Below, piece after piece: positions 1 to 53,100 of a stretch of 53,100 nucleotides of DNA. Position numbers and translations under genes: made by a program. The notes below the pieces were generated by a model. It did no database searches, was not told the origin of the DNA, and saw only the letters and a list, made by a program, of their open reading frames with translations. The stretch covers positions 1 to 53,100 of the forward strand of contig NZ_JAAAMH010000020.1 of NCBI RefSeq assembly GCF_024105655.1. Reading direction: 5' to 3'. Each line of letters begins with the position of its first letter. The first letter of the stretch is position 1. The stretch comes from Aliihoeflea sp. 40Bstr573. Its GTDB lineage: Bacteria; Pseudomonadota; Alphaproteobacteria; Rhizobiales; Rhizobiaceae.

Positions 1-89
1 GCTCAGCCGTACATAACGCTCGTCAATATCCCAGAACCCAACCTGTCCCCGCATCTGCAGCCTCCCGCAAATCACCGGAAGATTGAATC

Positions 90-812
90 ATGAAACGGGC
101 GAGATGGGGAGGTTCTTCGAGGTCTCCGGCTGCAGGATCGGAATTGCGGACCCCGTCACTTGTCATCATCGATCCACGCGCGCTGGATCGGGAGTGTCTG
201 GCCAGCAGCATTCGCTCGCAAGACGGCGAGTGGAACGTCCAAGGCTACGGATCGATCCAGGAGTGGAAATCCAAGCGCGATCGCAAAGGGTCCATCGCCG
301 CCATCCTGCTGAGCTTCGGGGGTAGAAAGTTCGGCGAAGCTTCCCTCTCCGAAGAAATTCGTACCCTCGCTAGCGAATTCCCTGTGGTACCGGTTGTCGT
401 ACTGGCCGACAGCGACAATCTGAACAACGTCCTGAAGGCGCTCGAACTTGGTGCGCGCAGCTACATTCCCACTTCGGTCGGAGTCGAAATTTGCGTGAAG
501 GCCATCAAGCTCGCCATCGCAGGCGGCACGTTCGTTCCTGTAACCAGCGCCAAATCGCTGCGGCAAGCTCTCGAGTCCGGTGAGGGGGTCGTCAGCCCGG
601 TTGCCGACATATTTACTTTGCGGCAGGCAGAGGTCGCCGATGCATTGCGCCGTGGCAAGGCCAACAAGATCATAGCTTTCGAGCTCAATTTGCGCGAGAG
701 CACCGTCAAGGTGCACGTGCGAAACATCATGAAAAAGCTGAAGGCGACCAATCGGACGGAAGTGGCCTTCAAGATCAACGATCTTTATCTCGAGCGCAGC
801 GTCGCCGATTGA
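90..812 (+). CDS. LuxR-type transcriptional regulator with degenerate receiver domain
   Basis: This 240-residue protein has a receiver-like fold at about residues 24-150 and a C-terminal LuxR/FixJ helix-turn-helix at about 174-230, whose recognition part reads STVKVHVRNIMKKL. In the receiver half the phospho-acceptor position falls in the segment AAILLSFGG, which has no aspartate. Only one of the usual acidic pair remains (D28), and the conserved Thr/Ser and Lys positions are also lost. It is therefore probably not controlled by phosphorylation of that site. The ATG at 90 is supported by GGAAG eight bases upstream. It is followed by a strong hairpin terminator and by an exopolysaccharide cluster, so a role in controlling polysaccharide synthesis is a reasonable inference but is not shown. 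Confidence 0.85.
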   Translation: MKRARWGGSSRSPAAGSELRTPSLVIIDPRALDRECLASSIRSQDGEWNVQGYGSIQEWKSKRDRKGSIAAILLSFGGRKFGEASLSEEIRTLASEFPVVPVVVLADSDNLNNVLKALELGARSYIPTSVGVEICVKAIKLAIAGGTFVPVTSAKSLRQALESGEGVVSPVADIFTLRQAEVADALRRGKANKIIAFELNLRESTVKVHVRNIMKKLKATNRTEVAFKINDLYLERSVAD

Positions 813-836
813 TCGCCGAGCCAGATTCAGGCCTCG

Positions 837-859
837 AAAAACCGCCTCTGGCGGTTTTT
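837..859 (+). terminator. Intrinsic terminator, probably bidirectional
   Basis: A perfect 10-bp inverted repeat (AAAAACCGCC / GGCGGTTTTT) with a 3-base loop lies 25 bases after the regulator stop and about 37 bases beyond the stop of the convergent ExoY-like gene. The A-run on one side and T-run on the other let it act in both directions. Confidence 0.85.
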
Positions 860-895
860 CAGTATCCTTTGCGTCCAGCGCGAATGCCCAGCCAG

Positions 896-1579
896 TTACG
901 CACCCGTGCCTCGCAGCATGACGATCGGCGTCAGGATGAGGATCCTCACATCGGTGGCCGCTGACAGTCGGTGCGCGTACTCGCTGTCATAGATGGCACG
1001 CTCGGCAAATGAGGACTTGTTGCGCGCCGTCACTTGCCAAAGCCCGGTGATCCCTGGCCGCAGAGAGAAATAGTCGCTGCCGGGGTAGATTGACCGCTGT
1101 TCGGGAAACATCGGGCGTGGACCGACAAGGCTCATGTCCCCCCGCAGCACATTCCACAATTGCGGCAGTTCATCGAGCGAGTACTTCCGCATCAGTCTGC
1201 CGACCGGAGTGATGCGGGGATCATGCTGCAGCTTTTGCGTGCGGTCCCACTCCTCCCTGGCTGTGGGGTTGGCCGCGAGGTAGTCGGACAGCTTCCCCTC
1301 AGCGCCCTGAACCATCGAGCGCAGCTTCCACAATCGAAAGTGTCTGCCGGCCTTGCCGAGGCGCGGCTGACAGTAGAACGGCGCATGCCCGTCGAGGGCA
1401 ACGACGGCGGCGAGAAGCAGCACGATGAGAAGCGCGATTGGACCAACTGCGATGGTCAGAGCGATGTCGAGCGTGCGCTTGATCGGCAGATAGATTTGCG
1501 GCAGCGCGAATTCAGCAAGTGAAGGGTCCGCGATGCCAGATTGAAAGGGCAACACCGACGCATTGAAGTCTTCGTGCAT
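896..1579 (-). CDS. ExoY-like undecaprenyl-phosphate sugar phosphotransferase
   Basis: This bacterial sugar transferase of the ExoY/WbaP C-terminal class moves a sugar phosphate onto undecaprenyl phosphate and starts the repeat unit at the inner membrane. A hydrophobic helix lies near the N-terminus, followed by the family blocks FRLWKLRSM, the R-K-Y-S-LDELPQLWNVL segment, MSLVGPRPM and PGITGLWQV. I chose the ATG at 1579 because GGAGG lies five bases before it and the resulting 227 residues match the usual ExoY length. An upstream ATG at 1618 has no ribosome site. It faces the LuxR gene and shares its terminator. The sugar (galactose or glucose) cannot be read from the sequence. Confidence 0.9.
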   Translation of the reverse strand: MHEDFNASVLPFQSGIADPSLAEFALPQIYLPIKRTLDIALTIAVGPIALLIVLLLAAVVALDGHAPFYCQPRLGKAGRHFRLWKLRSMVQGAEGKLSDYLAANPTAREEWDRTQKLQHDPRITPVGRLMRKYSLDELPQLWNVLRGDMSLVGPRPMFPEQRSIYPGSDYFSLRPGITGLWQVTARNKSSFAERAIYDSEYAHRLSAATDVRILILTPIVMLRGTGA

Positions 1580-2162
1580 GGACGCCTCCAGCAGGCGCCA
1601 AGGCGCCAGCAGTTTCATGTGAGGGGCGGCCTGGCATCGGCGCGAGACGAGCCGTCCAGGAGCATAAGAATTGAGAGAAAATATTCTGCGACTGGAATTA
1701 TGCGCGAAATCTAGAATGAATAAATAATCAAAAACTAGCTATAAAGTACAATCAAAATCGATCAGTGTAGAAGATGATGAACTATCATAAGTAGGAAATA
1801 GTTGTATGTTGCGCGCTGGCGCCAAGATTTGCGATGGGCCAAACGATGTCGGCCCCTGATCACTTTGACAGTGACCCGCCTTGCAAAGGTGACCAGTTCG
1901 ACCCGTTGTCACACCAGGGTCCGTCATTCGGCGTAGGCAGTGGACCGCCAGGCGCCAGTCTACGGCTGTCGACCGATAACTAGGCTCAGGTTGCGGCGTG
2001 AGCATCATCACAACGGCCACGATGCTTCGGACCATAATCCAGGTCCTCCGAATGATGCATTCGACCTATGGTTTATTGGATGCGGGCGGTGCCGCCGAAC
2101 GGTCGACTCCTATGGGCGGCACTCCATCGGCTACCTTCGAGCTTTGCTGACAACGGTGCCTC
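1580..2162. promoter_or_regulatory. Divergent intergenic region with AT-rich core
   Basis: These 583 bases separate the ExoY-like gene from the wzz operon, which diverge from here. About 1665-1830 is strikingly AT-rich compared with its surroundings, with runs such as AATAAATAATCAAAAACTAG. No convincing gene is present; the open frames are short and GC-driven. AT-rich tracts of this kind between exopolysaccharide genes are typical targets of MucR/Ros-type or nucleoid proteins in rhizobia, but I cannot assign a defined site. Confidence 0.5.
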
Positions 2163-3590
2163 ATGAGCGACTCCGATATTCGATACTATCTGGCTCTTGC
2201 GTGGCGGCGGTTGCCCTACCTCGTATTGTCGGCGTTGGTCGGTGCCGGGATCGGTATCGGGGCCGCGTTGCTCATCGTGCCAATGTACCGCGCGACAACG
2301 CGCATCCTGATCGAGAACCCGCCGATACCAGCGCAACTCGCACCTCCGACGGCGTCCAGCACCGCACGCGAGCAGCTGCAGGTTGTTCGCGAGAGGCTCA
2401 CGACCCGCAACAGCCTGCTGGACATGGCGGATAGGCTGGGGATCTACGAAGGCGCTGACCCGACACCCGCGCCCGCGGACATGATCGAGGATCTGCGCCA
2501 GCGCATTCAGTTTGATCATTTCGTGCTGAACCCCGACAGCTCGGGTGCAAGCATCGTCAGCATCTCCTTCGATGCGCAGACGCCTTCGCTGGCGGCCGCC
2601 GTCGCAAACAGTCTCGCCTCACAGCTGCTCGAGGTCAGTACCGATGCCCGTGCTGCCCGCGCCGGTGAAACGATCCGATTCTTCGACACCGAGAGAACCA
2701 GGTTGGGCCGTGCGCTCGCAAAGGCGGAGACTGCTATTCTGGAGTTCAAGAACGCCAATCAAGAAAGTCTTCCCGACAGCCTCGAATTTCGTCGCACACA
2801 GCTGGCGGCAGCGCAGGAACAACTTACCCAGCTCACAAGGGAGGAGGCAATGCTTTACAATCGCCAGATCAATCTTGGCCGGATTGGAAATCAGCTGCTT
2901 CAAGGCGGCAATGCGGTGGCCGCTTCACCCGCCAGGCAAATGCTTGTCGAACTCGAACGCGCGCTCATTCAGCAGCGTTCGATCTATGTCGAGGACAGTG
3001 ACACGATTGCCTCGTTGAAGACGCGGATCAGTGCCTTGCGGGAAGGGCTGCGGGCAGACATGGTTTCCGCGTCACCGTCCGATCCCGCGGTCGAAATGGA
3101 CCGTACTGAGATCCAGGACCGATTGGATGCGATCGCCGAGGAGAAGAAGCAGATCGCCGAGCATGTCGACACGCTTAGCGCGTCGATTGCGCAAACGCCC
3201 GCCAGCGAACGTGCCTTGAGCGCGCTCATGCGCGATCGGGACAACCTGCAGCTACAGTACAATGCGGTCGTCGCAAAGCTTGGCGACGCGCTGATCGGAC
3301 AGCGGATCGAAAACGGAGCAGGGCTAGAGACTGTATCCATCATCGAGCGAGCGACGCCGCCCGTGTACGGGCTGGGAACGAAGCGAAGGTTGATCGCCGC
3401 GGGCGGTCTTTTCACGGGTGGAGCTGTCGGCGCCGCCATCATTCTTCTTATCGAATTTCTCAACCGCACGATCCGGCGTCCGTCCCAGGTCGCAGCTACG
3501 CTCCAATCGCCTTTGCTCGGGACGATTCCGGTCTTGCCTAAGCCTCGCCGCCGCGTCCTGCCAGGAATGCCCAAGTTGGGCGCGACATGA
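2163..3590 (+). CDS. Wzz/GumC-type polysaccharide chain-length determinant
   Basis: This 475-residue inner-membrane protein has a first transmembrane helix at about residues 18-42, a long mostly helical periplasmic part (about 60-400, with heptad-like stretches at 180-390) and a second transmembrane helix at about 412-436. This is the Wzz-domain architecture of GumC/ExoP N-terminal halves, which set chain length and couple the polymerase to export. The kinase half found in ExoP is absent and is encoded by the next gene, whose ATG overlaps this stop by four bases. The two proteins probably work as a membrane adaptor and cytoplasmic ATPase pair. No strong ribosome site precedes the ATG. Confidence 0.9.
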   Translation: MSDSDIRYYLALAWRRLPYLVLSALVGAGIGIGAALLIVPMYRATTRILIENPPIPAQLAPPTASSTAREQLQVVRERLTTRNSLLDMADRLGIYEGADPTPAPADMIEDLRQRIQFDHFVLNPDSSGASIVSISFDAQTPSLAAAVANSLASQLLEVSTDARAARAGETIRFFDTERTRLGRALAKAETAILEFKNANQESLPDSLEFRRTQLAAAQEQLTQLTREEAMLYNRQINLGRIGNQLLQGGNAVAASPARQMLVELERALIQQRSIYVEDSDTIASLKTRISALREGLRADMVSASPSDPAVEMDRTEIQDRLDAIAEEKKQIAEHVDTLSASIAQTPASERALSALMRDRDNLQLQYNAVVAKLGDALIGQRIENGAGLETVSIIERATPPVYGLGTKRRLIAAGGLFTGGAVGAAIILLIEFLNRTIRRPSQVAATLQSPLLGTIPVLPKPRRRVLPGMPKLGAT

Positions 3591-4387
3591 ACTTCATCCA
3601 CGCCCTGGATCCCAAGATGCTTCATCGCAGCGCTGCTGTCGTCGAGCAATCCGTCCATTCGCACGAAGGATCGGCCATTCCAGCATCGCAGATGGGCTGT
3701 GCCACTCCGGCTGCGGATGCAGTCTGGAACGCTCTGCCCGTCGCCGTGCCAGACCGCTATCATCTGGCGGCAAATCGCATTGTCACCTGGGATCAGAACG
3801 ACCCGCTGAGCGCCGGCTACGACTTGATACGGACGCGCATCATGCACAGGATGCTACAAAACGGTTGGCGCTCGCTTGCAATAACCGCCCCCGGCGCTGG
3901 CTCCGGCAAGACGCTCACAAGCATCAACCTCGCCTTCAGCATCGCCCGGCGGCACAGCATGCGCAGCCTCCTCGTCGAACTCGATTCCAGGCGGCCGAAA
4001 GTCGCAAACTACATCGGCCTCCCGAGACAGCGTTCCGTCGTGTCCTACATGCGCGATGACAGCAGTGAGGAGCAACCCTTCCTGCGCTGTTCCTCCAACC
4101 TCGCGGTCGGAACATGCCGCATCGGCGATTCCGGTGATCAATTGTTTGATGAAGCGACGCCGGATGTGGTGGAGCGGCTCGTCGGGCGGCTAGGCCTCGA
4201 CGTCGTCATATTCGATCTGCCGCCCATGCTCGAGCATGACGATGCTTTGTCATTCGCTCCCGGCGTGGACTGTGCCTTGCTGGTTCTGGAGGCCGGGGTA
4301 ACGACCTCCGAAGAAGCAAGCTTTTGCGAGAGGGAGCTTTCGCAGGTCACCAACATCGTCGGGATCGTGCTGAACAAGTGTCGTTGA
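3587..4387 (+). CDS. BY-kinase-like ATPase (CpsD/CapB family) without tyrosine tail
   Basis: This 266-residue cytoplasmic P-loop protein has Walker A APGAGSGKT at about 101-109, the kinase-type A' motif LLVELDSRRP at about 128-137 and Walker B VVIFDLPPM at about 206-214. In bacterial tyrosine kinases the A' motif is D-x-D-x-R; here the first Asp is Glu. The C-terminus, where such kinases carry the autophosphorylated tyrosine cluster, has no tyrosines at all and ends in NKCR. It may be a low-activity or non-kinase ATPase partner of the Wzz protein, with which it overlaps by ATGA. Family membership is sure; enzymatic activity is not. Confidence 0.88.
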   Translation: MNFIHALDPKMLHRSAAVVEQSVHSHEGSAIPASQMGCATPAADAVWNALPVAVPDRYHLAANRIVTWDQNDPLSAGYDLIRTRIMHRMLQNGWRSLAITAPGAGSGKTLTSINLAFSIARRHSMRSLLVELDSRRPKVANYIGLPRQRSVVSYMRDDSSEEQPFLRCSSNLAVGTCRIGDSGDQLFDEATPDVVERLVGRLGLDVVIFDLPPMLEHDDALSFAPGVDCALLVLEAGVTTSEEASFCERELSQVTNIVGIVLNKCR

Positions 4388-4528
4388 GCAGCGACACCCG
4401 GCACGCGACATCCGCGGCTTGCCGGCCTCGCGCTCGGCGGTCGCCATCGTCCACTCGACGGCATTCTCAAAGAGGTGGTCGAACGCAACTTGAGCGATGC
4501 CAAATACCGAAGCGTGCTGCAATCGATG

Positions 4529-5698
4529 TCAGGCCGGGGCCACGAGACTCGCCAGGGTCCCAGCGATGCGAACGACATCGGCCTCCGACATCTGGGTGTA
4601 AAGCGGGAGCATGATGGCCCGGTCCTGGGCGGCCTCGCTGCGTTCCAGCTTCGAGCCTTGCCGGTGCGATTGCGGATCGGCATAGGCAAGCTCGCGATGA
4701 ATGTTCATGACGCCGCGCCGTGTTGAAATGCCCGCGTCGAGGAGACCCTGCATCACCTGTTGCTGAACGGCCCATTCGGGAAGAGCGATGCAGAAGCTTT
4801 GCCAGTTGCTGCGCGCCCATTGCGGCTCGTTTGGCACGGCAATGCCCGGCACCGCTGCAAGCTCAACCCGGTAGAGATCGGCCAGGCGCCGCCGCCGTTC
4901 AACGATCTGAGGCAAGCGACCAAGCTGGACCCGCCCGATGGCTGCCTGGACATCGGTCATTCGATAATTGTAGCCAACTTCCGGATATTCCTCGAACAGG
5001 ACGGTCGCGGATCCGTGCCGTACCGTGTCCGAAACGCTCATGGAATGCTGTCGCCACAAACGGAAGTTCCGGTCGTAATGCGGGTTCGATGTGATGAGCA
5101 TGCCGCCATCGCCGGTGGTGATCACCTTTCGGGGATGAAATGAGAAGCACGCAATATCGGCATGCGGCTTGCCGATCGGCTCCCACGAACTGCCCCACAA
5201 GATCTCGCTGCCGATCGCACATGCGGCGTCCTCGATGACGGGAACGCCATTTCTTATGCCGATGTCGACGATCGCCTGAAGATCACACGGCATTCCGAGT
5301 TGATGGACGCACAAGATCGCCCTTGTGCGCGCCGTGATCGCATTGGCAATCAGTTCCGGATCGATGTTGAAGCTGCCGGGGGCGATATCGACGAACACTG
5401 GCACGGCACCGCAGTGACGAACCGCATTGGCGGTCGCTACGAAGGTGTGGCTGACCGTGACGACCTCGTCGCCGGCCTCGACGCCGACAGCTTTCAGCGC
5501 CAGATGCAGCGCGGTGGTGCAATTCGAGACGGCACAGGCGTGCGGGGCGCCGACCAGCGCGGCAAACTCCCGTTCGAACGCTGCGACTTCCGGCCCCTGG
5601 GTGACCCAACCCGACAGTATGACCCGCCGTGCCGCATCCGCCTCGGCTTCCTCGAGAACAGGTCTTGCGACGGGAATGACTGTTCGCTGGACGTTCAT
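4529..5698 (-). CDS. DegT/DnrJ/EryC1-family sugar aminotransferase (perosamine-synthase-like)
   Basis: This 389-residue PLP enzyme transfers an amino group from glutamate to a keto nucleotide sugar. The PLP lysine is K191 in FSFHPRKVITTGDGG, and the PLP-ring aspartate is in VIEDAAC near residue 157. The FHPRK block resembles 4-aminotransferases of the perosamine type. I chose the ATG at 5698 because it overlaps the stop of the epimerase gene (ATGA), giving translational coupling; a longer frame starting at 5734 would lie inside that gene. It is the last gene of the six-gene nucleotide-sugar operon. The likely substrate is a 4-keto sugar, which is inference. Confidence 0.85.
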   Translation of the reverse strand: MNVQRTVIPVARPVLEEAEADAARRVILSGWVTQGPEVAAFEREFAALVGAPHACAVSNCTTALHLALKAVGVEAGDEVVTVSHTFVATANAVRHCGAVPVFVDIAPGSFNIDPELIANAITARTRAILCVHQLGMPCDLQAIVDIGIRNGVPVIEDAACAIGSEILWGSSWEPIGKPHADIACFSFHPRKVITTGDGGMLITSNPHYDRNFRLWRQHSMSVSDTVRHGSATVLFEEYPEVGYNYRMTDVQAAIGRVQLGRLPQIVERRRRLADLYRVELAAVPGIAVPNEPQWARSNWQSFCIALPEWAVQQQVMQGLLDAGISTRRGVMNIHRELAYADPQSHRQGSKLERSEAAQDRAIMLPLYTQMSEADVVRIAGTLASLVAPA

Positions 5699-6669
5699 TC
5701 TGCCGCCACCGAATGCGCGCGTTCCGATCGCCACCAGTCGACGAGATCGCGAAGCCCCTCCTCAAGTTCGATCTGTGCGACAAATCCAAGCTGCTCGCGC
5801 GCCTTGCTGATGTCGGCCAGTCGCCGTGTCACCGCATTGACCTTGCGAGCCGGAAGATGCTCGGGAAGAGCTTGCGACCCCATCACCTTGGCGAGCATGG
5901 CCGCCAGTTCGGCCAGACTTGTCTCAGCCCCGCTTGCGACGTTGTAGACCTCGTCGGTGCGACTGGACTTCGCCGCCAGGATGTTCGCCCGCGCGACATC
6001 GCGCACATGGACGAAATCCATGGTCTGGAGGCCGTCGCCGTAAATGAGTGGCGGCAACCCGGCCGACAGGCGTTCCATCCACCGGATCAGCACCTCGGTG
6101 TAGGCGCCGTGGACGTCCATTCGCGGACCGTAGACGTTGAAGTATCGCAGCGCCACGTAGTTCAGTCCGTACATCTCCGCGAAGGAGCTCAGCAACGCCT
6201 CGTTGAAGGCCTTCGCCGCTCCGTAGATCGTTCGGTTGTTGTAGGGGTGATGCTTCTCCGTGGTCGGAAACTGTTCGGCCAGCCCGATCACCGACGCCGA
6301 AGAAGCGGCGACGACCTTGGCCACGCCCGCATTCACCGCGGCTTCCAGTACGTTGAACGTACCGGTTCCGAGAACTTCGAAGGCGAGGCGAGGGTCTTCG
6401 GCGCATTGCGTGATCCGGATCGCCGCCTGGTGAAAGACAATGTCGACGCCCTCGAACAACTCTGCCAGCAGTTCCGTATCGAGAATGTCGCCGTCCGCTA
6501 TGACCATGGGCACGCGGTCCAGACAGTGCCGCAGGTTTTCGCGGCGCCCTCGCACGAAATTGTCGATGACGATGATCTTCTCAGGCTGTTCGAGCGCAGC
6601 CAGGTCGGCGATGTGCGAGCCGACAAGGCCGGCGCCGCCCGTGATCAGGATACGCTTGCCCTTCAACAT
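5695..6669 (-). CDS. NAD-dependent epimerase/dehydratase (extended SDR)
   Basis: This 324-residue extended short-chain dehydrogenase acts on nucleotide sugars. It has the NAD-binding glycine motif TGGAGLVGSH at 10-19, the catalytic Y-x-x-x-K as YGAAK near residue 150, and the family block ALRYFNVYGPR. The best general match is the UDP-glucose 4-epimerase/4,6-dehydratase superfamily; the exact reaction is uncertain. It overlaps the upstream acetyltransferase by seven bases and the downstream aminotransferase by four. With the following aminotransferase it could supply a keto or epimerised sugar for amination. Confidence 0.85.
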   Translation of the reverse strand: MLKGKRILITGGAGLVGSHIADLAALEQPEKIIVIDNFVRGRRENLRHCLDRVPMVIADGDILDTELLAELFEGVDIVFHQAAIRITQCAEDPRLAFEVLGTGTFNVLEAAVNAGVAKVVAASSASVIGLAEQFPTTEKHHPYNNRTIYGAAKAFNEALLSSFAEMYGLNYVALRYFNVYGPRMDVHGAYTEVLIRWMERLSAGLPPLIYGDGLQTMDFVHVRDVARANILAAKSSRTDEVYNVASGAETSLAELAAMLAKVMGSQALPEHLPARKVNAVTRRLADISKAREQLGFVAQIELEEGLRDLVDWWRSERAHSVAAE

Positions 6670-7388
6670 TGTGCCTCCTCCGAGCCCAGTTGCCGACGCG
6701 ATGCGCCCGATCCCTTCCGCCAGTAGAGGAATCTGGCCGGCACCCCGGCGACGACGGCGAATGGCGCGACGTCGTCGACCACGACGGCACCGGCGCCGAC
6801 GATCGCACCTTTGCCGACCGTGACGCCGGGAAGGACGGTCGCGTTCGTGCCGATGTCGGCCCAGTCGCCGATTCTGACAGGACGGATGCTCAGGTCGGTC
6901 GCGATGACCGGAATTTCGGCCGGAATGCCGGTATGCGATGATCCCAGGACCTTGGCGCCAGGTCCCCAGCCGACCGAATGACCGATGACAATATCACGGG
7001 CATCGAAATAGGCTTGTGGGCCGATCCAGACATTGTCTCCGATGATGCATCTGCCGTCGAAGCGCCCCTGAATGTAGCTCTGCGCGCCCAAGAAGACTCC
7101 TGAGCCGATCTCGAAGGTTTCAGGATGCTTGAAGCCGACGCCCGTACCGATGGTGACCCCCGTTCCGCACCTGTGAGCCAGCGCGATCAGGATCGTCCGG
7201 CGCATCATCGCGTCGAGCGCGCCGTCGCTGGTGGCAAAGCGGGCATAAAGCTCAATCAGTCCGGCGCGATCATAGCTGCCAGTCAGCGTCGTGGCGAACT
7301 CCCGCTCGAAACCATGGTCCTGCTTCGCCGGATTGCGGCCATGTACCGCTCCAACGATGCGACCGGTGTAAGGAGATTCATGCAACAT
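6663..7388 (-). CDS. Left-handed beta-helix acetyltransferase
   Basis: This 241-residue protein has an alpha-helical N-terminal part (about 1-75) and a hexapeptide-repeat left-handed beta-helix with the closing segment GAGAVVVDDVAPFAVVAGVPAR typical of the WcaF/NodL/serine-acetyltransferase superfamily. It probably acetylates a hydroxyl or amino group of a sugar from acetyl-CoA. It overlaps the upstream aminotransferase by 11 bases and the epimerase by seven, so it is part of the same operon. It is clearly different from the WbpD-like acetyltransferase at the head of the operon, which suggests a second acetylation step. Confidence 0.82.
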   Translation of the reverse strand: MLHESPYTGRIVGAVHGRNPAKQDHGFEREFATTLTGSYDRAGLIELYARFATSDGALDAMMRRTILIALAHRCGTGVTIGTGVGFKHPETFEIGSGVFLGAQSYIQGRFDGRCIIGDNVWIGPQAYFDARDIVIGHSVGWGPGAKVLGSSHTGIPAEIPVIATDLSIRPVRIGDWADIGTNATVLPGVTVGKGAIVGAGAVVVDDVAPFAVVAGVPARFLYWRKGSGASRRQLGSEEAQC

Positions 7389-8484
7389 ATGCCGAGTGCT
7401 CCACCGCCTGGACGATTTCCATGATCTGGGAAGTCGTCAACTCGGGATAGATCGGCAGCGACAGCACTTGCTGGGCCGCGGCCTCCGCCTGGGGAAAGTC
7501 GCCTTGCCGGTAGCCCAGGTCGGCGTGTGCGGGCTGGAGGTGTACGGGCACGGGGTAATGAAGCCCGGTTTGAATGCCTGCCGCCAGAAGTCCGCGCTGC
7601 AGCGCATCGCGATCCTGGGCTCGAACGGCGAAGACGTGATAGACGTGGCGGCGACCATGCGCTTCTGTCGGAACGGTGACCCGCCTCGACCCCTGGAGCA
7701 GTGAACGATACGTGTCGACCCGGTCCCGGCGCGCCTCTGTCCAGCTATCGAGATGCCGCAGCTTGATGCGCAGCACTGCCGCCTGAATGTTGTCGAGCCG
7801 ATAATTGAAGCCCTTGAGTATGTGGTGATACCGCTTGCTCTGACCCCAGTCGCGCAGCATCCGCATGGTGCGCATTTGTTCGTCGTCGTCCGTCACGACG
7901 ATGCCGCCTTCCCCGCAGCCGCCGAGATTCTTGCCCGGGTAGAAGCTGAAGCATGCAGACGCGCCGAAGCTGCCGGTGCGCTGCCCGTAATATTCGGCGC
8001 CGTGTGCCTGGCAGGCATCCTCGATGACCGTCAGGCCGTGACGGGCGGCAACGTCGAGGATGGCATCCATGTCGGCCATCTGTCCGTAAAGATGGACAGG
8101 CAGGATCGCTTTGGTACGCGGCGTGATCGCGGCTTCAATCAACGCCGGATCCATATTGAACGTTTCCGGATCGATATCGACAAATACCGGCACTGCGCCG
8201 GTGTAGCAGATCGCGGACGTGGTCGCGACGAAGGTGAATGGTACGGTGATGACTTCGTCGCCGGGCTGTATGCCTGCCGCCAGCAGCGCCAGATGCAATG
8301 CGCTCGTGCCCGAGTTTGTCGCGACCGCGTGTGCCGCTCCGCAATAGTCTGCGAATTCGCTCTCGAGCCTGGCAACTTCCTCGCCCTGAACGTAGTTGCC
8401 CGACGCCAGCACGGCGAGGACCGCAGGCTCGATTTCCTCACGCAGGTCCTGATATTGCGCCTTGAGATCGAGGAAGGGGATCAT
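7378..8484 (-). CDS. WbpE-like UDP-3-keto-sugar aminotransferase (DegT family)
   Basis: This 368-residue PLP aminotransferase has its PLP lysine at K185 in FSFYPGKNLGGCGEGG and the PLP-ring aspartate at D157 in VIEDACQA. The start MIPFLDLKAQY is the usual beginning of the WbpE/QdtB/FdtB group, which aminates the 3-keto position. The ATG at 8484 follows a GGAAGG site and overlaps the upstream dehydrogenase stop (ATGA); the frame runs further upstream but that part lies within the dehydrogenase gene. Flanked by WbpB- and WbpD-like genes, it most likely makes a 3-amino sugar nucleotide that is then acetylated. The sugar backbone (glucuronate or other) is not determined. Confidence 0.88.
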   Translation of the reverse strand: MIPFLDLKAQYQDLREEIEPAVLAVLASGNYVQGEEVARLESEFADYCGAAHAVATNSGTSALHLALLAAGIQPGDEVITVPFTFVATTSAICYTGAVPVFVDIDPETFNMDPALIEAAITPRTKAILPVHLYGQMADMDAILDVAARHGLTVIEDACQAHGAEYYGQRTGSFGASACFSFYPGKNLGGCGEGGIVVTDDDEQMRTMRMLRDWGQSKRYHHILKGFNYRLDNIQAAVLRIKLRHLDSWTEARRDRVDTYRSLLQGSRRVTVPTEAHGRRHVYHVFAVRAQDRDALQRGLLAAGIQTGLHYPVPVHLQPAHADLGYRQGDFPQAEAAAQQVLSLPIYPELTTSQIMEIVQAVEHSAYVA

Positions 8485-9512
8485 GCTACCTTCCTTGCAT
8501 CTTCGAGATCGATCATGCGTCCGCGCTGGGAAAGTGACTGCGTCGCGGATTCCAGAATGCGAACGATGCGCAGGCCGCACTCGCCATCGGAAACGGGTGT
8601 CGCCCCCCTCTCGATGCAGTCCGCAAACTCGCGCAATTCCGTCGCCAAAGCTTCCGAGACGTCGATCTTCGGCGCCCACATGTCGCCCGTACGGTATCCA
8701 ACGAGTGCCTGGTAGAGCTCGCTGCCGGTCTCGGCCTCGGACAGCACAACCCCCTTGTCGTACACCTTGATCTTCTCGCTGGGCTCGAGGTCGTCATAGA
8801 CGATCATCTTGCTGCTGCCCCCGATCAGCGTTCGCCTGACCTTGACCGGCGCGAGCCAGTTGACGTGGATGTGCGCGATCAGGCGGCTTGGAAACATCAA
8901 GGTGAGATAGGCGATGGTTTCCGGCCTGCCGGCGATATGGCTCATGCCCGTCGCCGATACGGCGACCGGCCGCTCCCGCAGCACGTGGTCCATGATCGAC
9001 AGGTCATGTACGGCCAGATCCCAAAGGACGTTCACGTCGCGTTGGATCAAGCCCAGGTTCACGCGGACGGAATCGTAGTAGTAGACCTCGCCGAGGCTCT
9101 CTTCGACGATCTGGCGCATCCTTCGGACCGCGCCCGTGTGCATGAACGTGTGGTCGACCGCGATGACCAGCCCACGGCGAGCGGCCTCGTCGACGAGCCT
9201 TTGCGCTTCCTCCACCGACGCTGCCATCGGCTTCTCGACGAAGACGTGCTTGCCCGCCATCAAGGCGCCCATCGCCAGGCGGTAGTGCGAAGCCACGGGC
9301 GTTGCGATCGCCACCGCATCCACCGCCGGGTCGGCGAGAATGTCGTCGAAATTGTCCGTAATCCTGACACCGGGATAGCGCGCCTGCACCTGAAGCAGCC
9401 GGTCGACCTGAAGATCACAGACCGCGACCAGCTTCGTCGATGCGATGTCGGCCAGATTGCGCACGAGGTTCGGGCCCCAGTATCCGTAGCCCACGACTGC
9501 GATCCCGATCAT
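8481..9512 (-). CDS. WbpB-like Gfo/Idh/MocA nucleotide-sugar dehydrogenase
   Basis: This 343-residue NAD(P)-dependent oxidoreductase has a Rossmann motif VVGYGYWGPNLVRNL at residues 6-20, the family EKP motif with K94, and a downstream histidine in LAVHDLSIMDH (H168). The G-Y-G-Y-W-G start is characteristic of the WbpB/WlbA group, which oxidises the 3-hydroxyl of UDP-GlcNAc-type sugars so that WbpE can aminate it. The ATG at 9512 overlaps the stop of the upstream acetyltransferase (ATGA), so I prefer it over an upstream in-frame start. Together with its two neighbours it forms a 3-acetamido-sugar pathway module. Confidence 0.88.
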   Translation of the reverse strand: MIGIAVVGYGYWGPNLVRNLADIASTKLVAVCDLQVDRLLQVQARYPGVRITDNFDDILADPAVDAVAIATPVASHYRLAMGALMAGKHVFVEKPMAASVEEAQRLVDEAARRGLVIAVDHTFMHTGAVRRMRQIVEESLGEVYYYDSVRVNLGLIQRDVNVLWDLAVHDLSIMDHVLRERPVAVSATGMSHIAGRPETIAYLTLMFPSRLIAHIHVNWLAPVKVRRTLIGGSSKMIVYDDLEPSEKIKVYDKGVVLSEAETGSELYQALVGYRTGDMWAPKIDVSEALATELREFADCIERGATPVSDGECGLRIVRILESATQSLSQRGRMIDLEDARKVA

Positions 9513-10012
9513 GGTGCGCTCCTCGCAAGCTGCCGACGCGTTTGCACATGTTCGTTCCATCCGACGACAACGGCGGGAACTCCGGCGACGATTGCCTGGT
9601 CTGGCACGTCTCTCGTGACGACCGCGCCTGCGCCAACCAGCGCGTCGACGCCAATGGTGATGCCGGCAAGGATCGTGGCGTTGCTGCCGATCGATGCACG
9701 GCTGCCGACATTCGTGGGAATGACCTGCCAGTCCTTGTCGGTCTGCTGGGAACCATCCGCGTTGACTGCGCGCGGGTAGCGATCGTTGGTGAACATCACC
9801 CCATGGCCGATGAACACGCCATCTCCTATCGTCACACCCTCGCAGACGAAGCTGTGGCTGGAGATCTTGCAGTCCTCACCGATGGATGAGTTGCGCTGGA
9901 TTTCGACGAACGTACCGACTTTGGTTCGGGCTCCGATGCGGCACCCGTACATGTTGACCAGATCGGGATGGTGGATCACGACGCCGTCGCCGAGTTCGAC
10001 GGAGACCATCAT
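9509..10012 (-). CDS. WbpD-like sugar N-acetyltransferase
   Basis: This 167-residue hexapeptide-repeat acetyltransferase is almost entirely left-handed beta-helix. Segments such as SSHSFVCEGVTIGDGVFIGH and MFTNDRYPRA are typical of WbpD/WlbB, which acetylates the 3-amino group made by WbpE. It is the first gene of the six-gene minus-strand operon running to 4529. Two adjacent ATG codons (10012 and 10009) could both start it. WbpA-type (6-dehydrogenase) and WbpI-type (2-epimerase) enzymes are not present nearby, so the final sugar is unclear. Confidence 0.87.
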   Translation of the reverse strand: MMVSVELGDGVVIHHPDLVNMYGCRIGARTKVGTFVEIQRNSSIGEDCKISSHSFVCEGVTIGDGVFIGHGVMFTNDRYPRAVNADGSQQTDKDWQVIPTNVGSRASIGSNATILAGITIGVDALVGAGAVVTRDVPDQAIVAGVPAVVVGWNEHVQTRRQLARSAP

Positions 10013-10559
10013 TGCGAGAAGCCCGCGTCGGTGCGATTGCAGACGTGAAACATGGCGCGGCTCCTGGTTGATCCGGGCTTATCGTCATCCAGAGCTCAGC
10101 AGCCGTAAATCACTGCAAATGCGTTAGCGCCTACGTCGAAGTGGTGAGGAGATCTGTGCGAAGGCCATGTGCCGGCCCAGCTCGTGTGCTGCGCAAGACG
10201 ATGATCGTGCAGATTGACCGCGGTGCGTGGCTTGCACTTGGCTTCTTGGACAGCGCTTGCATTCTGGAGTCGGCCTCGCTCCCTCCCCTTTTGGGGGAAT
10301 GGCGTGATGGCCAGAAAGCTTTCACATTGAGCGCAACAAGGATGTTGGCGATATCGTCGTTGAAGTCGACGATCTGTTCGAGCGGGAACCGTCCAGCAGC
10401 GACAGCGAGAAATTCCGTCATGACTGCATCACGCCTTGAAGACGCAGCTGAATTCTTCTCGCCAGGCTATGCGCGTGGCACCCGAGCTGGACTTGCTGCC
10501 TGTTCCGCGGAATCGAGACTGCCATCCGACGATGCTTCGCTGGCAAGTGATCGGCTGTG
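10013..10559. other. Intergenic region between divergent sugar-nucleotide operon and flippase
   Basis: About 547 bases hold no gene I can support. Open frames on both strands (for example 10141-10560 plus and 10131-10421 minus) have no recognisable domain and no good ribosome site. A small hairpin, CCCC-TTTT-GGGG, lies near 10285-10300. The stretch should carry the promoters of the nucleotide-sugar operon and of wzx, but no clear consensus box stands out. Confidence 0.4.
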
Positions 10560-12101
10560 ATGACCGACGCTGTTGCACGCTCCGCCAACTTGCACGGAGC
10601 GCCGACGAAGACGCAGAGCGGATCGTGTGAGCAGATCGTGAAATCGACGGCGCTGATCGGAGCGTCGTCCTTGATCAGTATCGTCTTCTCGATAATCCGC
10701 TACAAGGCTTTTGCGATCCTGCTCGGGCCAGCTGGCGTCGGCCTGTTCGGCCTCTACAACTCCATGCTCGATCTTGGCCAGACGCTGAGCGGACTTGGGG
10801 TTCAGACCAGCGGCGTGCGCCAGATCGCCAACGCAGAAGGCGGCGGCGACTCACGCCAGATCGCGCTGACGACAATCGTGGTGCGGCGCATCTCGCTCGT
10901 CCTTGCCTTGTTGGGTGGAGCCGGATTCGCGCTCATCGCTCCATTGATATCCGGCATGACCGTGGGGGAGGGATTGCAGGGGGCTACCGTCCTGCTTGGC
11001 CTCGCGATAGCCTTTCGTCTCATCGCCGGCGGGCAGCTTGCCGTCGTGCAAGGCCACCGGAGGATCGCGGACCTTGCCTGGATGAACACGATCGGGGCCG
11101 CAGCAAGCACCCTTATCGGCGTTCCACTCATCTACTGGTGGGGCAGCGACGGCATCGCGCCTGCGCTGGTTCTGATGGCCGTGGTGCAGGTGGCGGCGTC
11201 GTGGTGGTACAGCCGCAAGATCGTGGTCGCATCCCTGGCCATCGGATGGCCAGAGATGCGTAAGGAAACCCTGGCTCTGCTGCGGCTGGGATTCGTCTTC
11301 ATGGTCAGTGGCGTGCTGACGCTCGGCAGCGCCTACGTTATCAGGCTCATCGTTCTCCATCATGACGGTCTGCTTGCAGCCGGCTTGTATCAGGCAGCGT
11401 GGACCGTTGGCGGCCTCTATGCGAGCTTCATCCTGCAGGCCATGGCTGCCGACTTCTACCCGCGCCTGACTGCTGTCTGCGACGATGACGAGGCATGCAA
11501 TCGCCTGGTCAACGAACAGGTACAGGTCAGCATTTTGCTGGCGGGTCCGGGAGTTCTGGCGACCCTCACGCTAGCCCCGGTGATCCTTTCCCTTCTCTAC
11601 TCCGGCGAGTTCCTGTCCGCGGTCGATCTGCTCCGCTGGATTTGCCTTGGGATGATGTTGCGAATTCTGGCCTGGCCGCTGGGGTTCATCATCGTCGCAC
11701 GCGCCGCCAACCGGACATTCTTCTGGACTGAAGTGGCTGCCACCGTCGTCCACGTCGGACTGGCCTGGTTTCTCGTCATGCAGATTGGGATCATGGGGGC
11801 CGGCATCGCCTTTTTCGGCCTTTATGTCTGGCATTGCGGCCTCGTGTACGTGATCGTCCGCATCATGTGCGGCTTCCGCTGGTCGCCGGACAACCTCAGG
11901 CTCATCGGACTGTTCACGGGAGCATCGACGCTGCTTCTCCTGGCGTTCGCGCTGCTGCCTGTCATGGTCGCCAGCCTGCTGGGATTGGCCTGCACATGCG
12001 CGTGCGGCCTGTACTCGCTGAAGCTGCTGGCCGGTCTGTTGTCCGTGCAGTCGCTGCCGGCTCGGCTCAGGCCGATCGCGAGCAGGTACTTTTCCCACTG
12101 A
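10560..12101 (+). CDS. Wzx-type polysaccharide flippase
   Basis: This 513-residue, highly hydrophobic protein has about 12-14 predicted membrane helices and is typical of the MATE/MOP superfamily of lipid-linked oligosaccharide flippases (Wzx, O-antigen translocase). The N-terminal region IVKSTALIGASSLISIVFSI followed by GPAGVGLFGLYN matches the WzxE/O-antigen translocase group. It should flip the undecaprenyl-linked repeat unit to the periplasm for Wzy. A GTG immediately precedes the ATG at 10560 and could also start translation. It is followed by a gap of about 240 bases and then a run of three overlapping glycosyltransferases. Confidence 0.88.
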   Translation: MTDAVARSANLHGAPTKTQSGSCEQIVKSTALIGASSLISIVFSIIRYKAFAILLGPAGVGLFGLYNSMLDLGQTLSGLGVQTSGVRQIANAEGGGDSRQIALTTIVVRRISLVLALLGGAGFALIAPLISGMTVGEGLQGATVLLGLAIAFRLIAGGQLAVVQGHRRIADLAWMNTIGAAASTLIGVPLIYWWGSDGIAPALVLMAVVQVAASWWYSRKIVVASLAIGWPEMRKETLALLRLGFVFMVSGVLTLGSAYVIRLIVLHHDGLLAAGLYQAAWTVGGLYASFILQAMAADFYPRLTAVCDDDEACNRLVNEQVQVSILLAGPGVLATLTLAPVILSLLYSGEFLSAVDLLRWICLGMMLRILAWPLGFIIVARAANRTFFWTEVAATVVHVGLAWFLVMQIGIMGAGIAFFGLYVWHCGLVYVIVRIMCGFRWSPDNLRLIGLFTGASTLLLLAFALLPVMVASLLGLACTCACGLYSLKLLAGLLSVQSLPARLRPIASRYFSH

Positions 12102-12339
12102 CGCGGAGGGGCCATGGGGCCGGTTTCCATGGGCGTCCTGGGCCACATTGCCTGCCGCCGCAGCGGAGCAGGATTTGCGCAGATCCGGTGAAATTTAGGG
12201 GTGCATGGGTCCGTGCACTAACGCCAAAGTCTAAGGGGCATTCACGCTCCGTGCGAGGCCCATCGCCATTTGACTGATTTGCGTCGTTTGGCTCCCAGGC
12301 ACGATAAAGATCCTGCCGGACAAGAAGGCCCGTGGTGGT

Positions 12340-13443
12340 ATGCTCATGGCAATTGTGAATTCCTGGTCTGCACAAAGTGGCCCGCGCGCCTTCTGCCGCA
12401 GGATCGCCAACGCTATCGAGGTTCATCGCCGCCAGCGGCTTAGCCTGCCGATCGGCGATGCAGCCACACCCCGTCCTTCCATCTATTTCCTTACGCCCGA
12501 CTACCGGCGGCCGGCCGGCGGCATACGCGTCATCTACCGCCATGTGGACATCCTGAACAGTGCGGGTCTGCGTGCGTTCGTGCTCCACCAGCAGCCAGGT
12601 TTCCGCTGCGACTGGTTCGACAACCAAACCTGCGTGACAGACGTCCAAAGTGCGAAGGTGCAGCGCGGCGATCTTCTTGTCGTACCCGAGGTCGATGCCG
12701 ACCTTCTGGCGAACGTGCCGAAAAGCGCCCGGTACGTTTTGTTCAACCAGAACGTGCATCTGACCTGGCAACATGTATCGGCTTCAGAGATGAAGGCGCT
12801 CGCGCAGAGCCCGGGTCTGGCGGGGATGCTGACCGTATCGGCCCATAACAAGGAACTGCTTGAGTATGCATTCCCCGGCGCACCGGTAAAGCGTGTCCAC
12901 ATTGGTATCGATGCGGCGCTGTTCAATCGCGGATCCGACGCGCGACGGGCTGCCAGGATCACCTACATGCCCCGTCGCGGCAAGGATGATGCGCAGCAGG
13001 TCCTGAACGTGCTGCATTCTCGCGGGACGCTTGATGGCTGGGACGTCGTGGCGCTTGACGGGCTCTCGCATCAGGCCGTTGCCGACCAGTTGCGGATGTC
13101 CCGCATCTTTCTTGCCTTCACGCATCAGGAAGGTTTTGGACTGCCAGCGGCCGAAGCAATGGCCTGCGGAAACTATGTGATCGGCAGTTCGGGGTTCGGC
13201 GGCAGTGAATTCTTTCGAGCCGAGTTTAGCAAGCCTGTGGAATCCGGCGATGTTCTGGGTTTTGCAAGAGCTGTCGAGGAGGCAATTGGACGTGAGCGGG
13301 CTCAACCCGGCTGGTGCGCGCAGCGAGGTGCGCGCGCATCGCAGTTCGTGCTGGAGAACTACACGCTCGAACGGGAGAGGACGGACGTCCTTGCCTTCTA
13401 CCGCGAAGCGATCTCTGCCGGGGCAAGGAAGGCTGCTGCATGA
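12340..13443 (+). CDS. GT4-type glycosyltransferase
   Basis: This 367-residue GT-B fold glycosyltransferase carries the GT4 nucleotide-sugar signature QEGFGLPAAEAMACG near residue 263, with the acidic E-x7-E arrangement of the retaining family. An N-terminal segment reading SIYFLTPDYRRPAGGIRVIY is the typical acceptor-side first strand and glycine loop. It presumably adds one sugar to the growing lipid-linked repeat unit on the cytoplasmic face. It begins a three-gene plus-strand unit; its stop overlaps the next ATG by four bases. Donor and acceptor sugars are unknown. Confidence 0.85.
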   Translation: MLMAIVNSWSAQSGPRAFCRRIANAIEVHRRQRLSLPIGDAATPRPSIYFLTPDYRRPAGGIRVIYRHVDILNSAGLRAFVLHQQPGFRCDWFDNQTCVTDVQSAKVQRGDLLVVPEVDADLLANVPKSARYVLFNQNVHLTWQHVSASEMKALAQSPGLAGMLTVSAHNKELLEYAFPGAPVKRVHIGIDAALFNRGSDARRAARITYMPRRGKDDAQQVLNVLHSRGTLDGWDVVALDGLSHQAVADQLRMSRIFLAFTHQEGFGLPAAEAMACGNYVIGSSGFGGSEFFRAEFSKPVESGDVLGFARAVEEAIGRERAQPGWCAQRGARASQFVLENYTLERERTDVLAFYREAISAGARKAAA

Positions 13444-14630
13444 ACATTCTTGTCTATCCACACGAACTCGCCATGGGCGGCAGCCAGCTCAATGCGATCG
13501 AAGCTGCCGCCGCGGTCCGCGATCGTGGGCACGAGGTCACGATCACGGCTCCAACTGGTGAACTCGTCACGGTGATCGAGGAACTGGGGCTTCCTTTCGT
13601 GCCGACACCGGTCAAGTCGTACTATCCCTCAGCGCGCACGGCAGGTCATCTGATGGAACTGACACGACGCCTGCATGTCGATGTGATCCACGCTTATGAG
13701 TGGCGCCCAAGCATCGAAGCCGCTTTTGGCACGCATCTTCGCAATGGGACACCTGTCGTCATGACTGTCCTATCAATGGAAGTGATGACGTCTCTGCCTC
13801 GGCATATCCCCTTGTTCGTGGGCACGCACCAACTCGCCGACAGCGCGGTGCGCCGGGCAAACGCCATGGTGATGGAGCCACCGATCGACGTCAGGAAGAA
13901 CGCTGTCCGCGATGTTGCGAAGGCACGACGACGATGGGGATTTACCGAAGACGAGCTCGTGATCTCGGTCGTTTGCCGTCTGGCGCTCGAACACGAGAAG
14001 CTCGAGGGCGTCTTGCAAGCCGTTGCCGTTGCGGGCGATTTGGCCGAAAGGCTGCCGGTGCGCATGCTGATCGTCGGTGATGGCGAGGGGCGCGCGGATG
14101 TCGAGAGGGCAGCAGAAGTGGTCAATCGCCGCCTCGGCAGAGAGGTCATCATCGTGACCGGGTCGCTGAGCGATCCGCGGGATGCTTACGAAGCCGCCGA
14201 TGTCGTTTTCGGAATGGGCAGCTCCGCGTTGAAGGGACTGGCATTCTCCAAGCCGCTCGTCGTGCAGGGCAAAAGAGGCTTCTGGAAACTCTTCGATCCG
14301 CAAACCAGCAGTCTTTTTCTCTATCAGGGTTGGTTCGGCGACGGGGGAGGCGGGGCGGCGGAGTTGAAGGCAATCCTGGAACCACTGCTTCACGACGCCG
14401 CAAAGCGCCTGGAACTTGGCCAGTTGGGTCGGCACCTTGCCGAAGAACGATACAACCTCGACCGTGCTGCCGAGCGTCTCATCGATGTATATGCTGATAC
14501 GATCGCCAATCCGGCACCTTTGGCAAGCTGGCTGCCGTCACTCGGATCGTCTGTGGTCGAGGAGGCAAAGTTCAGGCTGGTGATGGGCATGGCTTCGGCC
14601 CGACGTGCCTTTTCGCGTGCGCTGCCATGA
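13440..14630 (+). CDS. GT-B glycosyltransferase
   Basis: This 396-residue protein starts MNILVYPHELAMGGSQLNAI, the usual first strand and G-G-x-x loop of group 1 glycosyltransferases, and has a C-terminal donor domain with RMLIVGDGEGRADVE. The usual E-x7-E motif is poorly conserved; the corresponding area reads GMGSSALKGLAFSKPLVVQG. The ATG at 13440 overlaps the previous stop (ATGA), and the stop overlaps the next gene in the same way, so the three transferases are translationally coupled. A role in adding a sugar to the repeat unit is inferred from context. Confidence 0.82.
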   Translation: MNILVYPHELAMGGSQLNAIEAAAAVRDRGHEVTITAPTGELVTVIEELGLPFVPTPVKSYYPSARTAGHLMELTRRLHVDVIHAYEWRPSIEAAFGTHLRNGTPVVMTVLSMEVMTSLPRHIPLFVGTHQLADSAVRRANAMVMEPPIDVRKNAVRDVAKARRRWGFTEDELVISVVCRLALEHEKLEGVLQAVAVAGDLAERLPVRMLIVGDGEGRADVERAAEVVNRRLGREVIIVTGSLSDPRDAYEAADVVFGMGSSALKGLAFSKPLVVQGKRGFWKLFDPQTSSLFLYQGWFGDGGGGAAELKAILEPLLHDAAKRLELGQLGRHLAEERYNLDRAAERLIDVYADTIANPAPLASWLPSLGSSVVEEAKFRLVMGMASARRAFSRALP

Positions 14631-15787
14631 GCGTATCGCACCCCTCATCTTCGAGCGTGGTCGATCGGGAAACGGATGCCGCGCTTGCCGAGCGCGAGCC
14701 CGCCATAGCTCGCAAGACCCGGGTGCAAGCGGTTCCGACAGCTTTGCCGGAGGGCACGGTCACTGTCGTCATCCCGTGCTTCAACTACGCGCGCTATCTT
14801 CCCGGTGCGGTCGCGAGCGTGCTTGGACAGGAAGAAGCGATCGTCGATGTCATCATTGTCGACGACGCCTCGACAGATGACAGCCTGGCGGTTGCCCGCC
14901 AGCTTGCGCGACAGGACTCAAGGATCGTGGTCCTGTCCCATCCAAGAAACTGCGGGCCGGTACAGACTTTTAACGACGGGCTCGCACGGGCGAAAGGCGA
15001 GTTTCTCGTACGGCTCGACGCCGACGACCTTTTGACGCCCGGCTCGCTCAAGCGCGCCATAGCGGTCATGCGCCGCTATCCGTCGGTCGGCCTGGTCTAT
15101 GGACGCCCTTTGCATTTCCGAGATGGTGAAGCACTTCCAGCGGCGCGCGAAAGGCCGACCAGCTGGACGATCTGGCCCGGCCTTCTCTGGCTTTCGGATC
15201 GATGCCGCACGTCGACGAATGTCATCACCTCACCGGAAGCCTTGATGCGCCGATCGGTGGTCGATCGGGTCGGCGGACAGAAGCAACTCGCCCATGCGCA
15301 TGACATGGAGATGTGGTTGCGAATGTCTGCCTTCAGCGACGTGGCATATATCCATGGAGCGGATCAGGCGTGGCATCGCGATCACGCAGAAAGCCTGTCG
15401 TCCAGGGAGGTCGATTGCCTGTGCGATGTCACTGAACGTCGGGACGTTTTCACCATTCTGTTCGCCGGTTTGGCAGGACAATTGCCAGAAGCGCCAATTC
15501 TCGAGCAAAGCGCACGCGCAGGGCTGGCTGCAAACGTCGTGGAGATCGCGAAGAGACAGTTCGATCGGCCTGGGCCAGGTCGCGCTCAGGTGCCCGTCCT
15601 GCAGGAGGTTGTTCGTGGCCTTGTCGCAGATGTTCATAGCGTGCCGGGCTGGTCCGGGCTGGAACGCCGTATCGCGATGAAGCCGGGATGGTCGCACACC
15701 CGTCTGGTATTTCTGCTGGAACGCTTGGTCAGAAGCCTTCGCGGGCGCTATTCAATCTGGAAGTGGAACCGCTACGGGGAGTGGTAG
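14627..15787 (+). CDS. GT2-family glycosyltransferase
   Basis: This 386-residue protein has an N-terminal disordered extension of about 40 residues and then a GT-A fold. TVVIPCFNYARYLPGAV begins the nucleotide-binding domain, VDDASTDDS is the first acidic motif and RLDADD holds the metal-binding D-x-D. The family is inverting and metal dependent. Its start overlaps the stop of the previous transferase by four bases. The next gene on the other strand converges on it with a gap of about 90 bases containing no obvious terminator. The sugar transferred is not predictable. Confidence 0.87.
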   Translation: MSVSHPSSSSVVDRETDAALAEREPAIARKTRVQAVPTALPEGTVTVVIPCFNYARYLPGAVASVLGQEEAIVDVIIVDDASTDDSLAVARQLARQDSRIVVLSHPRNCGPVQTFNDGLARAKGEFLVRLDADDLLTPGSLKRAIAVMRRYPSVGLVYGRPLHFRDGEALPAARERPTSWTIWPGLLWLSDRCRTSTNVITSPEALMRRSVVDRVGGQKQLAHAHDMEMWLRMSAFSDVAYIHGADQAWHRDHAESLSSREVDCLCDVTERRDVFTILFAGLAGQLPEAPILEQSARAGLAANVVEIAKRQFDRPGPGRAQVPVLQEVVRGLVADVHSVPGWSGLERRIAMKPGWSHTRLVFLLERLVRSLRGRYSIWKWNRYGEW

Positions 15788-15879
15788 GCCGGTCGGCAAA
15801 CACTCTCGCGCTTTCTCATGACATTCGCAACGGGCTCCCGGCGTCGATGAATCTTGCCGAGGTCGTGGACAGGGCACCG

Positions 15880-16785
15880 TCATCGGCCGTTGGCTTTCGT
15901 AGCCTCGTGACTGCGTCGGCCAAGGCGGTCGCCTGCCAGTTTCCAACCGCGCTTCAGACGATCAAGGCCCTCGACGCCGAAGACTCCATGAACAGTTGCC
16001 TTTGTCATGCGGCGCACGGCTTCGCGGACCATCCTTGCTGGGCGAGCGGCTGCGGCGTCGAAGACCTTGTCAAGAGTCGATGGCGTTCGGGCCTCGTCGA
16101 GAAGACCTGGAAAGCTCTCCCTGTACAGTGCAGGGGAAGTCAACTTCCCATGCACCCTGTTGCTCACATTCCGACTATGGACCACCTGCAACCAGGCGGG
16201 CGCTCCGGAAACGACCTGCGTTGGCATGATCTCCTGGAGCCGGTTGTGTGGGGCTGCCCAGCAGAAGATCGGGTCTTCCCAGCTCTCCCGAACCGAGCAA
16301 AACGCGTTGCAGCGATCCTCATGCGTAAACACCCGGGATTCGTGCTTGATGAGGCCGTTCGCCAGATAAATGGCGGTCCGAACTCCTGAGTAGGGTGCCG
16401 CCTGCAACCTATCCACGAAATCGCTTGCCAGACCATCGTCATTGTCGAGATTGGTCGTCAGGAGATCGCCTCCTCGCTGCCCGATGGCGCCGAGGATATC
16501 GCCGTGCATCTCGCTGCGAACGACAGTGGCCCGGTAAATTGGCGTTAGGACGCTGTTCCTCCGCCATTCACTTATGCGTTGGCGAAGCCAGTCGGGACTT
16601 TGCGGATCGAAATAGACGATCCAGTGAAAGTTCGACGAGGTCTGGGTCAGAACGGAGGGCAAACAGTACTTTTCGAACAGTTCAACCCGCTGTTGCAGCC
16701 ATCCTTCCTGCGCACGAACAAGGCTTTCATGTCCACCCGACGGGAGATTGAATCTGGTGAGGAAGATGTGGTCGAGATCACGCAT
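15880..16785 (-). CDS. Putative rhamnosyltransferase-type glycosyltransferase
   Basis: This 301-residue protein resembles the putative rhamnosyl transferase family (Rhamno_transf type): HIFLTRFNLPSGG at the start, FHWIVYFDPQSP, and the acidic motif NLDNDDGL. I chose the ATG at 16785 because AAGGAG precedes it at a suitable distance and it overlaps the upstream polymerase stop by only eight bases; a longer start at 16863 would overlap by 86. It forms a two-gene unit with the polymerase. The rhamnose specificity implied by the family name is not proven for this member. Confidence 0.78.
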   Translation of the reverse strand: MRDLDHIFLTRFNLPSGGHESLVRAQEGWLQQRVELFEKYCLPSVLTQTSSNFHWIVYFDPQSPDWLRQRISEWRRNSVLTPIYRATVVRSEMHGDILGAIGQRGGDLLTTNLDNDDGLASDFVDRLQAAPYSGVRTAIYLANGLIKHESRVFTHEDRCNAFCSVRESWEDPIFCWAAPHNRLQEIMPTQVVSGAPAWLQVVHSRNVSNRVHGKLTSPALYRESFPGLLDEARTPSTLDKVFDAAAARPARMVREAVRRMTKATVHGVFGVEGLDRLKRGWKLAGDRLGRRSHEATKANGR

Positions 16786-18370
16786 GTCGGTGAGCGCTCC
16801 TTGCAGGAGAGACGGATTCGAGCCGGTTGAGACGTTGGCTGGGTGTTGCCGGCATGGCTTCAATCAAGGCTGCCGATGAAGCCTGTCGTTTCGCAGGCCG
16901 CGGCGATTCCAGTAGCCAGCTGCCGCTACCCAGCAGGAACATGAACCAAGCGTAGACCGAGCCCCAGAAATGTACGGTCCAGCCGACCAGCATGAAGGCC
17001 ACGACAGTCGCAATATATACGAACCGGTAATGCCGCAGCTCCCCATCGAGGTCATGGCGGAAAGCCACGGAACCCAGCGCCCAGAGGCAGGATCCCATCA
17101 GAAGGATTACGGCCGGCAGGCCGTGTCTCATCGCTGTTATAAGCCAGAAATTGTCGACACTCGCCGAGTACATCCAGGAAGGGCGCAGCCAGTCTTCAAA
17201 GCCGATCCCGAACATGGGATGGTTCCGCACCGACGCCGATCCGTACTCCCAGATCGCCAGGCGCCACCAGCCGGTCCACGGATCGAAGGTGAAGCGAGAG
17301 ATGTAGAACTGGACGGGCGTCTGGTTCGACCCGAATTCGACGACCAGATAGGCCATGAAGATGAGGGCGCCCAGAAGCTTCCAGCGGGCTGCGAGAGTGC
17401 GCAAGATCCGATCCCATCCCAGAAGGCCGATCTGCAATATGAGGATGGCCGTGGCCGCCGACGACATCGACAACAGGGCACATCCGGCCACGCATGCGGC
17501 TGCAACGAAGCTGGAACGAGCCCTGCCACGGCGCGCAGCTGACAGGACCGACAACAGGAGCACGCTGGAGCAGAAGACCCCAAACTCGATCGAATGCGAA
17601 AAGGGACCCTGTACCCGCGTGAAGCCATGGCGCGTTTCAGAAAGGGCGGCAGGCGTCGGGAAAATATAGCCGAAACCGACGAGAATCAGGTTTTTGGACG
17701 TCAGCCATTCATAGATGGCAAAGGGCGCCAGCAACATCACGAGCACGGTCATCAACCGTGCCATTGCGTGGAAGTCAGCTGCATTTCTGATGAAGCAGCG
17801 GCCGAGCAGGTAAGCCCCCATCGTCTCGATGAAGAGCATCCCGGCAGGCTGAATTGCCGGTCCGGGCCCATACGTTACTGCAAGGCCAGCGGCAGCCCAG
17901 GCGCAGAAGCAAACCAAGCCGATGTCGGCTGGCAGGATTCGAAGCGCGGAGCCGGTCAGCAATCGGATGATGCACGGGACCATCGACACCAGAAGGATGA
18001 AGCGACACACCGACATGCTCATCGTGCCGACGGGGATGATCCAGGGTACGATCAGCGCGCAGAGAAATATGCCGATCGGCCAGGCAAGACCGCCAGCGCT
18101 CTCGTTCTTCCTGATTTGGGCCGCAAGCGCCGAGCGGTGCGGGCTGCCGGGTTCAGCCGCCGCAGCAAGGTCATGGCTGGGATATTGAAGTCCTGAAGAT
18201 ACGCGGGCGGAGGCCGTTGCCTCGGGTGCAAGGACGTTGTCCGAAGAGTCTATATGAGCCGTGTTGAAACCCACTTCCGAGCGCGGAACGCCGGCGCTCC
18301 TTTGCCTGCCAGGAAGCGGTTGTCGCTGGATCGCCAACGCCTGGCCTGTGGGAGATTTGGGAAGGAACAC
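16778..18370 (-). CDS. Wzy-type polysaccharide polymerase / O-antigen ligase-like membrane protein
   Basis: This 530-residue membrane protein has a hydrophilic N-terminal tail of about 95 residues, then roughly ten to twelve membrane helices and a hydrophilic C-terminal tail. A large periplasmic loop contains SVRNHPMFGIGFEDWLRPSW, the pattern typical of Wzy/WaaL-family catalytic loops. It should polymerise repeat units in the periplasm. The frame begins with GTG at 18370, supported by AAGGGGAG just upstream. Because the locus contains Wzx and Wzz-type partners and no lipid A genes, polymerase is more likely than ligase. Confidence 0.83.
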   Translation of the reverse strand: MFLPKSPTGQALAIQRQPLPGRQRSAGVPRSEVGFNTAHIDSSDNVLAPEATASARVSSGLQYPSHDLAAAAEPGSPHRSALAAQIRKNESAGGLAWPIGIFLCALIVPWIIPVGTMSMSVCRFILLVSMVPCIIRLLTGSALRILPADIGLVCFCAWAAAGLAVTYGPGPAIQPAGMLFIETMGAYLLGRCFIRNAADFHAMARLMTVLVMLLAPFAIYEWLTSKNLILVGFGYIFPTPAALSETRHGFTRVQGPFSHSIEFGVFCSSVLLLSVLSAARRGRARSSFVAAACVAGCALLSMSSAATAILILQIGLLGWDRILRTLAARWKLLGALIFMAYLVVEFGSNQTPVQFYISRFTFDPWTGWWRLAIWEYGSASVRNHPMFGIGFEDWLRPSWMYSASVDNFWLITAMRHGLPAVILLMGSCLWALGSVAFRHDLDGELRHYRFVYIATVVAFMLVGWTVHFWGSVYAWFMFLLGSGSWLLESPRPAKRQASSAALIEAMPATPSQRLNRLESVSPARSAHRHA

Positions 18371-18773
18371 GGGTCTCCCCTTCCTGCTTCTTCGTCGCTT
18401 CGATTCAACCAGCGCGTCTTTCCGACAGCAATGGATCGTTCTTCATCCGTTGGGCCGTTTCAGCACCGCATAATGAGGTAGATTTTCACCGGCTCCAGGC
18501 TGCTTCGCGGCTCAAGACGGAATGAGCGCTCGTGGCGTAGCGGATACTCCTCGGAGGGATGGTCGGCATGCACCTTCGGGGAGATACCCCTACTTAGCCC
18601 CCGCGCATACATTGCGAGAATCTTGCGAGACGATGTGCGGTCTGGGGGTGGCTCCAATATCGCCCGGCGGGCCGTTGCGGAGCGAGGCGGTCGCCGCATG
18701 CGCCCGCCATCCTTCCGCGTCGCGCGCCCATGCCGCTGCGTCCAGCGTCGTGGCGGGGTAAGGAGACGGCTTG
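18371..18773. other. Intergenic region between polymerase and glycosyltransferase
   Basis: About 400 bases between two divergent genes. I see no recognisable gene, and the short frames here lack family features. It presumably holds both promoters; no consensus box is evident. The AAGGAGA ribosome site of the next gene lies at 18760-18766. Confidence 0.4.
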
Positions 18774-19811
18774 ATGCTTGCCTATGCGATCGTGGTAGCC
18801 ACCCGGAACCGTCTCAGTGCACTGAGGATCTCGATCCCTCTGTTTCTCGAGCAGCGAGCCCGACCCGCTCGGATCGTGGTGGTCGATTGCAGCGATGATC
18901 ACGCAGCGGTGCGCGCATTCTGTCTGTCCCTGTCCGCCGATACGCCGGTGCCGATTGAAGTCATCCAGTCGGATGCAGCAAATCTCGCAAATCAGCGGAA
19001 CAGGGGCACGGAACGCGTCAAGGAACCGATCGTGATGTTTCCGGATGATGACGCGTTCTGGTTTTCCGATACGGCCGAGAAGGTTCTGGCCGTCTACGCC
19101 CACGATTCTCATGAACTCATCGGAGGCGTTACCGCCATTGAGGTTGAACATTCCCCTGTGGAAACCGGCGAGGTCGTACCGCGAAAGGCCGTTCGCTTCG
19201 TAGAGCAGCGCCACGTTCACCGCATCCGCAACGTGATCGAAGACAAACTCTTCCCTGAGCCCTTCCACATTTATGGGCGTCTTCGCACAGCCATCTTGGA
19301 AAGACGGGCGCGCGCCCTGGGGATCGGCGTGCCCTTCGTGCCGACCATGGGAGGTTATCGCATGAGCTTCAGAACGGAGGTCGCTCGGGATTTGCGCTTC
19401 GATGAAACGCTTGGTTCGCGCGTCGGGTACTCACAACATGAGGACAAGGATATTTCGCTAAGGACCCTGAAGACCGGCAGACTTCTTGCAGTGGCGCCTG
19501 GAGCCCGTGTTCACCACCATGTTTTTCCAGGTCGCCGAGCAGGCGGTTTTGCATATGGCTTCTGTCACATATTCAACTACGCCTACATCTGCTTCAAGGT
19601 TTTTGGAGATGATCCGAACGCAATCAGCGGCCTGAAGCGCTACTGCGAATACAAGAAATTTCTCTACGGGCTGCGCCGCGCCAGCCGGTACCACCGGGAA
19701 ATCGCGCAAGGGGCCAAGGCGGCCATGCAGGAATATCACCAGCTTGCAAGGGCTGGCCGGGAAGACTTGGCCTTCGTCTACGGTGAGGCCAGCGACCGTT
19801 GGTTGAAGTGA
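18774..19811 (+). CDS. GT2-like glycosyltransferase
   Basis: This 345-residue GT-A protein starts AYAIVVATRNRLSALRIS. It has an acidic first motif VVDCSDD, a D-D-D metal motif in VMFPDDDAFW and a C-terminal acidic block YSQHEDKDISLR typical of GT2 enzymes, where the aspartate serves as base. The ATG at 18774 is preferred over an in-frame TTG three bases earlier because AAGGAGA is seven bases upstream. It stands alone on the plus strand between two minus-strand genes, so it has its own promoter. The donor sugar is unknown. Confidence 0.82.
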   Translation: MLAYAIVVATRNRLSALRISIPLFLEQRARPARIVVVDCSDDHAAVRAFCLSLSADTPVPIEVIQSDAANLANQRNRGTERVKEPIVMFPDDDAFWFSDTAEKVLAVYAHDSHELIGGVTAIEVEHSPVETGEVVPRKAVRFVEQRHVHRIRNVIEDKLFPEPFHIYGRLRTAILERRARALGIGVPFVPTMGGYRMSFRTEVARDLRFDETLGSRVGYSQHEDKDISLRTLKTGRLLAVAPGARVHHHVFPGRRAGGFAYGFCHIFNYAYICFKVFGDDPNAISGLKRYCEYKKFLYGLRRASRYHREIAQGAKAAMQEYHQLARAGREDLAFVYGEASDRWLK

Positions 19812-19894
19812 ACCCCAGATCCTGCGACAGCTGAACGCGGTTTGAACTGATTCAAGCCGCATGAGGTACCCGCAGGCAGGCACTGCGCCCGTGA

Positions 19895-21100
19895 TCAGAA
19901 CGAGTCGCGTTCTTTCGTCCGTTCAGTTCGAATCCATCCGCGACCGAGACCGGTGGTGGCAAACTTCCAGTACCCTCCTGCTCTTTGCAGGATGAACAGG
20001 GGCACAGCTCCGACCAGAGAAATCGGCAGTATCTGCGTTCCACGTGCAACCCACACCAAGAACGTTGTCCCAAGGAAAAACATCAGGCTGCTCAGTGAGA
20101 CCGCGAGGGGCCCGCTGCCGGCGCCGGCAAATGCCAGGAGAGCCGTCAGCAGCGTGAGCCCAGCGAGCATCATGAACAGAAGGGTTATGGGTGGAACCAT
20201 CCGGTCGAGGAGAAGGAAGAACGCGGGCCATGTCTTGATCGAGCTCGGCTTGAGAAAGTGCATCAAAGCCGTTCCCACCATCTTCAGGTGCCCACCTTCC
20301 CATCGTTGACGTTGCGAGAAAGTGCCGCCGCTTGAGCGAGGAAAGTAGCTTACGATGCCGTAGGCCGGACAGAAGACGGGGGAATGTCCTTCCTGGGTGA
20401 CGTCGATGCTGAACTTGATGTCCTCTGTGATATGTCCGTGTGCCAGATCCGCCTTGTTCATGATATGCCAGGGGAGGACCATGCCTGTCCCCATCAGCGG
20501 GGAGGGAAGGCCAAGCCGGCTCATGCCGACCGGTCTCACCATGTTTTTTATCAGGTATGCGAACTCCGCAACGCGGGTCTCCAAAGGGGCATCGCATGGC
20601 GCCTTCATAAGGTTCCTGCCCTGGACTGGTTCGCCGGTGGCTGCGGCCATCGAAACCAGATGGTCGATCGCTCCTTCGTCAAGTTCGCAATCTGCGTCAA
20701 TGATCATGACGTGGTCACGGGGAGACGCCGCAAGGAAGCGCATGCCGGCATCCAGAGCGTATCCCTTGCCTCGACGCACGGGGTCCGTGCGTTCAAGCAC
20801 TTCCGCCCCGCCTTCGGCAGCCAGCGCTGCGGTCCGGTCCGTACAGTTGTCGGAAACGACCAGGAGGCGGTCGCCGGGTCGCAGTTGCGGACGAACCGAC
20901 GCGAGCGTCTGCGCGATCACGACCTCCTCATTGTGAGCCGGCACGATGATTGCCACCGTCGGCCGGGGACCGCTGTACCGGGGATGGACGGCGCGGTCCG
21001 GCAGCAGCCCAGCGACGCATTGGACACAGTAGACCAGTGTTGGAACCGCCAATGCCGCGCTTGCCAGGTAGGCTGCGGACAGAGAGAGGGTGCAAAGCAT
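19895..21100 (-). CDS. Processive-type membrane GT2 glycosyltransferase
   Basis: This 401-residue protein has an N-terminal membrane helix, a GT-A domain with VAIIVPAHNEE, VVSDNCTDRT, the DADCE metal motif, TEDIKF and the QRQRW motif of processive beta-glycosyltransferases, and then at least three membrane helices (about 290-370). It resembles the cellulose/hyaluronan/ExoO-like group, although in Wzy loci such enzymes often transfer single sugars. AGGAG precedes the ATG at 21100. It is divergent from the WecB-like gene, with about 260 bases between the starts. Confidence 0.85.
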   Translation of the reverse strand: MLCTLSLSAAYLASAALAVPTLVYCVQCVAGLLPDRAVHPRYSGPRPTVAIIVPAHNEEVVIAQTLASVRPQLRPGDRLLVVSDNCTDRTAALAAEGGAEVLERTDPVRRGKGYALDAGMRFLAASPRDHVMIIDADCELDEGAIDHLVSMAAATGEPVQGRNLMKAPCDAPLETRVAEFAYLIKNMVRPVGMSRLGLPSPLMGTGMVLPWHIMNKADLAHGHITEDIKFSIDVTQEGHSPVFCPAYGIVSYFPRSSGGTFSQRQRWEGGHLKMVGTALMHFLKPSSIKTWPAFFLLLDRMVPPITLLFMMLAGLTLLTALLAFAGAGSGPLAVSLSSLMFFLGTTFLVWVARGTQILPISLVGAVPLFILQRAGGYWKFATTGLGRGWIRTERTKERDSF

Positions 21101-21362
21101 TTCCGGTAGCTCCTGCCTCGGATTGCAGCTTGTCGCAGTTTAACGGAACCCGTGGATGCGCCAATCGGCCGGACACCCGAAATGGGGGTGGTCCGCAGAT
21201 CAACAATGGACAATCCCGGCGTACCTCATCCCCTCCTTTGGACAGAGCGTTGAACCTTTTGGGCAGATGTCTTTGCTGCCTGTGCAGCCATACATTCGAA
21301 TCGCGTCCAGGCAGCTGATGGTCCGGGCGTCGCTGGCGCGGCTTGGCCGCCGGGAGGCTCCA

Positions 21363-22199
21363 ATGCATGGCAGCACTGAGACTTCAGGGATTTTCAGCGT
21401 AGACGCGCTTGCAGGCAAGGCGAGACGACGTTTCATGGGCACGCCCTTCGACGTCGTGACGCACCAGGCGGTCGTGCGCATGCTTTCATGCAGCGAAGAC
21501 GCAAGCCCATTCCGCTACATCGTTACGCCGAATGTCGATCATGTCGTGCGACTGAACAAGAACCCGGCGCTTCTTCCCCTATACACCGACGCATGGATGT
21601 CTCTGTGCGACAGCAGGCCGATCCGCCTGTTGGCGCGCCTCCTCTCACTCGAACTGCCGCTGGTGACGGGCTCGGACCTCACTCAGTCCCTGTTTCGGTC
21701 GGTCGTCCGGCGCGGCGACCGGGTCACTCTGATTGCAGCGGATGGGGGGGTCGTCGCGGACATGGCAAAAGCATTCCCGGAGCTGCGCTTTCGTTCGCAT
21801 GTCCCACCATCGAGAGTGTGGTCCAACCCGGCGGCCCTGCAAGAATGTGTCGACTTCGTTGCCCAAGAACCTGCGCGGTTCACGCTGATTGCCATCGGTG
21901 CACCGCAGTCGGAGAAGATCGCGAGTATGCTGGCCTGCGACCCACGCGCACACGGCGTCGGACTGTGCATCGGGGCCGGGTTGGAATTTCTCACCGGCCG
22001 CAAGAAACGCGCGCCGGCCTTGATGCGTGTCATGGCCATTGAGTGGCTACACCGGTTGGCGTCTGATCCGAAACGCCTTTGGAGACGGTATCTGTATTCG
22101 GCGATGCCGCTGTTGGTCCTCTTCGTCAAGGAGGTCGGCGGCAAGACGGGCGGAATGGGCTCCAGGCCAAGGGCGACATCCGGAGGTTCTCCTCGGTGA
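21363..22199 (+). CDS. WecB/TagA/CpsF-family glycosyltransferase (GT26)
   Basis: This 278-residue transferase of the WecB/TagA family typically adds ManNAc(A), glucose or another sugar to a lipid-linked acceptor. The family blocks are FRYIVTPNVDHVVRLNKNP near the start, the segment RVTLIAADGG, LIAIGAPQSEKI, and GIGAGLEFLTGRKKRAP. The usual D-G after the first helix reads C-D-S-R here. I chose the ATG at 21363 because GGGAGG lies six bases before it; the frame extends back to 21156 without family similarity. Its stop overlaps the next GTG start. Confidence 0.86.
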   Translation: MHGSTETSGIFSVDALAGKARRRFMGTPFDVVTHQAVVRMLSCSEDASPFRYIVTPNVDHVVRLNKNPALLPLYTDAWMSLCDSRPIRLLARLLSLELPLVTGSDLTQSLFRSVVRRGDRVTLIAADGGVVADMAKAFPELRFRSHVPPSRVWSNPAALQECVDFVAQEPARFTLIAIGAPQSEKIASMLACDPRAHGVGLCIGAGLEFLTGRKKRAPALMRVMAIEWLHRLASDPKRLWRRYLYSAMPLLVLFVKEVGGKTGGMGSRPRATSGGSPR

Positions 22200-23254
22200 G
22201 CAAGCGTGGCTCGACAGACGAATTCTCCCCTATCGTACCGGGAAGAGGACAGGGGGAATTTTCGCCGCCCAGGGCCAGGGTCGACGCCAGGGCAGCGACA
22301 GAGCGGGCACGACAAGCCGATCCTTGCCCGCCTGGCGTCACGCCGCTCGCAGTCGTGATCGTCACTTACAACAGCGCTGCCGTATTGCCTCAGCTCTTGT
22401 CTTCGCTTCAGTTTGGACTGGTAGACGTGCCCGACTGCAATGTCATCGTCGTGGACAATGCCTCCTCGGACGATTCAGTTGAGATAGCCGCACGCCATCA
22501 GTTGCAGCCCCGCATCATCGAAACCGGGCGAAACGGGGGATATGCAGCTGGAATCAACGCTGCGCTCGCGACTGTTGGCACAGAGTCGGATGTGCTTCTG
22601 CTCAATCCCGATATCCGCGTCTCACGCAGCGCCATCAGCTGTCTGCAGCATCGTCTGGGCCCCGAAACAGGGGTGGTGGCGCCGCGCATTCTCAACGAAG
22701 ACGGCACTTTGTCATTGTCTGTCCGGCGCGAGCCGAGCCTCATGGCGGCTTGGGCGGAAGCCATCCTTGGTGGCACGCTTTCCGCTCGGCTCGATATTGG
22801 TGAAGTCGTCTCCGGGACGCGGGTCTACAACCGAGGCGGTGCCGTGGACTGGACGACGGGCGCCATCTTGATGATTTCCGGCCGAGCGCGGGAGCTCGTG
22901 CCTCAATGGGATGAGTCGTTCTTTCTCTACAGCGAGGAGGTCGACTTCATGCGGCGCGTGAGGCAAGCGGGGCTCAAGATCGCATATGTCCCTGAAGCCA
23001 CCGCTACGCATATTGGTGGTGACACCCGTGCGAACCCGTTCCTCTTTGCATTGTGCGCCACCAACAGGGTCGTCGACTTTGCACGCCATCACGGGCGCGC
23101 TGCTACGGTACTGTTTCACCTGGCCGTCCTGGTAGGCGAGGGGATCCGCTGCTGGCGAGGGCCCGAACATCGAGCCGCTTTCAAGGCTCTTCGCACGATG
23201 AGCAGAACTTTCCCCGCCTTCTCCGAACAAAGATCGCAGCAATGTCCGTCGTGA
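22196..23254 (+). CDS. GT2-family glycosyltransferase (rhamnosyltransferase-like)
   Basis: This 352-residue GT-A protein has AVVIVTYNSAAVLPQLLSSL, VVDNASSDDS, ETGRNGGYAAGIN and LLLNPDI, the motif set of the WbbL/RfbN-type group, and a later WDESFFLYSEEVDFMRRVR block. An N-terminal extension of about 45 residues precedes the domain. The GTG at 22196 is the likely start: it overlaps the previous stop (GTGA), and CGGAGG lies about ten bases upstream. The gene is coupled to the WecB-like gene before it and overlaps the flavoprotein gene after it by 13 bases. Confidence 0.86.
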   Translation: MSKRGSTDEFSPIVPGRGQGEFSPPRARVDARAATERARQADPCPPGVTPLAVVIVTYNSAAVLPQLLSSLQFGLVDVPDCNVIVVDNASSDDSVEIAARHQLQPRIIETGRNGGYAAGINAALATVGTESDVLLLNPDIRVSRSAISCLQHRLGPETGVVAPRILNEDGTLSLSVRREPSLMAAWAEAILGGTLSARLDIGEVVSGTRVYNRGGAVDWTTGAILMISGRARELVPQWDESFFLYSEEVDFMRRVRQAGLKIAYVPEATATHIGGDTRANPFLFALCATNRVVDFARHHGRAATVLFHLAVLVGEGIRCWRGPEHRAAFKALRTMSRTFPAFSEQRSQQCPS

Positions 23255-24822
23255 ATTTGGCTCTTGCCGACTGTGAACGCACGAAGGTCGCAACGCAGAT
23301 ATGCGTCATCGGTGGCGGAATGGCAGGTCTTCTCGCTGCCTGTCGTCTGGCGCAGAACGGCCATCGTGTGATCGTCGTCGAAAGCGGCGAAGAGCAGCTT
23401 GACCCCGCGGCTCAAGCCTTGAGTGAGATCGACGATCCGTCTGGTCGATATGTGAGAGCGATGACCGGCCGCTATCGCGGACTAGGAGGGTCGTCGAGCC
23501 AATGGGGTGGACGAACGATCCCGCTGAGGGATGAAGACACCGGCGAGAGGAGCTACATCGGACAGCCCGCCTGGCCGTTTGATGTTGCGAAACTCCAACC
23601 TTATCGCGAACAGATCGAGCGCCTTTTCGGCCTCAGTTCGGATAATTTCGAAGACATACCGATGCCCGCCTGGCAGAGAATTCTGGCAGGTGGCGCGTCT
23701 TCGCTCACACCGCGCTGGGCCAAATGCGCAGCTTTCAGAAAACGGAATGTAGCCGCCCTGCTGAAGAAGGAGCTGAAGCGGAAGACGGGCATCGAGATTT
23801 GGCTCGGCGCCACGGTCTGCAGCCTCGAGACTGATCGCGAGATCGGACGACTGCAGGCGGTCGTTGCACGCAGCGTCAACGGCAAGACACTCGAGGTCAG
23901 GGCCGATCAGTTCATCCTTGCGGCCGGCACCATCGAAACGACCCGGCTCCTTTTGCATCTCGACGCCCAGGCCGACGACCAGGTGTTTGCACGGTGCAAC
24001 GCCCTTGGTCGGTATTTCCAGGATCACCTCGAGAGGCAGGTGGCCGATATCGATCGCAGCGATCCGGCGGCAACGAACGGTCTGTTCGCGTTTCGGTGGG
24101 TCCATGCGACGCGACGAGATCTGCATCTCGAGCTTTCCGTTGCTGCTCAGCAATCGGATCGCGTGGCCAGCGCATATTTCTTCGTGTCGATGGACATGAA
24201 TGGGAGCCCTTTGAGCGAAATGCGGCGCGTTGCCAGTGCGTTTCAAAGCGGCGTTGTCCGCCCCTCGGACCTCAAGGGGCTCGCCTCTGGCCTTGGCTTT
24301 GCAGCGCGTACGGGTCTGTCCTACGCACGACATCGCCAACTCTACGTTCCTGCCGACGTGGGATTTCAGCTGAACGTGCGCATCGAGCAGTTACCCGACG
24401 AAACGAACAGGATATCGTTATCGCGAATTCGCGACCGACTCGGGAGCCCGATGGCGTCCTTCAGCTGGAAACCGACAATCCGCGATGAAAATTGCATGCG
24501 GTCGGCGGTGAACAACCTGGACCGCTACTGGAAGACGACCAGATTGCAGGAACTGTGTCCGCTGATCTGGCGTCCAGGCGTGCAGAATGCCCGAGCCAAT
24601 CTCGTCGATTCCGCGGTGGACTGCGCTCATCCCTCGGGTTCGACCCGAATGGGCACAAACCTGAGGGAGTCCGTGGTCGGCCCGGATTTGAGGTGCCACC
24701 TCGTCCCCAATGTCGCCATTGCCAGCGCATCAGTCTTTCCGACGGCCGGCAGCTCCAATCCCACGTTCATGATCTTGAAACTGGCACTCTGGCTGGCTGA
24801 TTCATACGGCGTCCGAAACTAG
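23242..24822 (+). CDS. GMC-family FAD oxidoreductase
   Basis: This 526-residue flavoprotein has an N-terminal FAD-binding motif CVIGGGMAGLLAACRLAQNG (about 18-37), a second FAD contact in RGLGGSSSQWGGRTIPL, and the C-terminal GMC block HPSGSTRMGTN followed by FPTAGSSNPTF. Enzymes of this family oxidise alcohols and sugars. The ATG at 23242 lies within the end of the preceding glycosyltransferase gene, so it is part of the polysaccharide operon and may oxidise a sugar in the repeat unit or its precursor. No signal peptide is seen, so it is probably cytoplasmic. The substrate is unknown. Confidence 0.85.
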   Translation: MSVVNLALADCERTKVATQICVIGGGMAGLLAACRLAQNGHRVIVVESGEEQLDPAAQALSEIDDPSGRYVRAMTGRYRGLGGSSSQWGGRTIPLRDEDTGERSYIGQPAWPFDVAKLQPYREQIERLFGLSSDNFEDIPMPAWQRILAGGASSLTPRWAKCAAFRKRNVAALLKKELKRKTGIEIWLGATVCSLETDREIGRLQAVVARSVNGKTLEVRADQFILAAGTIETTRLLLHLDAQADDQVFARCNALGRYFQDHLERQVADIDRSDPAATNGLFAFRWVHATRRDLHLELSVAAQQSDRVASAYFFVSMDMNGSPLSEMRRVASAFQSGVVRPSDLKGLASGLGFAARTGLSYARHRQLYVPADVGFQLNVRIEQLPDETNRISLSRIRDRLGSPMASFSWKPTIRDENCMRSAVNNLDRYWKTTRLQELCPLIWRPGVQNARANLVDSAVDCAHPSGSTRMGTNLRESVVGPDLRCHLVPNVAIASASVFPTAGSSNPTFMILKLALWLADSYGVRN

Positions 24823-25020
24823 TCCGGTTGCCAACCTTCTGACCGGACACGACCGGACCGGGATAGCGCCCCTTGATATCTCCGACATGGACACGCCGGC
24901 TTTGAAGCCCCGATCAGCAGCGTTATTGCCGATGGCCAGGCGATCCGGGTCAGTGGCGGCAAGAGCGCTCTGGCCAGTTCGGTGACCGGCCAGTATTCCG
25001 TTCGTCGTTTCGTTCGGAAG

Positions 25021-25097
25021 TGGCGCACCCGACAGGATTCGAACCTGTGACCTTTGGCTTCGGAGGCCAACACTCTATCCAGCTGAGCTACGGGTGC
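25021..25097 (-). tRNA. tRNA-Arg (anticodon CCG)
   Basis: Read on the minus strand, the 77-base gene folds into a standard cloverleaf. The acceptor stem GCACCCG pairs with CGGGTGC, and CCA is encoded at the 3' end (25021-25023). The D-arm contains AGCTCAGCTGGATAGAG, the anticodon stem is TTGGC/GCCAA with loop CTCCGAA, and the T-arm has GGTTCGAATCC. The anticodon CCG (25061-25063) reads the arginine codon CGG. It lies between the end of the polysaccharide cluster and a wall hydrolase gene. Confidence 0.97.
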
Positions 25098-25426
25098 ATC
25101 GCCATGTCGACCTAGCCTGACTGACCCTGAAAGGTCAATGGATCGATCGTCTCCAAACTTCGCCTTCATCGATGAAACACGTCCCGCTGTAGCGCGAGCG
25201 TCGCGCCGGTCATAGCCGAGCCCGCCGCGCGCTTCAACAATCGATGGGCTGTCTCGTCGATCGTCACCGTGCCGGACGCACGACAAGGGACGGGGGGCCG
25301 CGCGGCAGGCCGCGTCGAATCACCGCGTTCTCATGGCTGATCGTCACGGTTTCGTCACCGCACCTCCGGATTGCGGACGCATTGCGCTGACACAAGCGCC
25401 GCGTCATTAACGATCCCAGAGCGACC
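25098..25426. other. Intergenic region upstream of the wall hydrolase
   Basis: About 330 bases between the tRNA and the SleB-type gene. No gene or convincing regulatory box was found. The sequence should contain the tRNA promoter on the minus strand and the hydrolase promoter on the plus strand. Confidence 0.4.
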
Positions 25427-25966
25427 ATGCACCGACCGTTAGCCGCGGCGATTCTCTTCGCCTTCGCCGCCCTTTCCGCGTTCGCGCCCGCGATGGCGGC
25501 GCCTCTTCCGCAGAAGCCGGAAATCACGTCCGACAAACCCGTCTATCGGAGCTACAACAAGGAGATCGAATGCCTGACGGCGGCGATCTATTTTGAAGCA
25601 CGCGGTGAGCCCGTACGCGGACAGAGCATGGTCGCGCAGGTCGTGCTGAACCGCGTCGACAGCGCCTATTATCCCGATACCGTCTGCGATGTCGTCTACC
25701 AGAACGCCCACCGCAAGAATGCCTGCCAGTTCTCCTTCGCTTGCGACGATCTGCCGGACGAGTTCGCTGAACGGTCAGCGCACCGCATGGCGCGCAAGAT
25801 CGCGATCTTCGCATTCAATTGCGACGATGACTGCAAGGCCTCGCGCGGCGAGATCGCCCAATCGACGCACTATCATGCCGACTACGTCGCGCCGTTCTGG
25901 TCGACGAAGCTGCGAAAGACCGGCAAGGTCGGCAGTCACATCTTCTACTACACCGCCTCGATGTAA
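25427..25966 (+). CDS. SleB-type cell-wall hydrolase, secreted
   Basis: This 179-residue protein has a signal peptide of about 24 residues ending AMA, followed by a Hydrolase_2 (SleB/CwlJ) domain. The catalytic-type glutamate lies in CLTAAIYFEARGEPVRGQ (E57), followed by VAQVVLNRV and the later CQFSFACDD block. The family cleaves peptidoglycan, probably as a lytic transglycosylase or muramidase, and in non-sporulating alphaproteobacteria it is a periplasmic housekeeping enzyme. It stands upstream of the oxidoreductase gene with a gap of about 75 bases. Confidence 0.88.
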   Translation: MHRPLAAAILFAFAALSAFAPAMAAPLPQKPEITSDKPVYRSYNKEIECLTAAIYFEARGEPVRGQSMVAQVVLNRVDSAYYPDTVCDVVYQNAHRKNACQFSFACDDLPDEFAERSAHRMARKIAIFAFNCDDDCKASRGEIAQSTHYHADYVAPFWSTKLRKTGKVGSHIFYYTASM

Positions 25967-26042
25967 CGCGCTGGCCGCGCGAAGGTGACTGGAGTTTCGC
26001 GCCGCATTCGTCCACCTTCGCGGCGCAGCGACGGGGGAGGCA

Positions 26043-27134
26043 ATGGTGAAACGGCAGATCGTGCTGGTCGGCGGCGGGCATACGCATCTGCAGATCGTCG
26101 AGGCGTTCGGCCGGCGACCGCTCGACGGCTGGCACGTCCTCCTCGTTTCGTCCGAGCGAACCACCGCCTATTCCGGCATGGCGCCAGGCGTCATAGCTGG
26201 CCACTATCATCCAGATGAACTCGAAATCGACCTTGAGAAGCTCTGCGCTGTGCACGCCATCCCGTTTCGCCGCGGCCGGGCCATCGGTATCGACCGACGC
26301 GCGCGGCGGGTCGAGCTGGAGGACGGCTCGGTCGTCCCATATGATCTCCTGTCGCTCGATGTCGGCAGCGTGCCTGCGACGGCCCGCATTCGGAGAGCGT
26401 GCGAACACGCGCTGCCGGTGAAGCCGATCGGCACGTTCCTTGGGCGTCTCGAGCCCGCCCTCCAGGCGCGAGCCGACCATGCCCGCGTTACGATCGTCGG
26501 CGGTGGGCCGGCAGGCGTCGAGATCGCACTCGCGCTCCACCATCGCCTCGGCGCGCGAGCCGCCTTGTCGCTCGTCGCTGCAGGCGCGATTCTGGAAAAC
26601 CATCCGCCGCGTCTGGGCAACCATTTCCGCGAGTTGCTTGAACGACGACGCATTGCCTTGATCGAAAACGCGGCCGTCGATTCCGTCCGGTCCGACGCCG
26701 TCTGCCTTACGGACGGGCGAAGTCTGGCCTCCGACCTGACCCTTCTGGCGACCGGTGCCGCCCCGCCCGCCTGGCTTGCGCGGACCGGCCTCCAGCTTGC
26801 GAACGGCTTCCTCGCGGTTCGCCCAACGCTGCAATCCCTGTCCGACCCCGATATTTTCGCTGCTGGAGACTGTGCCGAGATCGCGGGTTATCCGCGGCCC
26901 AAGGCGGGCGTTTTTGCCGTGCATGCCGGGCGGCCGCTTGCGCGCAATCTGCGCGCCCGCGCTGAAGGCCGGCCGCTGCTTGCGTGGTCACCGCAGAAGA
27001 ATTATCTCGCACTCCTTGCCACCGGCGCGAAACATGCAGTGGCCGTGCGCGGCCGATTCTTCGTCGCTGGCCGTTGGGTCTGGTTCCTGAAGAACTGGAT
27101 CGATCGAAGCTGGGTTCGCCGCTTTACACCTTGA
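26043..27134 (+). CDS. FAD-dependent pyridine nucleotide-disulfide-type oxidoreductase (SelD-associated family)
   Basis: This 363-residue flavoprotein has two nucleotide-binding motifs: VLVGGGHTHLQIVEAF near residue 7, and VTIVGGGPAGVEIALAL near 148. A late ATG-type FAD block reads PDIFAAGDCAEI. The TAYSGMAPG segment is characteristic of the NDH-2-like family often fused to or next to selenophosphate synthetase. Here it stands alone, with no selD nearby and no selenocysteine genes visible. GGGGAGG precedes the ATG. The redox partner and substrate are unknown. Confidence 0.8.
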   Translation: MVKRQIVLVGGGHTHLQIVEAFGRRPLDGWHVLLVSSERTTAYSGMAPGVIAGHYHPDELEIDLEKLCAVHAIPFRRGRAIGIDRRARRVELEDGSVVPYDLLSLDVGSVPATARIRRACEHALPVKPIGTFLGRLEPALQARADHARVTIVGGGPAGVEIALALHHRLGARAALSLVAAGAILENHPPRLGNHFRELLERRRIALIENAAVDSVRSDAVCLTDGRSLASDLTLLATGAAPPAWLARTGLQLANGFLAVRPTLQSLSDPDIFAAGDCAEIAGYPRPKAGVFAVHAGRPLARNLRARAEGRPLLAWSPQKNYLALLATGAKHAVAVRGRFFVAGRWVWFLKNWIDRSWVRRFTP

Positions 27135-27165
27135 TCCACTGAACGCGCGCCCCCTCTTGACGCGG

Positions 27166-27198
27166 CTTCTGGTTCGCGCCAGAAGTGGTATGACCACT
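27166..27198 (+). promoter_or_regulatory. FadR/GntR-type operator with adjoining inverted repeat
   Basis: AGTGGT-ATG-ACCACT at 27184-27198 is a perfect palindrome containing TGGTATGACCA, the form TGGT-N3-ACCA recognised by FadR-subfamily regulators. It lies 22 bases before the TTG start of just such a regulator. Directly upstream and sharing two bases is a second perfect inverted repeat, CTTCTGG-N6-CCAGAAG (27166-27185). Autoregulation of the whole TRAP operon is the likely role. Confidence 0.75.
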
Positions 27199-27220
27199 GT
27201 AAGGCCACTGGGAGGACGAA

Positions 27221-27973
27221 TTGCTTTCGGAGGGAGCGGAGGAGCTGCTCGGCACGGAAAAGGTGTTCGCGTATTTTCGCGAACAGCTACTGTCCGGCGC
27301 GCTTAACGCCGGCGACCGGCTGCTCGGCGAGCGCGAACTGGCGCTGCGCCTCGGCGTGTCGCGGCCGGTTCTGCGCGAGACGCTGCGCTCGCTTGCAATG
27401 CTCGGCTTCCTCGATATCCGCCACGGCAAGGGTGCCTATGTTCGCCATGCAGACGTGTCGGTTCTCACCGACTTCTTCACCTTTTGCCTCGCCCAACAGC
27501 CGGACATTCTCGACGATGTCATGGAGGCGCGCGTCGCGATCGAATGCCAGGCGATCCGCCTTGCCTGCGACCGCGCCAGCGCCAGCGACATCGAGCGGAT
27601 CGGTGGACTGTTGCAGACGCTTCGCGAGACCCTGCATGACCCGGTGGCCGGCGCCGAGGCGGATTTCGCCTTTCACATGGCGCTGGTCGAGGCCGGCCGC
27701 AGCCCTGCTCTGATCATGCTCTACCAGTCCATCTCCGAGCTCTTGCGCCGCAGCCACGTGCAGCGCCGCCGTCAGACGACGGTCGTGCCGGACATCCGCG
27801 ATTCCCTTTTCGAGGCGCACCGCGAGGTGTTCCTCTCGATCGTCGAGCGCGACGGCGATGCCGCCGACCGCCGCCTGCGCGATCACTTCGCCATCGGCGA
27901 TGAGCTCCGCCGCAAGAGCTACATCGCTGAGTTCACGCAGACTGCGGCGATCAATCGAGACCAGTCCATCTAG
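27221..27973 (+). CDS. FadR-subfamily GntR transcriptional regulator
   Basis: This 250-residue protein has an N-terminal winged helix (about 10-77; GERELALRLGVSRPVLRETL is the helix-turn-helix) and a C-terminal all-helical FCD ligand domain (about 88-230) with the conserved metal-site histidines in DFAFHMAL, EAHREVF and RDHFAIG. The start codon is TTG at 27221, five bases after GGAGG. It heads a five-gene unit with a TRAP transporter and RpiB and has its predicted operator just upstream. FCD regulators usually sense the small organic acid or sugar acid carried by the linked transporter. Confidence 0.88.
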   Translation: MLSEGAEELLGTEKVFAYFREQLLSGALNAGDRLLGERELALRLGVSRPVLRETLRSLAMLGFLDIRHGKGAYVRHADVSVLTDFFTFCLAQQPDILDDVMEARVAIECQAIRLACDRASASDIERIGGLLQTLRETLHDPVAGAEADFAFHMALVEAGRSPALIMLYQSISELLRRSHVQRRRQTTVVPDIRDSLFEAHREVFLSIVERDGDAADRRLRDHFAIGDELRRKSYIAEFTQTAAINRDQSI

Positions 27974-27986
27974 GGAGGAAATTCAA

Positions 27987-28979
27987 ATGTTCCATTCGCG
28001 CATCCTGAAACTGCTTGCCGCGACTGCGGTTGCCGTCGGCGTTGCTGCCGGCGCCCATGCTGCCGAACTGCGCTATGCCCATGTCGGCGCCGAAGGCGAC
28101 ATCCAGACCATTTTCGCCGCCGAAGCGGCTGAGGGCATTGCCGAGGCGACGGACGACGCCGTGACGGTACAGGTATACCCTGCCAGCCAGCTCGGCGGTG
28201 TCGCCGAGATGGTCGACGGTGTGCGCATGGGTTCCATTTCGATGGGCCATCATGACTTCGCTTCGCTCGCTCGCATCGTGCCCGAGGTCGCCGCATTCAA
28301 CGCCCCGTTCATCTATCGCGACGGCGCGCACGCGCTCGCCGCGACCGATCCGGAAACATCGCCCGCCTTGCAGGCCATCAACGAGAAGCTGGTCGCTGAA
28401 GGCGGCGTGCGGATCATTGGCCGCATCTATCGCGGCGCGCGTCACATCTCGTCGAATTTCGAGGTCAAGTCGCCGGAGGATCTGGCTGGCAAGCCTTTCC
28501 GCGCCGTCCCGCTCGATCTGTGGGTATCGATGGTCAAGGGCTTCGGCGCAACGCCGACGCCGGTCGAGGTCGCCGAACTGCCCACCGCGCTGATGACGGG
28601 TCTCGTGGTCGGCCAGGAAAACCCGCTGACGATGATCACTGCAAACAAGCTTTATGAAGTGCAGTCGCACATCGCCATGACGGGCCATATGCAGGCCGTC
28701 CTCGCCGTCTTCGTGAATGAGGAAGTCTGGCAGGGACTGGAAGAAGAGCAGCGTCAGGCCATCACCGACGTGCTCGAGCGTGAGGCGCAGGAATCGCTCG
28801 CCCTGGCGACCGAGTCCGAGGCCCAGTTGGTCGAGGAAGTGAAGGGACACGGAATGACCGTCATCACCGAAGCCGAAGGCCTCGATCTCGAAGCCTTCCG
28901 CAGCCAGGTGCTGGAGCAGATCCGTGCCGATTTCCCGTCCTACCAGACGTATATCGAACAGATCGCAGCCGTCGAGTAA
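27987..28979 (+). CDS. TRAP transporter periplasmic solute-binding protein (DctP family)
   Basis: This 330-residue protein has a signal peptide of about 25 residues ending in AHA. The DctP fold follows: LRYAHVGAEGD, VQVYPASQLGGVAEMVDGVRMGSI, and a conserved arginine region GRIYRGARH that contacts substrate carboxylates in the family. It delivers substrate to the membrane subunits encoded next. The ATG at 27987 has AGGGAGGA upstream, 13 bases after the regulator stop. The ligand is probably a sugar acid or other carboxylate. Confidence 0.88.
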   Translation: MFHSRILKLLAATAVAVGVAAGAHAAELRYAHVGAEGDIQTIFAAEAAEGIAEATDDAVTVQVYPASQLGGVAEMVDGVRMGSISMGHHDFASLARIVPEVAAFNAPFIYRDGAHALAATDPETSPALQAINEKLVAEGGVRIIGRIYRGARHISSNFEVKSPEDLAGKPFRAVPLDLWVSMVKGFGATPTPVEVAELPTALMTGLVVGQENPLTMITANKLYEVQSHIAMTGHMQAVLAVFVNEEVWQGLEEEQRQAITDVLEREAQESLALATESEAQLVEEVKGHGMTVITEAEGLDLEAFRSQVLEQIRADFPSYQTYIEQIAAVE

Positions 28980-28999
28980 GGCAGGCTGAAGTCTTGCTT

Positions 29000-29027
29000 G
29001 CCGGTGGCGGCGCCGACCGCCGCCGGC
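29000..29027 (+). promoter_or_regulatory. Intercistronic hairpin after the TRAP binding-protein gene
   Basis: An 11-bp stem (29000-29010 with 29017-29027, one G-U pair) with a 6-base loop lies between dctP and dctQ. There is no T-run, so it is more likely an mRNA-stabilising or partial attenuation structure that raises binding-protein expression over the permeases. Confidence 0.5.
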
Positions 29028-29047
29028 CCTTCGGGAGGGTTGAGAAA

Positions 29048-29512
29048 ATGGTCATCGTCAAGCGCGCATTGGGCGCGTTCTGCGTGCTCGTGCTTGTCGC
29101 GCTGGTCGCCGTGCCGTTCACGCAGGTCATCATGCGAGACGTGTTCGGCGCCGCAATCATCGGCGCGGAGGAGTTCACACGGTTTCTGCTGATCGTGCTG
29201 GTCTTTACCGCCTTCCCGCTGGTCGTGCTCGATCACGAGAACATCGTCATGGCCGAGTTTCTGGATGCGATGCCAACAGTGCTCCGCAAGGTGCTCACCT
29301 TTGTCATCACAGCGGTCGCAGTCATTGCAGCGGGCTTCGTCGCTTATGTCGCCTGGCAGACCATCTTCCGGAACCTCAACAACGCGACGCCGACCCTCAA
29401 GATTCCTTTTTGGCTGTTCCTCGGCGCGACCTTCTTCGGCTTCGCGGCCGCGACACTCGGCCATCTGATCGACCTGCGCCATCCGCCGCGCGAACAAACC
29501 AAGGTGCTTTGA
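29048..29512 (+). CDS. TRAP transporter small permease (DctQ family)
   Basis: This 154-residue membrane protein has four predicted helices, the normal DctQ topology, with FTQVIMRDVFGAAIIGAEEFTRFL as the family block between helices one and two. I chose the ATG at 29048 because GGGAGGG lies eight bases upstream; the frame extends to 28994 through the intercistronic hairpin. It stabilises the large permease and binds the substrate-loaded DctP. The large permease begins two bases after its stop. Confidence 0.86.
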   Translation: MVIVKRALGAFCVLVLVALVAVPFTQVIMRDVFGAAIIGAEEFTRFLLIVLVFTAFPLVVLDHENIVMAEFLDAMPTVLRKVLTFVITAVAVIAAGFVAYVAWQTIFRNLNNATPTLKIPFWLFLGATFFGFAAATLGHLIDLRHPPREQTKVL

Positions 29513-29513
29513 C

Positions 29514-30788
29514 ATGGGTCTTGCAGTCATCGGCGCCTTTCTGGTCCTGTTCATCGCCGGCTTTCCGGTCGTCTATGCCATTCTCGTTCCCTCGATCGCC
29601 TATGTGCTGATCGAAGGCCTGCCCTACGGTTTGCTCGTCCAGCGTATCACCTACGCGCTCGACTCCTTTCCCCTGGTCGCCGTTCCGATCTTCATATTCG
29701 TCGGCAATCTGATGAACTCGGCCGGCATCACCGACCGCATCTTCCGCTTTGCCGACACTGCCGTCGGCCGGTTCCCGGGCGGCCTCGCACAGGTCAACAT
29801 CTTTTCCAGCCTGATCTTCTCCGGCATGTCAGGTGCGGCGCTCGCCGATGTCGGCGGGCTTGGCCGTATCGAGATCGCGGCAATGAAGAAGAAGGGGTTC
29901 ACGGGGCCGTTCTCGGCGGCCGTCACCGGCGCGTCCGCGGTCGTCGGGCCGATCTTTCCCCCATCGATCCCGCTGATCGTCTACGGCTCGGTCACCAGCG
30001 TCTCGATCGTTCAGCTTCTTCTTGCAGGCATTGTGCCGGCGCTGATCTGCGTCGCGCTTCTGATGCTGACGACCGTGTTCCTGTCCTACCGCTACAACCT
30101 GCCCCGCGCCGAGCGCTGGCCGACCTTGCGAGAACTGGGGGGCGATCTGCTGCCGGCGCTTCCGGCACTGCTGGCCCCGGTTCTGATGATCGCCGGAATG
30201 CTGCTCGGACTGTTCACCCCGACCGAAGCTGCTGCGGTGACAGTTGTTTACGTTCTCGCGATCAGTGCGATTTTCTATCGCGACCTTACCCTCGAACACC
30301 TTTGGCAGGCCCTGATTCTGACCGTCAAGAGCACGAGCGCGATCCTGATAATCGTTGCGGTCGCAGCCCTGTTCGGTTGGATCCTCGCCGTGGAGCAAAT
30401 ACCGCAGGATTTCGCGCGTTGGATCCTTCAGTTCTCGACCAATCCGATCGTGCTTCTGATCATCGTGAACCTGATCTTTTTCATTGCCGGCATGTTCCTT
30501 GATTCAACGACCGCGACCTTGCTTGTAGTTCCGGTCATCGCGCCGCCGATGATACTGGCAGGCATCGATCCGGTTCACCTCGGCATCATCACCATCTTCA
30601 ATCTGATGTTCGGCCTGCTCACGCCGCCCATGGGGCTGTCGTTGTTCCTGTTGTCGAGCATTGCCAACGTCTCGCTCAGGCAGTTGCTGCGTGCATTGGT
30701 GCCCTTCTACGTGCCGCTTCTTGCCACGCTCGTCATCATCACCTTCTGGGAAGGCCTCGTCCTGTGGCTTCCCTCGATGCTTCGCTAA
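29514..30788 (+). CDS. TRAP transporter large permease (DctM family)
   Basis: This 424-residue integral membrane protein has about twelve hydrophobic segments. Family landmarks are FPLVAVPIFIFVGNLMNSAG, SGAALADVGGLG, and FPPSIPLIVYGSVTSVS, which belong to the sodium-coupled transport core. It imports the DctP ligand using the sodium gradient. The gene starts one base after the DctQ stop and is followed by RpiB after 21 bases. Length is normal for the family. Confidence 0.9.
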   Translation: MGLAVIGAFLVLFIAGFPVVYAILVPSIAYVLIEGLPYGLLVQRITYALDSFPLVAVPIFIFVGNLMNSAGITDRIFRFADTAVGRFPGGLAQVNIFSSLIFSGMSGAALADVGGLGRIEIAAMKKKGFTGPFSAAVTGASAVVGPIFPPSIPLIVYGSVTSVSIVQLLLAGIVPALICVALLMLTTVFLSYRYNLPRAERWPTLRELGGDLLPALPALLAPVLMIAGMLLGLFTPTEAAAVTVVYVLAISAIFYRDLTLEHLWQALILTVKSTSAILIIVAVAALFGWILAVEQIPQDFARWILQFSTNPIVLLIIVNLIFFIAGMFLDSTTATLLVVPVIAPPMILAGIDPVHLGIITIFNLMFGLLTPPMGLSLFLLSSIANVSLRQLLRALVPFYVPLLATLVIITFWEGLVLWLPSMLR

Positions 30789-30809
30789 GATCAAAGAACT
30801 GGAGTCCAA

Positions 30810-31256
30810 ATGCGCATCGTAATCGGTTCTGACCATGCCGGCTTCCCATTGAAGTCCACCATCGTCGAATATGTGAAATCCCTCGGTCACGAGGTCGAGG
30901 ACGTCGGATCGTTCGATCCCAACCCGGTGGACTTCCCCGACATCGCCCGCCAGGTCACCGACAAGATCACCGCCGGTGAAGCCGAGCGCGGGTTGATGGT
31001 CTGCGGCACCGGCGTCGGCGCCTCGATTGCCGCCAACAAGGTCAAGGGCATCCGCGCTGCCGTCTGCCACGATGTCCATTCTGCGCATCAGTCGGTCGAG
31101 CATGACGACGTCAATGTCATGTGCATCGGTGCGCAGATCGTCGGGCCCTGGCTCGCCAAGGATCTGGTCGAATCCTACCTCAAGGCCGAATTCTCGACCG
31201 ACGAGGACTTTCGCCGTCGTGTCGCCAAGCTTGCCGACATGGACGCCGGCCGCTGA
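30810..31256 (+). CDS. rpiB: RpiB/LacAB-family sugar-phosphate isomerase
   Basis: This 148-residue isomerase has the RpiB phosphate site SDHAGFPLK at 7-15 and the catalytic loop VCGTGVGASIAANK with C65 and T67. The later His block reads EHDDVNVMCIG. It interconverts an aldose and ketose phosphate such as ribose-5-phosphate and ribulose-5-phosphate, though members of this group also act on erythrose, allose or other sugar phosphates. Its position as the last gene of the regulator-TRAP operon suggests a catabolic role for the imported compound rather than only the pentose phosphate pathway. Confidence 0.88.
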   Translation: MRIVIGSDHAGFPLKSTIVEYVKSLGHEVEDVGSFDPNPVDFPDIARQVTDKITAGEAERGLMVCGTGVGASIAANKVKGIRAAVCHDVHSAHQSVEHDDVNVMCIGAQIVGPWLAKDLVESYLKAEFSTDEDFRRRVAKLADMDAGR

Positions 31257-31290
31257 AGGCAGATCGAGCGCCATCGATGCGGTGACGCTC

Positions 31291-31329
31291 CGATGCGGCG
31301 GCGCGAATTGGGGCCGCGCCGCCGCATCG
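31291..31329. terminator. Long GC hairpin between convergent genes
   Basis: A perfect 15-bp stem (31291-31305 with 31315-31329) and a 9-base loop lie between the rpiB stop and the convergent carboxypeptidase stop. No T-run follows on either strand, so it may be a Rho-assisted or mRNA-end-protecting hairpin rather than a classical terminator. Confidence 0.6.
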
Positions 31330-31350
31330 TGCGTTTGAGGCCTCGAAAGC

Positions 31351-32262
31351 TCAGCGCATCGGCGCGAGCAGCGCCTGCTGCGGCACCGGGCGCGGTGCGG
31401 CAGTGGCCGTCACGGATCCGGCCATCGGCATGTACTGCTCGATGAGCTGTTCCATGTGCGAGTTGCGGCTCTTGGCCGTCTCGCCGCCCATCACCACCGC
31501 CACCAGTCTGCGCCCCCCGCGCTCCACCGAGGTCGCAAGGTTGAAGCCCGAAGCGCGGATATAGCCCGTCTTCAGCCCATCGACGCCCGCCACGCGGCCA
31601 AGCAGGTCGTTGTGCCCGCGAATGGTCTTGCCGGCATAGCTGAATTCGCGATTGGCGAAATAGTGGTAGTGGTGCGCAAAGCGCTTGTTGAGCGCGATCG
31701 ACAGCAACGCCATATCGCGCGCCGTCGTCTGCTGACCGGCATCGGGCAGGCCCGACGCGTTTCGGAACGTGGTCGAACTCATGCCCATCTGTCGTGCGCG
31801 CTGTGTCATCATCGCCGCGAAATTGGATTCGGTCCCGCCGAGAAACTCGGCCGTCGCCACCGCCACGTCGTTCGCCGAGCGAATGATCAGCGCGCGGATC
31901 GCAGTGTCGACGTCGATCGTCTCGCCCTTGCGAAAGCCGATCTTGGTTGGCACCTGCCCGCGAGCATGGTCGGAGACGGGAATGAGCGTCTGCTTGTCGA
32001 TACGCCCTGAATCCAGCGCCTCGAACATCATGAAGATGGTCATCATCTTCGTCAGCGAGGCAGGATAGCGCAACTGGTCGGCGTGGACGGAGTAGAGGGC
32101 ACGGCCTGAACCGACGTCGACCACGATGGCCGCGTATTTCTCCGACGGAATCGGCGGCGGCGGTTCGGGCAGAACCGAGGTCGAGCATGCGGACGCAAGC
32201 ACCGCAAGCGCGAGGAGCGCCGCAACGGGCGACCCCAACGCACGCCTCAAAAACCCGCCCAT
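31351..32262 (-). CDS. D-alanyl-D-alanine carboxypeptidase (S11 family), lipoprotein-like
   Basis: This 303-residue penicillin-binding protein trims the terminal D-Ala of peptidoglycan peptides. The three active-site motifs are present: SLTK at 69-72, SAN at 128-130 and KTG at 230-232. The N-terminus is a signal sequence ending in a lipobox-like LASAC (C26), so it may be a lipoprotein. I preferred the ATG at 32262 because GGGAG lies eight bases upstream; two earlier in-frame ATGs (32328, 32298) have no ribosome site. The protein lacks the long C-terminal domain of DacA/DacC, as is common for shorter S11 members. Confidence 0.88.
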   Translation of the reverse strand: MGGFLRRALGSPVAALLALAVLASACSTSVLPEPPPPIPSEKYAAIVVDVGSGRALYSVHADQLRYPASLTKMMTIFMMFEALDSGRIDKQTLIPVSDHARGQVPTKIGFRKGETIDVDTAIRALIIRSANDVAVATAEFLGGTESNFAAMMTQRARQMGMSSTTFRNASGLPDAGQQTTARDMALLSIALNKRFAHHYHYFANREFSYAGKTIRGHNDLLGRVAGVDGLKTGYIRASGFNLATSVERGGRRLVAVVMGGETAKSRNSHMEQLIEQYMPMAGSVTATAAPRPVPQQALLAPMR

Positions 32263-32340
32263 CCGCAAAGCTCCCGCAAAACCATGTCCCCGTACCATCG
32301 TTCTGCACGAGGCATGGTTAAGCGGCAATGAAGAACGACG

Positions 32341-33474
32341 TTACTTCGCGACCCCGCCCCAGATCGCCTCGGCTGTCTTGACGACGAGGTCGAGCTTGCG
32401 GCGCTGGTTGTCGAACGAGATGGAATTGCCTTCTTCGGTGGAGGCAAAGCCGCATTGCGGCGCGATGCCGAGCTGTTCGAGATCGGCATATTTCGCCGCC
32501 TCGTCGAACTTGCGCTTCAGTTCGTCGAGCGTCTCCATCTCCCCGGTCTTGGTGGTGATGAAGCCCGGCAGCACGCGCTTGCGTCCCTTCGGCAGAAGGC
32601 GCAGCGGCTCGAGCCCGCCGGCGCGCTCGCTGTCATATTCCATGAAGTAGATGTCGACGCCGGTCTGGTTGAAGACCGCGTCCGCCGCCGGGTCGTATGC
32701 GCCTTCAGCCGCGTGGGTGGAGCGGAAGTTGCCCCGGCACATATGCATGCCGATGACCATGTCGTCCGGCCGGTCCTTGATCGCGTCGTGCATCATCTTC
32801 GCATATTGCTCGATCAGCCAATCGGGATCGGTGCCCTGTTCCTTCTGCGCCGCCCGGTGCTTCGGGTCGCACAGATAGGCGAAGAAGATGTCGTCCATCT
32901 GCAGATAGCGGCAGCCGGCATCGTAGAACGCATTCACCGCCTTGGCATAGGTCTTCGACAGGTCCGCGAAGAGCGCTTCGGGATCGTCGCGATATTCCTT
33001 GGGGTGGATGTCGTCCTTGGCCGTGCGGAAATGGCAGCAGCTCGGACCGGGGATCGAGATCTTCGGCATCACCTTCGTCTTTGAGGCGACGTAGCGAAAA
33101 TGGTCGAGCATCGGGTGATCGTCGGGAAAGTCGAGCTTGCCGGTGATCGTCGGGAAGACCGGCCGCAGCTTGACGCCGGCGAAGGCGACGCCCTTTTCGG
33201 GCGCACGCTCTTCCATGTCGAAGCCGTCGAGCCCGCCCATGAAATCATAGTGCCAGAAGGAGCGGCGGATTTCGCCGTCGGTGACGGTCGGCAGGCCGGC
33301 CTCCTCCTGCATGCGGATCGCCTCGTCGATCGCAGCGTTCTCGATCTCCTCGAGTTCCTCGGCGGCGATCGCCTTGTCCTCGTAGAACCGCTTGCGCGCA
33401 TCCTTGACCGATTGGGGCCTCAAGAGGCTCCCGACATGGTCGGCGCGGAAGGGCGGTTTGGCTGTCGCGGTCAT
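32341..33474 (-). CDS. MetE-like cobalamin-independent methionine synthase C-terminal family protein
   Basis: This 377-residue protein corresponds to the C-terminal catalytic half of MetE (YxjG/YxjH group). It starts with FRADHVGSLLRP and keeps the zinc ligands as HMC in IGMHMCRGNF, a downstream Glu in YFMEYDS and Cys in PQCGFAS. Full MetE is about 750 residues; the short forms transfer methyl groups using other donors or act on methylated thiols. AGAGGA precedes the ATG. It is divergent from the orphan TRAP binding protein, with a 124-base spacer. The real methyl donor is unknown. Confidence 0.84.
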   Translation of the reverse strand: MTATAKPPFRADHVGSLLRPQSVKDARKRFYEDKAIAAEELEEIENAAIDEAIRMQEEAGLPTVTDGEIRRSFWHYDFMGGLDGFDMEERAPEKGVAFAGVKLRPVFPTITGKLDFPDDHPMLDHFRYVASKTKVMPKISIPGPSCCHFRTAKDDIHPKEYRDDPEALFADLSKTYAKAVNAFYDAGCRYLQMDDIFFAYLCDPKHRAAQKEQGTDPDWLIEQYAKMMHDAIKDRPDDMVIGMHMCRGNFRSTHAAEGAYDPAADAVFNQTGVDIYFMEYDSERAGGLEPLRLLPKGRKRVLPGFITTKTGEMETLDELKRKFDEAAKYADLEQLGIAPQCGFASTEEGNSISFDNQRRKLDLVVKTAEAIWGGVAK

Positions 33475-33559
33475 AGCAGTCCTCTAAACAAAAATCCTGG
33501 CGCGTGTGGCTACCATGCGAAAGTGGCGTCGGCCAGCGGCTTCCAAGCCGGAAAGTTCT

Positions 33560-33572
33560 ATCGTATAACAAT
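33560..33572. promoter_or_regulatory. GntR-like palindrome overlapping a possible -10 box
   Basis: ATCGTATAACAAT fits the dyad AT-N-GT-N3-AC-N-AT, which matches the GT...AC core of FadR-type operators. It lies 27 bases before the ATG of the binding-protein gene. It overlaps TATAAC (33564-33569), a possible -10 element with TTCCAA 17 bases upstream. No regulator gene is adjacent. Confidence 0.45.
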
Positions 33573-33598
33573 CATAGGACATGTTTAGGGAGGAACCC

Positions 33599-34627
33599 AT
33601 GTTTAGCTTGAAAGCCTTGACTGCCGGCTTTGTCGCCGTTGCAGCTTTCACCAGCGTCGCCGGCGCGCAGGAAATCACGCTCCGCCTTCACCAGATGCTG
33701 CCGCCGCAGGCCACCATTCCGGCCGAGGCGCTGAAGCCCTGGGGCGCCAAGGTTATGGAAGAATCCGGCGGTCGCCTGAAGATCGAGCAGTATGACGCGA
33801 TGGCGCTCGGTGGCACCCCGCCGCAACTCGTAGATCAGGTCGCCGACGGTGTGGTCGACATGATCTGGACGGTCATCGGCTACACGCCGGGCCGCTACCC
33901 GACAACGGAAGCCTTCGAGCTGCCTTTCATGGTGACGACGGGCGAGGCGACCTCGAAGGCCTTCCATGAATATTGCGAAAAATACTGCATGGAAGAGTTT
34001 GCGGGCATGAAGGTCATCGCCTTCCACACCCACGGCCCGGGCCTCATCCATTCGAAAAACCCGATCGAGAAGCTGGAGGACATGCAGGGCGTCAAGATCC
34101 GCGGAGGCTCGCGCACGATCAACCAGATGCTCGAAGCGCTGGGTTCGACGCCGGTCGGAATGCCCGTCCCGGCCGTCTCCGAGGCGCTGTCGAAGGGCGT
34201 GATCGGCGCGACGACCATTCCTTGGGAAGTGACACCATCGCTGCGCGTTTCCGAACTCGTCAAGAACCACACCGGCTTCACCGGCGACGAGGGCCTCTAC
34301 ACGCAGACCTTCGTCTTCGCGATGAACCAGGCGTCCTACGACGCGCTGCCCGACGACATGAAGGCCGTGATCGACGCCAATTCCGGTATCGAGGCCGCCG
34401 CCATGTTCGGCCGCGTGATGGATTCGGGCGATGCGCGGGGCCTGAAGATCGCGCAGGATCTTGGCAACAACATCATCACCCTCGACGAGGCCGAAACCCA
34501 GCGCTGGAAGGATACTGCCGCGCCGCTGATCGACGCCTGGATCGAGGAGATGAATGGCAAGGGCATGGACGCCAACGCCATGGTCGAAGACGCCCGCGCG
34601 ATGATCGCCAAGCATCTCGGCTCCTGA
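33599..34627 (+). CDS. Orphan TRAP transporter solute-binding protein (DctP family)
   Basis: This 342-residue protein has a signal peptide ending about residue 22 (VAGAQ), followed by a DctP fold with ITLRLHQMLPPQATIP, LGGTPPQLVDQVADGVVDMI and a conserved RGGSRTINQML segment. The ATG at 33599 has GGGAGGA upstream. No small or large permease gene follows; the gene ends in a strong terminator. It may use the DctQM pair of the operon 4 kb upstream or a distant one. The ligand probably differs from that of the first binding protein, because the two are only distantly similar. Confidence 0.87.
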   Translation: MFSLKALTAGFVAVAAFTSVAGAQEITLRLHQMLPPQATIPAEALKPWGAKVMEESGGRLKIEQYDAMALGGTPPQLVDQVADGVVDMIWTVIGYTPGRYPTTEAFELPFMVTTGEATSKAFHEYCEKYCMEEFAGMKVIAFHTHGPGLIHSKNPIEKLEDMQGVKIRGGSRTINQMLEALGSTPVGMPVPAVSEALSKGVIGATTIPWEVTPSLRVSELVKNHTGFTGDEGLYTQTFVFAMNQASYDALPDDMKAVIDANSGIEAAAMFGRVMDSGDARGLKIAQDLGNNIITLDEAETQRWKDTAAPLIDAWIEEMNGKGMDANAMVEDARAMIAKHLGS

Positions 34628-34640
34628 TAGCCGACATTGA

Positions 34641-34674
34641 AAAAGCCGGCCGCGAATGATCGCGGCCGGCTTTT
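34641..34674. terminator. Bidirectional intrinsic terminator
   Basis: A perfect 14-bp stem with a 6-base loop (34641-34654 and 34661-34674) begins with AAAA and ends with TTTT. It lies between the convergent binding-protein and aldolase genes, 14 bases after the former stop and 12 bases beyond the latter, and can terminate both. Confidence 0.93.
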
Positions 34675-34685
34675 CGATTCTTAGA

Positions 34686-35456
34686 CTAGTTGCGGAAGTT
34701 GGAGCCTTCCTCGTCCAGGATCGCCTTCAATTCGTCGAGATGGCGCTTGGCGGATGCCACCGGATAATTGTCCATCTGCGTCGCCACGCGCTCGGCGATC
34801 TCGTCGGAGAGGTGGCGGATCGGCTGGCCGGTCCACAGCGCCTTGATGTAAGTCTCGCAAGCGCGCTCGAAATAGTAGAGCCGGTCGAACGTGTCACCCA
34901 CCGTCTCGCCGATGATCATCACGCCGTGGTTCCCCATCACCATCACCTTGGCCTTCGGATCGGCGAACAGGCGGGAACAGCGTTCGCCCTCTTCCTCGAA
35001 GGCGAGCCCGCCATAATGTGCGTCGACCACCTGCCGGCCGTGAAACATCGCCGAGTTCTGGTCGATCGCCGGCAGCAGCGAATTCTCCAGCGAGGCGAGC
35101 ACGGTCGCATGAACGGAATGGACATGCATGACGCAGCGCGCGTGCGGCACGTTGCGGTGGATCGCTCCGTGCAGGCCCCACGCGGTCGGGTCGGGTGCAT
35201 CGGGCCGCTTCATCGTGTCGGGATCATTGGCGTCGATCAACAGCAGATCGCTCGCCTTGATGCGCGAGAAATGCATCAGGTTCGGATTGATCAGGATCTG
35301 CGTCCCGCCCTCGTCGACGGCGAGCGAGAAATGGTTCGCGACCGCCTCATGCATGTTCAGCCGCGCCGTCCAGCGGAAGGCGGCGGCAAGGTCGCAGCGC
35401 TCCTCGTAGAAGGGCAGGTTCGGGCGGCGCGTGTCGGCCAGTTGGGTGACGCTCAT
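34686..35456 (-). CDS. Class II aldolase/adducin-family protein
   Basis: This 256-residue protein has the class II aldolase fold of fuculose-phosphate and ribulose-phosphate enzymes. The zinc-ligand block is CVMHVHSVHA, with a later histidine in MGNHGVM. The ATG at 35456 follows AGGAGAG; an upstream ATG in the frame (35516) has no ribosome site. It starts 63 bases after the ureG stop on the same strand, so it could be the last gene of the urease transcript. Members without phosphate-sugar specificity act as decarboxylases or aldolases on various substrates, so the reaction is open. Confidence 0.84.
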   Translation of the reverse strand: MSVTQLADTRRPNLPFYEERCDLAAAFRWTARLNMHEAVANHFSLAVDEGGTQILINPNLMHFSRIKASDLLLIDANDPDTMKRPDAPDPTAWGLHGAIHRNVPHARCVMHVHSVHATVLASLENSLLPAIDQNSAMFHGRQVVDAHYGGLAFEEEGERCSRLFADPKAKVMVMGNHGVMIIGETVGDTFDRLYYFERACETYIKALWTGQPIRHLSDEIAERVATQMDNYPVASAKRHLDELKAILDEEGSNFRN

Positions 35457-35519
35457 CGGGCGCTCTCCTGATCGGCAAATCTGGCCCAGCATGTCGCGCC
35501 CGGCCGGCCGGCGCAACCC

Positions 35520-36152
35520 TCAGCTTGCCTGGCGCAATTGATCCAATCCGCCATGCTCGACGAGGAAGTCGACGATTTCGGCGACACCCTTGCCGCGCGA
35601 CAGGTCGGTGAAGGCGAAGGGCTTTCCCGCGCGCGCCTTCTTCGCGTCGCGCTCCATCTGGTCGAGATCGACGTTCACGTAAGGCGCGAGATCAGCCTTG
35701 TTGACCACCAGAAAGTCCGAGCGCGTGATGCCGGGCCCGCCCTTGCGCGGAATGTCGCCGCCCTGGCAGACCGAAATGACGTAAAGCGTCAGATCGGCGA
35801 GGTCGGGCGAAAAGGTCGCTGCCAGATTGTCGCCCCCCGATTCGATGAAGACGATGTCGAGACCGGGAATGCGCGCGGTGAGCTGGTCGATCGCCTGCAG
35901 GTTGATCGATGCGTCCTCGCGGATGGCGGTGTGCGGGCACCCGCCCGTCTCCACCCCGAGGATGCGGTCTTCCGAAAGCGCCTGCAGGCGCACCAGAGCC
36001 ATCGCGTCTTCCTTGGTGTAGATGTCGTTGGTCACGACCGCGACGGAATAGCGCTCGCGCATCGCCTTGCACAGCTTTTCGGTCAGCGTCGTCTTGCCAG
36101 AGCCGACCGGCCCGCCGATGCCGACTCGCAAGGGTCCGTTGGAAGAAGTCAT
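35520..36152 (-). CDS. ureG: Urease accessory GTPase UreG
   Basis: This 210-residue SIMIBI-class GTPase has P-loop [13 protein letters not shown] near residues 11-23, the metal-binding CPH motif in [16 protein letters not shown], and the switch segment [13 protein letters not shown]. It supplies GTP hydrolysis and nickel for assembly of the urease active site with UreD, UreF and UreE. The ATG at 36152 overlaps the ureF stop (ATGA); the longer frame upstream lies inside ureF. Length and motifs are complete, so it should be functional. Confidence 0.97.
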
Positions 36153-36796
36153 GAGCGGAACAGCCTCGAATATTGGGTTTCGTGGTTCATGGCGGCGATT
36201 TCGGCGATAAAGGCCGCGCCGCCGAGATCGTCGATGGTGGAGCCGGCCGCCAGCGCAGCGATGTCGAGGATCGTCGTCTCCATCTCGCGCAAGAGGGCCA
36301 CGCCGCGCTCCTGGCCGAGAAGAGAGAGGCGGATTCCGGCCTGAATCTGGTTCGAGACAAAGGCCTGCAGATAGGCCGCGATCGCCTGATCGAGCGCAAG
36401 TCCGTTGAATCCTGCCGAAGCGCCGAAGAAGACGGGGTAGGGAGCTTTTGCCGGCAGCGCGAGCCCTTCGGTCCATCCGGCGACCGCCTTCGCAAAGGCC
36501 TGCCCCTGCGCCATCGTCTCCAGATGCCGTTCCGCCGAACCTGCCATCGCCTCGCCGAGTTCGGCAAGGTCACCGAGCTCGCAGCCGTCGCGCCCGCGCC
36601 GCCAGGCCTCGGCCACCAGCACCGCGTCGTTCCACCCGGTGCCATGCCGCATCAGCCCGTCGAGCCATGCGCCGAAATCATCGACATGGCCGTCCGCCAC
36701 CGCCCGCTCCAGCCCATGGCTGTAGCTGAACGAGCCGACCGGAAAGGCCGGCGACAGCCACGCCATCAGCCGCAGCGCGTGAAGCGGCTCAGCCAT
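36149..36796 (-). CDS. ureF: Urease accessory protein UreF
   Basis: This 215-residue all-helical protein carries the UreF opening pattern [21 protein letters not shown] and a conserved C-terminal half. UreF links UreD-bound apo-urease with UreG and acts as a GTPase-activating or gating partner. It overlaps ureE upstream by eight bases and ureG downstream by four. No missing segment is seen. Confidence 0.95.
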
Positions 36797-37274
36797 CGTC
36801 GTGGCTGTGCGAATGATGATGGTCGTGCCCGTGGGCCTTGCCGGAATAGGCGCCGCGCACCGGCTCGAACCCGGCCCGCACGTGGCGAACGCCCGCTCCC
36901 AACCCCTCCAGCATCGTCTCGATCACGTGGTCGCGCAGGATGAGGATGCGGTCCTCGTCGATCTGCGCTGCGAGATGTCGGTTGCCGATATGCCAGGCGA
37001 GTTCGACGAGATGAAGCCGGTCCCGCGGGCGGATTTCGATGAGGTCTTCCTCAGCGGCCGCAACCTGCGCCAGCGCACCATTGTCGAGAAGCAGGCTGTC
37101 GCCGGCATGGAGCGCAACGGGCTGGGGAAGGTCGACCAGCACGCGCGCGCCATTGTCGAGGATCAGCAGTTTGCGGCGCAGGTGCCGCTCGTCATGGGCA
37201 AGCGTGACCGTGCCGGCGATCTTGCGGTCGCCGCGCGCGTTCGTCTCCACCACGCTGTTTGCGCGAAACATCAT
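36789..37274 (-). CDS. ureE: Urease accessory nickel chaperone UreE
   Basis: This 161-residue protein has an N-terminal peptide-binding domain and a C-terminal metal domain with WHIGNRHLAAQI, followed by a His-rich tail [13 protein letters not shown] at about 147-160 that binds nickel. The first of two adjacent ATG codons (37274) overlaps the stop of the GST gene (ATGA). The upstream frame is a shadow inside that GST gene. It delivers nickel to UreG. Confidence 0.95.
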   Translation of the reverse strand: MMFRANSVVETNARGDRKIAGTVTLAHDERHLRRKLLILDNGARVLVDLPQPVALHAGDSLLLDNGALAQVAAAEEDLIEIRPRDRLHLVELAWHIGNRHLAAQIDEDRILILRDHVIETMLEGLGAGVRHVRAGFEPVRGAYSGKAHGHDHHHSHSHDDG

Positions 37275-37879
37275 GCGGCGGAAGCCTCCTTCTCGCGCTC
37301 CTTGGCGCGCGCGAGCGCCGGCCTCGCGAGGACCCGGTCGAAATAGGCGTTGATCCGGTCCGAACCGATTTCGAACTTCGCCCCGCGCGCCCATTGCCCG
37401 CAATGGCCGAGGATCACGTCGGCGGCGGTGAAGCGGTCGCCCGTCGCGAACGCGCGGTCGCCGAGACGCTTCTCGAAATTGCCGATCTCCTGCGCGAATT
37501 CCGCCTTGCACCAGGGGCCGACTTCGGCGCGCTGATCGTCGGGCAGGCGGAAGGCGTGTTTCAGCCTGTTCCACAGCGGAGCTTCGAGTTCGGCCTGGGC
37601 GAAAAACATCCAGGAGGCGATTTCGGCCCGTTCAGCCGGCGTCGTGCCGCCCATGCCTTGCTGTGCGTGCTTGTCGGCGAGGTAGAAGACGATCGCGGCG
37701 GAATCCGTGACGACCACGTCGCCATCGGCCAGCGCCGGCATCTTCCCGCTCGGATTGTAGCGAAGCATCGTCTCCGTGTGCATCTTCGCCTTGATGACTT
37801 CGTAGGACTGGCCGAGTTCTTCAAGCATCCAGGTGACCCGCGTCAGCCGCGAGCCGGGTGATCCGACGGCCTGGTACAT
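37271..37879 (-). CDS. Glutathione S-transferase-like protein inside the urease operon
   Basis: This 202-residue protein has an N-terminal thioredoxin-like domain (YQAVGSPGSRLTRVTWMLEE, then YNPSGKMPALADGDVVVTDS, where the S at the end of the glutathione site is conserved) and a C-terminal helical domain with FTAADVILGHCGQWA. This is a typical GST of the alphaproteobacterial type. It overlaps the monooxygenase gene before it (TGATG) and ureE after it (ATGA), so it is tightly coupled to urease maturation genes. A direct role in urease biology is not established. Confidence 0.87.
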   Translation of the reverse strand: MYQAVGSPGSRLTRVTWMLEELGQSYEVIKAKMHTETMLRYNPSGKMPALADGDVVVTDSAAIVFYLADKHAQQGMGGTTPAERAEIASWMFFAQAELEAPLWNRLKHAFRLPDDQRAEVGPWCKAEFAQEIGNFEKRLGDRAFATGDRFTAADVILGHCGQWARGAKFEIGSDRINAYFDRVLARPALARAKEREKEASAA

Positions 37880-38175
37880 CAGTGGTTCTCCACCTTTTCG
37901 GGATGGACGATCTCGATCCTGCGCTCGACCAGGTACGGCGCACTCGCCTCCCGCCAGGCGGCGACATGGGCGGACTTCGAATGCGCCGTCAGCGCTTCGC
38001 GCGTCTCCCATTTCTCCACGAACACAAGCCGCTCAGGGTTCGCTATGTCCAGGTGAAGGTCGTAGGCCATGCACCCATCCTCATTCAAAGTTGCCTCGCG
38101 GCAGATGCGCGCCGGTTCGCGCAGATGCTCGAGCGTGTCGGGCTTGATGGTGAGCGTGGCGAAAACGTAGATCAT
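37879..38175 (-). CDS. Antibiotic-biosynthesis-monooxygenase (ABM) family small protein
   Basis: This 98-residue ferredoxin-like dimeric alpha+beta barrel protein has the family features MIYVFATLTIKP, CREATLNEDGCMAYDLH and RLVFVEKWETREALTAHSKS. Members include quinol monooxygenases such as YgiN and other small-molecule oxidases. It begins 27 bases after ureC and its stop overlaps the GST start. Its co-transcription with urease genes is seen from spacing; its substrate is not known. Confidence 0.85.
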   Translation of the reverse strand: MIYVFATLTIKPDTLEHLREPARICREATLNEDGCMAYDLHLDIANPERLVFVEKWETREALTAHSKSAHVAAWREASAPYLVERRIEIVHPEKVENH

Positions 38176-38202
38176 GATACCTCCCGTGGGTGCCGGGGCA
38201 CG

Positions 38203-39915
<1,713 letters not shown>

Positions 39916-40129
39916 GGAAGGCTCCTGCAGATTCAATGATGCCAAGGGCTTGGGGCTGGCTCGACACGCTCGCGCCACATTGCACAACGTGCTGCCACGA
40001 AATCACCAGCGAATGACCCCGATCCGCCTGCAACCGGTCGCCTGGTTCGACATTTCCCTTCCAGCCGCTTCCAAGCGGTGATCGTGAGCAAGGGACAGAT
40101 TTCAAATCGAACCAAAGAGGACTTTCACG
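39916..40129. promoter_or_regulatory. Divergent region between ureC and the first secreted-protein gene
   Basis: This 214-base stretch must carry a ureC promoter on the minus strand and a promoter for the secreted protein on the plus strand. An inverted repeat CCGCTT-CC-AAGCGG lies at 40065-40078. No clear -35/-10 pair or nickel-regulator box was recognised. Confidence 0.4.
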
Positions 40130-40696
40130 ATGAAACGGATTATTGGACTGACGACCGCCGCCCTGATGGGCGCATCCATGATGGTTGCCCCCGCGCTCGC
40201 CCAGACGGGGGTCGGCGGTGGAGTGACCGGCGGCGTCAACGCCGAGACGGGCGTGACCGGAGGCGTCAACGGTGGTGCGGGCGTCGATACGGATGTCGAG
40301 GCGGGCGCGAGCGGCAGTGCCGGCACGGATACGACCACGGGCACGATGACCGACACCGAAACCGATGCCGGCACGACCGCCGCAATCGGTTCGCAAGCCA
40401 CCTTTGACAGTGCATTGTCGGCGATCGAAAGCAACGCGTCCAGCACGACGGCCATCGAAGCGATGTCCGAGGTGGGCAGCGTCGAGGTGATCAAGATCGG
40501 CGAACTCGAAGGTGCCGACATGTCGGCCCTCGCGACGGCCAAGACCGAGAGCGAGGCGGAGATCACCGAGCTTCAGGCCGCGCTCGAGGCCAATACGGCC
40601 GTAACCACCGCGCTCGAGGCCGAGGACGTCGCCGCCGACGATGTGGTCGCGACCGAAATGGGCGCCGACGGCGGACTGATCGTCTATGTCGAGTAA
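40130..40696 (+). CDS. Small secreted protein with Gly/Thr-rich linker, unknown function
   Basis: This 188-residue protein has a signal peptide of about 24 residues (ending ALAQ), then a low-complexity Gly/Val/Thr/Asp linker at about 25-85. Within that linker an 18-base unit, read as VTGGVN, is present twice (40223-40240 and 40253-40270). A C-terminal helical/strand domain at about 88-188 ends LIVYVE. I do not recognise a family. The C-terminal domain shares a pattern with the next protein: an AIE-type helix, VEVIKIGELE, EITELQAALE and DDVVATEM match similarly placed segments there. AGAGGA precedes the ATG. It lies opposite the urease genes. Confidence 0.72.
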   Translation: MKRIIGLTTAALMGASMMVAPALAQTGVGGGVTGGVNAETGVTGGVNGGAGVDTDVEAGASGSAGTDTTTGTMTDTETDAGTTAAIGSQATFDSALSAIESNASSTTAIEAMSEVGSVEVIKIGELEGADMSALATAKTESEAEITELQAALEANTAVTTALEAEDVAADDVVATEMGADGGLIVYVE

Positions 40697-40720
40697 CGTG
40701 TTTTTCGAGTAGCGACAAAG

Positions 40721-40751
40721 CGGCGCGGGCTTGGACCCGCGCCGTTTTTTT
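40721..40751 (+). terminator. Intrinsic terminator after the first secreted-protein gene
   Basis: A perfect 9-bp GC-rich stem (CGGCGCGGG / CCCGCGCCG) with a 6-base loop is followed by seven T. It lies 24 bases after the stop, so the two secreted-protein genes are largely separate transcripts. Confidence 0.92.
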
Positions 40752-40852
40752 ATGTTAGGGAGAACGTGCTTCGCAGTTGCGGCACGGGTGGCCGTCCACC
40801 AGATCCCCGCGATAGAACCATGGCGAAAAGCTCGACCGAAGGACCCATTGAA

Positions 40853-41404
40853 ATGGCTCAGACCAAGTTCCGCAATCGCACGCCCCTGGCGGTCATCCTG
40901 GCCGGCGCGCTGGCGATTGGTGCCCACCCGGCCTTGGCGCAGGGCCTCGACAGCGAAGGGGCCATCGACACCATCGTGGGCAGCGACGTGAAGACCGAGG
41001 AGAAGAGTGCCGTCGACGAGAGCGAGCGCGTCATCGCCGCGATCGAGGCGACGATGGACAATGCGCGCATCGTCCGCCGCGCCTTCAACATCGACGAGGT
41101 CGAAATCGTCTTCCTGCCCGAAGTCGGAGAGGGAGATAGCGGCATCACGGAAAAGCGGGAGGAATTCGCCGACCAGATCGTCGAACTGCAACAGTCCATC
41201 GAAGGCAGCGCCATCTTCTTTCATGCGGTGGATTCCCGCCAGATCCTGGTGCGCGACATCGTCGCCATCGAATTTGCCAACGAGAACCGCGCGGCGACGA
41301 TTTTTGTCGCAGGCGCAGCACCGGCTGGCGCTACGCCCGAGACGACTGCGGACGAGACGACTGCGGACGAAGAAGAGCCCGCGGACGCCGACGCGACGGA
41401 CTGA
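40853..41404 (+). CDS. Small secreted protein, paralogue-like partner, unknown function
   Basis: This 183-residue protein has a signal peptide of about 33 residues (ending PALAQG), a domain at about 45-160 and an acidic tail rich in Thr, Asp and Glu encoded partly by a 15-base tandem repeat (41339-41368, read as ETTAD twice). The domain contains VIAAIEATMDN, VEIVFLPEVGEG, QIVELQQSIEG and RDIVAIEF. These match in order and spacing the C-terminal domain of the preceding protein. Start choice is uncertain: an ATG at 40820 is also in frame. It ends 12 bases from the convergent ureB stop. No known family recognised. Confidence 0.68.
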   Translation: MAQTKFRNRTPLAVILAGALAIGAHPALAQGLDSEGAIDTIVGSDVKTEEKSAVDESERVIAAIEATMDNARIVRRAFNIDEVEIVFLPEVGEGDSGITEKREEFADQIVELQQSIEGSAIFFHAVDSRQILVRDIVAIEFANENRAATIFVAGAAPAGATPETTADETTADEEEPADADATD

Positions 41405-41416
41405 AGCCATGGGCAT

Positions 41417-41722
41417 CTAGAGCGCGCCCATGATCTTTTGCTGGAACCCGAAGATGCGGCGGGCTCCGCCGATAGGCACCAGCGTCACATCGCGTTCCTG
41501 ACCAGGTTCAAAACGTACGGCGGTGCCGGCTGCGATGTCGAGCCGCATGCCGCGCGCGGCTTCGCGATCGAACGCCAAGCCTTCGTTGACCTCGAAGAAA
41601 TGGTAATGGCTGCCGACCTGGATCGGCCGGTCGCCAGTGTTCGCAACCTTGACGCGGACTGCGGCCTTGCCCGAATTGAGCTCGATCTCGCCCGCTGCTG
41701 GGATGATTTCTCCGGGGATCAT
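41417..41722 (-). CDS. ureB: Urease beta subunit UreB
   Basis: This 101-residue subunit begins [16 protein letters not shown] and contains the diagnostic block [21 protein letters not shown] followed by [17 protein letters not shown]. It packs with UreA and UreC in the urease trimer. It starts seven bases after the ureJ stop on the minus strand. After its stop the urease strand is interrupted by two genes on the plus strand before ureC. The protein is complete. Confidence 0.97.
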
Positions 41723-41729
41723 CGCGCCG

Positions 41730-42326
41730 TCATCCCGCGACCATCAGCCAGACGCCCGCGAGCGCGGTTGCCCCACCCGCCATGCGGCTGATCGACCGGC
41801 CCGCCTTGCTGCCGGAAGCGCGACCCAGCCCCAGGCCGGCAGCGACGCCGGCGGCGTGTAGCAGGGCTGTGGCGAGCGCAAAGCCGAAGGCGTAGCCGAT
41901 GGCCGCCGCTTCGCCGATCTCGCCGCCATGCGCATGGCCGTGGAAGAGTGCAAAAAAGCCGACGATCGCCATGCCGAGCGGCACGGGGACCGGAACGGCG
42001 AACGCGACAAGGATGCCGATGGCAACGACCGATGCGAGGATCGTCGGCTCGACGAAAAGCAGCGGCATGCCGACCATGGCGGCAAGGAAGCCGATCCCCA
42101 TGACGGCAACAAACGATGCCGGAACGGCCCAGATCGCCCGACCGCCCAGCATCGCGGCCCACAGACCGACGGCGGCCATCGCCAGCACGTGATCGGTGCC
42201 GAACAGCGGATGTGTGAAACCGGCCATGAACGAGCCGTGATCGGCCGGGTCGAGATGCGCGAAGGCGGGCGTGGCGCTTGCTGCCAGCATTGCAAGCGCA
42301 GGGGTCAGAAGTCGTCTCAATCGCAT
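41730..42326 (-). CDS. ureJ: HupE/UreJ-family nickel/cobalt permease
   Basis: This 198-residue membrane protein has a cleavable N-terminal sequence (ending PAFAH), six predicted helices and the family motif [16 protein letters not shown] with a second histidine cluster FHGHAHGGE. It is the usual UreJ nickel uptake or release protein of urease operons. The ATG at 42326 is preferred; a TTG 21 bases upstream starts the longer frame. It lies between ureA and ureB, as in other alphaproteobacteria. Confidence 0.92.
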
Positions 42327-42350
42327 CGTTTCAATGCTCCTTCGCAAAAT

Positions 42351-42653
42351 TTAGCGGATCGGCTCGTGGACGGTCACGAGCTTGGTCCCGTCGGGAAAGG
42401 TGGCCTCCACCTGTACGTCGTGGATCATCTCGGCAATACCGTCCATGACCTGGTCGCGGCCGATCACATGCGCGCCCGCTTCCATCAGGTCGGCAACCGA
42501 GCGCCCGTCGCGTGCGCCTTCGACAACGAAGTCGGTGATGAGCGCGATGGCCTCGGGATGGTTGAGCTTGACCCCGCGCTCGAGCCGCTTTCGGGCCACG
42601 ATCGCCGCCATGGCGATCAAGAGCTTGTCCTTTTCCCGAGGCGTCAAATTCAT
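42351..42653 (-). CDS. ureA: Urease gamma subunit UreA
   Basis: This 100-residue subunit begins [20 protein letters not shown] and carries the conserved [21 protein letters not shown] and [14 protein letters not shown] blocks. It is the smallest structural subunit. The ATG at 42653 follows the ureD stop by ten bases; the longer frame upstream lies inside ureD. It is complete. Confidence 0.97.
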
Positions 42654-42663
42654 TGCGTCACTC

Positions 42664-43491
42664 TCAGCTTGTCCAAATTTTGGGCAGTCCTGCCTGTCCG
42701 TTGAGCAGGCCAACTAGGGGGATCAGCTGCGCCCGCAGGGCGTAGCCGTCCGTTGCGACAAGTCTGGCAAGAAGCTTGCCAGTCGGACCGATGCGCCAGA
42801 AACTCGCTCCGCCGTTCGTTCCGATGATCGCGCGCGCCGGTTCGAGCAGTCCTTCGGCCCCATCGCCGGTCATCAGCAGCGTGGCCACGGCTCGCCCCCC
42901 GCTCGCAACCACCGGGCTGCCGAGTTGTCCCGCGATGTCTGGTCCGATACGAAAGTCCTCGGCATGGATCAGCCTGCCGTCGACGCGTACCCGCCAGCGA
43001 TCGTGGAACAGCGCCTCTCCAACGACTTCGCCCATCGCCCGACGGCCGAAAATCGTTGCCTCCAGAAGAAGCGCCTCGCTGCCCTCGGCCAGTTCTATAT
43101 CGAGACGGCGCCGAAGCGCCGAGCGGTCAAACAGGATCGTTTCCTGCGGCAGCCAGGCGATCCGCGCCCGCGTTCCGGCCGTGATCGAAACGGCGACACC
43201 CGCATGTCCGCTGCCGGCACGGTAGATCTTTTCGCAAGCCTGCGTCGTCAGGGTCAGGCGGGTTTCCGGCGCTGCCTCGACGGTCCAGGCGACCCGGTCG
43301 CCGCCGGTCAGCCCGCCGGCCGTATTGATCAGCACCGCTTCCAGCGCCTCACTTTCGGGCGCGGGAAAGCGGATTTTCGCCGCGCCTTCCTGGAAGAGGC
43401 GGTCGAGCCGTGTCTTGCCTGCCGAATATTTCACCGAAAGCCGCCCGGTCGCGCGCACGCGCTGCAGGATCGGCTGGCCAGTGCGGATCAT
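42664..43491 (-). CDS. ureD: Urease accessory protein UreD
   Basis: This 275-residue scaffold protein of the urease activation complex has the family blocks [30 protein letters not shown] and a later [14 protein letters not shown] segment. The ATG at 43491 is the best start I can see, although its ribosome site is weak; a TTG at 43554 would add 21 residues. It begins 75 bases after the stop of the last ABC transporter permease on the same strand. It heads the ureDAJB unit. Confidence 0.93.
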
Positions 43492-43566
43492 GTTCAAGTC
43501 ATGTGCCTCGGTGAAGATCGCTGTTCGCCGCGAGCGGAGCAACCCGCATGCCAATCCCCGCGATCG

Positions 43567-44418
43567 TCAGTGCGGCGACATGCCCCGCATCCGCTCCGAC
43601 CTGCGGCGCAGCAGCTCGATCGTCGTCAGGAGCGCGATCGAGAAGAGCACCAGCACGGTGGCGACCGCAAGAATCGTCGGGCTGATCTGCTCGCGTATGC
43701 CCGACCACATCTCGCGGGGGATGGTGCGCTGCTCGACGCCGGCGAGGAAGAGGACGATGACGATCTCGTCGAAGGAGGTGATGAAGGCGAAGAGTGCGCC
43801 GGAGATCACGCCGGGCAGGATCAGCGGCATGGTGATCTTGCGGAACGCCGTCGCCGGCGAGGCGCCAAGGCCGGCTGCCGCACGCGTCAGCGAATGGTCG
43901 AAGCCCACCAGCGTCGCCGTCACGGTGATGATGACGAAGGGCGTGCCGAGCGCGGCGTGGGCCATGATCACCCCCGGGAGTGTTCCCGCGAGACCGATGC
44001 TCGAATAGAAGAAGAACATGCCGGCGGCCGAGATGATGAGCGGCACGATCATCGGCGAGATCAACAGCCCCATGATCAGGCCCCGGAACGGCATCTCGCG
44101 GCGCGACAGGCCGAGCGCGGCGAGCGTTCCGAGCACAGTCGCGATCAGCGTTGCGAACACGCCGATTATCAGCGAGTTGCGGATCGAGTTCATCCACGCT
44201 GTCGAGTTCCAGAATTCCTGGTACCAGCGCAACGAATAGCCGTCCGGATCGAACGTCAGCATCTCGCGCGTATAGGTGAAATAGGGCTGCACGTTGAAGG
44301 ATAGCGGAATGATTACCAGGATCGGTGCGATCAAAAAGAAGAGTACCAGTCCGCAGAAGATGCGGAACGCATAGTACCAGGTGCGTTCGAGCGGGCCGGC
44401 ATAGGTGGGAAGCGCCAT
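43567..44418 (-). CDS. ABC transporter permease, PotC-like
   Basis: This 283-residue inner-membrane permease has about six helices and the cytoplasmic EAA-like loop AAAGLGASPATAFRKITMPLILPG that contacts the ATPase. It belongs to the polyamine/opine-type permease group (PotC). It lies ten bases after the other permease, is co-transcribed with it, and ends 75 bases before ureD. The compound carried cannot be told from this subunit. Confidence 0.88.
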   Translation of the reverse strand: MALPTYAGPLERTWYYAFRIFCGLVLFFLIAPILVIIPLSFNVQPYFTYTREMLTFDPDGYSLRWYQEFWNSTAWMNSIRNSLIIGVFATLIATVLGTLAALGLSRREMPFRGLIMGLLISPMIVPLIISAAGMFFFYSSIGLAGTLPGVIMAHAALGTPFVIITVTATLVGFDHSLTRAAAGLGASPATAFRKITMPLILPGVISGALFAFITSFDEIVIVLFLAGVEQRTIPREMWSGIREQISPTILAVATVLVLFSIALLTTIELLRRRSERMRGMSPH

Positions 44419-44428
44419 GGTCTCGTCC

Positions 44429-45715
44429 TCAGCCCAGCTTGACGTTGTCGATGCCGACGATGCGGTTGTAGACCCAGTAGAGGATCAGGACGCCGGCAAG
44501 CAGGATCGTGCCGAGCGCGGCGGCGAGGCCCCAGTTCAGCGAATTCTGCATGTGGAAGGCGATCAGGTTCGAGATCATCTGGCCGCTTTGCCCGCCCACG
44601 AGCGCCGGGGTGATGTAGTAGCCGATCGAGATGATGAAGACGAGGATCGCGCCGGCGCCGATGCCCGGAACGGTCAGCGGTACATAGACCTTCCAGAATG
44701 CCGTCCAGTTGTTCGCACCGAGCGAACGCGCCGCGCGCATATAGGAGGGCGAGATGCCCTTCATCACGCTGTAAAGCGGCAGCACCATGAAGGGCAAAAG
44801 CACATGCGTCATGGCGATGACCGTGCCGACGGCATTGTGGATCATCGGCAGCCGGCCGCTGTTGGAAATGATGCCGGACCAGACCAGCAAGTCGTTGATG
44901 ACGCCCTGCTGCTGCAACAGAACGATCCAGGCCGTCGTCCGCACCAGGAGCGAAGTCCAGAACGGCAGTAGGACGAAGATCATCAGGAGGTTCGACGTAC
45001 GCATCGGCAGCGATGCGAGCAGGAAGGCGATGGGATAGCCGAGCAGGAGGGTCGTGCAGGTGATGGCGACCGAAAGGGCGAGCGTGCGCAGGAAGAGCTG
45101 GACGTAGACGCGCTGCGTTGCCGGTTGCCTGACGAGTTCGCCGTCGGCGTTGTACCGCATGTCGACGGCCGAGATGTAGTGGGCGGTCGTGTAGGGGCGA
45201 CCCTCGCGCTTGAGGATGTGCCAGATCTGCATCTCGCCCCAGCGGCGGTTGTCGTCGATCACCGCCTCACGGAACGGCGCCTCGAGTTCGTCGGCTTCCC
45301 GCGCCAGACCTGCGACGAGGCTGCGCGCGCCGGAGAGTTCGTAGTTGAGGCGAATGGCGAGTTGACCGACCGAGCGGTTTTCCTGCGCGGCCGCGAGGTC
45401 GGAGACGAGCGCGGCGTAGGTTTCCTCGGAGGGAAGGTCTTCCCCGTCCCAATCGGAGAGCGTTTCGATCGTCTGCGGCAGGACGGTGCCGATCACCGGA
45501 TTGTCGACGCTCCGCCACATCATCTGGCCGATGGGAATGACGAAGGTGATGAGGATGAAGGCGAGCAGTGGCGCAACGAGCAGGAAGGCCGTGATCTTGC
45601 GCCGGCGTTCGGCGCGCTTGAGCGAGAGTTTGAGCGGCACGCCGTCGGCGGTGACCATGTCCCGCGGGCCGGGGTCGGCGGAAGAAGCGGCCGGGTCGAG
45701 CGCTGCGTGTGCCAT
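44429..45715 (-). CDS. ABC transporter permease, PotB-like, with large periplasmic insertion
   Basis: This 428-residue permease has a first helix at about 40-62 (KITAFLLVAPLLAFILITFV) and five more after residue 200; the EAA loop is AARSLGANNWTAFWKVYVPLTVPG. Between the first helix and the rest is a hydrophilic stretch of about 140 residues (about 65-205), predicted to be periplasmic; ordinary PotB is about 290 residues. The ATG at 45715 has GAGGAG upstream. The insertion is shared by some alphaproteobacterial members and may help dock the binding protein. Substrate is unknown. Confidence 0.87.
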   Translation of the reverse strand: MAHAALDPAASSADPGPRDMVTADGVPLKLSLKRAERRRKITAFLLVAPLLAFILITFVIPIGQMMWRSVDNPVIGTVLPQTIETLSDWDGEDLPSEETYAALVSDLAAAQENRSVGQLAIRLNYELSGARSLVAGLAREADELEAPFREAVIDDNRRWGEMQIWHILKREGRPYTTAHYISAVDMRYNADGELVRQPATQRVYVQLFLRTLALSVAITCTTLLLGYPIAFLLASLPMRTSNLLMIFVLLPFWTSLLVRTTAWIVLLQQQGVINDLLVWSGIISNSGRLPMIHNAVGTVIAMTHVLLPFMVLPLYSVMKGISPSYMRAARSLGANNWTAFWKVYVPLTVPGIGAGAILVFIISIGYYITPALVGGQSGQMISNLIAFHMQNSLNWGLAAALGTILLAGVLILYWVYNRIVGIDNVKLG

Positions 45716-45767
45716 CGGCTGAAAACTCCTCGCAGGGCGCGTCCTGCGGTACCGTCGAATGATTGAG

Positions 45768-45795
45768 GGATGCGGGCGCCGGGACGCCCGCATCC
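45768..45795 (-). promoter_or_regulatory. Intercistronic hairpin after the ABC binding-protein gene
   Basis: A perfect 11-bp stem (45768-45778 with 45785-45795) and a 6-base loop lie between the binding-protein stop and the PotB-like start. There is no T-run. It resembles hairpins that stabilise binding-protein mRNA or partly stop transcription before permease genes. Confidence 0.55.
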
Positions 45796-45804
45796 GTTCC
45801 GGGT

Positions 45805-46908
45805 CTACTGGAGCATCCAGCTCGCGTAGCGCTCGCGCAGCTCGTCGCCGTAGTCGGTCCAGAAATCGTTGTTGAGGACGATTGGCGCCGCGTAGTTGTC
45901 CGGGTTGGTCGGCATGTGCGGTGCCATGTCGATGCCGAGGTCCTCATGCTGACCGACGAGCGGAGCCGAAGAGGCGCGGGCCGGGCCGTAGGAGATGTAC
46001 TTGGCCTGGTCGGCAAGACGCTGCGTGTCGGTCGCCCAGTGCAGGAACTCCTTCACGGCTTCGACATTGCTGCCGCCTGCCGGCACGACCCATCCATCCC
46101 ATTCGACGAGCTGGCCGTCCCAGATGATCTCGAAGGGCTGGTTTTCCGTCTCGGCGGCGGCGAAGAGACGGCCGTTATAGCTCGTCGCAAAGGCTGCTTC
46201 CTTGTCTGCGAGGAGCTGCGGGCCCTGCGCGCCTTCGGTCCAGAAGATCAGTTCACTCTTGATCGTGTCGAGCTTGGCGAAGGCACGCTCCACGCCTTCG
46301 GGCGTCTCGAGCGTTTCGTAGATTTCGTCGAGCGGCACGCCGTCGGCGTAAAGCGCCCATTCGAGATTGCCGGCCGGGCGGTCCTGGATCGCGCGCTTGC
46401 CGGGGAAGTCTTCGATGTTGAAGAAGTCCTCGATGCTGTCCGGCTTCTCGCCTTCGAACATCTCGGTGTTGTAGCCAATGACCGTCGAATAGACGATCTG
46501 GGGGATGAAGCAGTCGCCGAGCGAGCCGGGCAGGAAGTCTTCGGAGGCAGGCGTGCCGTCGGGTGCCGGCGCGAGCCATTCGTCGGCATCGATCTCCATG
46601 ATGATGCCTTCGTCGCAGGCCAGCTGCGCATCGGACGGCAGCATGTCGACGAGATCCCAGGTCACGTTGTTGGCCTGCGACTGGGCCCGCAGCGAGGCGA
46701 GCGCGTTGGCCGATCCATCATCGTTCAGGAACCGGATATTCGGGTTCTCTTCCATGTAGGGGTCGAGATAGGCACGCTGCTGGCTTTCCGAATAGGCGCC
46801 GCCCCACGAGACGACGGTAATCGAAGTCGGGTCCTGGGCATAGGCACCTAGTGCGAGCAGGCTGACTGCCGCGCCCGCACCGATCACCTTGAGACGTATA
46901 TGCTTCAT
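45805..46908 (-). CDS. ABC transporter periplasmic binding protein, PotD-like
   Basis: This 367-residue protein has a signal peptide of about 24 residues ending AYAQ, then the PotD/PotF-type fold: SITVVSWGGAYSESQQRAY, NVTWDLVDMLPSDAQLACDEG, and a tryptophan-rich ligand site in FEIIWDGQLVEWDGWVVP. The ATG at 46908 has GAGGAG upstream. It belongs to the polyamine/opine binding class 1 proteins. The ligand could be a polyamine, opine or other nitrogen compound; its closeness to urease suggests a nitrogen source, which is inference. Confidence 0.88.
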   Translation of the reverse strand: MKHIRLKVIGAGAAVSLLALGAYAQDPTSITVVSWGGAYSESQQRAYLDPYMEENPNIRFLNDDGSANALASLRAQSQANNVTWDLVDMLPSDAQLACDEGIIMEIDADEWLAPAPDGTPASEDFLPGSLGDCFIPQIVYSTVIGYNTEMFEGEKPDSIEDFFNIEDFPGKRAIQDRPAGNLEWALYADGVPLDEIYETLETPEGVERAFAKLDTIKSELIFWTEGAQGPQLLADKEAAFATSYNGRLFAAAETENQPFEIIWDGQLVEWDGWVVPAGGSNVEAVKEFLHWATDTQRLADQAKYISYGPARASSAPLVGQHEDLGIDMAPHMPTNPDNYAAPIVLNNDFWTDYGDELRERYASWMLQ

Positions 46909-46986
46909 GACGTTCTCCTCTGGTTTCGCCGATGGTTCCTGCATCGGCTTCGTGCTCTTCCTAGCCGCTCGAAACGACGATTCTTG

Positions 46987-48090
46987 TCAGGCGTCGAGCG
47001 CCCTGCAATCCTCCGCCGACCACCCCACGCGCACGGTCTCGCCTGCTGCCAGCCACGCGCTGGTGTCGGCATTCGGCACCTTGATGATGAAATCAGGATT
47101 GCCGCAAACGCTGACCCGGGTGCGGATGTGGTCGCCGAGATAGATCAGTTCCTCGACGCGCGCCTCGAAGCTGTTGGCCGTCCCGTCTGGCGGGGCGATC
47201 CGCACGCGCTCGGGCCGCAGCGATAGCGTCGTCTTCTCGCCGGCGCCTGAAACGTTGACCGGCAGCGCCTGGATCAGCGATCCGTCCGTCAGCCGCACCG
47301 CGCAGCTGCTGCCGTTCATCGCCTCGACCTTGCCAGCAAGCTTGTTGTTCTCGCCGATGAAGGAGGCGACGAAGGCATTGTCCGGCCGCTCGTAAAGGTC
47401 GGCCGGAGCCGCGAGCTGCTGGATCACGCCGTCCTCGAACACCGCGATGCGATCCGACATCGTCAGCGCTTCCGTCTGGTCGTGCGTGACATAGACGACC
47501 GTGACGCCGAGATCGTCGTGAATGTGCTTGATCTCGTACTGCATCTGCTCGCGCAGATTCTTGTCGAGTGCGCCGAGCGGCTCGTCCATCAGCACCAGCA
47601 TCGGCTCGAAGACGAGCGCGCGCGCGACCGCGACGCGCTGCTGCTGGCCGCCCGAAAGCTGTGCGGGCATCCGGTTGCCGAGTTGTCCAAGCTTGACCAT
47701 GTCGAGCGCGCGCTTGACGCGGCTCTCGATCTCCGCTTTCGGCTTCGATCGCACCTTAAGCGGAAAGGCAAGGTTCTCCGAAACCGTCATGTGCGGGAAG
47801 AGAGCATAGTTCTGGAAGACCATGCCGATGTCGCGTTTGTGCGGCGGCACGTTGTCGATGCGCTCGCCCTTGATGCGGATTTCGCCATAGGTCGCGTTTT
47901 CGAAGCCGGCGAGCATCATCAGGCAGGTCGTCTTGCCAGAGCCGGACGGCCCCAGCATCGTCAGGAATTCGCCCTGCGCAATGTCGAGGTTCAAGTTCTT
48001 GACGACCAGTGTCTCGCCGTCATAGCTCTTCTGGACGTTTTGAAAGCGAACGAATCCGGGTCCGTCCGCGCCATTGCTGACGCTTACCAT
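46987..48090 (-). CDS. ABC transporter ATPase, PotA-like
   Basis: This ATPase has Walker A GPSGSGKTT, the Q-loop FQNYALFPHMTV, signature LSGGQQQRVAVARAL, Walker B MLVLMDEPLGALD and the H-loop THDQ, then a C-terminal TOBE domain of PotA type. Using the ATG at 48090 gives 367 residues; a longer version from 48135 is also in frame, and neither has a strong ribosome site. It is the first gene of the transporter operon and divergent from the aldehyde dehydrogenase gene. Confidence 0.92.
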   Translation of the reverse strand: MVSVSNGADGPGFVRFQNVQKSYDGETLVVKNLNLDIAQGEFLTMLGPSGSGKTTCLMMLAGFENATYGEIRIKGERIDNVPPHKRDIGMVFQNYALFPHMTVSENLAFPLKVRSKPKAEIESRVKRALDMVKLGQLGNRMPAQLSGGQQQRVAVARALVFEPMLVLMDEPLGALDKNLREQMQYEIKHIHDDLGVTVVYVTHDQTEALTMSDRIAVFEDGVIQQLAAPADLYERPDNAFVASFIGENNKLAGKVEAMNGSSCAVRLTDGSLIQALPVNVSGAGEKTTLSLRPERVRIAPPDGTANSFEARVEELIYLGDHIRTRVSVCGNPDFIIKVPNADTSAWLAAGETVRVGWSAEDCRALDA

Positions 48091-48341
48091 GAATTCAACT
48101 GTTCCCCTGTTGTCCTTGGCGTCTTGGCCGGACATTCTTTGCTTTGGCCGTAAGGATCACCATATCCGGGCAAATTGCAACAGTGGCCGACAGTGATTGG
48201 TCCAGTTTGCCTGTTTGCGTCGTGCGCTTGCCGTTTTGCGCTGCAATATACGTCGCGCCAATTCGCTTTGGGGGTCTATCGCCGTGCCCTGTCCGCACGC
48301 TATCTGGACCTGCAAAATCCGCCGCATCGAAGGACACCGAC

Positions 48342-49781
48342 ATGATCGAGAAGACAGAATTCTACATCGCCGGACGCTGGGTTGCGCCGAGCGCGCCGAA
48401 TACCTTCGAGGTGATCAATCCCGCCGACGAGCAGCCTTTTGCCGTCATCTCGCTCGGCTCCGCCGCCGATGTCGACAAAGCCGTCGAAGCGGCCCGCCGC
48501 GCCTTCCCGTCCTGGAGCGGCACCTCCAAGGATGAGCGCATCGCCGCCCTGGTGCGCCTGCTCGAAGCCTACAAGGCTCGCGTCGCGGACATGGCGAAGG
48601 CCATCTCCGACGAGATGGGCGCGCCAATGAAGCTCGCCATGGAAAGCCAGGCGGCGGTCGGCGTCAGCCACATCAAGACCTTCATTCGCACGCTCAAGAA
48701 TTTCGAGTTCGAGCATCCGCTCGACGAACGCAATCCCCAGGAGCGCATCGTCCATGAACCGATCGGCGTCTGCGGCCTCATCACGCCGTGGAACTGGCCG
48801 ATGAACCAGGTGACGCTGAAGGTCGTGCCGGCGATCGCGGCCGGCTGCACGGTGGTCCTGAAGCCCTCCGAGGTCGCACCGCTTTCCTCCATCGTCTTCG
48901 CCGAGATCATGGATGCGGCCGGGTTCCCCGCCGGCGTCTTCAACATGATCAATGGCGACGGCCCGACGGTCGGAGAGGCGATGTCGCGCCATCCGGGCAT
49001 CGACATGATGTCGTTCACCGGTTCGACCCGCGCCGGCATCGCCGTGACCAAGGCTGCGGCCGACACGGTCAAGCGCGTGACGCTGGAACTGGGCGGCAAG
49101 TCACCCAACATCGTCTTCGCCGACAGCGACCTCGAAGCCGCAATCGTGCGCGGCCTCGATCACTGCTTCGAGAATACGGGCCAGTCCTGCAACGCCCCGA
49201 CCCGCATGCTCGTCGAACGTTCCGTCTACGACCGCGCCGTCGAACTCGCCGGCGAACACGCCAGGACGGTCAAGGTCGGCAATCCGGCCGAGGATGGCGA
49301 CCATATCGGCCCGCTCGTCTCGCAGGCACAGTTCGACAAGGTGCAGGGCCTGATCGATATCGCCATCAAGGAGGGGGCAAAGGTCGTCGCTGGCGGCGCG
49401 GGCAGGCCGGAAGGCTTCAACCGCGGCTATTACGTCCGCCCAACCATATTCGCCGACGTCACCAACGAGATGACGATCGCCCGCGAGGAAGTGTTCGGCC
49501 CAGTGCTGGCGATGATCCCGTTCGAAGGCGAGGAAGAGGCCGTCGCCATCGCCAACGACACGCCCTATGGGCTGTCGAGCTACGTGCAGACAGGCGATGC
49601 CGAGCGCGCCCGCCGCGTTGCCCGCCAGCTGCGCGCCGGCATGGTGCAGGTTAACGGCGCCAGCCGCGCGCCGGGTTCGCCCTTCGGTGGATACAAGCAA
49701 TCCGGCCTCGGCCGCGAAGGCGGCAAGTATGGCCTCGAGGACTTTCTCGAAGTCAAGGCCGTCGCCGGCTGGCCGCAGTAG
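48342..49781 (+). CDS. NAD(P)-dependent aldehyde dehydrogenase
   Basis: This 479-residue enzyme has the aldehyde dehydrogenase fold with PWNWPMNQVTLKVVPAIAAG, the catalytic glutamate in LELGGKSPN and the catalytic cysteine in NTGQSCNAPTR. The ATG at 48342 has GAAGGA upstream; the longer upstream frame has no similarity. Its divergent arrangement with a PotABCD-type transporter suggests it may oxidise an aldehyde made from the imported compound, for example an aminoaldehyde from a polyamine. Many ALDH substrates remain possible. Confidence 0.88.
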   Translation: MIEKTEFYIAGRWVAPSAPNTFEVINPADEQPFAVISLGSAADVDKAVEAARRAFPSWSGTSKDERIAALVRLLEAYKARVADMAKAISDEMGAPMKLAMESQAAVGVSHIKTFIRTLKNFEFEHPLDERNPQERIVHEPIGVCGLITPWNWPMNQVTLKVVPAIAAGCTVVLKPSEVAPLSSIVFAEIMDAAGFPAGVFNMINGDGPTVGEAMSRHPGIDMMSFTGSTRAGIAVTKAAADTVKRVTLELGGKSPNIVFADSDLEAAIVRGLDHCFENTGQSCNAPTRMLVERSVYDRAVELAGEHARTVKVGNPAEDGDHIGPLVSQAQFDKVQGLIDIAIKEGAKVVAGGAGRPEGFNRGYYVRPTIFADVTNEMTIAREEVFGPVLAMIPFEGEEEAVAIANDTPYGLSSYVQTGDAERARRVARQLRAGMVQVNGASRAPGSPFGGYKQSGLGREGGKYGLEDFLEVKAVAGWPQ

Positions 49782-50193
49782 ACGGAATTTCGGCGCGGTC
49801 GGCCGCCCATGGCTGGCCGAAGCCGGTTGCGGCCCCAGCACGCGTAAGCTGGCGAGAACGCCCCGGCCGAATCAGACGGCGCGTCAGGAGGGCGCGGCGT
49901 TCGCTGTGTCGGCACCCGTAGCGCATAGGGGGAACGCAGCGCCGTGACGCTGGCCCCCGACAGCCGTTTCGGCTAGTCTCGGCCTGACAATCCAAACCAA
50001 GCAATCATCTCATATGGTTAATACCCGCGAGCCCGTGCGAATGACCGGTTTGCGGGCAAAATTGTGTGTGCGGATTGTCACAGCGGCCTTCTCACGCGTG
50101 TGGGCAACGTGCCGCTCGATTGACACCGCCGATCACCCGACCTTAACCTTTTGTTAACGACACGAAAATCGTGCGAAGTCGGGGATTGGGCGA
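49782..50193. other. Intergenic region containing a CtrA-type box
   Basis: About 410 bases with no supportable gene. The last 90 bases are the regulatory region of the transglutaminase-like gene and include a consensus CtrA site (listed separately). The remainder shows no repeats or terminator-like structure that I can support. Confidence 0.45.
50143..50158 (+). promoter_or_regulatory. CtrA-type binding site
   Basis: TTAACCTTTTGTTAAC matches the full consensus TTAA-N7-TTAAC of the alphaproteobacterial cell-cycle regulator CtrA. It lies 36 bases before the ATG of the following gene, a typical position for CtrA-activated or repressed promoters. Confidence 0.75.
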
Positions 50194-50817
50194 ATGGGTG
50201 GTTCTTCGAGATCACTGCGATTGCTTGCGGTCGCGATCCTGGCAGGCGCTTTCGCGCAGGCCCTGCCGGCGGCTGCCATGCCCACGACCGGCGCGGCGAT
50301 GGAAGCCGGCGGGCTGACGTCGCAGCCGATCGGCCATTACGACCTCTGCCAGCGCAGCCCGGGGGAATGCTCGATCCGTCCTATCGACCGCGGGCCGCTC
50401 CCCATCGATAATGCTCTCTGGCGCAAGATCGACAGCGTCAATCGATCGGTCAATGACGCCGTCTCGCCACGCAGCGACCTCGAAATCTATGGCCGCGACG
50501 AGTGGTGGGCCTATCCGGTCAATGGCGTCGGCGATTGTGAGGACTATGCGCTCGAAAAGCGCAAGCGTCTTGCGGAAGCCGGAATCCCTCTTTCCAACAT
50601 TCTCCTGACGGTCGTGCGCAAGCCGGATGGGGAAGGCCACGCGGTCCTGACATTACGCACCGATCGCGGCGATTTCATCCTCGACAATCTGAACAATGAT
50701 CTGCGCCCCTGGTATTCGACCGGATACAAGTTCCTGAAGCGCCAGGCATCGAACCACACCGGTCATTGGGTCACGCTGCGCGAAGACCGCAACATGCTGG
50801 TCGGCGCGCTGCAATAA
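50194..50817 (+). CDS. Transglutaminase-like cysteine peptidase (BTLCP family), secreted
   Basis: This 207-residue protein has a signal peptide of about 28 residues (ending AAA) and a transglutaminase-like fold with the catalytic triad C115 (GVGDCEDYALEK), H149 (GEGHAVLT) and D164 (FILDNLN). This is the bacterial BTLCP family, whose LapG member releases surface adhesins. No GGDEF/LapD-type gene is nearby, so the partner is unknown. Its predicted CtrA box suggests cell-cycle control. It stands alone as a single gene. Confidence 0.87.
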   Translation: MGGSSRSLRLLAVAILAGAFAQALPAAAMPTTGAAMEAGGLTSQPIGHYDLCQRSPGECSIRPIDRGPLPIDNALWRKIDSVNRSVNDAVSPRSDLEIYGRDEWWAYPVNGVGDCEDYALEKRKRLAEAGIPLSNILLTVVRKPDGEGHAVLTLRTDRGDFILDNLNNDLRPWYSTGYKFLKRQASNHTGHWVTLREDRNMLVGALQ

Positions 50818-51455
50818 GGCGATTTCTCGCGCCTGGCTCAGCGACCTTGGCGCGGTGTTGCAGGCCTGGGCGGGGTCCGGCCCGACGCAGGAAATTCTGC
50901 GATGAGATGGCGTTTGATGGCTGCGCGCAGCAGTCGATCTATGCAACGGGAAGAAATTCGCCCGCGTCGCACAAACAAGGCCCGACCATTAGCGGCGTTG
51001 GCGGATACGCCGTACCCGAACCCGCTTTCTTGGCGGCCGATGGATCCAGCCGCCCGCGCATCATTGACCCCCGTCGATGCCAAGCGCGATCCGCTTGAAG
51101 CGAAAATCGCAACGTACCTGCCTACGATTGGGCTCTGTTGCCGGTCACTCGTAGCTGCGTCGCAGGTCTGACTGGCGAAAGAACCGATCATTTGCCAAGC
51201 CGGGCACATACAATGCCAGCTTTGCGCGATAGACGTATTCGTCCGGTTCGGAGCGGAACGACCCGAGGGCATCGCATCGCAAGTTCAGTCCCTGCGCCTG
51301 AAAGGACCGACCGCTGGGCCCTATCAGCGCCGCGAGCGACGCCAGCGCCGCATCCGATCGTCGCTCCGCCAATCATGCCTGGCTATGTTCGGTTTGCGAA
51401 TGGTCCCAAACTCTTCTCCTCCTTCGCCCCTCCGCAGCGTCGCTGCGGATGAGAG
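50818..51455. other. Intergenic region between BTLCP gene and comM
   Basis: About 640 bases. Short frames (for example 50902-51171 plus and 51145-51372 minus) carry no recognisable domain or good ribosome site. I see no tRNA, repeat or clear terminator. It may hold decayed sequence. Confidence 0.35.
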
Positions 51456-52358
51456 CTACGCTGCCGCGGCCAACCGCTCGCCGGCCATCCGGTACGAAAT
51501 CGCCTCGGCAAGGTGAATGCGCGCTACCGTCTCCGCTTCGTCGAGATCGGCCAGCGTGCGTGCAACCTTGAGGACCCGGTGATAGGCGCGGGCCGACAGG
51601 TTCAGCTTGTCGCTTGCATCGCGCAGGAGTGCTGCACCGGCTTCGTCGGGAGCGGCGACGGTCTCGATCAGGCCGGCACTGCAATGCGCGTTGGTCGTCG
51701 CCGGCGAAAGGCCGAGCGCGGCATAGCGTTGCGCCTGCAATCGGCGTGCGGCGGCAACGCGAGCCCTGACCGTTTCGCTCTTCTCGGCCCGACCCGGGGC
51801 AATGAGGTCCGCGGCGCTGACTGCGGGTACCTCGATGCGAAGGTCGATGCGGTCGAGGAGCGGTCCCGAGATTCGCGCCTGGTAGTCGGATTGGCAGCGC
51901 GGCCCGCGCGCGCAACGATGCCCCGGCTCGCCCGCCATTCCGCACCGACAAGGGTTCATCGCCGCGACGAGCTGGATACGCGCCGGATAGGAGACACGGT
52001 GATTGGCGCGGGCGATGACGCTCTCGCCGTTCTCGATCGGCTGGCGCAGGGAGTCGAGCACGACCGGCTGGAATTCAGGAAACTCGTCGAGGAAGAGGAC
52101 GCCATTATGCGCCAGCGACACCTCGCCGGGCCGCGCCCTGAGGCCACCGCCGACCATCGCCGCCATCGAGGCCGAATGATGCGGACTGCGAAAGGGCCGC
52201 CGGTCCGAGAGCTTACCGCCGGCGAGCTCGCCTGCGATGGAGGCGATCATCGAGACCTCGAGCAGTTCCCTGGGAGCCAGCGGCGGCAGGATCGATGGCA
52301 GGCGCTGCGCCAGCATCGACTTGCCCGATCCGGGCGGCCCGATCATCAGCATGTTATG
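51456..52358 (-). pseudogene. comM: comM (YifB-family AAA ATPase), 5' part lost to an inserted element
   Basis: The preserved 298 residues are the C-terminal part of ComM/YifB, a helicase-like ATPase that helps branch migration during natural transformation. Walker A GPPGSGKS, Walker B GVLFLDEFPEF, the arginine region and the Cys-rich MNPCRCGMAG segment are intact. A full protein is about 510 residues, so about 205 N-terminal residues are missing. The match can be followed two codons above the ATG (His-Asn, to 52358), after which the frame reads four unrelated codons and stops at 52371. The cut lies directly at the start of a recombinase gene, so an element has inserted here. Confidence 0.88.
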
Positions 52359-52392
52359 GACAGAAGACCCCTAACCCATTACGAGCTGATCC
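52353..52392. mobile_element. Left junction (attL-like) of an element integrated in comM
   Basis: The comM similarity ends at 52358 and a serine recombinase begins at 52393 on the opposite strand. The junction lies at the Walker A coding region. The exact crossover dinucleotide cannot be set without the other end of the element, which is outside the window. Confidence 0.6.
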
Positions 52393-53031
52393 ATGACCAC
52401 GCTGACCAATCGCCCCAAGGCTTACTCCTACGTTCGTTTCTCAACGCCCGAGCAGATGAAGGGCGACAGCTTCCGCCGTCAGCTTGAGGCAGGAGAGCGG
52501 TACGCCGCGACCCACGGGCTCGACCTGGACACCTCGTTCAACTTCCACGACCTCGGGATGTCGGCTTGGCAGGGGCGCAACAAGACCGATGGAATGTTGG
52601 GCGAGTTCCTGTCGTTCGTCCAATCCGGCGACATCGCGAAAGGTTCTTATCTCCTCGTGGAGAACCTGGATCGCGTGTCGCGCGAGAACGCACTGGATGC
52701 GCTCGACACTCTGAAGGACATAGCCCGAGCAGGGGTTGCCGTCGTCACACTCAGTGACGGCAAGGTCTACACCCACGAGAGCCTTCGGATGAACCCGATG
52801 GACCTCATCTTGGCCGTCATGACCTTCATGCGGGCGAACGAGGAGAGCGAGGTGAAGGCGCGCCGTCTGAGGGAAGCATGGGGCGCAAAGCGTCGTGCCG
52901 CGTCCACCAAGCCGATGTCTGCCATCAGTCCCGGCTGGGTGCGCCTTAGGGACGACCGCAGCGGGTTCGACGCTGTCAATGACCACGGAATCGGGACCCT
53001 GTATTTTCGCGCAAAAGGGACCCCGGTTTAG
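52393..53031 (+). pseudogene. Serine recombinase, truncated
   Basis: The frame encodes 212 residues: a resolvase catalytic domain with the nucleophile serine S17 in YVRFSTPEQ and the arginine block VENLDRVSREN, then the beginning of the recombinase domain (KARRLREAWGAKRRAA and SPGWVRLRDD). Large serine integrases run to about 450-600 residues, so more than half is missing. From about 52974 the translated sequence stops resembling the family and reaches a stop at 53029. It sits next to the cut comM gene and is probably the element's integrase, now inactivated by an insertion. Confidence 0.82.
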
Positions 53032-53100
53032 AGCTGGTGAAGGGCGCGCCGGTTAGCGCCCGATCAGGCGAAGCTGGTCGGGGTTTGCACAGCCTGATCG
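52974..53100. mobile_element. Probable terminal part of an IS21-type insertion sequence
   Basis: Starting with TGTCAATGACC at 52974, the sequence contains GGGACCC blocks (about 52993-52999 and 53018-53024) separated by TGTATTTTCGCGCAAAA. This arrangement resembles terminal repeats of IS21-family elements. A minus-strand frame entering from the window edge ends at 53053 (stop), in keeping with a transposition gene near one end. A 9-bp inverted repeat CGATCAGGC / GCCTGATCG spans 53061-53100. The element continues beyond the window, so the family assignment is tentative. Confidence 0.5.

Follow-up and report, generated by a model that had tools for sequence, protein, structure and literature searches.

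A family of apparently exported rhizobial proteins encoded antisense between ureB and ureC, with a possible tie to the general stress response

INTRODUCTION

The urease structural genes of S. meliloti are reportedly split, much as they are in the locus described here; Miksch et al. are reported to have found in 1994 that other open reading frames (ORFs) interrupt them. An opposite-strand gene lying between the genes of one operon has been described in S. aureus, where co-transcription of the noncontiguous operon menE-menC-MW1733-ytkD has been reported (PMC7154746). The locus analyzed here has the same arrangement. It differs from the men case, as that account presents it, in that the urease operon holds one to three genes of a single exported family, and in that the likeness is one of anatomy. 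A third point of comparison is the EcfG (group ECF15) regulon of the general stress response, for which the R. etli EcfG1 promoter motif has been given as GGAAC-N16-CGTT (PMC3892343). In S. meliloti, the corresponding sigma factor is RpoE2, and most RpoE2-dependent genes are described as still being without a predicted function (PMC6180224).

Here, we analyzed a window of 53,100 nucleotides from Aliihoeflea sp. 40Bstr573, in which two plus-strand genes, P1 and P2, lie between ureC and ureB. An earlier note on this DNA had taken the two genes for an undescribed pair of diverged, secreted paralogues inserted antisense into the urease operon. Our best explanation is that P1 and P2 represent the two deep branches of a rhizobial family, so far undescribed, whose small exported proteins are probably periplasmic, and, with the stress role included, we give this reading as a whole about an even chance of being right.

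RESULTS AND DISCUSSION

Two conserved genes opposite the urease operon

P1 and P2 are encoded on the plus strand, and ureC and ureB, both identified with Pfam, on the minus strand (Table 1), so the antisense placement given in the earlier note stands. The second ORF was listed as 40766-41404, but the ATG at 40853 is the better start, being backed by the alignment of orthologues and by an AAGGA-type ribosome site upstream that was recognized by eye. Both proteins begin with what, by eye, is a Sec-type signal sequence ending ALA|Q, in keeping with their earlier description as exported.

Table 1. Positions of P1, P2, and neighboring features in the window
Feature	Position	Strand	Basis
ureC, urease alpha subunit	38203..39915	-	Pfam Urease_alpha
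Divergent ureC/P1 intergenic region, conserved blocks	39916..40129	.	
P1, type-1 member, 188 aa, Gly/Thr-rich linker, apparently exported	40130..40696	+	
P1 signal sequence, up to ALA|Q	40130..40201	+	By eye; conserved in orthologues
P1 conserved C-terminal domain, residues 90-188	40397..40693	+	AlphaFold2 model, profile match
Intrinsic terminator 3' of P1, 13-pair stem	40717..40748	+	
P2, type-2 member, 183 aa, apparently exported	40853..41404	+	
P2 signal sequence, up to ALA|Q	40853..40939	+	By eye, orthologue alignment
P2 conserved domain, about residues 60-158	41030..41326	+	Alignment, profile match, low-confidence model
P2 acidic low-complexity tail, ETTAD repeat	41336..41401	+	
Gap of 12 bp, convergent stop codons P2/ureB	41405..41416	.	
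ureB, urease beta subunit	41417..41722	-	Pfam Urease_beta
ureJ/hupE	41730..42347	-	Pfam HupE_UreJ
ureA, urease gamma subunit	42351..42653	-	By eye, ORF listing

P1 and P2 are real genes under purifying selection. Across five genomes, third codon positions account for 63% of the substitutions in P1 and 59% of those in P2, and the dN/dS of the two genes is 0.10-0.32, compared with 0.04-0.10 for ureC. A minus-strand open frame of 502 aa (39908-41416) overlaps both genes and is most likely spurious, because the substitution pattern and dN/dS favor the plus-strand P1 and P2.

The distance between the starts of ureC and P1, 214 bp here, is 214-217 bp across the five genomes. Within 39913-40132, two segments are nearly unchanged in these genomes, the 40-50 bases 5' of P1 and a block at about 39994-40018; no known promoter type was recognized in the conserved blocks of this interval. 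The earlier suggestion that ureC had been forced onto a separate promoter gained nothing from a scan for sigma-70-like sites, which found none in 39850-41800.

P1 and P2 are diverged relatives

Independent profiles of the type-1 and type-2 domains, built without the rest of the proteins, aligned over 103-104 columns with a probability of 98.9-99.2% (E = 2.7e-17 and 1.8e-19), versus only 0.4-1.1% for reversed-profile controls. With the P2 domain alone as the query, phmmer found P1 at E=1.7e-4 and matched no reversed ORFs. Iterated searches started from P1 or from P2 ended with an identical set of 84 of 6453 ORFs, and again with no reversed ORFs. The C-terminal domains of both proteins match the family profile, and most of the ordered segments that the earlier note had named there correspond to positions that do not vary when eight sequences are aligned (AIE, VE, an E further on, I-x-ELQ, E, and VA). 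Also present are the differing low-complexity regions that it had pointed out, a Gly-rich linker in P1 and a repeated ETTAD acidic tail in P2. Based on these profile comparisons, P1 and P2 are homologous and are diverged paralogues.

The P1 domain block, from about residue 91, was modeled by AlphaFold2 from the eight-sequence alignment with a pLDDT of 76-92 and was good in 2 of 5 models. The P2 model was poor (mean pLDDT, 42.9), and in it the elements run, at low confidence, in the order helix, strand, helix, helix, strand, strand, which is also the P1 order once the kinked P1 helices are merged. As modeled, the two folds do not look unrelated, and the family domain is predicted to be an alpha/beta domain of ~100 residues at the C terminus.

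A Foldseek search with the whole P1 model, including its disordered half, yielded no solved relative (best match, E 0.92), and a PDB sequence search with the family profile reached E 0.022 at best. In Pfam and NCBIfam, we found no convincing match common to several members, weak matches being limited to at most 2 of 46 members for Pfam and at most 4 of 46 for NCBIfam. The NCBIfam model BRANT, which matched 4 of the 46 members below its cut-off and covered residues 10-27 of P1, was rejected as not shared, as were weak single matches to thymidylate synthase and TrbC. Thus, the claim that the proteins belong to no known family held in Pfam, NCBIfam, and the PDB. A plasmid tblastn search with P2 gave no match, and titles and abstracts of open-access (PMC) articles yielded no description of the pair.

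Distribution of the family

Surveys with a 46-sequence profile gave matches in 87 of 151 genomes at the family level, a few of them covering the signal-peptide end only, in 36 of 199 at the order level, several of them again confined to that end of the profile, and in 11 of 190 at the class level, with the own genome included in each count. With the own genome set aside, the class-level matches fall largely at the signal-peptide end, and none was counted as a member; one of these matches, in genome G347, extends to profile position 151. What had been put forward as a candidate for an undescribed pair is no isolated pair: P1 and P2 belong to two branches of a large, undescribed family, and they define an unnamed, widespread group of apparently exported rhizobial proteins.

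We built a tree from 101 of 102 members (a duplicate in L120 was dropped, and L003 was omitted as the same locus as L046). Under a midpoint root, and with many inner nodes supported below 50, the tree splits into type 1 (n = 47) and type 2 (n = 54) with supports of 87 and 91. Another contig of the own genome carries a third member (L109, C44:135437-136045), a type-1 protein with a long Gly/Ser/Ala linker; its gene lies close to an ORF judged by eye to encode a response regulator. Elsewhere, tandem runs of four and three more distant family members occur at G014:C38 and G117:C32, respectively.

Residence in the gap between ureB and ureC

The earlier note had regarded ureB and ureC as normally adjacent. 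In this bacterial family they are often apart, the gap measuring at least 600 bp in 74 of 124 ureB-ureC pairs from the 151 family-level genomes, and a split ureB-ureC is common. The pairs were drawn from 126 ureC entries, with two G057 fragments merged and weak or broken matches left out, and from 126 ureB matches; two ureC genes had no ureB on the same contig within 15 kb. Using 132 family matches (E up to 8.5e-7; weaker or unlisted ones were left out), we found that 31 of the 124 gaps hold 43 family members, all of them antisense. All 49 tree members in a urease context, a set overlapping these 43, are antisense as well. Three of the 49 occupy other gaps, namely ureA-ureB (L094 and L095) and ureB-ureJ (L058); the ureA query was a wrong-frame translation, and its matches mark only the place of the gene, including in the L094 and L095 context. 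Wherever a locus has both types (15 of 15), type 1 directly precedes type 2 on the same strand. An extra type 1 follows type 2 at two of these loci, and at two (L062 and L064) the stretch contains no ureC.

Forty-four large gaps hold no family gene, and we read 20 of these (L111-L130, from other genera). Members of the LprI family (Pfam PF07007) were present in 14 of the 20, a protein of 216 aa that matches nothing in Pfam or NCBIfam in 7, and a cyclase in 4, and all 25 matches are in the sense orientation. The ureB-ureC gap is a general cargo site. Like P1 and P2, the LprI proteins are small, have a signal-like N terminus, and reside in this gap, but they belong to a different family and are encoded in the sense direction (14 of 14). 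Of the stretches with the P1/P2 family, 9 contain LprI-like matches as well, e.g., L069 and L072.

The variety of cargo in other genera is what would be expected of passive hitch-hiking, in which the gap tolerates insertions and the presence of P1 and P2 there means nothing beyond an unrelated role of the proteins themselves. We consider this explanation unlikely, if worth weighing, given that the three other cargo families counted are always sense and the P1/P2 family always antisense, a contrast that is hard to obtain by chance unless the insertions were few. We favor the view that residence between ureB and ureC reflects a shared chromosomal history, with the P1 and P2 genes lodged in the urease operon and carried along with it, and possibly kept there because the cell tolerates, or gains from, convergent transcription.

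A second urease is encoded in the own genome (G000:C68:175516-177594); its ureC is 55% identical, and its ureB and ureC lie 102 bp apart with no insert. Its presence recalls the two urease operons described for Brucella (PMC1983905).

Occurrence apart from urease

The family is not restricted to urease-bearing genomes or loci. Eight genomes have a family member but no ureC match, and for 52 of the 101 members in the tree the stretch examined contains no ureB-ureC. For the type-2 genes, 26 stretches are without ureC in this sense, although six of them are only 8.5-9 kb long and some of the genomes have ureC elsewhere.

In 9 of the 26 (L048, L052, L054, L055, L057, L061, L062, L071, and L078), the type-2 gene and genes for an acyl carrier protein (ACP) and a FabF-like beta-ketoacyl synthase (KAS) follow in a row in one direction. 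In urease stretches, these neighbors lie beyond ureD. KAS is found on the same side of type 2 in those 9 of 26 stretches versus 14 of 28 stretches with ureC, and ACP is found in 16 of the 28, two of them doubtful (L081 and L082; 35%, other strand). Genes on the other side of type 2 in the ureC-less stretches include those for an aldolase (5 stretches) and a glutathione S-transferase (GST; 3 stretches), and a ureE-like gene is retained in 2 of the 26 (L061 and L062). From their gene order, the nine KAS-bearing stretches look like the same place minus urease. The other 17 have no KAS, and several of them are short or at other places. A functional tie between type 2 and its KAS and ACP neighbors was considered and dropped, as ureDAJB separates them in urease genomes.

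The pair is thus conserved in relatives, at the corresponding position as well as away from urease, and, with modeled folds that do not look unrelated despite the poor P2 model, the earlier view of two related genes is left standing. Its word "inserted" implies a direction that the type-2 tree does not establish. Fitch parsimony on that tree required 12 changes, compared with an average of 18.2 and a minimum of 13 in 500 shuffles, and placed a non-urease state at the root, so that urease may have been either lost or gained around the type-2 gene.

These distributions also bear on a role in urease function. P1 and P2 could be exported partners of urease or of the handling of urea, nickel, or ammonia, and the family does recur in urease operons, in 31 of 124 ureB-ureC gaps and in the ureA-ureB and ureB-ureJ gaps noted above. 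We judge such an accessory role quite improbable. The remaining 93 of the 124 gaps, that of the own second urease among them, contain no member among the matches used; members occur in genomes and stretches without urease; and urease subunits are generally predicted to be cytoplasmic, according to a description of the Brucella enzymes (PMC1983905). P1 and P2 are more likely to be stress proteins lodged in a urease operon than parts of urease.

A stress promoter motif on the type-2 branch

We searched upstream regions for a strict EcfG motif, defined as GGAAC and CGTT with a spacer of 16 or 17. The motif precedes 22 of 54 type-2 genes versus 9 of 967 other ORFs (Fisher p ~1e-23, in a test that treats related genes as independent and uses control ORFs greedily picked by length, spurious ones included). 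The density of the motif in the loci would predict 0.4 of 54 type-2 genes, and resampled upstream sequence gave 0.2 of 101 on average. Only 1 of 47 type-1 genes has a strict site, or 2 when a wider stretch is considered. The type-2 sites occur both in urease context (11 of 28) and outside urease (11 of 26), and 17 of the 22 lie 24-58 nt ahead of an in-frame ATG; of the remainder, two are at 5 and 10 nt, two are at 88-98 nt, and one has no following ATG. With one mismatch allowed, the motif was found before 39 of 54 type-2 genes, 15 of 47 type-1 genes, and 64 of 967 other ORFs. A sigma-70-like motif showed no useful excess among the 101 members (2 of 101 versus a null mean of 0.18), and an RpoH-like motif was found before 0 of 101.

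This GGAAC-N16/17-CGTT motif is the same as that of the EcfG regulon, as described for R. etli (PMC3892343) and for RpoE2 of S. meliloti (PMC6180224), and, as a promoter motif, it links the type-2 branch to the general stress response. Unlike EcfG regulon promoters, those of P1 and P2 in the window are without the motif. There is no strict site anywhere in the window, and neither P1 nor P2 has a site even with one mismatch. The same is true of the type-2 genes of the near relatives L004, L005, and L046, and the type-2 gene of L047 has a one-mismatch site only. Across the own genome, the motif was not in excess (79 sites versus 77 in a backwards control). A stress role for the genes of the window may nevertheless be suggested by the EcfG motif of their relatives.

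Based on this motif and on the occurrence of the family apart from urease, we propose a new family of exported, probably periplasmic stress proteins that would be resident in the urease operon but separate from it, a proposal that could as well prove right as wrong. P1 and P2 would act in the envelope under general stress, independently of urease catalysis. Their export is suggested by the signal sequences recognized by eye, and their molecular act might, at a guess, be periplasmic binding, shielding, or scaffolding.

Transcription across the gap

The anatomy of the locus could also be that of a noncontiguous operon, an arrangement known for the S. aureus men genes (PMC7154746). Here, a ureDAJB transcript would read through the antisense P2 and P1 into ureC, and the P1 and P2 mRNAs, once induced, would reduce urease by acting as antisense RNA. 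All 43 gap members are antisense, at 21 of 27 loci the stops of type 2 and ureB are no more than 60 bp apart, and many relatives have the EcfG stress motif on type 2, each of which is consistent with this scheme. Furthermore, a scan of 28 junctions for terminators in the ureB direction with at least 6 stem pairs found none, and read-through from ureB toward ureC may occur. However, shuffled sequence gives only 0.7 of 28 such terminators, and therefore 0 of 28 means little; type-2 genes outside urease have their own terminator in only 1 of 26 cases. In the window itself, a weak terminator-like site of 5 pairs is oriented in the ureB direction (41396-41379). In addition, members without urease need no such role, and common ancestry may account for much of the constant orientation. 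Overall, we regard the noncontiguous operon as distinctly unlikely.

A stress-switched form of this operon, confined to part of the Rhizobiaceae, strikes us as a long shot. General-stress transcription of type-2 (and type-1) genes would then yield an mRNA with two functions, encoding an exported stress protein of the new family and, as antisense RNA, splitting or destroying the ureDAJB-ureC transcript. If this were true, urease would be shut down while envelope stress proteins are made. The constant antisense lodging of the family in urease operons makes it a natural system in which to test whether convergent transcription regulates genes in alphaproteobacteria.

A terminator scan of the window returned 2 sites, versus an average of 1.4 in shuffles, and only the one after P1 (13 pairs, conserved) was used as a terminator. 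Its stem is conserved in five genomes, the own genome and four relatives, with a weaker T-run in L047.
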